Shown one piece after another: positions 1 to 39,962 of a stretch of 39,962 nt of DNA. How positions within the stretch are numbered: the stretch's first letter is position 1; every line of letters starts with the position of its first letter. Origin of the DNA: a virus; the IMG/VR virus record IMGVR_UViG_3300037264_003948, positions 1 through 39,962 of that record, one strand, 5' to 3'. The notes beneath the pieces were generated by a model. It did no database searches and was not told the DNA's origin. It saw only the letters and a program-made list of their open reading frames with translations. The translations under genes were made by a program, and so were the position numbers.

Positions 1-150
1 ATCTACCATGAAGGAGCCTAGGGAAGCACATTCACGAAGGAACCTAATGTATAATAAGGAACCTAATGTATAATAAGGAACCTAATGTATAATAAGGAAC
101 CTAATGTATAATAAGGAGCCTAATGTATAATATCTACCAAATAAGTCAAA
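1..150. repeat. Terminal direct repeat, left copy
   Basis: Positions 1-150 match 39813-39962 base for base except at one site (A at 42, G at 39854). The right copy is continuous with unique sequence to its left and the left copy with the first gene to its right. The simplest reading is a circular or circularly permuted genome whose contig ends overlap, giving a unique length of 39812 bp. Genuine direct terminal repeats are the alternative. The single mismatch means the two copies are not just one k-mer written twice. Confidence 0.9.
37..131 (+). repeat. Five 19-bp tandem repeats, each with SD, ATG and TATAAT
   Basis: Five head-to-tail units of AAGGAACCTAATGTATAAT start at 37, 56, 75, 94 and 113; the last has AAGGAG. 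Each unit holds a Shine-Dalgarno core, an ATG four or five bases later (47, 66, 85, 104, 123) and a perfect -10 hexamer TATAAT. The fifth ATG is the start of the first gene. The other four open an 8-codon reading frame (MYNKEPNV) that stops a few bases after the next ATG. The array therefore duplicates the translation start region of the gene. It could equally be iterons for a DNA-binding protein. Confidence 0.9.
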
Positions 151-737
151 CAAAATCTCCAGAATCATTGATCTGGGCCCTTAAACATTCTATTAAAGAT
201 CAATGGGAGTTGATTGTATCTGGTAATCGCTGGCGCTCTGATTATTTTCCGTCACATAGAACCATGAGCAAGCAAATAGATATCTGCGAGCGTCAGTCAC
301 AAAGAAACACTAAGCTCTTGAGAGAATCTGGTCTTATTTTAATACTCCCCCGAGGCCGAAAAGACGGCAAGAATCTCACCAACAAATACGTGCCTAATAA
401 GAAGTACTTTAAGGGTAATTTCTGGACACAGGTAAAAAAGCTGATACCCGCTCTGGGTAATGTTAATTCCAAAAATGTCACCCTATTAAATGATTACGAT
501 AGTAATAAGTTACAGAGACTAACTACAAGTAGGAACCTAAGTACGAAGGCGGAGCTCTCTGGGGGGTCCAGGGGGGTCCCAACAAGTGAGTTAGCCATTT
601 CAGGTGCAATCGCACCCCCAGTGCCTGTCAAAAAAGAAGAAAAAGTGATTTCCCAGGGTCATACGACCCTAGACAACCTATTGCGTTCGTATGGGTTGAT
701 AGTCACCGAAGAGTTTTTTCAAAAAAGGGGAGAGTAA
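123..737 (+). CDS. Winged-helix DNA-binding protein, possible replication initiator
   Basis: First gene of the rightward early operon, 204 aa. Residues about 40-80 look like a winged helix-turn-helix of the HTH_36 type, in which a 'fPSHRTMSKQ' helix is followed by a recognition helix and 'LRESGLI'. A basic wing (RGRKDGKN) follows. This layout occurs in phage and plasmid replication initiators and in transcription regulators. The C-terminal half is Ser/Gly/Pro-rich and looks disordered. The start is set by AAGGAG at 113-118, but four near-identical start sites lie directly upstream, so initiation may be unusual. It ends in a TAATG overlap with the next gene. The position next to repeated sites suits an initiator that binds them. 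Initiator versus regulator cannot be settled from sequence. Confidence 0.6.
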   Translation: MYNIYQISQTKSPESLIWALKHSIKDQWELIVSGNRWRSDYFPSHRTMSKQIDICERQSQRNTKLLRESGLILILPRGRKDGKNLTNKYVPNKKYFKGNFWTQVKKLIPALGNVNSKNVTLLNDYDSNKLQRLTTSRNLSTKAELSGGSRGVPTSELAISGAIAPPVPVKKEEKVISQGHTTLDNLLRSYGLIVTEEFFQKRGE

Positions 738-1324
738 TGAACTGCAAGAGTCTAAAACTAACTGCATGGGGCGTACGTAAACTTAGCACCGTATTTACCC
801 CTGAAGCGATAGCATGGGCAGATGATTACATGGTCAAGTATCCATCAAAATCAGCTGATACGCTCTTCAATCAACTTTGGCAACTGTGCACAAGTTACTC
901 TAAGACTAATGACTTACGTCCTAACTGGGAGGCTTTACGCAACTTGGACATACCCTATAGCGCAGCTATGGAAGAAAGAAGCGATCCAAAAAGGGGATAT
1001 ACAAACTTCTCTCGTGCTCCTATAAACACTTCCCAGACTCAATCGGAGGGAACGCCTCCTCAGTCGTCCGGGAGCCAGTACGTAACCTTCGGAGGAGTTC
1101 GTTGTTATGAACTTTGCGAAGAAGAGGCTAACAAGCGCCGTAGCGAGTTTATTACCAACGAGGGCGTTGTAGCCGGTATTGATAACCTGGCCAAGATGAT
1201 GGGACAGAAACCCGCCGAGAAATACTTTGAGAGGGTATTGTACAATCTTAAATACATGCCAATCGAAACACAGTACGTCCACAATCCACGAAACCTACCG
1301 GAGGGATATGATCACTCTACGTAA
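737..1324 (+). CDS. Hypothetical protein in the early operon
   Basis: 195 aa, translationally coupled to the gene before it by a one-base TAATG overlap, with a purine-rich AAAAGGGGAGAG just upstream. I do not recognise a family. The N-terminal 70 residues look helical (TPEAIAWADDYMVKY). A Ser/Thr/Pro/Gln-rich linker spans about residues 95-118, and the C-terminal 70 residues (EEEANKRRSEF to VLYNLKYMP) look helical again. The two-domain form and its place directly after a winged-helix protein recall helicase loaders and DnaD-like partners, but no motif proves this. The end overlaps the RusA gene by 17 bases. Confidence 0.7.
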   Translation: MNCKSLKLTAWGVRKLSTVFTPEAIAWADDYMVKYPSKSADTLFNQLWQLCTSYSKTNDLRPNWEALRNLDIPYSAAMEERSDPKRGYTNFSRAPINTSQTQSEGTPPQSSGSQYVTFGGVRCYELCEEEANKRRSEFITNEGVVAGIDNLAKMMGQKPAEKYFERVLYNLKYMPIETQYVHNPRNLPEGYDHST

Positions 1325-1730
1325 TACAGAAGAATTGATCGTAGGCGATTTTAAGCGCTATATAATTCCAGGCGATCCCGTACCCCTAGCACGAGCTCGT
1401 ATGTGCGGCCGCAGCAACTATATGTTTGACTCACAAAAGGCTATCAAGCTTGCCTGGGGAATACACCTAGCCAACCAACACCAAGGCCCTATGTGGGAAG
1501 GCGCTCTTCACATTGATATGACATTTTTTGTATATGCACCACAGATAGGCCGAGCCAAACTCCTAGGACAGTACTGCCATAAACGCCCCGATTTAGACAA
1601 CATGATAAAATTCGTCCTAGATGCTTCACAGACAATTATCTACAATGAGGATAACTGTGTCGCTTCAGTTATCGCAAAAAAGATTTATGACCTAAACCCA
1701 AGAACGGAGATAATCGTATGCAAATTATAA
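1308..1730 (+). CDS. rusA: RusA-like Holliday junction resolvase
   Basis: 140 aa from the ATG at 1308, which follows GGAGGG at 1300-1305; an in-frame start 81 bases earlier would overlap the upstream gene far more. The RusA signature is plain: GDPVPLARAR near the N-terminus, KRPDLDNMIKFVLDA with the acidic metal ligands in the middle, then YNEDNCV and a closing NPRTEI strand. RusA enzymes are dimeric, Mg-dependent endonucleases that cut four-way DNA junctions. In phages they resolve recombination or replication intermediates before packaging. This suits the two Erf-type annealing proteins encoded leftward. Length is normal for the family. It overlaps the next gene by 13 bases. Confidence 0.9.
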   Translation: MITLRNTEELIVGDFKRYIIPGDPVPLARARMCGRSNYMFDSQKAIKLAWGIHLANQHQGPMWEGALHIDMTFFVYAPQIGRAKLLGQYCHKRPDLDNMIKFVLDASQTIIYNEDNCVASVIAKKIYDLNPRTEIIVCKL

Positions 1731-1987
1731 CTAAAGAAGAAATCGGTATGTACCTAAGGGGAAGACGCAAGCTAAAATCTATGTCAAATACAGAGTTAGC
1801 CAAGCTTGTGGGAATATCAAGGACATATATTTCTGAACTGGAAAATGGGCATAAGATAGTTTCACCAACAAGATTAAAATTGATCTGTGATGCAATAGAC
1901 GCAGATTATCAGTACTGCCTTAATTCTTTTAAAATAATCCTAACCGAAATATACAATAAATCACTTTTAAAAAGAGGATATAGATGA
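1718..1987 (+). CDS. XRE-family helix-turn-helix regulator
   Basis: 89 aa with one Cro/C1-type HTH over about residues 10-65: LRGRRKLKSMSNTELAKLVG, then ISRTYISELENG, then RLKLICDAIDAD. This is the standard five-helix XRE fold. The rest is a short basic helix. The ATG follows CGGAGA at a good distance and overlaps the RusA gene. Being buried in the early operon it is probably a Cro-like or late-switch regulator, not a lysogeny repressor; no integrase is present. A possible target is the TTAATTT/AAATTAA inverted repeat between the divergent promoters at 39532-39556, which is inference. Confidence 0.85.
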   Translation: MQIITKEEIGMYLRGRRKLKSMSNTELAKLVGISRTYISELENGHKIVSPTRLKLICDAIDADYQYCLNSFKIILTEIYNKSLLKRGYR

Positions 1988-2589
1988 GCCGATCAACCCC
2001 AGAAGAGGTAGCTGGCAAGATACACAGACAAACCGTTCTAGTAAAATCCTCTCCCCATCATCCTGCAACTACTTCCAAACAGAAATTTATAGAGACAGAT
2101 CTCCAAGCTATCACGGAAGTGAAATTACCGTCAAAAGTTTCATGGATCCATAAAGACCTCCTATCATGGCGTGAAATGCCCGTTACCGAGACATACATGG
2201 ACAGAATAAGCACTGACTTGCATAAATGGATAGAGGACAAACCAGAATGCCTTATGATAGAGGAGTTTCTGCATAGCATTAAGATGAGTTACGATTTCTA
2301 TTCTACTATGAAGGAACGTAGTCCTAGACTACAATCAGCGCATGATTATGCCATGATGGTGCTTGGAATCAGGCGTGAGAGAGGTGGACTTACCAATAAC
2401 CTTAATGCAGGCCTTGTTGAGAGAAGTCAGCACGCATACAGCCGTACGTGGAAAAACGCCATGATTGAACGTGATAAGTCTAAAGCTCAGGAACAGGCTA
2501 ATGCACAGGGTATTGTTACCGTAATGATCCCTGATTTTGGCAAGGACCCACGTGTTCCTGCAAGGCTTAAAAAGGAGGAAGAGAAGTGA
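1984..2589 (+). CDS. Probable terminase small subunit
   Basis: 201 aa, overlapping the XRE gene by an ATGA and preceded by AGAGGAT. Between residues about 55 and 165 it has the helical layout of small terminases: a Trp-containing start (KLPSKVSWIHKDLLSW), helices with LHKWIEDKPECL and FLHSIKMSYDFYSTM, then ARTWK-like residues (AYSRTWKNAMIERDKSKAQ). The C-terminal tail is basic and charged (PARLKKEEEK), as is common where the subunit contacts the large terminase. It lies two small genes before that gene. Small terminases recognise the packaging site and form ring oligomers. No single diagnostic motif exists, so this rests on layout and location. A different DNA-binding protein is possible. Confidence 0.55.
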   Translation: MSRSTPEEVAGKIHRQTVLVKSSPHHPATTSKQKFIETDLQAITEVKLPSKVSWIHKDLLSWREMPVTETYMDRISTDLHKWIEDKPECLMIEEFLHSIKMSYDFYSTMKERSPRLQSAHDYAMMVLGIRRERGGLTNNLNAGLVERSQHAYSRTWKNAMIERDKSKAQEQANAQGIVTVMIPDFGKDPRVPARLKKEEEK

Positions 2590-2912
2590 TATCTACGTTT
2601 TACATTATGACTAAGCTTAAAGACGAATTTTGGGACGAAATTAGCGTTCCTGGTAGTGATGATAGCAACGAATGGCAGATAATTGATCAGATTGTTATGG
2701 AGTCAGAACATAGCGGTGAAACCAACATAACTGACCTTGCATATGAGTACGCTAGACTCAGAAGACTTAAGCCTGATCATGATATAAAACTTGTAATGGT
2801 TAATGTAGGTCCATGCGAAAAAGAGGCCTTGAATGCGTATGAAAGTGCCATCGTTCCTGAAAGGGAGACCGGTCATGTTATTATCAATCATCGCTGCTGC
2901 GGCGATAAGTAG
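2586..2912 (+). CDS. Hypothetical protein
   Basis: 108 aa. It starts at a GTG overlapping the previous stop (GTGA) and preceded by AAGGAGG; an ATG seven codons later has no ribosome site at the right distance, so GTG is preferred. The protein is acidic (DEFWDEISVPGSDDSNEW) and ends in HRCCGDK. No family recognised. Its end overlaps the start of the small membrane protein by 38 bases, which implies translational coupling between the two terminase genes. Confidence 0.7.
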   Translation: MISTFYIMTKLKDEFWDEISVPGSDDSNEWQIIDQIVMESEHSGETNITDLAYEYARLRRLKPDHDIKLVMVNVGPCEKEALNAYESAIVPERETGHVIINHRCCGDK

Positions 2913-3057
2913 CGAGGTCGCTCAGAACATGAGAATTGCTACCATGAACGACATAGATACTATTTGTGGGTTTATTGCTATTTGTATAGGTCTTATCTTT
3001 ATTACGAGCCTTGCTTCTTTTATTGTATGGCTTATTAAATTGATACGTGGAGCGTGA
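2875..3057 (+). CDS. Small membrane protein
   Basis: 60 aa from the ATG at 2875, which has AGGGAG eight bases upstream; an in-frame ATG at 2833 lacks one. One clear transmembrane segment lies at about residues 30-55 (FIAICIGLIFITSLASFIVW), followed by a positively charged end (KLIRGA). A shorter hydrophobic N-terminus (LLSIIAAAAISS) may be a second segment or signal-like. A one-membrane-span protein of this size could be a holin or antiholin candidate or an inhibitor of host functions. Its location beside terminase does not decide this. Confidence 0.65.
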   Translation: MLLSIIAAAAISSEVAQNMRIATMNDIDTICGFIAICIGLIFITSLASFIVWLIKLIRGA

Positions 3058-4421
3058 TGGACGTTGAGAACCAAATTGTTCTTAATCGATTTATACCACG
3101 TGACTATCAAAATCCGCTTATATCAGCGATAGAGCATGACGGCTATAAGAGAGCTATGATCGTGTGGCCTCGTCGTGCTGGTAAAGACGTCGTTGCTCTT
3201 AACCTATTGCTTAGGGCCGCTCTACGTAAACCAATCGTGGCGTTCTATCTGTTCCCAACATACGCACAAGCAAAGAAGGTAATTTGGAAGTCTTTGACGT
3301 CTGATGGGAAACCTTTTATGGATTTTATTCCCAGTGAGCTTATTTCTAAAACAAGCGTTCAAGATATGAGCATTACGCTTAGGAATGGTTCTATCATTCA
3401 GCTTCTTGGGTCAGATAACTATGATAGCTTAGTGGGCACAAATCCAAGTATGATAATTTTGAGTGAGTACGCGTTACAAGATGCAAACGCATTTCGCTAT
3501 CTTTCTCCAGCCTTGAAGTACAACGATGGAACTGCAATCTTCATTACAACACCACGTGGCCATAACCACGCTTTTGATCTGTGGAATATAGCGCAACAAA
3601 ATCCCAACGTATGGTTTTCTCAGGCGCTAACCATTGAGGACACCGGTCATATTTCTGTACAGGACGTCGAAGATGAAATAGCAAGAGGAGAAATCAGCAG
3701 AGACCTTGCACAACAGGAATATTATGTAAGCTGGGACAAGGGTGTTGAGGGCTCCTATTATTCTAAGTATATCGATAAGATGCGCCTTAATGATCAAATA
3801 GGGAATATCCCATATGAGTCATCATTTAAGGTGCATGTTGCTTTTGATATTGGAAATGATTGTACGAGTTGCATCTTCTTTCAAACTATTGGGAACACTG
3901 TAAATATAATTGATTACTATGAAAACTCTGGTTCTGGGCATGGGCTTGAGCATTATGCCAAGGTGATTCTGAGCAAAGAGTACATATATGGCAAGCATGT
4001 ATTCCCTCATGATATGGCGGTAACTGAATGGGGTGGGATCCGTCAAACCAGACTCGAAAAAGCTAAAACCTTAGGCCTTGATGGAATTATCTGTGAGCGT
4101 AAGGACATTGACGATGGTATTGAGGCAGTACGTTCTCTGTTGGGGCGTGTTTATATTGATGAAACTAAGTGCAAGCAACTCATAAAATCTTTGAACAACT
4201 ATCGGCAAGATTATGACCCTAAGCGCAACGTATATAGTGGGATTCCATTACACGACTGGTCTAGTCACGCTGCAGATGCGATGAGATATCTAGCCCTTTC
4301 TGTTAAGAAGCTGCAGCCCAACACAAGCCCAGAAGAACTTGAGCGTCGCTATAGAGAAGCTACTGGAGGAGCGCGTTATAACATGCCCTCTATGTTTAGA
4401 GATGACTTACCACCTTATTAG
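3057..4421 (+). CDS. terL: Terminase large subunit
   Basis: 454 aa from the ATG at 3057 (GGAG four bases upstream, TGATG overlap with the previous stop; a GTG one codon earlier is too close to the ribosome site). The N-terminal ATPase has Walker A WPRRAGKD (37-44), a Walker B-type strand IILSEY (133-138) in which Ser replaces the usual Asp before the catalytic Glu137, and coupling motif TTPRGHN (164-170). The C-terminal RNase H-like nuclease has Asp264 (FDIGND), Asp319 (PHD) and Asp407 (HAADAMR). It pumps DNA into the procapsid through the portal and cuts the concatemer. All catalytic positions are present and the length is normal. Confidence 0.96.
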   Translation: MDVENQIVLNRFIPRDYQNPLISAIEHDGYKRAMIVWPRRAGKDVVALNLLLRAALRKPIVAFYLFPTYAQAKKVIWKSLTSDGKPFMDFIPSELISKTSVQDMSITLRNGSIIQLLGSDNYDSLVGTNPSMIILSEYALQDANAFRYLSPALKYNDGTAIFITTPRGHNHAFDLWNIAQQNPNVWFSQALTIEDTGHISVQDVEDEIARGEISRDLAQQEYYVSWDKGVEGSYYSKYIDKMRLNDQIGNIPYESSFKVHVAFDIGNDCTSCIFFQTIGNTVNIIDYYENSGSGHGLEHYAKVILSKEYIYGKHVFPHDMAVTEWGGIRQTRLEKAKTLGLDGIICERKDIDDGIEAVRSLLGRVYIDETKCKQLIKSLNNYRQDYDPKRNVYSGIPLHDWSSHAADAMRYLALSVKKLQPNTSPEELERRYREATGGARYNMPSMFRDDLPPY

Positions 4422-4431
4422 GAGAAAAGAA

Positions 4432-4794
4432 ATGAAAATGTATTTTTATGAAGTACCACCAATTGACGATAATTGGGAAGCGATGAGACTTATTGATGAA
4501 TTGCCTAATGCTATTAACTGTTGTTGTGGAAAATGTGGTTTACCTGCATGGGTAAAATTGGAATTTGATGCTTGTTTGCTTGCCTCTTCCAAATTTTCAT
4601 GGGGATGTTGGACCGATAAAGAATATTCCCAGCCTCCTAGAGTCTTTGTTCTGCCAGATGAAGAGGAGTTTAAAATAGGATTCGTTTGGAAGACGGTAAA
4701 CAATGGGACAACCTATATCATATCGCCCTTTGAACTCCCCTGGATGGTGACTCCTGACTGGACAGGGACAGAAGTTGTAGAAATTAAATTTTAG
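4432..4794 (+). CDS. Hypothetical Cys-rich protein
   Basis: 120 aa from the ATG at 4432, seven bases after GGAG; an upstream in-frame extension would run inside the terminase gene. Residues about 30-40 carry CCCGKCG, possibly half of a metal site, and there is one more Cys in a DACLLASSKFSWGCW segment. The rest is acidic and rich in aromatic residues and Pro (PPRVFVLPDEEEF, SPFELPWMVTPDW). No family recognised. It lies between terminase and primase in the same operon. Confidence 0.7.
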   Translation: MKMYFYEVPPIDDNWEAMRLIDELPNAINCCCGKCGLPAWVKLEFDACLLASSKFSWGCWTDKEYSQPPRVFVLPDEEEFKIGFVWKTVNNGTTYIISPFELPWMVTPDWTGTEVVEIKF

Positions 4795-4804
4795 ATGATT
4801 GTGT

Positions 4805-5836
4805 ATGAATCTCCTTGATCTTACCTACTCTTATGGCCTATCCCCTCGGTATGCAGCCGCAACTCGCGGTGGTGAATACCATTCAGGATGTCCATTCTGT
4901 GGTGGTAAGGATCGCTTCTGCGTGCAACCGAACTACCAACAGAAGAACTGTTCTGGATTCTATTATTGTAGGCAGTGTGGCAAGAGCGGTGACACTATAA
5001 GTTTTTGTATGCAAGCACTCCATGATACTTATCCACAAGCATGTACTCGTTTAGGAATAACTCCCCAGAGTAAGGACGATGTAAAGACTGTTAAGTCTCT
5101 ATTCGCCCACCTTCTCAATAGACGTGATGAGCCATTTGAACCGACCATCGTAGAAATTCCCAATGAGAAATGGCTTGAAAGAACAAGCGCATTTTGCCAG
5201 TGGGCGAAGACGAACCTAATAAAAGACTCAGCTTCTGCTAACTACATAATAAGTCGTGGGATTGATCCAATTACAATAGATAACTACCTCATTGGGGTCT
5301 CGTCACAAGAGTTCTTTGTTGATAAGTCCTTATGGGGTCTTAAAGAGGACGGGAAAAAGCTGTGGATGCCACCAGGCATAGTAATTCCAACTTTAGATCG
5401 AGATGGTCGCATAATCCGTGTTAAAATTCGTCGTAGTAATTATAAAACAGACGACAAATTGCCACGCTATGTTGCCATTACAGGAAGCGCAACCGGTGTC
5501 AACTTCATAGGAAACAAGAATAAACGCATTGGGATTGTAGTTGAGTCTGAGCTTGATGCTTATATGCTTCACTCTCAGCTGGAGGGTGAATACTTTGTTA
5601 TAGGAACCGGTAGTTGCTCTAAGAATCCGGACGAGTTTTGTCATGAAGTAGTTTCATTCTGTAAGAAAGTTCTTATCGCGTATGACAATGACGAAGGTGG
5701 AGATAGAATGTGGAAGAAATGGAAGAAGATTTATGGGATGCGTGCTATAGCGGCGCCAACTCCCTATGGGAAAGACATTGGCGAAGCGTTTGCTAATGGT
5801 GTGAATATGAAAGAATGGATAACCCAATACGTTTAG
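4805..5836 (+). CDS. DNA primase with zinc finger and TOPRIM
   Basis: 343 aa. The N-terminus has a primase zinc ribbon: CPFC (29-32) with GGKDRF after it, and CRQC (55-58) with GKSGDTI. The TOPRIM core follows: VVESELDA around Glu247 and AYDNDEGG around 294-296, then a YGKDIGEAF segment like the KDIND motif of phage primases. It resembles the primase half of T7 gp4 and P4 alpha but no helicase domain follows, and none is found elsewhere in the window. It would make RNA primers for replication using host helicase and polymerase. ATG 4805 is chosen; a TTG at 4799 is possible and neither has a clear ribosome site. This may mean low or coupled translation. Confidence 0.92.
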   Translation: MNLLDLTYSYGLSPRYAAATRGGEYHSGCPFCGGKDRFCVQPNYQQKNCSGFYYCRQCGKSGDTISFCMQALHDTYPQACTRLGITPQSKDDVKTVKSLFAHLLNRRDEPFEPTIVEIPNEKWLERTSAFCQWAKTNLIKDSASANYIISRGIDPITIDNYLIGVSSQEFFVDKSLWGLKEDGKKLWMPPGIVIPTLDRDGRIIRVKIRRSNYKTDDKLPRYVAITGSATGVNFIGNKNKRIGIVVESELDAYMLHSQLEGEYFVIGTGSCSKNPDEFCHEVVSFCKKVLIAYDNDEGGDRMWKKWKKIYGMRAIAAPTPYGKDIGEAFANGVNMKEWITQYV

Positions 5837-5851
5837 AAGAAAGGAGATTAT

Positions 5852-5932
5852 ATGATTGAGATGATTCTTACTGTGACGTCGATGTGTTTAGTAGTATACT
5901 TAGTGTATAAATTCTTAACCCCAAATTCTTAA
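5852..5932 (+). CDS. 26-residue single-span membrane peptide
   Basis: A very short frame, but with an ideal ribosome site (AAAGGAG, seven bases before ATG). It encodes MIEMILTVTSMCLVVYLVYK and a short polar tail, almost all of it one transmembrane helix. It sits between the primase stop and the next gene's own AAGGAG, filling the gap neatly. Many phages carry such micro-proteins. Function unknown. Confidence 0.6.
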   Translation: MIEMILTVTSMCLVVYLVYKFLTPNS

Positions 5933-5948
5933 TATTTAAGGAGAGAGT

Positions 5949-6311
5949 ATGTTTCGTGCAATAGTCTTTTCAGCATCTATTATGCTAGGGCAACCAAGTG
6001 TTGAAATGGAACTTCCCAATATTCCCATTACCTTATCAACATCTTCAATTGATAATCAAAGACAGACTATAGACATTGGGCCTTGGTATAGAATGTTTCT
6101 TGATCAAGTTGGTTTCCACTTTAATGAGGAAGTAACATTAGTTATTAAAGTGAAACACTATCCAGTGCGCGATTTCGGTCTTTTGTTTGATTCTTTAGGT
6201 GAAGATGTTATTGAGTATGCTGCTGGGTCTAATTGGCAAGATTATGCAGTAGGTGGCCATATTCAAGTATCACCTCCTACGCCAACCGTTGACCAAGAAG
6301 ATAATAAGTAA
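5949..6311 (+). CDS. Hypothetical protein, paralog A of a tandem pair
   Basis: 120 aa after AAGGAGAG. It shares a pattern with the next gene: the start MFRAxVxSA, a hydrophobic N-terminus of about 14 residues, then a Pro-rich stretch, an IDIGPWYR motif (about 45-52), EEVTLVIKVKHYP, and an acidic end. The hydrophobic N-terminus without a clear cleavage site could be a signal anchor. I do not recognise the family. The two genes look like an old tandem duplication. Confidence 0.75.
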   Translation: MFRAIVFSASIMLGQPSVEMELPNIPITLSTSSIDNQRQTIDIGPWYRMFLDQVGFHFNEEVTLVIKVKHYPVRDFGLLFDSLGEDVIEYAAGSNWQDYAVGGHIQVSPPTPTVDQEDNK

Positions 6312-6387
6312 CTATTGCTTTTTTGCTCCCAACTAATGTAACGTAAGGTAAGTACTAATACCTAAACCATAAATCGAAGGAGGTTTT

Positions 6388-6714
6388 ATGTTTAGAGCTA
6401 TGGTCTTATCTGCGGTGATGTTTCTGGGAGGTAATCAACAAGAGGTCCCATTGCAACCGCTTCCCCCAACATTCCCATCCAAACACCCCGTGGTTGACAT
6501 TAGTCCTTGGTATAGACAATTTACCAAGGCAGTTCAATCCAATCCCACTGAAGAGGCGACTCTTCTTATTACTGCAAAACACAATCCTGGCTTTATTGGC
6601 ATAGCTGATGTTGATAAAAGCGGAGATGTTGGATACTTCATACCACCATCTAATTCTTGTTGGGAAGATGATATGTTTAATGCCAACTTAAGAGCCTTGA
6701 AAAACAGGAGATAA
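6388..6714 (+). CDS. Hypothetical protein, paralog B of a tandem pair
   Basis: 108 aa with a very strong ribosome site (GAAGGAGG). It has the same order of motifs as the gene before it: MFRAMVLSA, a Pro-rich linker, VDISPWYRQF and EEATLLITAKHNP. The C-terminal thirds differ, this one ending LRALKNRR (basic) where its partner is acidic. It is the last gene of the early operon, followed by a strong terminator. Confidence 0.75.
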   Translation: MFRAMVLSAVMFLGGNQQEVPLQPLPPTFPSKHPVVDISPWYRQFTKAVQSNPTEEATLLITAKHNPGFIGIADVDKSGDVGYFIPPSNSCWEDDMFNANLRALKNRR

Positions 6715-6752
6715 CTGTATATAGTATTTTTACATATATATTTTCCTCATGG

Positions 6753-6787
6753 AGGGCCGGTTTCTTCATTCCCCGGCCCTTTTTTAT
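6753..6787 (+). terminator. Rho-independent terminator ending the early operon
   Basis: A perfect 8-bp stem AGGGCCGG (6753-6760) pairs with CCGGCCCT (6773-6780) around a 12-base loop, followed at once by TTTTTATT. This is a textbook intrinsic terminator for rightward transcription. Confidence 0.92.
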
Positions 6788-6812
6788 TAAAACATCGTAT
6801 TCTAGCTGCTTT

Positions 6813-6840
6813 TTGACATTGTTTTACTGTATGCCATACT
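6813..6840 (+). promoter_or_regulatory. Sigma70-like promoter for the late block
   Basis: Perfect -35 TTGACA at 6813-6818, a 16-base spacer and -10 CATACT at 6835-6840 preceded by TGC (extended -10). It lies just after the terminator and before the first late gene, so it probably restarts rightward transcription. The match is by eye. Confidence 0.65.
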
Positions 6841-6885
6841 CTTTTTGTAGTAGTTATTATCTATAGCGTACCCATAGGAACACAC

Positions 6886-7122
6886 ATGAAAATCTTAAAA
6901 TTTACACATTCTCTGCACCGTCGCTGGAATCAGCGAATGGTGGCATGTTCTCTTGTTTCCATACTACATCAAGGTACGGTAAACACTGCAATCAATACTC
7001 CTCTTGAACCATCTCTATTGGAAGCTCCAGGAGCAACACTAAGAGATGAACCAGTTGTGAAAAGACCCTATGTACGACCAATTCCACAATATAAGCCTCG
7101 TGTTGTAAAACCAGTTAGTTAA
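6886..7122 (+). CDS. Hypothetical Pro-rich basic protein
   Basis: 78 aa, ATG preceded by AGGA at six bases. The first 30 residues are basic with a hydrophobic patch (RMVACSLVSIL), and the last 20 are Pro/Arg/Lys-rich (VVKRPYVRPIPQYKPRVVKP). No family recognised. It is the first gene after the late promoter. A rather weak ribosome site makes it less certain than its neighbours. Confidence 0.55.
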   Translation: MKILKFTHSLHRRWNQRMVACSLVSILHQGTVNTAINTPLEPSLLEAPGATLRDEPVVKRPYVRPIPQYKPRVVKPVS

Positions 7123-7158
7123 TAAAACTATAATAAACTTGCTCTGCAGGCTGGCTCC

Positions 7159-7189
7159 TTCTAGACTACTTGTAAAAGGTACTCTAGAA
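7159..7189 (+). other. Stem-loop before the portal ribosome site
   Basis: TTCTAGA (7159-7165) pairs with TCTAGAA (7183-7189), with an extra TAC/GTA inside. The structure ends at the portal Shine-Dalgarno AAAGGA, so it could tune portal translation or mark an RNA processing site. Confidence 0.4.
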
Positions 7190-7199
7190 AGGATTTACT

Positions 7200-9275
7200 A
7201 TGCCATTGTTTCCTCATATTAATGAGAATAATTTAGATGAAAAAGATCGTAATGTTATCTCACGGATGAGGCAGTTTTATACGCAATCAATGGGTATAAA
7301 TCTTGGTCTATGGGGTGAGATGGATCTTGACACTAGGTTCTACGCAGGCGATCAAAGAATGTGGGCTGGGCTTTATGGCAATGCCTTTATGGGTAATCGT
7401 CGCCAGTTCAATTTTAACCATATACGTCGCGTTGTTAACATGATCTCTGGCCATCAACGCCGCAATCGCAAATCGACTATTGTTGTTCCCATTGAGAATG
7501 CAGACAATGAGACGGCAGACCAGTTCTCAAAAGTCCTTATGTGGGCAAACAATCAAGAAAGTGTCCTTGAAACAATATCCGAGTCATTTGAAAATGCTCT
7601 TATCACGGGTATGAGCTTTTTGCACGTATGGCTTGATTATCGTACTGATCCAACTTCAGGCAATATAAAAGTAGACAACTGTTCATATAACTCTTTTGTA
7701 GTTGATCCCTACTTTAGAAAGCCTGATCTTTCGGATTGTAATGGGTTTTGGAAACGTTCTTATCTCACTAAAGCCGAGTGCGTTTCCTTATTCCCAAATA
7801 ATGCTGATGAAATTCTTGGCCTTTCTGCTAGTAACGGCCGCGATGGCAAATTCCAGTTCACTCCTGAAGCAACTTTGTACAATGAACAAACGATGCTTAC
7901 CTATGACCAGTTCTACTATCGCGCCTTCAGAACGCAAAAGATAATTATCGACTCTCAAACAGGCGAAAGCATGGAATGGAAGGGCTCAAAAGAAGATCTT
8001 GATCGATATATGACAGTTTGGCCTTCTATTGTTGCTGTTGAGTCACAAATCCCTACGGTCAAACAGGCCATTGTGGTCCAGGGCAAGGTCTTTTACGATG
8101 GCCCCCATACATTAGGTGACCAATATCCCTTTGTGCCTGTTTTTGCCTATTATACGCCTCAATTACCAGATGTTGTTTACCGTATTCAGGGTGTCGTTCG
8201 TGGGTTAAGAGACTCACAGTTTCTCTATAACCGTCGTAAGCTTATTGAACTGGACATGCTTGAGTCACAAGTCACATCTGGCTGGGTATATAAAGAAGAT
8301 TCACTGATTGATCCTAAAGCTGTATTTAATTCTGGCCAAGGGCGTGGGATTGCACTTAAACATGATGCACAGATGACTGACATCCAACAAATTCCATCAC
8401 CACGCATTGATGGTTCGCTTATGCAACTTTCTGAATCTCTCTCTAATGAAATACAAAGCATCTCTGGTGTATCAGAAGAATTACTCGGTAGTGCTCAAGA
8501 CGATAAGGCTGGCATATTATCCATGCTTCGTCAGTCGGCAGGTCTAACTACCCTTCAAGGCCTTTTCGATCAACTAGATCGATCACAGAAGTTACTTGGT
8601 AAGCTTATGATGAATATTATCCAGGCTAACTTTATGCCCGGTAAGATTAAACGTATTCTTGAGGGTGAGGAACCTACTCCTCAATTTTATAATAAAGCTT
8701 TTGGCAAGTATGACGCTAATGTCGAAGAAGGACTGAACACAACTTCTCAGAAACAAATGCAGTTCGCTCAGCTGATGCAATTGAAGGAAATTGGCGTAAA
8801 CATTCCTGATAAGACTCTTGTTGAAGCATGTACTGTACAGAACAAGAAGCGTCTTATGGAAGACATCGAACAAGCCCAACAACAACAACAACAGATGCAA
8901 CAAATGCAATTGCAAGCTGCTATCCAAGAACAACAAGCTCGTACAGAGTTGGCTCAAGCACGCACTATTGCTGATCAAGGTCTTGGTGTTGAGCGTATGA
9001 GTCGTGTTGAAGAAAACAAAGCACTTGCTATTGAACGTAGAGCTGCTGCTGTCAGAGATGAAGAAACAGGGTTCTTGGCTCTTGTTAAAGGTATTAAAGA
9101 GCTTGAGGGTATGGATACTGCTGAGTTAGCAACGCTTATACAACTCCATCACCAAATATCTCAAACAAATTCCCAACCAAACCCCACAAATTCCCAACCA
9201 ATCCCCACAAATTCCCAAACAGTTCCTAAAAATTCCCAAACAGTTCCCAAAAAGAAGGTATCTAAGAGTAAATGA
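7200..9275 (+). CDS. Portal protein, P22-like
   Basis: 691 aa, the length of P22-type portals. The N-terminal part has typical features: a FYAGDQ segment, FNHIRRVVNMISGHQRRNRK, then QFSKVLMWANN and FENALITGMSFLHVWLDYR, with NSFVVDPYF later. The portal dodecamer sits at one capsid vertex, nucleates assembly, docks terminase and later the tail. Residues about 555-600 form a Gln-rich coiled coil (EQAQQQQQQMQQMQLQ), comparable to the helical barrel of P22. The extreme C-terminus carries four short NSQxxPx repeats and ends KKKVSKSK. ATG follows AAAGGA; the stop overlaps the endolysin start (ATGA). Confidence 0.9.
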   Translation: MPLFPHINENNLDEKDRNVISRMRQFYTQSMGINLGLWGEMDLDTRFYAGDQRMWAGLYGNAFMGNRRQFNFNHIRRVVNMISGHQRRNRKSTIVVPIENADNETADQFSKVLMWANNQESVLETISESFENALITGMSFLHVWLDYRTDPTSGNIKVDNCSYNSFVVDPYFRKPDLSDCNGFWKRSYLTKAECVSLFPNNADEILGLSASNGRDGKFQFTPEATLYNEQTMLTYDQFYYRAFRTQKIIIDSQTGESMEWKGSKEDLDRYMTVWPSIVAVESQIPTVKQAIVVQGKVFYDGPHTLGDQYPFVPVFAYYTPQLPDVVYRIQGVVRGLRDSQFLYNRRKLIELDMLESQVTSGWVYKEDSLIDPKAVFNSGQGRGIALKHDAQMTDIQQIPSPRIDGSLMQLSESLSNEIQSISGVSEELLGSAQDDKAGILSMLRQSAGLTTLQGLFDQLDRSQKLLGKLMMNIIQANFMPGKIKRILEGEEPTPQFYNKAFGKYDANVEEGLNTTSQKQMQFAQLMQLKEIGVNIPDKTLVEACTVQNKKRLMEDIEQAQQQQQQMQQMQLQAAIQEQQARTELAQARTIADQGLGVERMSRVEENKALAIERRAAAVRDEETGFLALVKGIKELEGMDTAELATLIQLHHQISQTNSQPNPTNSQPIPTNSQTVPKNSQTVPKKKVSKSK

Positions 9276-9616
9276 GCCATCTGCTTTTAATGCATCAAAT
9301 TCCATTTACGAAGAACGTGATTTTATTGCTATCGTTTATCTTTAATAGTGGCTATGATTGCACGCTTGGTGATGCATATAGAACTCCAGCTGCTGCTGCT
9401 CTTAATGCAAAGCTTGGAAGCGGTATAGTTAACAGCCTCCACTGCAAACGACTTGCTATAGATATTGAGTTGTTTAAAGATGGTAAGTTTTTAACACGTA
9501 CTGAAGATCACGAGAAGTTTGGAATTTATTGGGAGAGTCTGCACCCGCTCAATCGTTGGGGTGGGCACTTTAAAAGCAGGCCAGATGGTAATCACTACGA
9601 GATGCAGGATTTATGA
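9272..9616 (+). CDS. M15-family peptidase, probable endolysin
   Basis: 114 aa with the zinc-peptidase M15 (VanY/L-alanyl-D-glutamate endopeptidase) signature: SLHCKRLAID supplies His57 and Asp64, and PDGNHYEM supplies catalytic Asp105 and the third ligand His108. GDAYRTP before them and RWGGHF between complete the usual pattern. Such enzymes cut peptide cross-links of peptidoglycan. It is coupled by ATGA to the portal gene and by ATGA to a small lipoprotein, so an endolysin with a spanin-like partner is the natural reading. There is no separate cell-wall-binding domain and no clear signal peptide. A virion-associated role is the alternative. Confidence 0.88.
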   Translation: MSHLLLMHQIPFTKNVILLLSFIFNSGYDCTLGDAYRTPAAAALNAKLGSGIVNSLHCKRLAIDIELFKDGKFLTRTEDHEKFGIYWESLHPLNRWGGHFKSRPDGNHYEMQDL

Positions 9617-9804
9617 AGACTCATTGTATTTTGGGTATTTGTTGTATGTTGTTGCTCACATCTTGCAGCAAGAAACAGGTTCACATCGTTGAAGAGCTTG
9701 CTGATGAAGTGATAGAAGATATTTCTGAATATGCTGATGGAGATGTTTCAGAAGAGCTTTCCGCAGACGTATTAGAAGAAAGATATGGACAGCAGGACTA
9801 TTAA
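9613..9804 (+). CDS. Small lipoprotein, spanin-like candidate
   Basis: 63 aa with a lipoprotein signal: MK start, hydrophobic core (ILGICCMLLL) and lipobox LLTSC with the modified Cys at 18. The mature part is short and very acidic (EELADEVIEDISEYADGD). Overlapping the endolysin gene by ATGA, it could be an outer-membrane Rz1-like spanin component. However, typical Rz1 is Pro-rich and no inner-membrane partner is obvious nearby. Superinfection-exclusion lipoprotein is another option. Confidence 0.7.
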   Translation: MKTHCILGICCMLLLTSCSKKQVHIVEELADEVIEDISEYADGDVSEELSADVLEERYGQQDY

Positions 9805-9894
9805 TGAGCAAGAATATAGAGACAATCGGTTAGAGGTTGAATATTAACCTTGCAGCGTCGTATGACGGTCTGTAGTAACTAGAAAGGGCATTAT

Positions 9895-10092
9895 ATGCCA
9901 AGACATTTTGGAATGATGAACGCATCAAAGTCATGTTTTTCTAACTGTCCAACAGAGGCAATCCTTAAGCCTTTCCCATCGCCAGTAAGTGCTATGCCTG
10001 AAGGACTTGATGACACGATTTCTGGTGTTGATGGGCAATTAGGGGCTGATAAGGCCAAATTTCGCTCAGTAACAAAACCACGTAACGCTTAA
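9895..10092 (+). CDS. Hypothetical small protein
   Basis: 65 aa with AAAGGG eight bases before the ATG. Low complexity is absent; two Cys (CFSNC) and a Pro-rich middle (PFPSPVSAMPEG) are the only marks. No family recognised. It is the first of three small genes between the lysis and scaffold genes. The 90 bases before it hold no gene I can support. Confidence 0.55.
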   Translation: MPRHFGMMNASKSCFSNCPTEAILKPFPSPVSAMPEGLDDTISGVDGQLGADKAKFRSVTKPRNA

Positions 10093-10101
10093 TGGTGCCC
10101 T

Positions 10102-10251
10102 ATGCCTGCAACAATACGACAAGATAAGAAAGCTGAAAAGATAGCATGGGCTATTCTTGGTAAGCCAACTAACTTGCAGGAAAAACAAGGTGCAGCTAAG
10201 CAAAAGGTGGATAAGAAGATTCAGGGTGAGATAGTATTGCGAGATCGATAG
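10102..10251 (+). CDS. 49-residue basic protein
   Basis: Starts 9 bases after the previous stop, with no strong ribosome site, so probably coupled. MPATIRQDKKAEKIAWAILG is followed by a helical Lys/Gln-rich stretch. Twelve of 49 residues are Lys or Arg. Coding style resembles its neighbours. Function unknown; a nucleic-acid-binding or virion-internal protein is conceivable. Confidence 0.5.
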   Translation: MPATIRQDKKAEKIAWAILGKPTNLQEKQGAAKQKVDKKIQGEIVLRDR

Positions 10252-10267
10252 GCTTTTTTGCATACGT

Positions 10268-10303
10268 CTGGGTGGTTAGTCTAGCGGCGCCACCCAGTTT
10301 TAT
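10268..10303 (+). terminator. Terminator-like hairpin
   Basis: CTGGGTGG (10268-10275) pairs perfectly with CCACCCAG (10290-10297), loop of 14, then TTTTATT. The next gene's TAGGAG follows directly, so it may attenuate rather than stop transcription. Confidence 0.7.
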
Positions 10304-10315
10304 TAGGAGTTATAC

Positions 10316-10414
10316 ATGGCAAAACAAAAAGTTATTCTTCCTAAGGGAAACCCTGTAGGGGAAAAGATGAAACCCCTTCCAATGAAGAAGAAAAAAAAGA
10401 AAAAAAAGAAATAA
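10316..10414 (+). CDS. 32-residue protein with nine-lysine tail
   Basis: Strong ribosome site (TAGGAG) seven bases before ATG. MAKQKVILPKGNPVGEKMKP is followed by LPM and nine consecutive Lys codons (mixed AAA/AAG), then stop. About half of all residues are basic. It lies between two terminator-like hairpins, so it has its own expression window. A polycation this small could bind nucleic acid, for example as a packaged or assembly factor, but that is inference. The lysine run also invites ribosome slippage. Confidence 0.6.
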   Translation: MAKQKVILPKGNPVGEKMKPLPMKKKKKKKKK

Positions 10415-10449
10415 ATTCTCTGTTAATCTCCTGTTAACGGACGCTCACT

Positions 10450-10480
10450 AGGGAGGTGTAAAAGCCTCCCTTATCTTTTA
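10450..10480 (+). terminator. Rho-independent terminator-like hairpin
   Basis: AGGGAGG (10450-10456) pairs with CCTCCCT (10465-10471) around an 8-base loop and is followed by TATCTTTTA. It ends the unit with the poly-lysine protein, just before the next gene. Confidence 0.7.
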
Positions 10481-10495
10481 TAAAAAGGGAGAAGT

Positions 10496-10996
10496 GTGGA
10501 TCAAGAACAGAACAAAGTTCCCCAAAGAGAGAAAGCTGGGAAGATAGCGTATGACGTTTTTCATAAAGAACAGCGTGTATACACAACTTCTGAACTTTCT
10601 GATGGGATGCTCAAAGATTACATGGACAATGTGTACCAATGTATCGATACCTCATATAATAAATTCAATAACCCATTCTTTATTATCGTAGAAACCAAGA
10701 AAGAAAGGATCTTGCAGAACGTAATACGTAATTACTTCTTTGCACGACAATCTTGCCCTACTCCAATATGGGATCAATCTATCTATCGTTATGACAAAGT
10801 AAAAAGTGAATTAGAGTATCTATGGACCCTTCCATCTAAAGATACATGTCAGCTCTATATGAATAATCAAGGCTTTATAGATCCTGAAGAGCGACAACTC
10901 TTGTACTTTATTAAATGTTATTACGATGGAACGCTTCTTAAATTAGCTAAAGAACTAAACGGAGAAAAGCCGGACTCTCTTCTTCTGGCAAATTAA
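10496..10996 (+). CDS. Conserved-looking phage protein of unknown function
   Basis: 166 aa from a GTG that follows AAAAAGGGAG. The core has a pattern I associate with podovirus head modules: SCPTPIWDQSIYRYD, then ELEYLWTLPSKDTC, then ERQLLYFIKCYYDGTLLKLA with a final ELNGEK. It precedes the scaffold gene. The role is unknown; it could be a virion or assembly protein. No name is justified. Confidence 0.75.
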   Translation: MDQEQNKVPQREKAGKIAYDVFHKEQRVYTTSELSDGMLKDYMDNVYQCIDTSYNKFNNPFFIIVETKKERILQNVIRNYFFARQSCPTPIWDQSIYRYDKVKSELEYLWTLPSKDTCQLYMNNQGFIDPEERQLLYFIKCYYDGTLLKLAKELNGEKPDSLLLAN

Positions 10997-11008
10997 AAAA
11001 GGAAAAGT

Positions 11009-11758
11009 ATGGACGAAGAAATAAAGACAACTGCAGACACGCAAACAACCGAGTCAGTCGTTGAATCAATAGGTAACCCTGAAAAACAACCAGAAACACC
11101 AGAAATTACCCCTGAAAAACAACCACCAGCTGAGAGTGATGGTGAAAAGAACTTTAAGATAATGCGTGAGAAGGCTAAGCGTGCTGAACGAGAACGTGAT
11201 GAACTTGCTCAACGTATTAATGCATATGAATCAGCCAAAGCAGCAGCACCAGTTGAAGACGAACCTGATGATCTTGGAATAGACAGCGATAGTTATGTTG
11301 AAGGCAAACATTTTAAGGCTATGCACAAAGAGTTACGTAATGTTAGAAAAGAGCTTAGTGCATATAAGGCACAAAGTTCTGCAACATCAGCTGAAATAAA
11401 GCTTAAGTCAACCTGTCCTGACTTCGATAGAGTCGTCTCTCAGGACAATATTGATCTCCTTAATGACCTGCATCCAGAGATAGCCGAAACGATTAAGAAT
11501 TCAAATGCTGATATTTATGGTAAAGCAGTGACTGCCTATACAGTCATAAAAAATCTTGGTATAGCTAAAGACGATAACTTTGAGAAAGAGAAGCGCAGGA
11601 TTCAAGAAAACGCAGCTAAGCCAAAGCCTCTTTCAAGCATTCAGCCTCAAGTAAAGGACGGCCCTTTATCAGGAGCAGCCGCATTTACAGAAACAATATC
11701 ACAAGAAGAAAAGAATCGGCTGTGGCAGGAAATGCTCGCATCGCGTAGACGCCACTAG
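11009..11758 (+). CDS. Scaffolding protein
   Basis: 249 aa. It has the standard scaffold design: an acidic, Thr/Pro/Glu-rich disordered N-terminus (residues 1-45), a long charged helix or coiled coil (about 50-75 and 100-125, MREKAKRAERERDELAQRIN), and a basic C-terminal helix ending RLWQEMLASRRRH. In P22-type phages the basic C-terminal helix binds the coat protein. It lies between portal and major capsid, the normal place. It guides procapsid assembly and then leaves. The scaffold role is inferred from design and position, since scaffolds share little sequence. Confidence 0.78.
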   Translation: MDEEIKTTADTQTTESVVESIGNPEKQPETPEITPEKQPPAESDGEKNFKIMREKAKRAERERDELAQRINAYESAKAAAPVEDEPDDLGIDSDSYVEGKHFKAMHKELRNVRKELSAYKAQSSATSAEIKLKSTCPDFDRVVSQDNIDLLNDLHPEIAETIKNSNADIYGKAVTAYTVIKNLGIAKDDNFEKEKRRIQENAAKPKPLSSIQPQVKDGPLSGAAAFTETISQEEKNRLWQEMLASRRRH

Positions 11759-11764
11759 GATAAT

Positions 11765-12052
11765 ATGTTTGTTTTGATTGTTCTTTTTTTACTGAGCTCC
11801 CTTTTGATCTCAATAGTAATTTGCAAAGACAACAAACATTGTGTTAATATTCTTTTCACTGGTTATATTGCAGCTATCTTAGTGATACTATTTGCTATGA
11901 TTACGTGCAGTAAAACTATTGGCTTGTTGGACATGCGCCCCTTGCAAGTGCAGCTTGTATCGTATACTGAAGATGCTAAGTTTGACGAAGACTCTAAAAG
12001 GTTTTTGGAAGAAACGAACCTTCCAGTAGGACAGAACTCAGTAACGATATAA
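11765..12052 (+). CDS. Membrane protein with two spans, holin candidate
   Basis: 95 aa after AGGATA. Residues about 2-20 (FVLIVLFLLSSLLISIVI) and 30-48 (ILFTGYIAAILVILFAMI) are transmembrane segments, and a soluble acidic tail follows. Two spans with a charged tail match many holins, yet it is distant from the endolysin and lies before the capsid gene. A signal-like role is equally possible. No sequence family recognised. Confidence 0.65.
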   Translation: MFVLIVLFLLSSLLISIVICKDNKHCVNILFTGYIAAILVILFAMITCSKTIGLLDMRPLQVQLVSYTEDAKFDEDSKRFLEETNLPVGQNSVTI

Positions 12053-12079
12053 GTGTTATATTAGACTACTACTCTCCAT

Positions 12080-12128
12080 AGGCTAGTGGCATTTTTTCTC
12101 TTTGCTTTCTCTTTTTTGCCACTAGCCT
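12080..12128. other. 12-bp inverted repeat enclosing a pyrimidine mirror repeat
   Basis: AGGCTAGTGGCA (12080-12091) is perfectly complementary to TGCCACTAGCCT (12117-12128). The loop is almost purely pyrimidine on the + strand and is itself a perfect mirror repeat: TTTTTTCTCTTT (12092-12103), GC, TTTCTCTTTTTT (12106-12117). The stem could end the preceding transcript although no T-run follows it. The mirror half has the composition of intramolecular triplex (H-DNA) formers. It lies directly before the capsid promoter. Confidence 0.8.
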
Positions 12129-12132
12129 CCTC

Positions 12133-12162
12133 TTGATTCAATAATAATTATATGCCTATACT
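12133..12162 (+). promoter_or_regulatory. Candidate capsid promoter
   Basis: TTGATT (12133-12138), 18-base spacer, TATACT (12157-12162). The predicted start, about 12169, coincides with the first base of the hairpin array that leads the capsid gene. Judged by eye; five of six bases match the -10 consensus. Confidence 0.55.
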
Positions 12163-12168
12163 GTCCAT

Positions 12169-12250
12169 GGCTGTATCTGACCTCGCCAGTCAAAGGCTGT
12201 ATCGGATTTCGCCAATCCATGGACTGTACAGAATTCTCGTCCGATTCTTG
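12169..12250 (+). repeat. Three repeated hairpins in the capsid 5' leader
   Basis: Two 26-base units (12169-12194, 12195-12220) share GGCTGTATC and a TCGCCA loop, but their stems differ and still pair: TGAC/GTCA (12178-12181 with 12189-12192) and GGAT/ATCC (12204-12207 with 12215-12218). A third, diverged unit starts GGACTGTA at 12221 and has stem AGAAT/ATTCT (12230-12234 with 12244-12248). Paired changes in both arms argue for RNA structure under selection. CCATGG flanks units 1 and 2 on either side. A translational operator or stability element is possible. Confidence 0.65.
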
Positions 12251-12282
12251 TAATATTTCTATATTCCAAGTAGGAGAAAACT

Positions 12283-13230
12283 GTGGCAACAATAACCACT
12301 TCTTCGCTACCACCAGCAGTGATATTGAGCTATTCAAACAAGCTCTTGTCAGTGCCAGTTCCCAATCTTATTCACACAATTCCTGCAATGCGTAAAACAA
12401 AGTCTCGTAACTCAGGCGATGTTGAACGTATGCGTCGTTATAATCCTTTGGCAACAGCAGTTGTTCCATTGGGGAATTCCGGTGTTACTCCACCAGCATT
12501 ATCATCTTCAGTTGTTGATATTGATGCTAAGATTAACTACTACGGAGCATATCTGTATGTTAACGAACAAGTAGTCCTGCAAAACCAAGAAGATGTCCTT
12601 AATGAATTCTCTATTCGTTTGGGCATTTCTCTTCGCCAAACAGAAGACGAACTTACTCGTAATATGCTTGCTGCAACAGCTTCAATGATCAACTGTACGG
12701 GTGGTGTTAATGGTGACAACCCTACGGAAATTACTGTTGGTGACGTTGATACAGTAACAACAACACTTTTGGGTAATAATGCTAATACGATCAGCTCTGC
12801 TATTGAAGGTGCTGATAAATTCGGTAGTGCTCCTGTACGTAATGCGTATTTCGCATTGTGTCACACAGACATGACCAAAGCATTGAACAACACGCAAACA
12901 TTTATCCATAATGCCCAATATCCCTCTCCTGATAAGGTACTTCCAAGCGAATGGGGCGCTGTAGGCAACGTTCGATTCCTTGTATCTTCAATTGGCAGCT
13001 TTGCTACGGCTGCATCAAATCTTGGAAGAACAGTTTACGATGCGTTCGTAATGGGTATGGAAGCTTATACGATCATTGAACAAGATGGCTACAGTGCAAA
13101 CTTTATCTATCTTGATGCTAAATACAGTGGCCCTCTTGCCCAAAACGTAAGTCTTGGTTACAAGATCGCTGCTGCTTTTGCAATCACCAATGATCAATGG
13201 ATTGTTAAACTTCGTTCAACGCTTCCATAA
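12283..13230 (+). CDS. Major capsid protein, N4 gp56-like
   Basis: 315 aa starting at GTG, preceded by TAGGAG. It matches the N4-gp56 capsid family in length and pattern: a basic stretch (RKTKSRNSGDVERMRRY), an INYYGAYLYVNEQVVLQNQED segment in which the first strand of the HK97-like fold meets the long helix, and a RNMLAATASMI helix. The end has the usual strand-rich AYFALCHTDM to KLRSTLP region. It forms the icosahedral shell, guided by the scaffold upstream. It is expressed from its own candidate promoter with a structured leader, consistent with the need for hundreds of copies. Confidence 0.85.
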   Translation: MATITTSSLPPAVILSYSNKLLSVPVPNLIHTIPAMRKTKSRNSGDVERMRRYNPLATAVVPLGNSGVTPPALSSSVVDIDAKINYYGAYLYVNEQVVLQNQEDVLNEFSIRLGISLRQTEDELTRNMLAATASMINCTGGVNGDNPTEITVGDVDTVTTTLLGNNANTISSAIEGADKFGSAPVRNAYFALCHTDMTKALNNTQTFIHNAQYPSPDKVLPSEWGAVGNVRFLVSSIGSFATAASNLGRTVYDAFVMGMEAYTIIEQDGYSANFIYLDAKYSGPLAQNVSLGYKIAAAFAITNDQWIVKLRSTLP

Positions 13231-13245
13231 CTAGGAGTCATAATC

Positions 13246-14253
13246 ATGTCTTATGGCACAATAATTCAACAAGGAAATTTCACATCTACTGGTGTGAATA
13301 AAATCCTTGTAGTTCGTTCAGATATCGATTGGTTTTCAACGCTTAATATGACTGCCGCAGCTGGAACGGCACAATGGGCAGCAACAAGAACATTCTGGCA
13401 ACGTGGTATGGCAGATAACAATGCTTTTATTGAATACCATGCTGCTGCTACTGATGTTGTTTCTGTTAAAACAGGACTTGTTGGTATTAACGGCGTTACT
13501 GGTGGTTATAAACTTATTAACACATCAGCTTCAACACCAGGGGCAGCAATAACTATTACCGATATTAGCGTTGCTGGTGTTGTCCTAACCGGTACTACAA
13601 CAGGCCTTGTTGCTAATAGCTCAATTGTACGTATCAACAATGCTGTTGGTGCTGCTCAACTTGGTGGTATTGATTACATGGTGACAGCTGTTAACGTTGG
13701 CGTAAGTTTCACAATTGGTACCGCAATTGCTGCTGGTAACATTGTTGCAGCTAATGCTCCAGGCGCTACTGCTGCTTATCAAGTAATCCCATTTGATCCA
13801 ATATTCTATCCAAGCCGTCGTGTTATCACTAACATTACTGCTGCTGCTGCTGCTGTTGTAACGACATCAGTACCTCATGGCTATAGAGTTGGTCAAGTGG
13901 TTCGCCTTAATATCCCACCTGTTGCTGGTGCTGCAGCTACGATGTCACAAATCAATGGATTACTTGGTGAAATCACTGTTGTTGGTTCAACAACGACTTT
14001 CACGGTAAATATTGATAGTTCAACATTTACGGCATTTACATGGCCAGTAACCGCAAACGCTCCTTTTACACCTCCATATGTAACTCCTGTTGGCGAAGGC
14101 ACCGATTCAACAATTGCAAATCCTGCATTAGTTGATGGCGCTAAAGACAACGTAGGTTATATTGGTATTCAACTTGCTGGTGGTATTTCAATGCCAGCCG
14201 GTGCGAATCTCGACGATATTTTCTGGAAAGCTGGAAAATCGTTTAATATGTAA
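13246..14253 (+). CDS. Virion protein with FCCH-like domain
   Basis: 335 aa, start after TAGGAG. Ala/Thr/Val-rich and strand-rich, typical of head decoration or fiber proteins. Residues about 195-290 hold a segment (PHGYRVGQVVRLNIPPVAG, NGLLGEITVV, TFTVNIDSSTFTAF) that follows the pattern of the E1 FCCH-like domain found in phage structural proteins. The same pattern recurs in the 134-aa protein at 14746 and in the tail protein at 16836. Being directly after the capsid, a decoration or head protein is likely. Exact role unknown. Confidence 0.65.
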   Translation: MSYGTIIQQGNFTSTGVNKILVVRSDIDWFSTLNMTAAAGTAQWAATRTFWQRGMADNNAFIEYHAAATDVVSVKTGLVGINGVTGGYKLINTSASTPGAAITITDISVAGVVLTGTTTGLVANSSIVRINNAVGAAQLGGIDYMVTAVNVGVSFTIGTAIAAGNIVAANAPGATAAYQVIPFDPIFYPSRRVITNITAAAAAVVTTSVPHGYRVGQVVRLNIPPVAGAAATMSQINGLLGEITVVGSTTTFTVNIDSSTFTAFTWPVTANAPFTPPYVTPVGEGTDSTIANPALVDGAKDNVGYIGIQLAGGISMPAGANLDDIFWKAGKSFNM

Positions 14254-14268
14254 TTGATCGTTTCTCTA

Positions 14269-14312
14269 TTCACCTGGGGGTATGGAATCTTCCACCTGTA
14301 TCCCCGGGTGAA
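14269..14312 (+). other. Stable stem-loop between head genes
   Basis: TTCACCTGGGG (14269-14279) pairs with CCCCGGGTGAA (14302-14312), 11 bp with one G-T wobble, loop of 22. No T-run follows, so it is not a classic terminator. It may mark an RNA cleavage or stability point between capsid genes and the next ones. Confidence 0.55.
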
Positions 14313-14332
14313 ATATTAAAAAAAGGAAAAGA

Positions 14333-14743
14333 ATGGCAATCACAACAGAAACAAAAAAGACTACAGAAGTAGAAAAGCCCCAAGCACCTAACTTACGTTT
14401 CCAACGAGACAGAGACCGTGAGCTAGTAAAGGGTATTTTTAAGAACTATGAACAACCAGGTGGATACTTAGCATTCAGTACGAAGTTCTACAAAGAAGAT
14501 CCTGTTGAAAAATGGGAACTTTATGATGAACAAGTCTATTCACTTCCTCGTTGCGTAGTGCGACATATTAATACAAATATGTGGTATCCAATACATGCAC
14601 ATGCTGTTGATGCAGACGGAAAGAATATTGTTAAAATAGGAAAGAAGGTTCGTAGAGCTGGTTTCCACAGTTTAGAATTTTCTGACCTTGAAGATGTGCA
14701 TGCACAAATAGTGACAGTAGAAAAAACTGCTCCAGGACTGTAA
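14333..14743 (+). CDS. Hypothetical head-module protein
   Basis: 136 aa with AAAAAGGAAAAG before ATG. The sequence is mixed and globular: RDRELVKGIFKNYEQPGG, then KWELYDEQVYSLPRCVVRHI, WYPIHAH, and a basic KIGKKVRRAGFHSLEF. It sits between capsid/decoration and head-tail genes, and proteins like it recur in podovirus head modules in my recollection, without a known role. A single Cys and several His are present. Confidence 0.7.
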   Translation: MAITTETKKTTEVEKPQAPNLRFQRDRDRELVKGIFKNYEQPGGYLAFSTKFYKEDPVEKWELYDEQVYSLPRCVVRHINTNMWYPIHAHAVDADGKNIVKIGKKVRRAGFHSLEFSDLEDVHAQIVTVEKTAPGL

Positions 14744-14745
14744 TA

Positions 14746-15150
14746 ATGAGCACCTGTTACACATATTCAAACCCAGACTTTAAGCCTACGGTAAGACTCA
14801 TTGCTTCTATAACGCAAGGCAATCCCGCTACTATTACAACAGCGATATCTATAGATACGATAGCTCAGCCCAATATCATTGATTATGGTATACATGACTA
14901 TGTATCTGGAACTATTGCTAGACTGTACATTCCTGAAAGCTGTGGAATGCCGCAGGCTAATGGCTTAACGGGTACTATTACCGTAACAGGTGCTAATACT
15001 TTTACTATAGATATTGATACGACAGAATTCTCTCCATTTGCAATTCCAACAAACCCTAACGTTCATACAAATACTTGTGCTATGGTGGTACCTATAGGTG
15101 AAGATAATTCTATATTAAGCGCAGCTGTTCAGAATACGCTGCCACATTAA
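14746..15150 (+). CDS. Small virion protein with FCCH-like domain
   Basis: 134 aa, nearly all one domain: GIHDYVSGTIARLYIPESCG, QANGLTGTITVTGANTFTID, FSPFAIP, then VPIGEDNSIL. The order and spacing match the second half of the 335-aa protein at 13246 (PVGEGTDSTI near its end). It is therefore a stand-alone copy of that module. Likely a head or tail surface protein. The ribosome site is weak (AGGA about 10 bases up), suggesting coupling to the preceding gene. Confidence 0.65.
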   Translation: MSTCYTYSNPDFKPTVRLIASITQGNPATITTAISIDTIAQPNIIDYGIHDYVSGTIARLYIPESCGMPQANGLTGTITVTGANTFTIDIDTTEFSPFAIPTNPNVHTNTCAMVVPIGEDNSILSAAVQNTLPH

Positions 15151-15186
15151 GGAGGGTGGTCATCCGACTAACCCCAAGGAGCTGTT

Positions 15187-16266
15187 ATGCCTACGCCTGC
15201 ACCAGATATTAATTTATCGTCGTTGCAACAGATTAGAACGAAAGTGCGTCGGCTAACGCGTTCTCTTTCCCCTGCGCAACTTTCTGACGCCGACATAGAT
15301 GCTTACGTAAATACCTTTGTATTGTACGATTTTCCTGAGAGTATTAGGCTTTTTGATCTTCATTCAACCCTCACATTCTACACCGAACCAGGCGTCGATG
15401 TTTATTCAACTAATACGACAGTTCCAACCAGTCCGCTTTATAACTTTAATAACATTTATCTAACGGTAAATCCACCAGCGTACTGTGCCGGGTACATATT
15501 AAACTTTGCCCAGTCTCGCACACAATTTTATGCCACCTGGCCAAAGACAAACTTTATTAAGTCTATTGGCGTTTCTGGTGATGGCTTTACAGCCACATTT
15601 GCTGGAGTAATTAACACTCAACAAGGCCAACAACCGCAAGTACAACAGAATATACACTTGCTACAGAACCAAGTTCTCTTTGATTCTATTGATATTAATG
15701 GTAATGGGTTAACGATGACCGATTATCCTATAAGTAATACTATAGGTAATTTACGCACCCCAGATGCTGCTCCTACAAGCACTATTGCGCAAGATGTAAA
15801 TAACTATATTAACTATAACACTGGGCAATTTGTTGTAACATTCCCGTTCGCACCGGACGCAGGATCTATAATTAATTCTCAAACGGTTCTCTATGTTCCT
15901 AATCGTCCACAATCCATACTGTTCTTTCAGGATTCATTTGTTCTGCGTCCGGTGCCAGATCAACCATATCGTATTGAAATTGAAGTAGATAAACGTCCTG
16001 ACTATCTTCTTGCTGGCAATACTCCAGAGATCTCTCAATGGTGGCAGTATATTGCCTATGGTGCGTCAAAGAAGGTATTTGAAGATCGTAACGACTTAGA
16101 CTCTGTACAATTGATTATGCCTGAATTTAAGCAGCAAGAATTGCTTGTTCTGCGCAAGACTATTGTTCAGCAATCTACTCAACGTACGTCAACAATTTTT
16201 AGTGATTTAGGCGGTATTGGTCCTTCTGGCTTTGGATGGGGCAATAACGGTTGGACAGGGTTTTAA
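15187..16266 (+). CDS. Putative head-tail connector protein
   Basis: 359 aa after CCAAGGAG. N-terminal helices (LQQIRTKVRRLTRSLSPAQLSDADIDAYVNTFVL) and a mixed C-terminal part with PYRIEIEVDKRPDYLL, EISQWWQYIAYGASKKVFEDRNDL and a helical KQQELLVLRKTIVQQ resemble podovirus tail accessory/adapter proteins (P22 gp4 and T7 gp11 position). It ends in a Gly-rich tail (GGIGPSGFGWGNNGWTGF). It is followed at once by tail genes. Adapter is inferred from gene order and the helical N-terminus. Sequence alone does not name it. Confidence 0.6.
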   Translation: MPTPAPDINLSSLQQIRTKVRRLTRSLSPAQLSDADIDAYVNTFVLYDFPESIRLFDLHSTLTFYTEPGVDVYSTNTTVPTSPLYNFNNIYLTVNPPAYCAGYILNFAQSRTQFYATWPKTNFIKSIGVSGDGFTATFAGVINTQQGQQPQVQQNIHLLQNQVLFDSIDINGNGLTMTDYPISNTIGNLRTPDAAPTSTIAQDVNNYINYNTGQFVVTFPFAPDAGSIINSQTVLYVPNRPQSILFFQDSFVLRPVPDQPYRIEIEVDKRPDYLLAGNTPEISQWWQYIAYGASKKVFEDRNDLDSVQLIMPEFKQQELLVLRKTIVQQSTQRTSTIFSDLGGIGPSGFGWGNNGWTGF

Positions 16267-16285
16267 TTAAAAATTAAGGGATCCC

Positions 16286-16834
16286 ATGGCATATAATCCA
16301 AATATACCTCAAGCAGCTGATCTATTGTCTCAAACTCAAGCAGGCATCTTAGGAAACTTCACTGAGATTAATAACCTTATTGATCCTAATACGGGTGAAG
16401 TTAAGAAGGCCTTTGTTATTGATACAGCCGCAGATCCTGCCACAACAGCTACGCAAGTTGGGCTCTATCAGAAAATTGGTGCAACGAGTGGCATTCCTGA
16501 ACTATTTTTTAGAAGAAACACATCTGGTTTTGTTATTCCTATGACTGAGGCTATTAAAACAGCTACTGGTTGGTCGTATCTACCTTCTGGATTAATAATT
16601 CAATGGGGTACATCAACTATTAATAATAGTACTCAAATTATTTTTAACAAACCATTCACTAATCCTGGTGGATGTTTACAAGTATTTCTTACAAGTAAAA
16701 GAACTAATAACCAAACTAATGTTGTTTTAGTTGAAAATTTTGCGTTTAATAGATTCGTAGCATCAAGTAGAACTGTTGGCAGTAATGTTAATTATGAAGC
16801 ATCGAATGTTACCTGGTTTGCGATAGGATACTAA
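16286..16834 (+). CDS. Short tail fiber with gp53-like tip domain
   Basis: 182 aa after AAGGGAT. The N-terminus (PQAADLLSQTQAGILGNFTEINNLI) resembles virion-attachment ends of short fibers. The C-terminal 95 residues fit the tail-fiber gp53-like tip domain: SYLPSGLIIQWGT, then IIFNKPFTNPGG, a run of strands, and the terminal NVTWFAIGY. Such tips form trimeric beta structures that touch host sugars. It lies between connector and the large tail protein and so may be a base-attached spike. Confidence 0.75.
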   Translation: MAYNPNIPQAADLLSQTQAGILGNFTEINNLIDPNTGEVKKAFVIDTAADPATTATQVGLYQKIGATSGIPELFFRRNTSGFVIPMTEAIKTATGWSYLPSGLIIQWGTSTINNSTQIIFNKPFTNPGGCLQVFLTSKRTNNQTNVVLVENFAFNRFVASSRTVGSNVNYEASNVTWFAIGY

Positions 16835-16835
16835 T

Positions 16836-19061
16836 ATGGCATTCGACAGATTTATGATAGCTCCTGAGAATACAGGACTAGAAACAGATCAGAAGCCATG
16901 GTTAATACCAGACGATGCATTTGCTGAGCTTAATAATGCTTATGTATTCCGTAGCCGAGTAAGAAAACGTTTTGGTTCTCAGCTGATGGGAACTGGATGG
17001 TCTACGATAGAAACAGCTCATTTGTTCTCTCGCTTACGTGTTCAAGTTGGCACAGTAGGAGCTCCAGATGCAGATGTTCCAACTAAGGTTTTGACCATTG
17101 GGCAGCTTTTCTCTATAGGGACTTCTATTTTTACAGTCTATCAGCTTATAGGCGTTACCTATTCTACAGATCCTGTAGCAACATGTACGCTTGGAGCCTT
17201 GGGAACATTTACCTTTGCTAATACTGGCGCATTCGCAGCTGGGACGGCCATATATTGGTATCCAGCGTTACCTGTTATGGGTTTAACTAACTATGAGCTT
17301 GGCCGTATTACTAATCAGCCATCGTTCGCTTTTGATACTAAGTTTGCTTATACATTCTCTGGTGGATCATGGTTTAGATCTGCTACAGCAAATGCTCCAA
17401 TATTCCATGGAAGTGACTCTAATTTCTTTTGGACAACTAATTGGCGTGGCGTAGCAGCTCCTAATGATTTCCAATCAGTTATGTTTGTCTCTAATTATTA
17501 TGTTGTAAACTATAATGGCGCCGTGGATGCAACTAATGATGATACCATGTGGGCGTATAGTTTAGCACTTGGCTGGCAGAAGTTTACGCCTAAATTTAAA
17601 GTTGCTGGTGCTGGTGACTACATAAAAACAGCACGTATCATCGTTGCTTTTAAAGGTCATTTACTTCTATTAAGTACTGTTGAAGTAGATGCTGGGGTAA
17701 CTGTAAACAAAACGTATCCCCAACGCTGTCGGTATTCATTTTATGGCTCTCCATTTGATGCAACTGCTTGGCTTGAAAAGAATGAGGGTGGGCATGGTGG
17801 TTCTGGGTATGTAGATGCTTATTCTGAAGAGCAGATAATTAGCGCTGAGTTTATAAAAGATCGCCTTATCGTCTATTTTGAGCGTTCTACATTTGAATTA
17901 GCATATACAGGTAACCAGATACTTCCTTTTGTATGGCAAAAGATTAATTCAGAGCTTGGTTCTGAAGCTATGTTGTCTTCAGTACCTTTTGACAAGGTTA
18001 TTCTTACCGTGGGTACGACGGGCATTCATGCTTGTAATGCAAGTAATGTCGAGCGGATAGACACAAAATTGCCTGATACTGTATTTAGAATTAGAAATAC
18101 AAACAATGGAATAGATCGCGTTGCTGGTATCCGTGATTACTTTACTGAAATGGTCTATTGGACATTCCCAGTATCTGATGCAGAGTCTACGGCTAATATA
18201 TTCCCCACCAAGGTCTTTCTGTATAACTATAAGAATAACTCATGGGCATTTAATGATGACTGTATTACAGCGTGGGGATACTTCGAGCAGCAAACGGGTA
18301 AGACATGGGCCAACTCATTAGAGTCATGGCAGACATCAACCAGTACATGGGCATCTGGAACATTGCAAGCCAACTTCCGTCAGGTAATAGCAGGAAACCA
18401 ACAAGGATTTGTATTTATTATAGATTCCGAAGAAAGCCGTAACGCTCCCGTCATGCAGCTAACTAATATAAATGGGAAAATTCTAACCATAATAAATCAT
18501 TCGCTTCAGCAGGGTGACTATATTCTAATAGAGAACTGCGTTGGTGCTGTTAACCTTAATGGGACTATAGTACAAGTACTCGGAGCCTTAAGTGTTGACT
18601 CTGTCGCTATTTGGGAAACATTTGTTGGTACTTATACTGGTGGCGGAACGATAACTCGTGTATCGAAGATAGAAATTAAGAGCAAGCAATGGAACCCATA
18701 CGTTGAAACTGATAAGAACGTATATTTGGCTAAGGTAGACTTTCTTGTTGATAAGACAAATACAGGCCAAGTAGAGGTTCAAATCTATCCATCATCATCC
18801 ACGATAAACATTACTGCTGATGGAGCAGCCAATGGATCTCTTGTTGGAACAGGAACTCTTGAAACTAGTCCATACACTCCTCTTGAGGCAACTCAGGAAC
18901 GTATATGGCACATGATGTATCTTCAAGCAGAGGGCCACGGTGTACAGCTCTTGATTACTATGAATGACATTCAGATGAAGACTCCTAATATTGTTTTACA
19001 AGACTTTGTTATGCATGCGCTAACTTTATATACCAGAGCAACTGGCTCACCTTTAGGATAA
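16836..19061 (+). CDS. Tail hub/needle-like protein (P22 gp10, T7 gp12 type)
   Basis: 741 aa. The N-terminus is characteristic of these proteins: GLETDQKPWLIPDDAFAELN, then YVFRSRVRKRFGSQLM. The middle, with repeated strand motifs such as FVSNYYVVNYNG, IIVAFKGHLLLLST and DRLIVYFERSTFELAYTG, suits the beta-propeller of packaged-DNA stabilization and tail tubular B proteins. A segment at about 540-610 (NHSLQQGDYILIENCVGAVN) looks like an inserted FCCH-like domain also found in two head-side proteins. It probably extends the short tail. Ribosome site AGGATA. Confidence 0.78.
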   Translation: MAFDRFMIAPENTGLETDQKPWLIPDDAFAELNNAYVFRSRVRKRFGSQLMGTGWSTIETAHLFSRLRVQVGTVGAPDADVPTKVLTIGQLFSIGTSIFTVYQLIGVTYSTDPVATCTLGALGTFTFANTGAFAAGTAIYWYPALPVMGLTNYELGRITNQPSFAFDTKFAYTFSGGSWFRSATANAPIFHGSDSNFFWTTNWRGVAAPNDFQSVMFVSNYYVVNYNGAVDATNDDTMWAYSLALGWQKFTPKFKVAGAGDYIKTARIIVAFKGHLLLLSTVEVDAGVTVNKTYPQRCRYSFYGSPFDATAWLEKNEGGHGGSGYVDAYSEEQIISAEFIKDRLIVYFERSTFELAYTGNQILPFVWQKINSELGSEAMLSSVPFDKVILTVGTTGIHACNASNVERIDTKLPDTVFRIRNTNNGIDRVAGIRDYFTEMVYWTFPVSDAESTANIFPTKVFLYNYKNNSWAFNDDCITAWGYFEQQTGKTWANSLESWQTSTSTWASGTLQANFRQVIAGNQQGFVFIIDSEESRNAPVMQLTNINGKILTIINHSLQQGDYILIENCVGAVNLNGTIVQVLGALSVDSVAIWETFVGTYTGGGTITRVSKIEIKSKQWNPYVETDKNVYLAKVDFLVDKTNTGQVEVQIYPSSSTINITADGAANGSLVGTGTLETSPYTPLEATQERIWHMMYLQAEGHGVQLLITMNDIQMKTPNIVLQDFVMHALTLYTRATGSPLG

Positions 19062-19065
19062 TACT

Positions 19066-19599
19066 ATGGCAGGTAATGATTTTGGTTCATTTATACCAAC
19101 AACGGCAGTCTTAGATGTTAACGAAGTGTATGACACAGAGGTAACGAGTAAGGCGTTTAAAGAGTTGATTGTTCGGTTGATCCATAACTTTAATAACATG
19201 TCTTTATCGATGAATACTCGTGATGCTGGATTTTATGACACGCAAGAATTTATTAATGGACAGTTGTTTTTCCCTAATACAGCACTTAGTTCATCAACAG
19301 CGCAATATCCAGCTCAACGTCAGGTATTCAGAAAGGTGGTTAACTTTGGTGCTCTGCCTAATAACGCTACAAAAACAGCTGCTCATGGTCTTACGATTAC
19401 TGCTGGATATACGTTTACGCGCATCTATGGCGCCACAACACGACCATCAACAGCTTTTCTGCCATTGCCGTACGCGTCGACCACGGCAGCAAACAGTATA
19501 GAATTATGGGTTGATGGTACTAATATTAATGTAAAAACTGGGATTAACTATACTGCATATACGGTTACGTACATTGTTTTAGAATATTTAAAGTTTTAG
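19066..19599 (+). CDS. Tail-associated protein
   Basis: 177 aa after AGGATAAT. The C-terminal 90 residues have a pattern seen in phage tail-fiber-like proteins (VNFGALPNNATKTAAHGLT, then FTRIYGATTRP, LPLPYASTTAANSIELWVDG, ending TYIVLEYLKF). I recall this end from podovirus proteins that follow the large tail protein. N-terminal residues 20-60 look helical. Likely part of the tail tip or fiber base. Confidence in the exact role is low. Confidence 0.65.
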   Translation: MAGNDFGSFIPTTAVLDVNEVYDTEVTSKAFKELIVRLIHNFNNMSLSMNTRDAGFYDTQEFINGQLFFPNTALSSSTAQYPAQRQVFRKVVNFGALPNNATKTAAHGLTITAGYTFTRIYGATTRPSTAFLPLPYASTTAANSIELWVDGTNINVKTGINYTAYTVTYIVLEYLKF

Positions 19600-19608
19600 G
19601 AGGTCGTA

Positions 19609-20355
19609 ATGATTGATCCAGGTACAGCGATTGCCTTAGCTCAGTTAGCTACGTCTGTTGGTTCGCAATTGTTTGGAAAGAGTGATAAATGGAAGCGTGT
19701 AAATACAAGAAGTGATGAGCAAATATCTGCTCAAAGTCAGATGTTGCAACAGGCCATGCAAGGATTACAAAATCCATCAGCTGGATTTCAACCTATTGCT
19801 GATAAGGCAAAGCAACAATTTTACTCAGATACTATTCCTACGCTTGCTGAACGTTTTACTTCTATGGGACCTAAAGGGTCACAGGGCGGCCAACGATCTT
19901 CTGCTTTTCAAGGAGCCTTAGGGCAGGCTGGAGCAGGTCTTGGGACAGACCTTGCTGCCATGGAAGCACAATATGGGCTAACCAATAAAGGTAATCTCCT
20001 CAAACAGCTTGGTATGGGTTTAGAACCTAACTTTGAGAATGTTTTCGGTGGGCAAAAAGGGGGTAATGCTTCAGGAGTACTTGATAGTCTTTCTAAGACA
20101 CTTGGAGGAGTTGGGGATTCATTCGGAGGATATAATAAAGAAATGGAGGGGAAAGGGGACTTTATGGGGTATTTAAGAAAAATGTTGGGTATGGGTAATG
20201 ACCAAGGATCGGGCAATCAGGGAGAGGGAGCGGCTAAAACATTATCTTCGCTATTTTCGCCCCAAACCGGTCAATCTAACTTTAATAGATTCCTTAATTC
20301 AGGTGGTAACCAACTTGGCGCACGTTCATTTAGCCCAATGACAGGAGGTTATTAA
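19609..20355 (+). CDS. Putative ejection protein 1
   Basis: 248 aa after TAGGAGG. The start MIDPGTAIALAQLATSVGSQLF is a small hydrophobic helix, and the rest is Gly/Gln/Ser-rich with few predicted strands (QMLQQAMQGLQNP, a GPKGSQGGQRSSAF linker). P22 gp7/gp20-type and T7-type injection proteins share such composition and follow the tail genes. They leave the virion ahead of the DNA and help cross the envelope. No defining motif is available, so it is an inference from order and composition. Confidence 0.55.
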   Translation: MIDPGTAIALAQLATSVGSQLFGKSDKWKRVNTRSDEQISAQSQMLQQAMQGLQNPSAGFQPIADKAKQQFYSDTIPTLAERFTSMGPKGSQGGQRSSAFQGALGQAGAGLGTDLAAMEAQYGLTNKGNLLKQLGMGLEPNFENVFGGQKGGNASGVLDSLSKTLGGVGDSFGGYNKEMEGKGDFMGYLRKMLGMGNDQGSGNQGEGAAKTLSSLFSPQTGQSNFNRFLNSGGNQLGARSFSPMTGGY

Positions 20356-20356
20356 C

Positions 20357-21382
20357 ATGGCAATATTTCTTCCTAAGGATACATCTTCGGATGATTTAAG
20401 CACTAGTATTTCTAGTCCATTACTTAACCTTATTGATCAAAAATTTGGGTACCTTAAGCAAAAAAATGAACAAAGTAAAATGGCAAAAACTTTTCAAGCA
20501 TTAATGCCTGGTATCGATCCTCAGAAAGCTCATGCACTCGCTGGCCTGGATCCTGCTGATAGAAAACAATATTTTGAAATGATGGGGTTTGGTTCTCAAG
20601 GTGGAGAAGGCGGTACAGAAGGGCTTGGTGGTGGGAAAGTTGGTGAAGCCTCAAGGAAAAAACAAGAAAAAGAACAAGAACAGTTGCAGAAACTTTATGG
20701 AGAAAAGGTAGAAAAAATATCACAAAAGGCATCTGCAGCAGAAACAACTGACACATTTTTAGATGAACAGGCACAGCTTGTAAATTCAGGGAATATGCCC
20801 AATCCTATGTTATATAATGCTATAGAATCTATGGCACACGCTGCTGGTCCGGTGCTAGGTGGCGCTGCTGGCGGAGCAATAGGAAGTTTAGCTGGACCAT
20901 CTGGAACTGTTGGAGGCGCGCTTGCTGGATCTAAAGTTGGATCGAGCGTTGGTGATATTAAAATAGCTCCATTCTTTGGTGATTCTCTTGTTAAGCTTAT
21001 GAGTAATAATGTTCAACAATATGATAACTTTAAAAATATCTTTAGTCGTGGAACTGAACAAGAATTTGTCAAGTACGAACGAAAATTACTTCTACCTACG
21101 GACAGTGATAAAGTAAAAATAGAGAAGTTAAACTCTATGGCTTATGAAAATGATGTTGAGAAAATAAGAAATAAATATGTCCAAAAGACATTAGAAGAAA
21201 ACAATAATAAATATGTTCCAAATATTATTGCAAAAGCTGAAAAGTTAGGTAAAAAAGAACTTGCTGATGCTAAGAATAGATATCTTAAGGGAAATTATAG
21301 ATACCGCCTTAACTATGTCCAGAAGCCTAAGAAAATAGAAATGTCAGAGATTCAAAAGATTAAAAAGTCTCTTGGGTTCTAA
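20357..21382 (+). CDS. Putative ejection protein 2 with glycine-zipper segment
   Basis: 341 aa. Residues about 165-195 form a Gly/Ala-rich hydrophobic stretch (GPVLGGAAGGAIGSLAGPSG) with the spacing of glycine zippers found in membrane-inserting proteins. It is flanked by a Lys/Glu-rich coiled coil (about 95-125) and by a long basic helical C-terminus (KAEKLGKKELADAKNRYLKG). That combination fits a protein that enters the cell envelope during DNA ejection. ATG follows ACAGGAGG. Its stop overlaps the stop of the leftward gene at 21379 by four bases, so the units converge tail to tail. Confidence 0.6.
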   Translation: MAIFLPKDTSSDDLSTSISSPLLNLIDQKFGYLKQKNEQSKMAKTFQALMPGIDPQKAHALAGLDPADRKQYFEMMGFGSQGGEGGTEGLGGGKVGEASRKKQEKEQEQLQKLYGEKVEKISQKASAAETTDTFLDEQAQLVNSGNMPNPMLYNAIESMAHAAGPVLGGAAGGAIGSLAGPSGTVGGALAGSKVGSSVGDIKIAPFFGDSLVKLMSNNVQQYDNFKNIFSRGTEQEFVKYERKLLLPTDSDKVKIEKLNSMAYENDVEKIRNKYVQKTLEENNNKYVPNIIAKAEKLGKKELADAKNRYLKGNYRYRLNYVQKPKKIEMSEIQKIKKSLGF

Positions 21383-21576
21383 GTTAGTGAAGGGAGTTGT
21401 TCGCTCCCTTCCATCTTCATATTGATGCCACATGTAGTGGTCTTCCCATAATCGAACAACTCCCTTTCATCTTCATATTGATGCCACATGTAGTGGTCTT
21501 CCCATAATATGCCATCAGCGTCATAACAGCAGACGTCACAGTGTTTACGGCAGTTTCTGCCTTCGGTACATTTCAT
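21379..21576 (-). CDS. Small Cys-rich protein, leftward island gene 3
   Basis: 65 aa, coupled to the gene before it by TAATG. The first 20 residues have five Cys (CTEGRNCRKHCDVCC), possibly a metal-binding knuckle. The C-terminal half is altered by a 41-bp duplication with 56-bp period: the first copy reads WEDHYMWHQYED, the second, in another frame, YGKTTTCGINMKM. The original protein was probably shorter. Function unknown. Its stop overlaps that of the convergent ejection gene. Confidence 0.55.
   Translation of the reverse strand: MKCTEGRNCRKHCDVCCYDADGILWEDHYMWHQYEDERELFDYGKTTTCGINMKMEGSEQLPSLT
21390..21410 (+). other. Hairpin at the convergent gene ends
   Basis: AAGGGAG (21390-21396) pairs with CTCCCTT (21404-21410), loop of seven. 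It lies just after the rightward stop codon. The following bases are pyrimidine-rich but not a T-run, so termination there is only possible. Confidence 0.4.
21412..21508. repeat. 41-bp exact direct repeat, period 56
   Basis: 21412-21452 and 21468-21508 are identical (from CATCTTCATATTGATGCC to CTTCCCATAAT). Since 56 is not a multiple of three, the duplication shifts frame inside the leftward gene at 21379. Confidence 0.9.
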
Positions 21577-21758
21577 TAGAATATATCTCTTAATCTGAAA
21601 TCAGGGCGTGGTTCTCCTGAGCGCAATCCTGCATCTACACACATTTTTTTATAGACTACTCTAAACATTACTACGGCTGATGCTATAACTAGCAGGAACC
21701 AAGTAAATAAAAATATACTGACCAGACTCCAAAACATTGTCTCTATAATCCAGAACAT
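21576..21758 (-). CDS. Small membrane protein, leftward island gene 2
   Basis: 60 aa preceded by AGGGGGGA seven bases up. One long hydrophobic helix at about residues 9-32 (FWSLVSIFLFTWFLLVIASA), then a basic, cytosolic-looking tail (RVVYKKMCV, RSGEPRPDFRLRD). It stops in TAATG with gene 3. In a leftward unit inside a rightward late block, accessory roles such as superinfection exclusion are plausible, but nothing proves one. Confidence 0.65.
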   Translation of the reverse strand: MFWIIETMFWSLVSIFLFTWFLLVIASAVVMFRVVYKKMCVDAGLRSGEPRPDFRLRDIF

Positions 21759-21775
21759 AAATCCCCCCTAAAATG

Positions 21776-21931
21776 TTATTGAACTTCTCTGTCTCGCTTC
21801 ATACGTTCTATCACTGCCTGTAATATGTACTTCTTTATTGTCATATTATGGTAGGTTGCCTGCAACTTTATCTGTATCTGTAGCCACTCTGGTACGTGCA
21901 ACTGTACCTTCTTTGTCTTTTCTATCATCAT
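21776..21931 (-). CDS. Ribbon-helix-helix DNA-binding protein, leftward island gene 1
   Basis: 51 aa, too short for many gene finders but with an excellent ribosome site (AAGGGGGG right before ATG-ATG; a start at 21928 is equally possible). The sequence has the Arc/CopG layout: a strand KKVQLHVPEWL, helix one IQIKLQATYHN, then MTIKKYILQAVIERM as helix two with the turn between. Such proteins dimerise and insert a two-strand ribbon in the DNA major groove, usually at palindromes. A perfect 18-bp palindrome lies 20 bp upstream over the promoter, so autoregulation is the natural inference. Confidence 0.75.
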   Translation of the reverse strand: MMIEKTKKVQLHVPEWLQIQIKLQATYHNMTIKKYILQAVIERMKRDREVQ

Positions 21932-21950
21932 CCCCCCTTCTTTATGGTTA

Positions 21951-21986
21951 TAGGATAATATTATCCTAGTTTTATAAGAATGTCTA
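21951..21986 (-). promoter_or_regulatory. Leftward promoter with palindromic operator
   Basis: Leftward -35 TAGACA (21981-21986), 17-base spacer, -10 TAATAT (21958-21963). The perfect palindrome TAGGATAATATTATCCTA (21951-21968) covers the -10 box. A repressor bound there would block RNA polymerase. The ribbon-helix-helix gene is the first downstream. Confidence 0.65.
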
Positions 21987-22016
21987 GCTTTATTTGTATA
22001 GTATCTATAGAACTAG

Positions 22017-22096
22017 TGCAGGCCCAGGTAGGCCTATGCAGGCCCAGGTAGGCCTGTGCAGGCCCAGGTGGGCCTATGCAGGCCCAGGTAGGCCTA
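22017..22096. repeat. Four GC-rich 20-bp tandem repeats
   Basis: Units start at 22017, 22037, 22057 and 22077, consensus TGCAGGCCCAGGTAGGCCTA, with one change each in units 2 and 3. About two thirds G+C in an AT-rich genome. Each unit contains the dyad AGGCC-N6-GGCCT (a short hairpin). They lie between the leftward promoter and the first rightward fiber gene. Confidence 0.9.
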
Positions 22097-22127
22097 TGGT
22101 AAAATTTATTAATTCTTAGGAGAACTC

Positions 22128-23303
22128 ATGTCTGCTATTAATCCAAACAATGTGGGGTATGGCCTATCACAAGCACTTGTAAAGCTTGCGCCTAGTCCAG
22201 TTATTAGTCTTCGTAACCCAGCAACCAGTGATTCCCGCCCTTTGGGAACATGGTGGGTCAACAAATCAACCAACAACGCTTGGCTTGCTACTTCTGTAGC
22301 TACAGGCCAAACAACCTGGACGGGCGCTACTGGTGGTGCTGGAGCATTCGCAACGCTTTCTTCAGTAACCACAACTGCTGTAGGCTCTGACCTTACGGTT
22401 GTTGGAACAAACATTACAGGCGGAGCAACCACGATAGGCGGCTTAACAACGATGAATGGTGGTGCAACCATCGTAGGTGCATTAGCACAAACTGGTGGGG
22501 CAACAAGCCTTGGAACACATGCTGCTGCAGATGCTATTAACATTGGAACAGGCGCAGCTGCTAAAGTTATCACTATAGGCAATATTATTGGTGCCACAGG
22601 AGTAGATTTACGTTCAGGTACTCAGGGTATTGGCTTAACGGCTACTAATGGGAATATAGACATCGTAAGTGGAACAGGAGATATTAACCTTGGAGCAGAC
22701 GCCGTTGCTAAAGTTATCACTATTGGCAATAACACTGGAACAACTTCTGTTGATATAGTATCAGGAGCACTCGGCGTTGGTATAGTATGTACTAATGCTA
22801 ATTTTGACCTAACAACAGGAACTGGAGACATTAATATTGGTATTGATGCTACAGTTAATAATATCTTTATTGGTACTGGCGCAGCTGTAAAGACAGTACA
22901 AATTGGTAGTATTAATACAACTTCTGCAACAATAATTAATGCAGGCACGGCTGGGATTCTTCTTAATAGTGATGTCATGGATATTACTGTTAATACCCAA
23001 ACCGTTGCCTCTCCAGCAACAAATGCTACGGCTAATGTTAATGTTATTGTTGCTACATACACTGGCTTTACAACAGCCGCAGCTGCCTCTCAAACACTTA
23101 CTGTAACGAGTAATAAGATACTTGCTACATCAGGTATATTTGTTACTGTTGCTAGCCTTGATGTAAGTACAAATGGTGCAGCACTTTCTCTTATTTCTGT
23201 TGTACAAGCTGTTGGCAGTATCGACGTAACTTATAAGAACAATGGTGGTGCAGCTCTTGGAGCTGGAGATAATGTTATCATCACGGTATGGATTATCTCT
23301 TAG
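22128..23303 (+). CDS. Tail fiber with beta-repeat shaft
   Basis: 391 aa after TAGGAG. The N-terminus (NPATSDSRPLGTWWVNKSTN, then WLATSV, WTG) resembles the attachment ends of the two largest fibers. From about residue 130 repeated INIGTGAAAKVITIGN-like strands form a trimeric beta shaft, a pattern common in phage and giant-virus fibers. The C-terminal 110 residues (VIVATYTGFTTAAAASQTL to DNVIITVWIIS) look like a compact tip. Ala/Thr/Gly-rich. It opens the fiber block and is followed by a terminator. Confidence 0.75.
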   Translation: MSAINPNNVGYGLSQALVKLAPSPVISLRNPATSDSRPLGTWWVNKSTNNAWLATSVATGQTTWTGATGGAGAFATLSSVTTTAVGSDLTVVGTNITGGATTIGGLTTMNGGATIVGALAQTGGATSLGTHAAADAINIGTGAAAKVITIGNIIGATGVDLRSGTQGIGLTATNGNIDIVSGTGDINLGADAVAKVITIGNNTGTTSVDIVSGALGVGIVCTNANFDLTTGTGDINIGIDATVNNIFIGTGAAVKTVQIGSINTTSATIINAGTAGILLNSDVMDITVNTQTVASPATNATANVNVIVATYTGFTTAAAASQTLTVTSNKILATSGIFVTVASLDVSTNGAALSLISVVQAVGSIDVTYKNNGGAALGAGDNVIITVWIIS

Positions 23304-23318
23304 GTTTGTTAAACTTTT

Positions 23319-23352
23319 GTGGGCATGGTAACCCGAATCGTGCCCACGTTTT
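23319..23352 (+). terminator. Rho-independent terminator after the first fiber
   Basis: GTGGGCA (23319-23325) pairs with TGCCCAC (23341-23347), loop 15, then GTTTTATC. A second small hairpin TTCAGA/TCTGAA follows at 23380-23396. Confidence 0.75.
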
Positions 23353-23418
23353 ATCTCTCTAAAATCTTTAAAAAATGCATTCAGACCCCGTCTGAAGCGT
23401 ATCAAAAAGGATCTTATT

Positions 23419-23649
23419 ATGGTTTCAAAAGCAGTCATTATGATTGAAGAAACAAAGAACGAACGTCTTTATCAATTTTCAGTACCTATGGGTGCTCCAT
23501 TTGTTGAAGCAGAAGAAATGGCTCTCTTGATGGTCGAGGCTATCAGAGAACTTGCAAAGAACGCAGCAGCTCAAGATGAAGCAGCTAAAGCAAAGGCAGC
23601 TGAAGAAGCAGCCCCAGCAGTAGCTGTTGAAGCTGAAGTTGTTGCCTAA
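23419..23649 (+). CDS. Small Ala-rich protein
   Basis: 76 aa after AAAAAGGAT. The first 50 residues are orderly (KAVIMIEETKNERLYQFSVP, then EEMALLMVEAIRELAKNA), and the last 25 are an Ala/Glu/Val tail (AKAKAAEEAAPAVAVEAEVV). The pattern looks familiar from phages that carry fiber batteries, but I cannot name it. Possibly a fiber chaperone or virion part. Confidence 0.65.
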   Translation: MVSKAVIMIEETKNERLYQFSVPMGAPFVEAEEMALLMVEAIRELAKNAAAQDEAAKAKAAEEAAPAVAVEAEVVA

Positions 23650-23660
23650 TTAGAAATAAA

Positions 23661-23691
23661 ACCCACCATAGTTTAAAAGGCTGTGGTGGGT
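23661..23691 (-). other. Stem-loop between small fiber-block genes
   Basis: ACCCACCA (23661-23668) pairs with TGGTGGGT (23684-23691). Read rightward it is followed by A residues; read leftward by TTTTATTTC. It would stop leftward transcription, though no leftward gene is near. It could protect against antisense transcription. Confidence 0.5.
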
Positions 23692-23714
23692 AAAAAATGG
23701 AGAAAGGAGAGTCT

Positions 23715-24050
23715 ATGCAATCTAATATATTCAGATCATTTTTTAATGACTTTGATACGAGTACTTTCAATGGTGCTTATCAAGCAACAAGCCTTACTGG
23801 ATTCCCAGAAGGATGTAGCATGCTTCGTGTCATTAATGCATCGGGTAATGTCGTCTACATTAGCTACGATGGTGTTAATGATCATGACAAGATTAATGCT
23901 GAAGGCACACTACATCTTTATTTTCAAGCATCTATGGGACCTAAGGCCTATGTGGGACAATTGCCTAAGGGTACGATTGTGTACCTTAAATCGGCTACTC
24001 AATTAGCTGGTTTTTGTGGCGTAGCTTGTTATTACCAACCTACTATTTAA
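23715..24050 (+). CDS. Small virion-like protein, paralog 1
   Basis: 111 aa from the ATG at 23715; the in-frame ATG at 23697 overlaps the ribosome site AAAGGAGAG and is unlikely. The sequence has short strands: GCSMLRVINASGNVVYISYDG, then HDKINAEGTLHLYF, and KGTIVYLKSATQLAG. The next gene shares the same order (LQNLTDVTLLFSLDGV, IPTNGYLLLDI, EGQRFYVK). Together they look like a pair of small jelly-roll or beta-sandwich decoration proteins. Role unknown. Confidence 0.65.
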   Translation: MQSNIFRSFFNDFDTSTFNGAYQATSLTGFPEGCSMLRVINASGNVVYISYDGVNDHDKINAEGTLHLYFQASMGPKAYVGQLPKGTIVYLKSATQLAGFCGVACYYQPTI

Positions 24051-24065
24051 ATTCAAGGGATAAAT

Positions 24066-24419
24066 ATGGCATACACAGCACTATCTCTTTCGCTTCAAGC
24101 AGAGCCATTAAGATCTGTAGCTTTTGGCGCAATCGGAGCGGCATATATTGGAATAGGGACATCATTGTCTAATGCTGCCCGTATTATCCAACTACAGAAT
24201 CTTACTGATGTAACACTTCTTTTTTCTCTTGATGGAGTAACTGATAACTTCAGAATTCCAACTAATGGCTATCTTCTTCTTGATATAGCCGCTAATAGAA
24301 CACAAGCACAAGGCTGGTACCTTGCTGAAGGACAACGCTTCTACGTTAAACAAGATGCTGGCGGTGCTCCTACCATTGGCACTGTAGACCTTGCAGTGTT
24401 CTATGGCGGAGGTGCATAG
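24066..24419 (+). CDS. Small virion-like protein, paralog 2
   Basis: 117 aa after AAGGGAT. Same strand order as paralog 1, including the SLDGV turn and a final VDLAVFYGGG that corresponds to VACYYQP there. It ends two bases before the next fiber gene. Both copies are probably expressed together. Function unknown; a fiber or head decoration is plausible. Confidence 0.65.
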   Translation: MAYTALSLSLQAEPLRSVAFGAIGAAYIGIGTSLSNAARIIQLQNLTDVTLLFSLDGVTDNFRIPTNGYLLLDIAANRTQAQGWYLAEGQRFYVKQDAGGAPTIGTVDLAVFYGGGA

Positions 24420-24421
24420 TT

Positions 24422-26560
24422 ATGTCACAAACTGGCTCTTATTTAAACCCACTTACTACTGTTGATACCCTTACTGGTAATGCTGGTGGTCCTATATGGC
24501 CCACACTCAATAATATAAATATTGTTGGTGGTGGAGCTGTTACGGTCACAGGTAATCCAGCAACAAGTACGTTAACCATTACTCTTGGCGCTGCTATTGC
24601 TGGAACGTATACAGCTGATGGTGCAACAGTAGCCACTCCAGCTGCTGGTAATCTTAATATTTTTGGAACTGCTAGTCAGATAACGACCGCAGGCGCAGGT
24701 GATACGGTTACTCTATCGCTTCCATCAGCTATAATAGCTCCAGGAAGCCTTACAACAACAACTACGCTTACTGCAACGTTAGGTGACATTACTGCGACAG
24801 CAGGCAACCTTCTTCTTCCATCAACTAATGCCGCAGGCACTGAAGGAATTATAAGAGTTAATGGTAACCAATTCATTCATGCTTTAGGCATATCTAACGT
24901 ATTCATGGGAACAGGAACAGGTAATTTAACACTAAATACTGGCTTTGTTGCTGCTACAACAATCATAGGTGATCTTGCCGGTCAAGCAATCAATCAAGGG
25001 TCAAGTAATACATCAGTTGGCTATGGAACGTTGCAAGCACTTACCAATGGTGGGACTAACGTTGCTTTCGGTTCTAACTCGCTTCAAAATATTCTTACTG
25101 GTTCTAGCAATATTGCTCTAGGTGCTAATAGTGGTAATAGCTATACCACTTCAGAGTCTAATAATATTGCAATAGGACATGTTGGTGTTGTTGCTGATAG
25201 TGCAAAAATACGCATAGGAACTACGGGAACTCATACCTCTACGTTTATTGCTGGTATAGCAAGTATTGTAGTGGCTAATACAAACTTAGTGACAATTAAT
25301 ACTGTTACTGGTGAACTTGGAAGTCAGGCAGTTCCTGCTGCTGCTCCTGTTACTTCTGTTGCTGGTGATTCTGGTGGTGCTCTTACAGGGGCTATTGTAA
25401 TAGCTGGTGGCACTAATATCACAACATCAGGGGCTGGGGTAACTGTAACCGTAGACCTTGATGCTGACATTTCTGTTGATACAGTATTATTTCCAACAAC
25501 ATCATCTACTGATGGAATCATAAAGATAAATTCAAATAGATTCCTTCATGCTTATGGAACATCAAACACCTTTATTGGAGAAACATCTGGTAATTTTACA
25601 CTTACTGTTGGTAACGCTACTCAAAACACTGGTATTGGTAAGAATACTCTTTTGGCCCTTACAATTGGTGGTTCTAATACGGCAGTTGGTTACGCCTCAT
25701 CAACGGCAATCACAACAGGATCTAATAACGTATCTGTAGGCTACAATAGTCTTCTTGCTAATCAAACTGGCATTAATAATACAGCTGTTGGTTATGAAAG
25801 CCTGAAAGCTGCTACATCTGATAACAATACTGGTTGTGGCAATGATTCACTTTTAAAACTTACATCTGGAGTGCGCAACACAGCACTTGGCACAGCGGCA
25901 CTTCCCAATGTATTAACTGGTACAGATAATGTAGGCATTGGGTATCAAGCTGGAGATAACTATGTTGGTGCCGAGTCTGGCAATATTGTCATTGGTCTTG
26001 CTTATGGGGTTGCTGGTGAGTCTAACAAGACCAGAATAGGTTTTAATACAACTAATGCATCGGTACAGACTGGATGTTATATAGATGGTATTGACGGTAT
26101 AAACGTCGGTAGCGTGGCCACGGTTGTAACTATGGCTAGCGGACATCTTGGTACTGCAACCATTTCTGGCGGCGCAGGGATCTCCATAACTCCGGGAGCT
26201 AACTCTATTTCTATTGCATCAACTGCTACTGGATTTGTTTGGACTGCTACATCAGTAGATGCTTCACTTGTTGCTAGTAATGGTTATATAGCCAGTAAGG
26301 CTGGTCTCCTAACAATGACACTTCCCGCAGTTGCAGCAGTTGGCGCGGCATTTAGAATTACTGGTGTCAATATCGCAGTTGGCTGGCGCATAGCTCAGAA
26401 TGCTGGACAGACTATCTATTTCGGTACCTCATTTACAACTACTGGAGCTACTGGATATATAGAATCAACTGCTATTAGAGATACAGTTGAGTTAGTGTGT
26501 GTTGTTGCAAACAACGACTTTAATGTTGTCAGTTCAATTGGCAATATAACCATAGCGTAG
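24422..26560 (+). CDS. Large tail fiber with two YadA-like head repeats
   Basis: 712 aa. N-terminal end TGSYLNPLTTVDTLTGNAGG, then strands. Two regions (about 195-290 and 385-545) have repeats of the type NTAVGYxSLxxLTTGxxN, as in trimeric adhesin head domains (NIAIG, NVSVGYNSL). The C-terminal 110 residues fit a phage fiber tip seen elsewhere: GWRIAQNAGQTIYFG, then TGATGYIESTAIRDTVELVC. The tip is a likely receptor binder. Contains no S74 domain. Ribosome site GGAGG about 15 bases upstream, so coupling is likely. Confidence 0.78.
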   Translation: MSQTGSYLNPLTTVDTLTGNAGGPIWPTLNNINIVGGGAVTVTGNPATSTLTITLGAAIAGTYTADGATVATPAAGNLNIFGTASQITTAGAGDTVTLSLPSAIIAPGSLTTTTTLTATLGDITATAGNLLLPSTNAAGTEGIIRVNGNQFIHALGISNVFMGTGTGNLTLNTGFVAATTIIGDLAGQAINQGSSNTSVGYGTLQALTNGGTNVAFGSNSLQNILTGSSNIALGANSGNSYTTSESNNIAIGHVGVVADSAKIRIGTTGTHTSTFIAGIASIVVANTNLVTINTVTGELGSQAVPAAAPVTSVAGDSGGALTGAIVIAGGTNITTSGAGVTVTVDLDADISVDTVLFPTTSSTDGIIKINSNRFLHAYGTSNTFIGETSGNFTLTVGNATQNTGIGKNTLLALTIGGSNTAVGYASSTAITTGSNNVSVGYNSLLANQTGINNTAVGYESLKAATSDNNTGCGNDSLLKLTSGVRNTALGTAALPNVLTGTDNVGIGYQAGDNYVGAESGNIVIGLAYGVAGESNKTRIGFNTTNASVQTGCYIDGIDGINVGSVATVVTMASGHLGTATISGGAGISITPGANSISIASTATGFVWTATSVDASLVASNGYIASKAGLLTMTLPAVAAVGAAFRITGVNIAVGWRIAQNAGQTIYFGTSFTTTGATGYIESTAIRDTVELVCVVANNDFNVVSSIGNITIA

Positions 26561-26568
26561 GAGATATA

Positions 26569-28464
26569 ATGGCAACAATTAATGCGATAAATAAACGTTC
26601 ATATTTTTTGACTTCAGATACTGGGCTTACTGTTACAAGTGGCAACACAACACTTACCCCTCTTAATGCATCAGGTATGGTATTAAACTCAGCCGCTGGC
26701 GTACTTTCTACAGCAGCAACGACACAATACGCTCTGCAAGTTGGTAACGCTGCAGGACAAATATCTTCCCTTGGGATTGGACTGGCGGGACAGATTTTAC
26801 GTTCTGCTGGAGCTGGTGCTGATCCGGCATTCACAACCACAACGTATCCAGCGACAAATGCAATCGGTGAAGTTCTAATTGCAACAGCGGCTAATACTGT
26901 TACTGGTGTTGCTGGCGGCGTTACAGCTGGCTGGGTATTAACTGCCAATGGAGCTGGCACATCGCCCACGTTTCAAGCTTCAGTAGGTGGTGGAATTGGA
27001 ACCCTCGCTGGTGACTCTGGAACAGCAACCGGAGCTACGGTAACTATAGCTGGGACTGCTTCACAAATAACGACTACTGCTGCAGCTGCAACGGTGACCT
27101 TGAGCCTACCATCGGCTATTACGACACCTGGAAGCTTAACCACTACTACAAGTCTTACTGCAACATTGGGTAACATTACTACGACAGCTGGAGATCATGT
27201 AGTGGGTAACGTTACAGTCGCAAATACACAGCCAATCTTAGACTTTAAAAAGTCTCGTACTGGTGGTGTTATCACAACTGGTGACTTACTCGGTCAGATA
27301 CTCTTTAGAGGTATTGGCACAGGCACAACGTACACCGCTGGGGCTTCCATTACCTCGACTTCTTCGGGTACAATTTTAGCAACTCGTGTTGCTGGTAATC
27401 TTGTATTTTCCACCCACCCTGATAGTGCTACTTCAGATGCTGCTACAACGCGTATGACCATTGCCTCAAACGGTGCTGTCACCATAGCAGTGCCAGATTC
27501 TGGTACCGCGCTTACGGTTTCTGATGGCGGTATTAGTGTTGCTGGTGGTATTAGTGTCCTTTCAAAGAATATAGATCTCCCTGCTATTACAACAACAAGT
27601 GGCTCTATAACATATAAGAATGCTGGGGGCACTATAGTTCCATTTTTCCATAACTTTGGGAATAGTGGTGTAACTAATGGATATAATCTTTTTATTGGTC
27701 AGGGTGCTGGTAATTTTACTCTTACGGCTGGAACAGCTCGTTATAATATAGGTATTGGTGGTGGTAGCCCAACAACTGGAGCATTAAGCGCGCTGACAAT
27801 TGGATTAGCTAATACCTGTGTTGGTTTGAGCACATGTGCTTTTGTCACAACTGGAAGTGCTAATACAGCCCTTGGAACAAACTGTTTAAGGCAATTAACT
27901 ACAGGCGCTAACAACATAGCTATTGGATATGTAAGCTCTACTGACGGTGCTGGATCAAATTACACTGGTGCTGAAAGTAGCAATATTGTTATTCAAAACT
28001 TAGGTACTGTTGGCGAATCTAATGCTATACGCATTGGAACAGCTGGTGCTGGAGATGGACAACAAAATAAATGTTTTATAGTAGGTATCTATGGGATAAC
28101 AACAACTTCTGCAACAACAGCAGCTGTTCTTGTTTCTGACGGGCACCAACTTGGTACAGTAGCGTCATCGATTCGCTATAAAGAAAACGTTCAAGACATG
28201 GGACCTGTTAGCGATGATATTCATAAACTTCGGCCAGTCGTATTCAATCTTAAGTCAGACGCTTCTAAAACAATTCAATACGGGCTTATCGCTGAAGAGG
28301 TTGTTGATGTAATACCTCGTCTTGTCGGCTACAAAGACGGCGAGATTAACACAGTCCATTACCACGAACTTCCAGCACTTCTTCTTAATGAGATTCAAAA
28401 ACAACAAAAAACTATTAACGTACTTGCTGCACGCATAGCAGCTCTTGAAGGGAGATTGTCATGA
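26569..28464 (+). CDS. Tail fiber with S74 self-cleaving chaperone, cassette 1
   Basis: 631 aa after TAGGAG. Thr/Ala/Gly-rich shaft, a YadA-like head region (about 380-480, NTALGTNCLRQLTTGANNIA) and a C-terminal peptidase S74 domain: SSIRYKENVQDMG, LRPVVFNLK, YGLIAEEV, YHELPALLLNEIQK and a final coiled coil. S74 domains of the endosialidase type help trimer folding and then cut themselves off at a Ser, with a Lys five residues on. The Ser-Ser-Ile-Arg-Tyr-Lys here has that spacing. It shares DNA-level segments with the 1202-aa fiber. Stop overlaps the next gene (ATGA). Confidence 0.85.
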   Translation: MATINAINKRSYFLTSDTGLTVTSGNTTLTPLNASGMVLNSAAGVLSTAATTQYALQVGNAAGQISSLGIGLAGQILRSAGAGADPAFTTTTYPATNAIGEVLIATAANTVTGVAGGVTAGWVLTANGAGTSPTFQASVGGGIGTLAGDSGTATGATVTIAGTASQITTTAAAATVTLSLPSAITTPGSLTTTTSLTATLGNITTTAGDHVVGNVTVANTQPILDFKKSRTGGVITTGDLLGQILFRGIGTGTTYTAGASITSTSSGTILATRVAGNLVFSTHPDSATSDAATTRMTIASNGAVTIAVPDSGTALTVSDGGISVAGGISVLSKNIDLPAITTTSGSITYKNAGGTIVPFFHNFGNSGVTNGYNLFIGQGAGNFTLTAGTARYNIGIGGGSPTTGALSALTIGLANTCVGLSTCAFVTTGSANTALGTNCLRQLTTGANNIAIGYVSSTDGAGSNYTGAESSNIVIQNLGTVGESNAIRIGTAGAGDGQQNKCFIVGIYGITTTSATTAAVLVSDGHQLGTVASSIRYKENVQDMGPVSDDIHKLRPVVFNLKSDASKTIQYGLIAEEVVDVIPRLVGYKDGEINTVHYHELPALLLNEIQKQQKTINVLAARIAALEGRLS

Positions 28465-28970
28465 GCATAACTATGGGTGTAGTTACTGCTGGTACAGTGA
28501 TGTCAGTAGCAGCAGGTGGAGAAATAACCTTCCCACTGCAATCCTCTTTTGCTGCCTATCTTGGTGCAGCAGTTTTAAATGTAACGGGTAACGGAGCTGT
28601 ATGGACACTTGGTACAACAACTGCATTGACTGAAATATTTGATCAGAATGCTGATTTTAATACCAACGGAACATTTACAGCACCTGTTACTGGACGCTAT
28701 TGGCTACGCGCTTTTGTGACAGTGAGCGAGATAACCGTATTAATGACCGCTGGTTCAATAAATATTGTTACAAGTAACAGATCATATCAAGCAGGTAGGA
28801 CTGATCCTGCTGCAACGCATGCTTTTCAGATGGGAGTATTTGCAGATATGGATGCAGCGGATACAGCAACGGTTACTGTTATGCTTTCAAATGGTTCGGC
28901 TGATACTGCTGATGTTGATGGAGGAGGCACTCCTATAGTTACATATTTTAGTGGTTTTTTAAGTTGTTAA
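28461..28970 (+). CDS. C1q/TNF-like jelly-roll protein, cassette 1
   Basis: 169 aa, ATGA overlap with the S74 fiber. The pattern is that of C1q-like globular domains: FDQNADFNTNGTFTAPVTGR, YWLRAFVTV, then FQMGVFADMDAADTATVTVM and VTYFSGFLS at the end. The same domain forms the C-terminus of the 1061-aa fiber (FTAPVTGKYYLEM, FADMTVGDTATFQV, FISGFYV). It probably makes a trimeric tip. It may ride on the S74 fiber as a separate receptor-binding protein. Confidence 0.75.
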   Translation: MSITMGVVTAGTVMSVAAGGEITFPLQSSFAAYLGAAVLNVTGNGAVWTLGTTTALTEIFDQNADFNTNGTFTAPVTGRYWLRAFVTVSEITVLMTAGSINIVTSNRSYQAGRTDPAATHAFQMGVFADMDAADTATVTVMLSNGSADTADVDGGGTPIVTYFSGFLSC

Positions 28971-28987
28971 CAATAAAGGGAAGAATT

Positions 28988-29287
28988 ATGAAAATTTCTA
29001 TAAATGATGTTGAGTTAATGACATTTTCAGAAACAAAAAAATCTGTTATCAAGAATGACATTCATGCAGATGAATTTGATAGTGATATAGCTCGTCGCTT
29101 AAAGTACGTTATTGAACATAAGTACGAACAATGCTTTATGCGACTCAAAAAAGAATGGGATCCAATCCTTGTTGCTAATGGTGTAAAGATGGTCCCAACT
29201 GATCAAGATGAATACGCCTCTTTAGTATTTGCTCAGCCCAATTATAAAGACCGTAAATCACGTGATATAGAATCTAAGGGGATATAA
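28988..29287 (+). CDS. Small 'WDPIL' protein, cassette 1
   Basis: 99 aa from ATG 28988 (AAAGGGAAG upstream); a longer frame from TTG 28964 is disfavoured. Helical N-terminal half, then EWDPILVANGVKMVPTDQDE and YASLVFAQPNYKDR. It is about half identical to the protein at 36091, with a near-identical C-terminal segment. Because each copy ends a fiber cassette, a fiber assembly or attachment role is likely. The Asp/Glu/Lys-rich sequence without signal suggests a cytosolic helper. Function unknown. Confidence 0.75.
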   Translation: MKISINDVELMTFSETKKSVIKNDIHADEFDSDIARRLKYVIEHKYEQCFMRLKKEWDPILVANGVKMVPTDQDEYASLVFAQPNYKDRKSRDIESKGI

Positions 29288-32200
29288 ATGGCATCATCAG
29301 TAACGGGCACAGCACCTTTAGCGTATTTAGGCGTCCAGGCGGCTAATCCACCTAATATGGTCTTCTCAGATCATCTACCAACAGCAACTGACGTTCAATT
29401 TATTCCTGGAACACTGTGGTTATTTAAGAACCCACTTACAACCAATCCACCTCATGCATTGTATTCACTCGTATCAGTTTCATCAGTTACTGGGGCTACA
29501 TGGGTACCCCTTTATCCAGCTGGTGGGCCTGCTGGGTTTATGTTTATTCCAGATGCTGGTGTTATAGCAACGTTTAGTCCTACAACAGGATTAATACTTT
29601 TTGCTGGTGATACTAATATTACAACTAATGGCACTCCATTTGGCTTATCTGTAGAACTTAATCCAAGCATCAGCGTCGCAGGTTCTATTAAAGCTGGCAC
29701 AACACTTGAGTCAACAACAAGCATGACCGTTGGGACTACGCTCGGTGTAACAGGTACTACAACTCTTTTCTCTCTATCAGATGGAGTTGTATTTTCTGAC
29801 ATTGTTGGTGTTTTAAGCACGCCTACAAGTGCTGTGCCTGGAGCTAATCAAGCACCGTTGATTGTTGGTGATTCAGGAGATCAAACTGGTACATGGGGTT
29901 TACTAACAAGCACTGGCAATACGGTAGTTATTACACAACCAACTCCAACAACTATCAACCTTGAAGCTGGTGGTGGCGGTGGGGGTATAACCCAGCTTAA
30001 TGCTGACGCTGGCAGTGCAACAGGAGCAACAGTTACTATCGCTGGAGGAACTGGCCTTGCATCTACAGCAGCACTTGCCACATTGACATTAAACCTTGAT
30101 GTTCCAGTAACCATAGCCAATGGTGGAACTAATGCTGTTGCGATGACTAACACTAACGGCGTGGCATACTTTGATGGCACACGTATTGTCACCACTACAG
30201 TTGGCACTGCAACACACGTCCTAACATCCAATGGGGTTGGCGTAGCCCCCTCGTTTCAAGTTGTTCCAGCAGCAACTGTTACATCTGTTTTGGGAACGGC
30301 TGGTCAAATTACATCAACTGGTCCGGTTCTTGGTGTTATAACCCTTTCAACTCCGCTTGCATTTGTTGCTCCTGGGTCTATTGCATCAACGACGACTATC
30401 ACAGCAGCGTCAGGTCTTGGCGTAACGGCTGGTGGAGCAACGATAACGGCTGGTGGGCTTACTGTAACCGCTGGTAATGTTCTTGTCACAGCAGGAACCA
30501 CTACGCTTACTCCTCTTAATACATCAGGCATGGTATTAAATTCAGCCGCTGGTCTACTTTCTACAGCAGCAACCACTAATCATGCTATTCAAATTGGAAA
30601 CGCTGCAGGACAACTAACCTCATTGGGCATAGGTACTAATGGCCAAGTTCTATTAGGATCAACCGGAGCTAATCCAGCCTTTGTAACACCAACGGTAAAT
30701 ACCGGTCTTTCTCTTGTGACTAATGCCGCAACACTTCAGTATGGACTTACCATTCCAGTAGTTATTTCTTCTGGAGGGACTAATGCCACTACAATGACTA
30801 ACACATATGGTGTTAATTACTTTAACGGAACGAGCATCGTTACAACTACAGTTGGTGTAGCCAATCAAGTCCTAACATCCAATGGGGCTGGCGTAGCCCC
30901 CACGTTCCAGACCTCAACAGTTGGCATAGCAACGCTTACTGATGATGGAGCTGGATCAGCAACAGGGGTTTCAGTAAAAATAGCAGGGACTGTCAATCAG
31001 ATAACAACTGTAGGAGCTGCTGCAACGATGACGTTGTCATTACCAGTAGCTATTACAGCTCCAGGAAGTCTAACGACTACAACAAGTCTTACTGCCACCT
31101 TGGGGAACATAACCGCAACGGCTGGGGATATTGTAGTGGGTAACGTATCTGCTGGGACCACTGCTCCATTTGTTAACTTCTTAAAATCTCATGCTGCTGG
31201 AGGAATTACCAGTGGAGACGTATTAGGCGAAGCTACCTTTAGGGGTCATGATTCAACCCAGTACGTTATTGGTTCTAAGATTACATCAACTAGCTCAGGC
31301 ATGGTTGCTGTTAATCGCATAGCGTCTGATCTTAAATTTTATACACATCCAGATTCAGTTGTTGCTACAACGCTTCGGATGACCATTGCTGATACTGGTG
31401 CTATTACCATAGCAGCACCTGATTCGGGTGTTGCGCTTACTATTACGGCTGGTGGGCTTACAGTTACTGCTGGCGGAGCAACTATTACGGCTGGTGGCCT
31501 TACTGTGACAGCTGGTGGAATAGGAGCTACTGTTGGAAATATTACAGCAACGTTAGGTGATGTTGTTGCAACAGCAGGAAATCTTGTTACCACAACTGGC
31601 GACGCACTTATAGGCAACACCGCAGTTGCTGTTACACAGCCTATTTTAGACTTTAAGAAATCTCGTGCTGGTGGTGTTATTACTAGTGGTGACTTGCTCG
31701 GTCAGATACTCTTTAGAGGTATTGGCACAGGCACAACGTATACAGCCGGAGCGTCTATTACATCAACAAGCTCTGGAGCTATCGCAGCTACACAAGTAGC
31801 AGGAAACCTTGTATTCGCAACCCACCCTAATAGTGCTACCACTGATGCTGCTACAACGCGTATGACGATTGCTTCTACAGGGGCTATCACTATTGCTGCT
31901 CCAGATAGCGGCGTAGCACTTACAATTACGGCTGGTGGACTAACAGTCACCGCAGGGAATGTTACAGTAACATCTGGTAATCTAGCGCTACCAACAACAT
32001 CGCCTACAGTTGGACAAATCACTATTAATGGCACTCCTGTATTGCATACGTATAGTGGTGGAAATTCTACCTTTATTGGTGACGCTGGAAACTTTACAAA
32101 CACTGGAATAAAAAATATTGGCTTTGGAAACAATGCTTTAAATAGTATGACATCTGGAGATTCTAATATCGGGATAGGGTTTGAGGCCGGAACTGCAGTA

Positions 32201-32896
32201 AGTACTGGACAGTTTAATACGTTTATTGGTAGTGGTGCTGGAGCTGCAGTATCTACAACAGGCTCCAATGTAATGATTGGTCATTTTGCCGGGAATTCCC
32301 TTACTACAACGTGTTCCAATAACACATTCCTTGGATATGGTGCTGGAGATGGTGGAACTACAGGTATTCAAAGAAATATAGCTATTGGATATACGACTGG
32401 TAGTGCATGGACTACTGCAAGTACTGATAATATTTATCTTGGCCACGCTATTGCTGGCGTTGCTGGTGAAGATAATGTTATGCGTCTTGGTAATGGTACT
32501 GGTACTGGAAACGGCCAAATAGCAAAGTCATTTATTTCTGGTATTAGAGGTACAACAACAGATGCAGCTGATGCTATAGCTGTACTTATTAGTTCAACTG
32601 GTCAGCTTGGGACAGTTTCATCATCCATCAAAGTTAAAGATAACGTTGTCGATATGGGATCGGCTAGTTCAGATGTTTTAAATCTTAGACCAGTAATGTT
32701 TAACTACAAAACAAGTAAAGATGTACAATTTGGACTTATTGCTGAAGAAGTAGAACATGTTTTTCCAGAACTTGTTGCATACAATAAAGATCATGAACCA
32801 GAGTCGGTTAAATACCACATCTTGCCTGCGCTCCTTCTTAATGAAATTAAAAAACTCAATCAGCGCATTGCTGCGTTAGAAGCGAAGGGTATGTAA
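29288..32896 (+). CDS. Giant tail fiber with S74 chaperone, cassette 2
   Basis: 1202 aa after AAGGGGATATAA. N-terminal attachment domain (TGTAPLAYLGVQAANPP, GTLWLFKN, WVPLYP) matches the next gene. A long Thr/Ala/Gly shaft with many ITAGGLTVTAG-type repeats runs to about residue 910. A YadA-like head (about 930-1060) and an S74 domain end it (SSSIKVKDNVVDMG, FGLIAEEVEHVFPELV, coiled coil). The Ser-x5-Lys spacing for autocleavage is kept. Parts of the shaft match the 631-aa fiber in DNA, including an exact 44-bp stretch, while inner repeats are the same in protein but differ in codons. Confidence 0.85.
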   Translation: MASSVTGTAPLAYLGVQAANPPNMVFSDHLPTATDVQFIPGTLWLFKNPLTTNPPHALYSLVSVSSVTGATWVPLYPAGGPAGFMFIPDAGVIATFSPTTGLILFAGDTNITTNGTPFGLSVELNPSISVAGSIKAGTTLESTTSMTVGTTLGVTGTTTLFSLSDGVVFSDIVGVLSTPTSAVPGANQAPLIVGDSGDQTGTWGLLTSTGNTVVITQPTPTTINLEAGGGGGGITQLNADAGSATGATVTIAGGTGLASTAALATLTLNLDVPVTIANGGTNAVAMTNTNGVAYFDGTRIVTTTVGTATHVLTSNGVGVAPSFQVVPAATVTSVLGTAGQITSTGPVLGVITLSTPLAFVAPGSIASTTTITAASGLGVTAGGATITAGGLTVTAGNVLVTAGTTTLTPLNTSGMVLNSAAGLLSTAATTNHAIQIGNAAGQLTSLGIGTNGQVLLGSTGANPAFVTPTVNTGLSLVTNAATLQYGLTIPVVISSGGTNATTMTNTYGVNYFNGTSIVTTTVGVANQVLTSNGAGVAPTFQTSTVGIATLTDDGAGSATGVSVKIAGTVNQITTVGAAATMTLSLPVAITAPGSLTTTTSLTATLGNITATAGDIVVGNVSAGTTAPFVNFLKSHAAGGITSGDVLGEATFRGHDSTQYVIGSKITSTSSGMVAVNRIASDLKFYTHPDSVVATTLRMTIADTGAITIAAPDSGVALTITAGGLTVTAGGATITAGGLTVTAGGIGATVGNITATLGDVVATAGNLVTTTGDALIGNTAVAVTQPILDFKKSRAGGVITSGDLLGQILFRGIGTGTTYTAGASITSTSSGAIAATQVAGNLVFATHPNSATTDAATTRMTIASTGAITIAAPDSGVALTITAGGLTVTAGNVTVTSGNLALPTTSPTVGQITINGTPVLHTYSGGNSTFIGDAGNFTNTGIKNIGFGNNALNSMTSGDSNIGIGFEAGTAVSTGQFNTFIGSGAGAAVSTTGSNVMIGHFAGNSLTTTCSNNTFLGYGAGDGGTTGIQRNIAIGYTTGSAWTTASTDNIYLGHAIAGVAGEDNVMRLGNGTGTGNGQIAKSFISGIRGTTTDAADAIAVLISSTGQLGTVSSSIKVKDNVVDMGSASSDVLNLRPVMFNYKTSKDVQFGLIAEEVEHVFPELVAYNKDHEPESVKYHILPALLLNEIKKLNQRIAALEAKGM

Positions 32897-35800
32897 TGGC
32901 ACAATTTATAACGGGTACAGCTCCATTATCCTATCAAGGCGTACAAGCAAGTACGCCTCCACAGATGATAATAAAGAGAGATAGGGCTCCTGTAGTAAGC
33001 GACATAAACTTTCCCATAGGAACGTTTTGGCTTTATTGTAATCTAAATACATCTCCAACCCTTGCTCAAGAGCTCTATCAGCTTGTACGTGTAGCTGGGC
33101 CTAATGCAACGGGCATTGCAACATGGATACAATTATATCCAGCACTTGGATCTACTGATGTGTTTACAGCTGACGTTGGAGGATCTGTTACGTTTGCAAA
33201 CACGAACGTTAATCTTAATGTCATAGGCGGCAGCGCTAATGTTATAACCACAGCAAACGATATAACAAAAACAATATCCATAGACCTTGCCACTAATCTT
33301 GTGCTTACTGGGAACATACGAATTGATGGCAACCTAACGATACCTAATATAGGTGGTGGAGCTCCAAATAATGCAGGAGTGTTATTTTCTGATGGTGCTG
33401 GTGTTCTTAGTTCTGTTGCTGGTACAGATGGTCAAGTTATCATTGGCGCTGCTGCGCCTGGTGTTCCTATATGGGCTAATCTTATTGCTGGTGCTAATGT
33501 TGGTATCGTAAATGGTCCTAATACGATAACGATATCATCTGCTGGTGGTGGTGGTGGTGGTAATCTAACGTTTGACTGTAATGGTACTAATGCTACTTCG
33601 GTTGGTGCGACTATAAATACTTATGGGACGGCTAATCAAATCACAGTTATTGGTGATGCTGCACAGACAGTCACATTTGGGTTCCCAACCGATATAATTG
33701 TTACCAATACAATCACTGCTGGAACTGATTTAATATCAACAGCGGGCAACGTCAACGTTCTTGCAGGCAATGTAAATATTCCAGACTCTAATGCTGCCGG
33801 TACTATAGGATTTTTGCAATTAGGTGGATTCCCATATCTGCATAATCTTGGTCAACACAATACTTTTATTGGTGAGCAAGCAGGTAACCTTGCACTTGAT
33901 CCGATTAATGCAACAGACAATAACTGCTTAGGTTTTACATCTCTTGCTGCTCTAAACATTGGTGCAGGCAACAGTGCATTCGGGGACGTATCGCTTAATC
34001 TATTGACTGATGGCTCTTTTAATATGGCTTTTGGTTCTGAAGCACTTGCTAACTTACTTACTGGTAGTAATAACATAGCTGTTGGGTATCAAGCAGGAAC
34101 AGCCTACGTTGGCGCTGAGTCATCAAATATTCTTTTCAGTAATGCTGGAGTAGTTGGTGAATCTAATACCATGCGTCTTTCATCAACGGGTGTTGGTGTT
34201 GGACAAGTAAGTACGGCGTATATTGGTGGTATTTTTAACTCAGCTCAAGTCATTGGTCCTGGGATTACCCATCAACCAGTGTTCGTAGATAGCAACGATT
34301 TAGTGTACACACGACCATCAACTGTTGATGGCGAAATCTTCATAGGTGACTCTACTACTGGTGAGTTTATTCTCACAACACTCACAGCTGGGATAGGCAT
34401 AGGCATAGTTAATACCCCAGGTTCCATACTTATCAACAACACTGGTGGTGGCGGCGCTGGTGGAATAACCAAGATACACTCTGCTGCTGGGGATGCGACT
34501 CTTGATCCAGCAGATGATTCAGTAACCATCATAGGATTTCCTCCGGTAACAACATCGGCTATTAACCATACGCTTACAGTAAAACTTGAAAATAGTGCTA
34601 TTCCAGCTGCTAATCAAGCATATATGATCCTTGGAAGATCAGACACACATGCTGCTACATGGGGATTATTAACAAGCACCGGAGCTTCAGTAAATATCAC
34701 ACAACCAACGCCGACTTCAATCAACCTTGAGGTAGTTGGAGCTGGTGGTGGTGCATCAACCTTTACAACAGATGGCGCTAATGCCATACAGGCCGCTGGA
34801 ACCCTAAGCATCATTGGTGGTCTTAACATGGTCACCTCTGGAGCAACTAATGTTGTTACGGTAGCCACAAAGACTTCCCTTACTGCTGGAGTTAATGGAT
34901 TTACGAATTCGCTTGCTGATGGAACATTCCAGATCGGTGGCGACAGATTTATGCACTGTTATAAAGATTGGACTAACACATTTGTTGGACGTAATGCTGG
35001 TAATTATACATTGACTGTTGCGAGTGCAACAAATAACACTGGGATAGGCAATGAATCACTCTTAAAGCTTACTACCGGTAGAGCCAATACAGCATTAGGA
35101 ACCACAGCTGGATATTCAATTACAACTGGAGAAAATAATGTATGCATAGGCCTAGCATCTGGTGTAAATATAACCACCGGCTTAAATAACGTAGCCATTG
35201 GCTATCAAGCCCTTGATGGTGTTACAACAGGATCCAATAATATAGCTATCGGGACCGGAGCCGGAGGTGCCCTTGTAACCGGAAATAGTAATTCTATAAT
35301 AATTGGAACAGATGGAACTGTTGGCGATCAAAATATGATTCGCCTTGGTCAAGTTACTAGCGTTCCTGGGCATACGGCTCAGAATAAATGTTTTGTGGCT
35401 GGTATTAATGGAATTACGACTGGTAACCCATGTACTCCTGTTTATATTGATGCGCTTGGTAAGCTGGGTACAGTTCCAGGTGCCGGTGCTCCAACTAATG
35501 GCCAAGTACTTATAGCTGCTACTGGTGCTGTTCCATTGTGGCGTAATATAACTACTCCCAATGGTACTGTAGTTATTTCTAATGGACCCAACAGCATAGG
35601 TATTGATGTTGGGTCTAACGTAGCGTTCTTATATGTATTACAAGCTGATACACCATATACTCTAACGGGGGATGGAACATTATTTACATTAGGTACTGCT
35701 CCCCATCCTCTTACAAAGATATTTGACAAGGGGGTTAACTTTGTTGGAACAACATTTACAGCGCCTGTGACGGGTAAGTATTATCTTGAAATGCAGATAC

Positions 35801-36081
35801 TTGCGACTAATTTGAACTGGGCTCCACCAATACCGCCTCCTCCAGCACCCAACCCTGTAGATCCATTAAATATTGTAACAACGCAACGTTTGTATTCATT
35901 GATTAACACACAGTTCACTGCAACTGAGTTTTCGCAATCTGTTCAATATTCAGTGTTTGCAGATATGACTGTTGGTGACACCGCAACATTCCAAGTTGGC
36001 GTTGTATCTCAATTCGCTGGTAAATATGTTGGCCTTGGTATGTCACAGACATTTATTTCTGGATTTTACGTAACTTCTTAA
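32896..36081 (+). CDS. Giant tail fiber with C1q-like tip, cassette 2
   Basis: 1061 aa, TAATG overlap with the preceding gene. N-terminus TGTAPLSYQGVQASTPPQMI is paralogous to that of the 1202-aa fiber. Three shaft regions alternate with two YadA-like heads (about 310-435 and 690-830, NTALGTTAGYSITTGENN). The C-terminal 150 residues are a C1q-like domain with a Pro-rich insertion (PPIPPPPAPNPVDP). Unlike its neighbour it lacks S74. The two giant genes probably make a heteromeric or alternative fiber pair. Confidence 0.82.
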   Translation: MAQFITGTAPLSYQGVQASTPPQMIIKRDRAPVVSDINFPIGTFWLYCNLNTSPTLAQELYQLVRVAGPNATGIATWIQLYPALGSTDVFTADVGGSVTFANTNVNLNVIGGSANVITTANDITKTISIDLATNLVLTGNIRIDGNLTIPNIGGGAPNNAGVLFSDGAGVLSSVAGTDGQVIIGAAAPGVPIWANLIAGANVGIVNGPNTITISSAGGGGGGNLTFDCNGTNATSVGATINTYGTANQITVIGDAAQTVTFGFPTDIIVTNTITAGTDLISTAGNVNVLAGNVNIPDSNAAGTIGFLQLGGFPYLHNLGQHNTFIGEQAGNLALDPINATDNNCLGFTSLAALNIGAGNSAFGDVSLNLLTDGSFNMAFGSEALANLLTGSNNIAVGYQAGTAYVGAESSNILFSNAGVVGESNTMRLSSTGVGVGQVSTAYIGGIFNSAQVIGPGITHQPVFVDSNDLVYTRPSTVDGEIFIGDSTTGEFILTTLTAGIGIGIVNTPGSILINNTGGGGAGGITKIHSAAGDATLDPADDSVTIIGFPPVTTSAINHTLTVKLENSAIPAANQAYMILGRSDTHAATWGLLTSTGASVNITQPTPTSINLEVVGAGGGASTFTTDGANAIQAAGTLSIIGGLNMVTSGATNVVTVATKTSLTAGVNGFTNSLADGTFQIGGDRFMHCYKDWTNTFVGRNAGNYTLTVASATNNTGIGNESLLKLTTGRANTALGTTAGYSITTGENNVCIGLASGVNITTGLNNVAIGYQALDGVTTGSNNIAIGTGAGGALVTGNSNSIIIGTDGTVGDQNMIRLGQVTSVPGHTAQNKCFVAGINGITTGNPCTPVYIDALGKLGTVPGAGAPTNGQVLIAATGAVPLWRNITTPNGTVVISNGPNSIGIDVGSNVAFLYVLQADTPYTLTGDGTLFTLGTAPHPLTKIFDKGVNFVGTTFTAPVTGKYYLEMQILATNLNWAPPIPPPPAPNPVDPLNIVTTQRLYSLINTQFTATEFSQSVQYSVFADMTVGDTATFQVGVVSQFAGKYVGLGMSQTFISGFYVTS

Positions 36082-36090
36082 GGGAGAATT

Positions 36091-36381
36091 ATGAAAGTAA
36101 TGATAGATAATGAGCTCATCCTTGAGTTGAGCGATGTTAAGAAACAAGTTTTGAAGAGTGAAATTCATGATCACATCTTTGATGAAGACATGAAAAGACG
36201 CATCCAATGGATAATCATCCATAAGTACGAAGAATGTTTTAGAAAGCTAAAAGATAAATGGGATCCAATACTTGTTGTTAATGGTGTAAAGATGGTTCCA
36301 ACTGATCAAGATGAATATGCCTCTCTTGTATTTGCTCAACCAAATTATCAGTCAAGGTCAGAAAGGGAGTCGATTAAATAG
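36091..36381 (+). CDS. Small 'WDPIL' protein, cassette 2
   Basis: 96 aa after AAGGGAGAATT. It matches the 99-aa protein at 28988 in layout and in KWDPILVVNGVKMVPTDQDE followed by YASLVFAQPNYQSR. It is the last rightward gene and closes the second fiber cassette. Function unknown. Confidence 0.75.
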   Translation: MKVMIDNELILELSDVKKQVLKSEIHDHIFDEDMKRRIQWIIIHKYEECFRKLKDKWDPILVVNGVKMVPTDQDEYASLVFAQPNYQSRSERESIK

Positions 36382-36412
36382 TTTCTGTTCTCGTTCGTTT
36401 CTTTCCTTTTTT

Positions 36413-36480
36413 CCCCTGCAAGAGATTTCCTCCTGCAGGGGATATTCTCCAAAGGGCCACCAATGGAGAATTATTTTATT
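36413..36480 (+). terminator. Two hairpins between convergent operons
   Basis: First stem CCCCTGCA (36413-36420) with TGCAGGGG (36434-36441). Second ATTCTCC (36444-36450) with GGAGAAT (36465-36471), followed by TATTTTATTTC. The second fits a rightward terminator; the first has no T-run on either strand. They separate the rightward fiber block from the leftward operon's end. Confidence 0.6.
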
Positions 36481-36698
36481 TCATAAAGAGATAAGCAACC
36501 CTTTATAAACTCTGTATCATTTATTTCGCTCTTAAAAGCCTTCTCTAGAAAATCCCCCAACCTTATCCAGTGGCTATGTTCTTCTTGTCCCAATTGAATG
36601 AACATTGTTTCCTCATGATCTCCCATAACGGTAACTATCGCTCCATATGGAGCAACGTCATAGCGTGAAGGAATGGTATAACGAATGACTTTCTCCAT
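36471..36698 (-). CDS. Small protein of the leftward operon
   Basis: 75 aa after AAGGGGAG. Starts MEKVIRYTIPSRYDVAPYGA, then MGDHEETMFIQLGQEEHSHW and acidic residues. Small mixed fold, no family recognised. Last gene of the leftward operon, following the second Erf protein by 15 bases. It might be a recombination accessory, but only from context. Confidence 0.65.
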   Translation of the reverse strand: MEKVIRYTIPSRYDVAPYGAIVTVMGDHEETMFIQLGQEEHSHWIRLGDFLEKAFKSEINDTEFIKGCLSLYEIK

Positions 36699-36713
36699 AT
36701 TTCTCCCCTTCTT

Positions 36714-37478
36714 TTATAAAGTTGGTTTCTTCAGTCCATTCCGAGCTAGGGTTATGTTTCTAACCTTTTCGATAGCTATTCTGTACTTGGATCGTGGGAT
36801 GTCATGCAGGCTTTGTATCTTAAGTGTCTTCATGAGATCTTCACCGATGTCCGGGTATTGTCCTAGTTCGTATTTAAGCTCTTCAAACTCATGGTCATTA
36901 ATGGTCTGAGCTGATTCTTCTCTGGGATCGTACTTGGCATTAAGGGCCGTTCCAGCAACAAACTGCTTTCTGGATTCCAGCGTGCTAATTTGAGCATCAT
37001 CATCGCAGCTATCATCAGAAATAGTGATACCCAACAAGGCCATAGCCTGATGGCGTTTTTTGTACATGAGCGTACTGGCATATGTCGCATCGTCATTCTT
37101 TTCTGGAATTATCTTTTCTCTTGTTTCAAACCATTGGCCACTAGAATGCCTAAGGCGCGTATGTAGAACCCTTCCCCCTTCACTGCTATCTATCCTGGTG
37201 AATTGTGATAGCCCAAGGCTATTTTTAGATAGTGCGGGACGTATGGCAGTCATGATGGTATGGAACTCTGCGAACTCAGACTGTTCCCACTTGTTAGTCT
37301 TGGTTGGTTTTATGACTGGAAACTCGCCTTGAGCAACAGCAAAGGCAGCGTCTATTTCATTAGTATCTTCACTCTGATAAGCGTCTGGAGCTTTTTGTTC
37401 TGTGAGTCTAATACTTACTTCACGTGCTATGTGATCATTATACTCATCAAGCAACTCCAGGAGGTCCTTAGTCTCCAT
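36714..37478 (-). CDS. erf: Erf-type single-strand annealing protein, larger copy
   Basis: 254 aa after AAAAAGGAGAAAAGG. The ERF core spans about 65-170: EFAEFHTIMTAIRPALSKNS, LHTRLRHSSGQWFE, then DDATYASTLMYKKRHQAMALLGI and the acidic SDDSCDDDAQ. ERF proteins form rings on single-stranded DNA and anneal complementary strands; in P22 this drives circularisation. The N-terminal 45 residues are acidic and the C-terminal 60 share a pattern (YPDIGEDLMKTLKIQSLHDI) with the other Erf-like protein at 38692. Two such proteins in one phage are unusual. Confidence 0.88.
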   Translation of the reverse strand: METKDLLELLDEYNDHIAREVSIRLTEQKAPDAYQSEDTNEIDAAFAVAQGEFPVIKPTKTNKWEQSEFAEFHTIMTAIRPALSKNSLGLSQFTRIDSSEGGRVLHTRLRHSSGQWFETREKIIPEKNDDATYASTLMYKKRHQAMALLGITISDDSCDDDAQISTLESRKQFVAGTALNAKYDPREESAQTINDHEFEELKYELGQYPDIGEDLMKTLKIQSLHDIPRSKYRIAIEKVRNITLARNGLKKPTL

Positions 37479-37566
37479 CCTTTTCTCCTTTTTAAGAGAT
37501 TATTTTACGGCATTAGTCCCACCAGAAGAAATAACTACTGGATAGGATCCAACGGAAAGCATGATA

Positions 37567-37762
37567 TAACAGTTTGCCCTAAATCTTGTAACAGTTTGCC
37601 CGGAATCTTGTAACAGTTTGCCCGGAATCTTGTAACACTTTCCCCGGAATCTTGTAACACTTTTCCGGAATTTTTCCGGAATCTTGTAACACTTTTCCGG
37701 AATTTTTCCGGGAATCTTGCGACACTTTTCCGGGAATCTTGTAACACTTTTCCGGGAACCTG
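37567..37762. repeat. Iteron-like array of eight repeats, mostly 22 bp
   Basis: Units begin TAACAGTTTG or TAACACTTTT at 37567, 37589, 37611, 37633, 37655, 37687, 37720 and 37742. Six are 21-22 bp; the two at 37655 and 37687 are 32-33 bp with a doubled TTTTCCGGAA. Each has CCGGAATCTTG at its end. A 22-bp period equals two helical turns, the geometry of plasmid and phage iterons. All three leftward frames happen to be open, but no ribosome site exists and the repeat is not a multiple of three. The whole 37479-37819 stretch has no credible gene; the array fills most of it. Confidence 0.85.
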
Positions 37763-37819
37763 AATATCACCTGATTTACCGTACCTTCTATGGCTCTTAT
37801 GCCGAGATGCAGTACATCT

Positions 37820-37996
37820 CTAGTTTTTTAATTTTTCTTCTATTGCTCGGATCATTTCCAGAACAAGACTCATTATATCCTCGCATTGGCAATGCTTCTC
37901 AATCTCTTCGCATTGGCAATACTTCTCAATCTCTTGAGTAATACCTTGAAGTTCGATGAGCTTGATTAACAGCTCTTTTGTTGTTTTATTTTTCAT
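37820..37996 (-). CDS. 58-residue protein with Cys-X-Cys repeat, paralog of next gene
   Basis: It begins MKNKTTKELLIKLIELQGIT, nearly the same as the gene upstream at 37986 (MKNKTTKELLIDLIELNEIS), so they are paralogs. The middle has a duplicated 9-residue unit EIEKYCQCE/EIEKHCQCE, encoded by two 27-bp repeats (37882-37908, 37909-37935). It then continues DIMSLVLEMIRAIEEKLKN, which again parallels DIMRLVLILIQETEQ there. The start overlaps the stop of that gene by 11 bases. No ribosome site is clear, so it may be coupled. Cys-X-Cys pairs suggest metal or disulfide chemistry. Confidence 0.7.
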   Translation of the reverse strand: MKNKTTKELLIKLIELQGITQEIEKYCQCEEIEKHCQCEDIMSLVLEMIRAIEEKLKN

Positions 37997-38282
37997 TTAG
38001 AGCTGACATGTATCTTCTAGTGGTACATCTACTACAGGTACATTCATCTTCTACTGGTACATCTACTTTACAGGTACATTCATCTTCTACTGGTACATCT
38101 ACTTCTGTATATTCTTTAAGAAGCTTTCTTGCTCTAGTGTTTAACACTTGTTCTGTTTCCTGGATTAGTATCAAAACTAAGCGCATTATATCTTCGCCAG
38201 AATATAGTTTTTCTATTTTTCCAGAGATCTCATTAAGTTCGATGAGATCAATTAACAGCTCTTTTGTTGTTTTATTTTTCAT
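37986..38282 (-). CDS. 98-residue protein with duplicated Cys-X-Cys module
   Basis: Start ATG overlaps the previous stop (TAATG), ribosome site GAGGGAAA. N-terminal 45 residues are paralogous to the 58-aa gene that follows. The C-terminal half holds two copies of a 12-residue unit (VDVPVEDECTCK, VDVPVEDECTCS), from a 36-bp tandem DNA repeat. A third Cys pair (CSRC) follows. The helical N-terminal region could dimerise. Function unknown. Different repeat units in the two paralogs suggest independent expansions at the same place. Confidence 0.75.
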   Translation of the reverse strand: MKNKTTKELLIDLIELNEISGKIEKLYSGEDIMRLVLILIQETEQVLNTRARKLLKEYTEVDVPVEDECTCKVDVPVEDECTCSRCTTRRYMSALNEK

Positions 38283-38695
38283 TACTTTCCCTCTGTTGGT
38301 TCTTTTAAAAGATCTTCAATATTTCCAAGATCCATCCAGTAGTCTAATTCCCCCAACCCAAAAGTGGTTTCTTTTCTACCATGGAAATCATCAGATAATA
38401 TACTTAAATCATCTAAGGAGAACCGTTTTGTTTTAGTAAATAGAGCCTCCTGTGTTTTGTGAAAAGAATTATCACATTCTAAACGACGAACTAATATTCT
38501 AACTTTATCGTGGAACAGTTCTCTATCCCACGCCTCCCAATAACCTATCGCATCTATGAGTATAAAATGAATGGCAAGTTCGCACTCACCATCAGGACAT
38601 TGTAATTCATCTTTTAATAGAAATCGCTTAGTTCCTTTAAGTGCTACTGGTGAAAATCTTCCAGGCATAGAATCAAAACATTTTTCCCAGCTCAT
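38282..38695 (-). CDS. Hypothetical protein between Erf genes
   Basis: 137 aa, coupled by ATGA to the smaller Erf-like gene and by TAATG to the gene after. Mixed, fairly acidic sequence with Trp and Cys: MSWEKCFDSMPGRFSPVALK, then QCPDGECELAIHFILIDAIG, YWEAWDREL and FGLGELDYWMDLG. Two Cys in CPDGEC may bind a metal. No family recognised. Confidence 0.7.
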   Translation of the reverse strand: MSWEKCFDSMPGRFSPVALKGTKRFLLKDELQCPDGECELAIHFILIDAIGYWEAWDRELFHDKVRILVRRLECDNSFHKTQEALFTKTKRFSLDDLSILSDDFHGRKETTFGLGELDYWMDLGNIEDLLKEPTEGK

Positions 38696-39240
38696 TTTGG
38701 AGCTTTCTTTACGACATCTATTTTATCAACCACTTCTTTATACATGGACTTATCTAAATGTTCTATCTTTTGGATATTATAAGCATTAAGGAGCCTTGTG
38801 CGGATATCAGCGTATCCAGTCAGTTGCTGTTCGATGTACTTTGCTTGGTCAAGGGTAATGAGCTCTTCAGCTCCATCGTTGTCAGTAGGTTCTTTGCTTG
38901 GGTTAACGCCCAAAAGAGCGTTAGTAGCTTGTCTTTTTGCATAGCTAAGAGCACTACCAAAAGAAGCTGCTTTATTGTCTTGAGTCTCTAGCATTATCTT
39001 ACAGACCCTTTCTCCACCATTAACATGTGCTACTGTTGACTTAAGCCACTTTATTTTAGTTTCTTTGCAGAAATCAGGCTCATGGCTTATATCAAGCCCA
39101 TATTTTGTAAGTATTGGCTGTATGGCGTCCATTATATTCTCTAGGTCAGCATAAGAGCCATAGTTAGCCTGCCTATTGCAGTCTATTTGTGGGTATTCAG
39201 CCTTAGCTTTACTAAGGGCAAGTGTTAATTCTTTCATCAT
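38692..39240 (-). CDS. erf: Erf-type single-strand annealing protein, smaller copy
   Basis: 182 aa from the ATG at 39240, five bases after AAGGA; an in-frame ATG at 39255 overlaps the preceding gene and lacks a site. The ERF core is clearer than in the larger copy: NYGSYADLENIMDAIQPILT, then KYGLDISHEP, VAHVNGGERVCKIMLET, KAASFGSALSYAKRQATNAL and LGVNPSKEPTDNDG. The C-terminal segment (TGYADIRTRLLNAYNIQKIE) matches that of the other Erf. Probably the main annealase, acting with the RusA resolvase. Confidence 0.9.
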   Translation of the reverse strand: MMKELTLALSKAKAEYPQIDCNRQANYGSYADLENIMDAIQPILTKYGLDISHEPDFCKETKIKWLKSTVAHVNGGERVCKIMLETQDNKAASFGSALSYAKRQATNALLGVNPSKEPTDNDGAEELITLDQAKYIEQQLTGYADIRTRLLNAYNIQKIEHLDKSMYKEVVDKIDVVKKAPK

Positions 39241-39241
39241 A

Positions 39242-39433
39242 TTAATCCTTATCATTGTATTGATAGATAATTAGAATAGAAGCATCTACACAATCGGTGT
39301 ACGTTTCACAAAATTTGATATCAATAAGCTTGAAAAGATCTAACCTCTCTAATTCTTTAAGTCTTTTATTGATTATGTTATCAACAAAATTATCTACATT
39401 TACCCTTATATATAATGTTCGTACGACTATCAT
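39242..39433 (-). CDS. First small gene of the leftward operon
   Basis: 63 aa after AAGGGCC, about 45 bases downstream of the predicted start of the leftward transcript. Sequence MIVVRTLYIRVNVDNFVDNI, then KRLKELERLDLFKLIDIKFC and ILIIYQYNDKD. It looks like a small alternating strand/helix fold. No family recognised. It ends two bases before the Erf gene's ATG. Confidence 0.6.
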   Translation of the reverse strand: MIVVRTLYIRVNVDNFVDNIINKRLKELERLDLFKLIDIKFCETYTDCVDASILIIYQYNDKD

Positions 39434-39485
39434 GAGTGGCCCTTCTGGATACGGTTTTTATAGATAAACTAACTACTACTTACAC

Positions 39486-39514
39486 AATATAACAGGATAA
39501 TTTTGTCCCGTCAA
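39486..39514 (-). promoter_or_regulatory. Leftward sigma70-like promoter
   Basis: TTGACG (39509-39514 on the complementary strand), spacer of exactly 17, TATATT (39486-39491). Five of six bases match in each box. It is placed to drive the whole leftward Erf operon. Confidence 0.75.
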
Positions 39515-39531
39515 CATTAAAAGAAAGAAAG

Positions 39532-39556
39532 TTAATTTAGCTTGAAGTAAAATTAA
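39532..39556. promoter_or_regulatory. Candidate operator between divergent promoters
   Basis: Perfect 7-bp inverted repeat TTAATTT (39532-39538) and AAATTAA (39550-39556), centres 18 bp apart, halfway between the two divergent promoters. A site for the XRE protein at 1718 is possible. In AT-rich DNA such repeats also arise by chance. Confidence 0.35.
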
Positions 39557-39582
39557 TTGAGAGTAGACTTTGAACCTTAAGA

Positions 39583-39610
39583 TTGAAATAAACAGGCGTA
39601 AATTTATATA
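39583..39610 (+). promoter_or_regulatory. Rightward promoter of the early operon
   Basis: TTGAAA (39583-39588), 16-base spacer, TATATA (39605-39610). If the genome closes into a circle, transcription from here runs through the repeat array into the first gene, giving a leader of about 320 bases. Confidence 0.6.
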
Positions 39611-39615
39611 GGCCA

Positions 39616-39642
39616 AAGCCCCGGGTTTTACCCCCAGGGCTT
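39616..39642 (+). other. Hairpin at the predicted 5' end of the early mRNA
   Basis: AAGCCC (39616-39621) pairs with GGGCTT (39637-39642), and inside it GGGT (39623-39626) pairs with ACCC (39630-39633). It begins within a base of the predicted start from the promoter at 39583. 5'-terminal stems of this kind often protect mRNA from decay. No T-run follows, so not a terminator. Confidence 0.5.
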
Positions 39643-39743
39643 GAAAGCCTTATATCTTTACCATTTGTAATTCTGCATACAGTTTAGACGACCAAGACAG
39701 AGATTACAAATTAACCAAACAATGCGCCACTGAAAGGAAGCAC

Positions 39744-39794
39744 ATGTATGAAGTAAGCACATTCACGAAGGAGCCTAATGAAGCACATTCATGA
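39744..39794 (+). CDS. Possible 16-residue leader peptide
   Basis: GAAAGGA stands five or six bases before an ATG that opens MYEVSTFTKEPNEAHS and a stop. It lies in the leader of the early operon and overlaps the degenerate part of the start-codon array. Translation of it could set ribosome traffic on the leader. Too short to prove. Confidence 0.3.
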   Translation: MYEVSTFTKEPNEAHS

Positions 39795-39848
39795 AGGAGC
39801 CGAATGTATAATATCTACCATGAAGGAGCCTAGGGAAGCACATTCACG
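39754..39848 (+). repeat. Degenerate, longer repeats upstream of the 19-bp array
   Basis: AAGCACATTCACGAAGGAGC recurs at 39757, at 39781 (one change, ATGAAGG) and at 39835, each followed by a start codon region (CTAATG, CGAATGTATAATATCTACC, CTAATG). The second copy even repeats the first codons of the gene at 123 (MYNIY) before a stop. So the array is built from several rounds of duplication of the gene's start. It joins the right copy of the 19-bp repeats at 39849. Confidence 0.75.
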
Positions 39849-39962
39849 AAGGAGCCTAATGTATAATAAGGAACCTAATGTATAATAAGGAACCTAATGT
39901 ATAATAAGGAACCTAATGTATAATAAGGAGCCTAATGTATAATATCTACCAAATAAGTCAAA
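39813..39962. repeat. Terminal direct repeat, right copy
   Basis: Matches 1-150 with one difference at 39854. It contains the second copy of the five 19-bp units (39849-39943) and ends inside the first codons of the gene at 123, which is cut off here. On a circular map it is the same locus as 1-150. Confidence 0.9.

Follow-up and report, generated by a model that had tools for sequence, protein, structure and literature searches.

The probable replication initiator gene of the phage behind IMG/VR record IMGVR_UViG_3300037264_003948 (the window, that is, the whole stretch of 39,962 nucleotides analyzed here) is preceded by a ladder of tandem 19-bp units, each bearing a ribosome-binding site and a start codon of its own, and we favor the reading that translation of the initiator starts within this ladder, which would form a chain of overlapping, coupled mini-cistrons. 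Stop-over-start arrangements, together with signs of an opposing RNA, recur in unrelated sequence in related phages, which suggests, at the level of sequence, a plasmid-like metering of replication.

The ladder (Table 1) agrees with the preliminary description of this DNA, made from the letters alone: all five units contain AAGGA, ATG and TATAAT (TRF, 98% matches). The units run from 37 to 55, 56 to 74, 75 to 93, 94 to 112 and 113 to 131, and in each the ATG follows the first base of the SD-like AAGGA by nine bases. As likewise described, the four upstream ATGs (47, 66, 85 and 104) open 8-codon frames reading MYNKEPNV, each TAA lies beside the next start, 5–7 nt past the A of the following ATG, and the ATG of the last unit, at 123, is the real start, opening the 204-aa ORF. 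The 13-mer AAGGARCCTAATG, with up to two mismatches allowed, occurs 17 times against 2.2 expected and nearly always within the array; no further copies of the 19-bp unit were found elsewhere in the window. AAGGAGCC begins the last ladder unit and, at the right end of the contig, the first unit.

Since positions 1–150 equal positions 39813–39962 bar one base, the ends of the record join into a circle of about 39,812 bp, and through this closure the copies at 39734–39812 come to lie directly upstream of base 1 and form one array with the ladder. The degenerate copies to which the preliminary description had ascribed the same logic are thus present, and in the same array, but TATAAT is found in only one of them (39807). 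What appeared to be a second array at 39849–39944 was rejected, this being the ladder seen twice through the terminal overlap. The mismatch between the two ends (42 A, 39854 G) falls inside the array and may be a real variant, with two haplotypes, or an assembly seam; the ladder repeat number, as read from a short-read metagenome contig, is to be held loosely. In total the array covers about 210 bp, with degenerate units in which AAGCACATTCAYG and AAGGAGCCTAATG alternate, followed by the five clean units. The degenerate unit AATGTATAATATCTACCA (39803–39820) is a copy of the gene start at 122–139, comprising the first five codons, and the array as a whole reads as a nested tandem duplication of the start region of the gene itself.

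Table 1. Coordinates of the ladder, the initiator and the leader signals in the window, and leader frames compared in homologous relatives.
Feature	Position	Strand	Remarks
Degenerate units ATGAAGGAGCCTAGGG, AAGCACATTCACG	1..36	+	link between ladder and the 39734-39812 copies
Five tandem 19-bp units AAGGAACCTAATGTATAAT	37..131	+	TRF score 185, 5.1 copies, 98% matches
Mini-frame 1, MYNKEPNV*	47..73	+	TAA 71-73 over next ATG
Mini-frame 2	66..92	+	TAA 90-92
Mini-frame 3	85..111	+	TAA 109-111
Mini-frame 4	104..130	+	TAA 128-130 overlaps initiator start ATG 123
Putative weak antisense promoter	122..149	-	-35 TTGACT 149-144, 16 nt, -10 TACATT 127-122
Probable initiator, N-terminal half, 204 aa, winged helix	123..737	+	clade profile positions 48-132, E 9.5e-10
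Probable initiator, C-terminal half, 195 aa	737..1324	+	clade profile positions 190-290, E 2.4e-12
GC-rich hairpin, weak candidate antisense RNA end	39612..39645	-	no proper T-run
Stem-loop ATTTGTAAT..ATTACAAAT, between hairpin and ladder	39662..39712	+	
Degenerate units AAGGAAGCACATGTATG, AAGCACATTCACG-AAGGAGCCTAATG, AAGCACATTCATG-AAGGAGCCGAATG	39734..39812	+	meet base 1 where the circle closes
Terminal overlap, repeats window 1-150	39813..39962	+	one mismatch, 39854 G / 42 A
Leader frames, L040/L041	-62/-53		homologues
Leader frames, L072/L092	-164/-170		homologues
Leader frames, L039/L050/L034	-82/-112/-118		homologues
Leader frames, L030/L063/L165	-116/-137/-137		homologues

The gene behind the ladder probably encodes a split winged-helix, O-like initiator, its role in replication being deduced from family and position. 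Both halves match the profile built for the clade (E-values for a database consisting of just this pair), and the stop of the 204-aa ORF overlaps the start of the 195-aa ORF as TAATG at 735–739. The initiator in most relatives is a single protein of about 250–600 aa; one relative, L032 (5252–6410), has it split into two ORFs independently. Twelve of 15 clade relatives match Pfam HTH_36 and 10 of 15 match replication-initiation PHROGs, the names matched being replication initiation protein, O-like initiator and DnaD-like loader. The 204-aa protein itself gave no direct Pfam or PHROG match. In its structure model, residues about 11–110 form a winged-helix core of high confidence, with MarR, a RepA-type N-domain and the DnaD N-domain as the best, though weak, PDB matches (E about 0.002–0.01), and this comparison of a model supports a winged helix only. 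The winged helix of the preliminary description is thereby retained, but we take its "phage protein" to be most probably the N-terminal half of an initiator and not a simple regulator. The array sits where two gene groups diverge, in the intergenic region that separates leftward genes, which include an ERF-type annealing protein (38692–39255, minus strand), from a rightward operon in which the 204-aa ORF, the 195-aa ORF, RusA, an HTH_3 protein, TerL and primase follow one another. Neither the DNA of the window nor the 204-aa protein brought up a close relative in searches of phages, plasmids, IMG/VR and genome contigs; a Piscirickettsia plasmid match to that protein (E 6e-3) was dropped as too weak. 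The window has no Rfam match and no tRNA.

Relatives were gathered from IMG/VR with a TerL profile, which gave 125 distinct loci after removal of duplicates, and one winged-helix initiator family is found in the same position at 65 of these. Leaders were scored for an ATG frame of at least seven codons with its stop at −4 to +8 of the initiator start, the null coming from dinucleotide shuffles of the leader that left start region and coding sequence untouched. Such a short upstream frame overlaps the initiator start at 30 of 46 loci against 11.4 expected (z 7.2), 19 of the 65 initiators having been left out for want of a clear start or flank; it is absent in the other 16 tested. The excess is seen when an SD is required (11 vs 2.2 expected) and in array-free loci (21/32 vs 8.2), with 34/160 vs 23.1 expected at other genes, and stops outside the overlap zone show no excess (+9 to +21, 0 vs 1.2). 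Counted by clusters, the overlap occurs in 23 of 59, untestable clusters being among the 59, and in most array-bearing leaders one frame ends just past the initiator start. Homologous leaders that differ in length by multiples of three keep both frame and overlap (Table 1), and the L046 and L047 leaders keep the overlap through compensating changes. Substitutions in homologous leaders are spread equally over codon positions 1, 2 and 3, so that by codon position there is no conservation of the leader peptide; a frame that is kept while its peptide is not agrees with, but does not prove, a dispensable peptide, and points to coupling more than to a functional product. We consider it probable that initiator translation in these phages is coupled to leader-frame translation, and of the devices proposed in the preliminary description termination-reinitiation appears favored, because the stop-over-start relation recurs at the initiator of relatives in unrelated sequence. 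Folding of the leader RNA is marginally stronger in the clade than in controls (median z −1.3 vs −0.7, p 0.04), the window leader from −260 to −10 having a z of −0.9.

Among non-redundant loci, arrays reaching the start with a TRF score of at least 40 were found at 12 of 59 initiators vs 19 of 751 other genes with an upstream gap of at least 100 nt (p 3.5e-7). The enrichment persists when the thresholds are changed and was also seen in an earlier, independent selection of the data. Among the strongest arrays at the "other" genes are those of L100 (33 nt ×2, 100%) and L094 (42 nt ×3), and the genes behind them occupy the initiator position and have a divergent winged-helix-like sequence that the profile missed; the two loci were added by hand to later sets, in which array counts are slightly favored, the 12/59 vs 19/751 comparison being unaffected. 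The 16 array-bearing loci, the window included, all fall in different 40%-identity clusters, and between relatives the array units are unrelated in sequence, with periods from 6 to 59 nt. An SD, often with a start, is repeated in the arrays of many relatives (L022, L026, L042, L076, L100, L040 and L028), and in L022, L026, L042, L076 and L100 this amounts to similar SD-plus-start ladders in unrelated sequence. Thus, L022 has 59-nt units with ATG/GTG/GTG and then AAATTTACT, L026 has units with ATG/GTG/ATG/ATG AAAACCTCTAA and L042 has a 37-nt unit twice (100%); the L040 array is a 12-nt SD duplication, and the arrays of L011, L064, L012 and L191 are without an SD-plus-start ladder. L026 also carries a second array at 1–100 (30 nt × 3.3 identical units with in-frame TTG starts), kin to its start ladder, which lies about 260–356 nt before the initiator and is truncated by the contig end.

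The initiator start is also marked by signals on the opposite strand. Leftward intrinsic terminators lie between −400 and +60 of the initiator at 24 of 58 loci vs 19 of 502 other rightward genes, with 0.4 expected by shuffling and four in the sense direction; because the leftward operon starts further left, these terminators must end something that comes from the initiator side. They are found in 24 initiator leaders, for example those of L042, L060, L094, L100 and L064. Antisense promoters (at least 10/12 consensus matches, −150 to +90) accompany 15 of 58 initiators vs 27 of 502 genes elsewhere and 3.4 expected, and in the clade their predicted starts fall mostly at −12 to +47, with TTGAC and TATTAT-like boxes. 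The antisense −35 (GTCAA) lies mostly in frame on a conserved xQ residue, and part of the promoter signal may thus be protein-driven. Promoter and terminator calls were consensus-based, start codons were chosen by rule and many of the contigs are fragments. In the window itself the putative antisense promoter matches at 9/12, with a predicted start near 115 and a −10 that spans ATG 123; at the same place many relatives have stronger ones (10–11/12), and L042, L076 and L060 carry stronger antisense signals than the window. The hairpin at the candidate RNA end folds, within 71 nt, at −29.2 kcal/mol (z −3.9), and relatives have true leftward terminators there. Taken together, these predicted signals make a counter-transcript at the initiator likely for the clade, and the weak signals in the window suggest one in this phage too.

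The arrangement that we propose would work as follows. The clade norm would be one short leader frame with its stop over the initiator start, the two being coupled by termination-reinitiation. In the window phage the start region (SD, ATG and first codons) would have been duplicated several times to give a series of 8-codon frames; a ribosome would load on the leader start, read the mini-frame through to a stop that lies over the next start and initiate again there, with up to four or more identical reinitiation steps chained before the initiator is reached. Such chaining could raise ribosome capture, smooth initiator output or, if reinitiation is imperfect, dilute output stepwise. In much of the clade, a counter-transcript from the 5′ end of the initiator would run back over the leader to the intrinsic terminator and lower translation of the leader, and hence of the initiator, by pairing or by colliding transcription; accumulating with genome copies, it would shut off initiator synthesis. 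That the number of ladder units matters is doubtful, a minority expectation at best. Still more speculative, and in our opinion rather unlikely, is the thought that, with the initiator under antisense control, the hypervariable, duplicated leader would supply both specificity and gain: mini-cistron number would set output and leader sequence would decide which phages shut one another down by counter-transcript, a plasmid-type incompatibility between co-infecting phages.

The main rival of the coupled-ladder reading is neutral or nearly neutral slippage: the leader would be hypervariable, duplications that keep the 3′ SD plus ATG would be tolerated and the ladder would have no role of its own. 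Units that differ completely between relatives, leaders that are hypervariable between homologous phages and the nested copies of the gene's own start (39803–39820 copying 122–139) are all as slippage would give. Against it, arrays are about eight times rarer at other starts with equally long upstream gaps in the same genomes, the clade shows more stop-over-next-start frames than chance would give, in array-free loci as well, and upstream SD and start codons are largely retained in units that have diverged (L022, L026); we regard slippage alone as an unlikely, if serious, account. Copy-number variation, which the preliminary description had offered as a way of tuning the gene, is plausible to the extent that relatives' arrays differ completely and a single base within the array distinguishes the two contig ends, but a difference in repeat number between near-identical genomes was not seen. 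The same description had named initiator-binding iterons, and 19-bp direct, near-identical repeats beside a winged-helix initiator gene do resemble those of iteron plasmids; they would bind the initiator, forming the origin, autoregulating the gene or both. Unit sequence and period are, however, unrelated between homologous initiators, most relatives are array-free, neither lambda-like repeats inside the initiator gene nor further unit copies in the window were found, and most arrays are alike in carrying SD plus start rather than in any sequence motif. As a general explanation iterons are therefore unsupported, and for this phage we hold them improbable. Finally, a transcriptional device with the TATAAT boxes as tandem or decoy −10 elements is most improbable: TATAAT does occur exactly once per ladder unit, but it encodes codons 2–3 of the gene, the TG stands a base nearer than an extended −10 requires, no sense promoter with a fitting −35 (at least 9/12) is present in the leader and TATAAT is missing from the units of most relatives, which leaves the decoy boxes of the preliminary description unsupported.

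For plasmids, leader-frame coupling combined with antisense control of the initiator is textbook knowledge. In plasmid R1, translation of tap is needed for that of RepA and is blocked by the antisense RNA CopA (PMC5883639), and the REx-C modules of Pseudomonas combine leader frame, antisense RNA and terminator, with the leader peptide free to vary (PMC5304414). The coupled-ladder reading shares with R1 (IncFII) tap-repA/CopA, ColIb-P9 repYZ and REx-C the short leader frame coupled to a replication initiator, and the R1-type frame with its stop over the initiator start is present in window and clade alike; possible further likenesses are a leader peptide whose sequence would be immaterial and a putative antisense RNA that would cover the leader and end at an upstream intrinsic terminator. 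It differs in that the carrier is a phage, the initiator is winged-helix and O-like, a whole tandem ladder stands in place of a single leader frame, the predicted antisense promoter of the clade sits at the initiator start and not ahead of the leader frame, and a CopT-like structure is not evident in the window. The promoter position resembles that of lambda pO/oop, where the pO −10 adjoins the O start codon (PMC3985674), but in lambda the upstream cistron is a full gene, cII, which lies within the oop target, whereas here it is a short overlapping frame, and the lambda origin iterons are inside O, whereas none were found inside the initiator gene of the window. The window ladder would work like R1, REx-C and lambda; its antisense RNA being putative, we do not class it as a member. 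At overlapping gene pairs (ATGA, TAATG), of which 13 out of 14 examined proved strictly coupled (PMC6728339), a stop likewise lies over the next start and an SD is present, but two proteins are coupled, whereas here a series of identical mini-frames leads up to a single gene. Start codons immediately preceded by tandem repeats are known from the TAACTGA repeats of Beggiatoaceae (PMC4679880) and the G-tract of Moraxella UspA1; those repeats are without SD or start and are one sequence genome-wide, whereas here the unit is itself a translation start and is phage-specific.

A limited literature search found no description of such ladders or of the clade's leader frame, and no published account of a phage group that seemingly combines an overlapping leader frame, a counter-transcript at the initiator start and recurrent ladders. 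If true, the arrangement offers a testable system for chained reinitiation, in which each added start-stop unit may raise, lower or buffer output, and for the metering of phage replication after infection, the ladder being a natural series for per-step reinitiation efficiency.

Some further features were noticed. Two ERF-family annealing proteins (PF04404) are encoded in this one small genome, at 36714–37478 and 38692–39255 (minus strand), and complex tandem repeats of 22 and 32 nt (TTTTCCGGAATCTTG-type) lie at 37567–37758, just right of one of the two genes. Other tandem arrays are found at 9165–9253 (21 bp × 4.2, end of the portal gene), at 22017–22098 (20 bp × 4.1, TGCAGGCCCAGGTAGGCCTA, just before ORF 22128) and at 31435–31519 (42 bp, in a large tail-region gene). 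The TerL of L011 (4443–6614) has an intein-like insertion (CFTGDTPILT...VHN) at the position that corresponds to the 405/406 junction of the window TerL.
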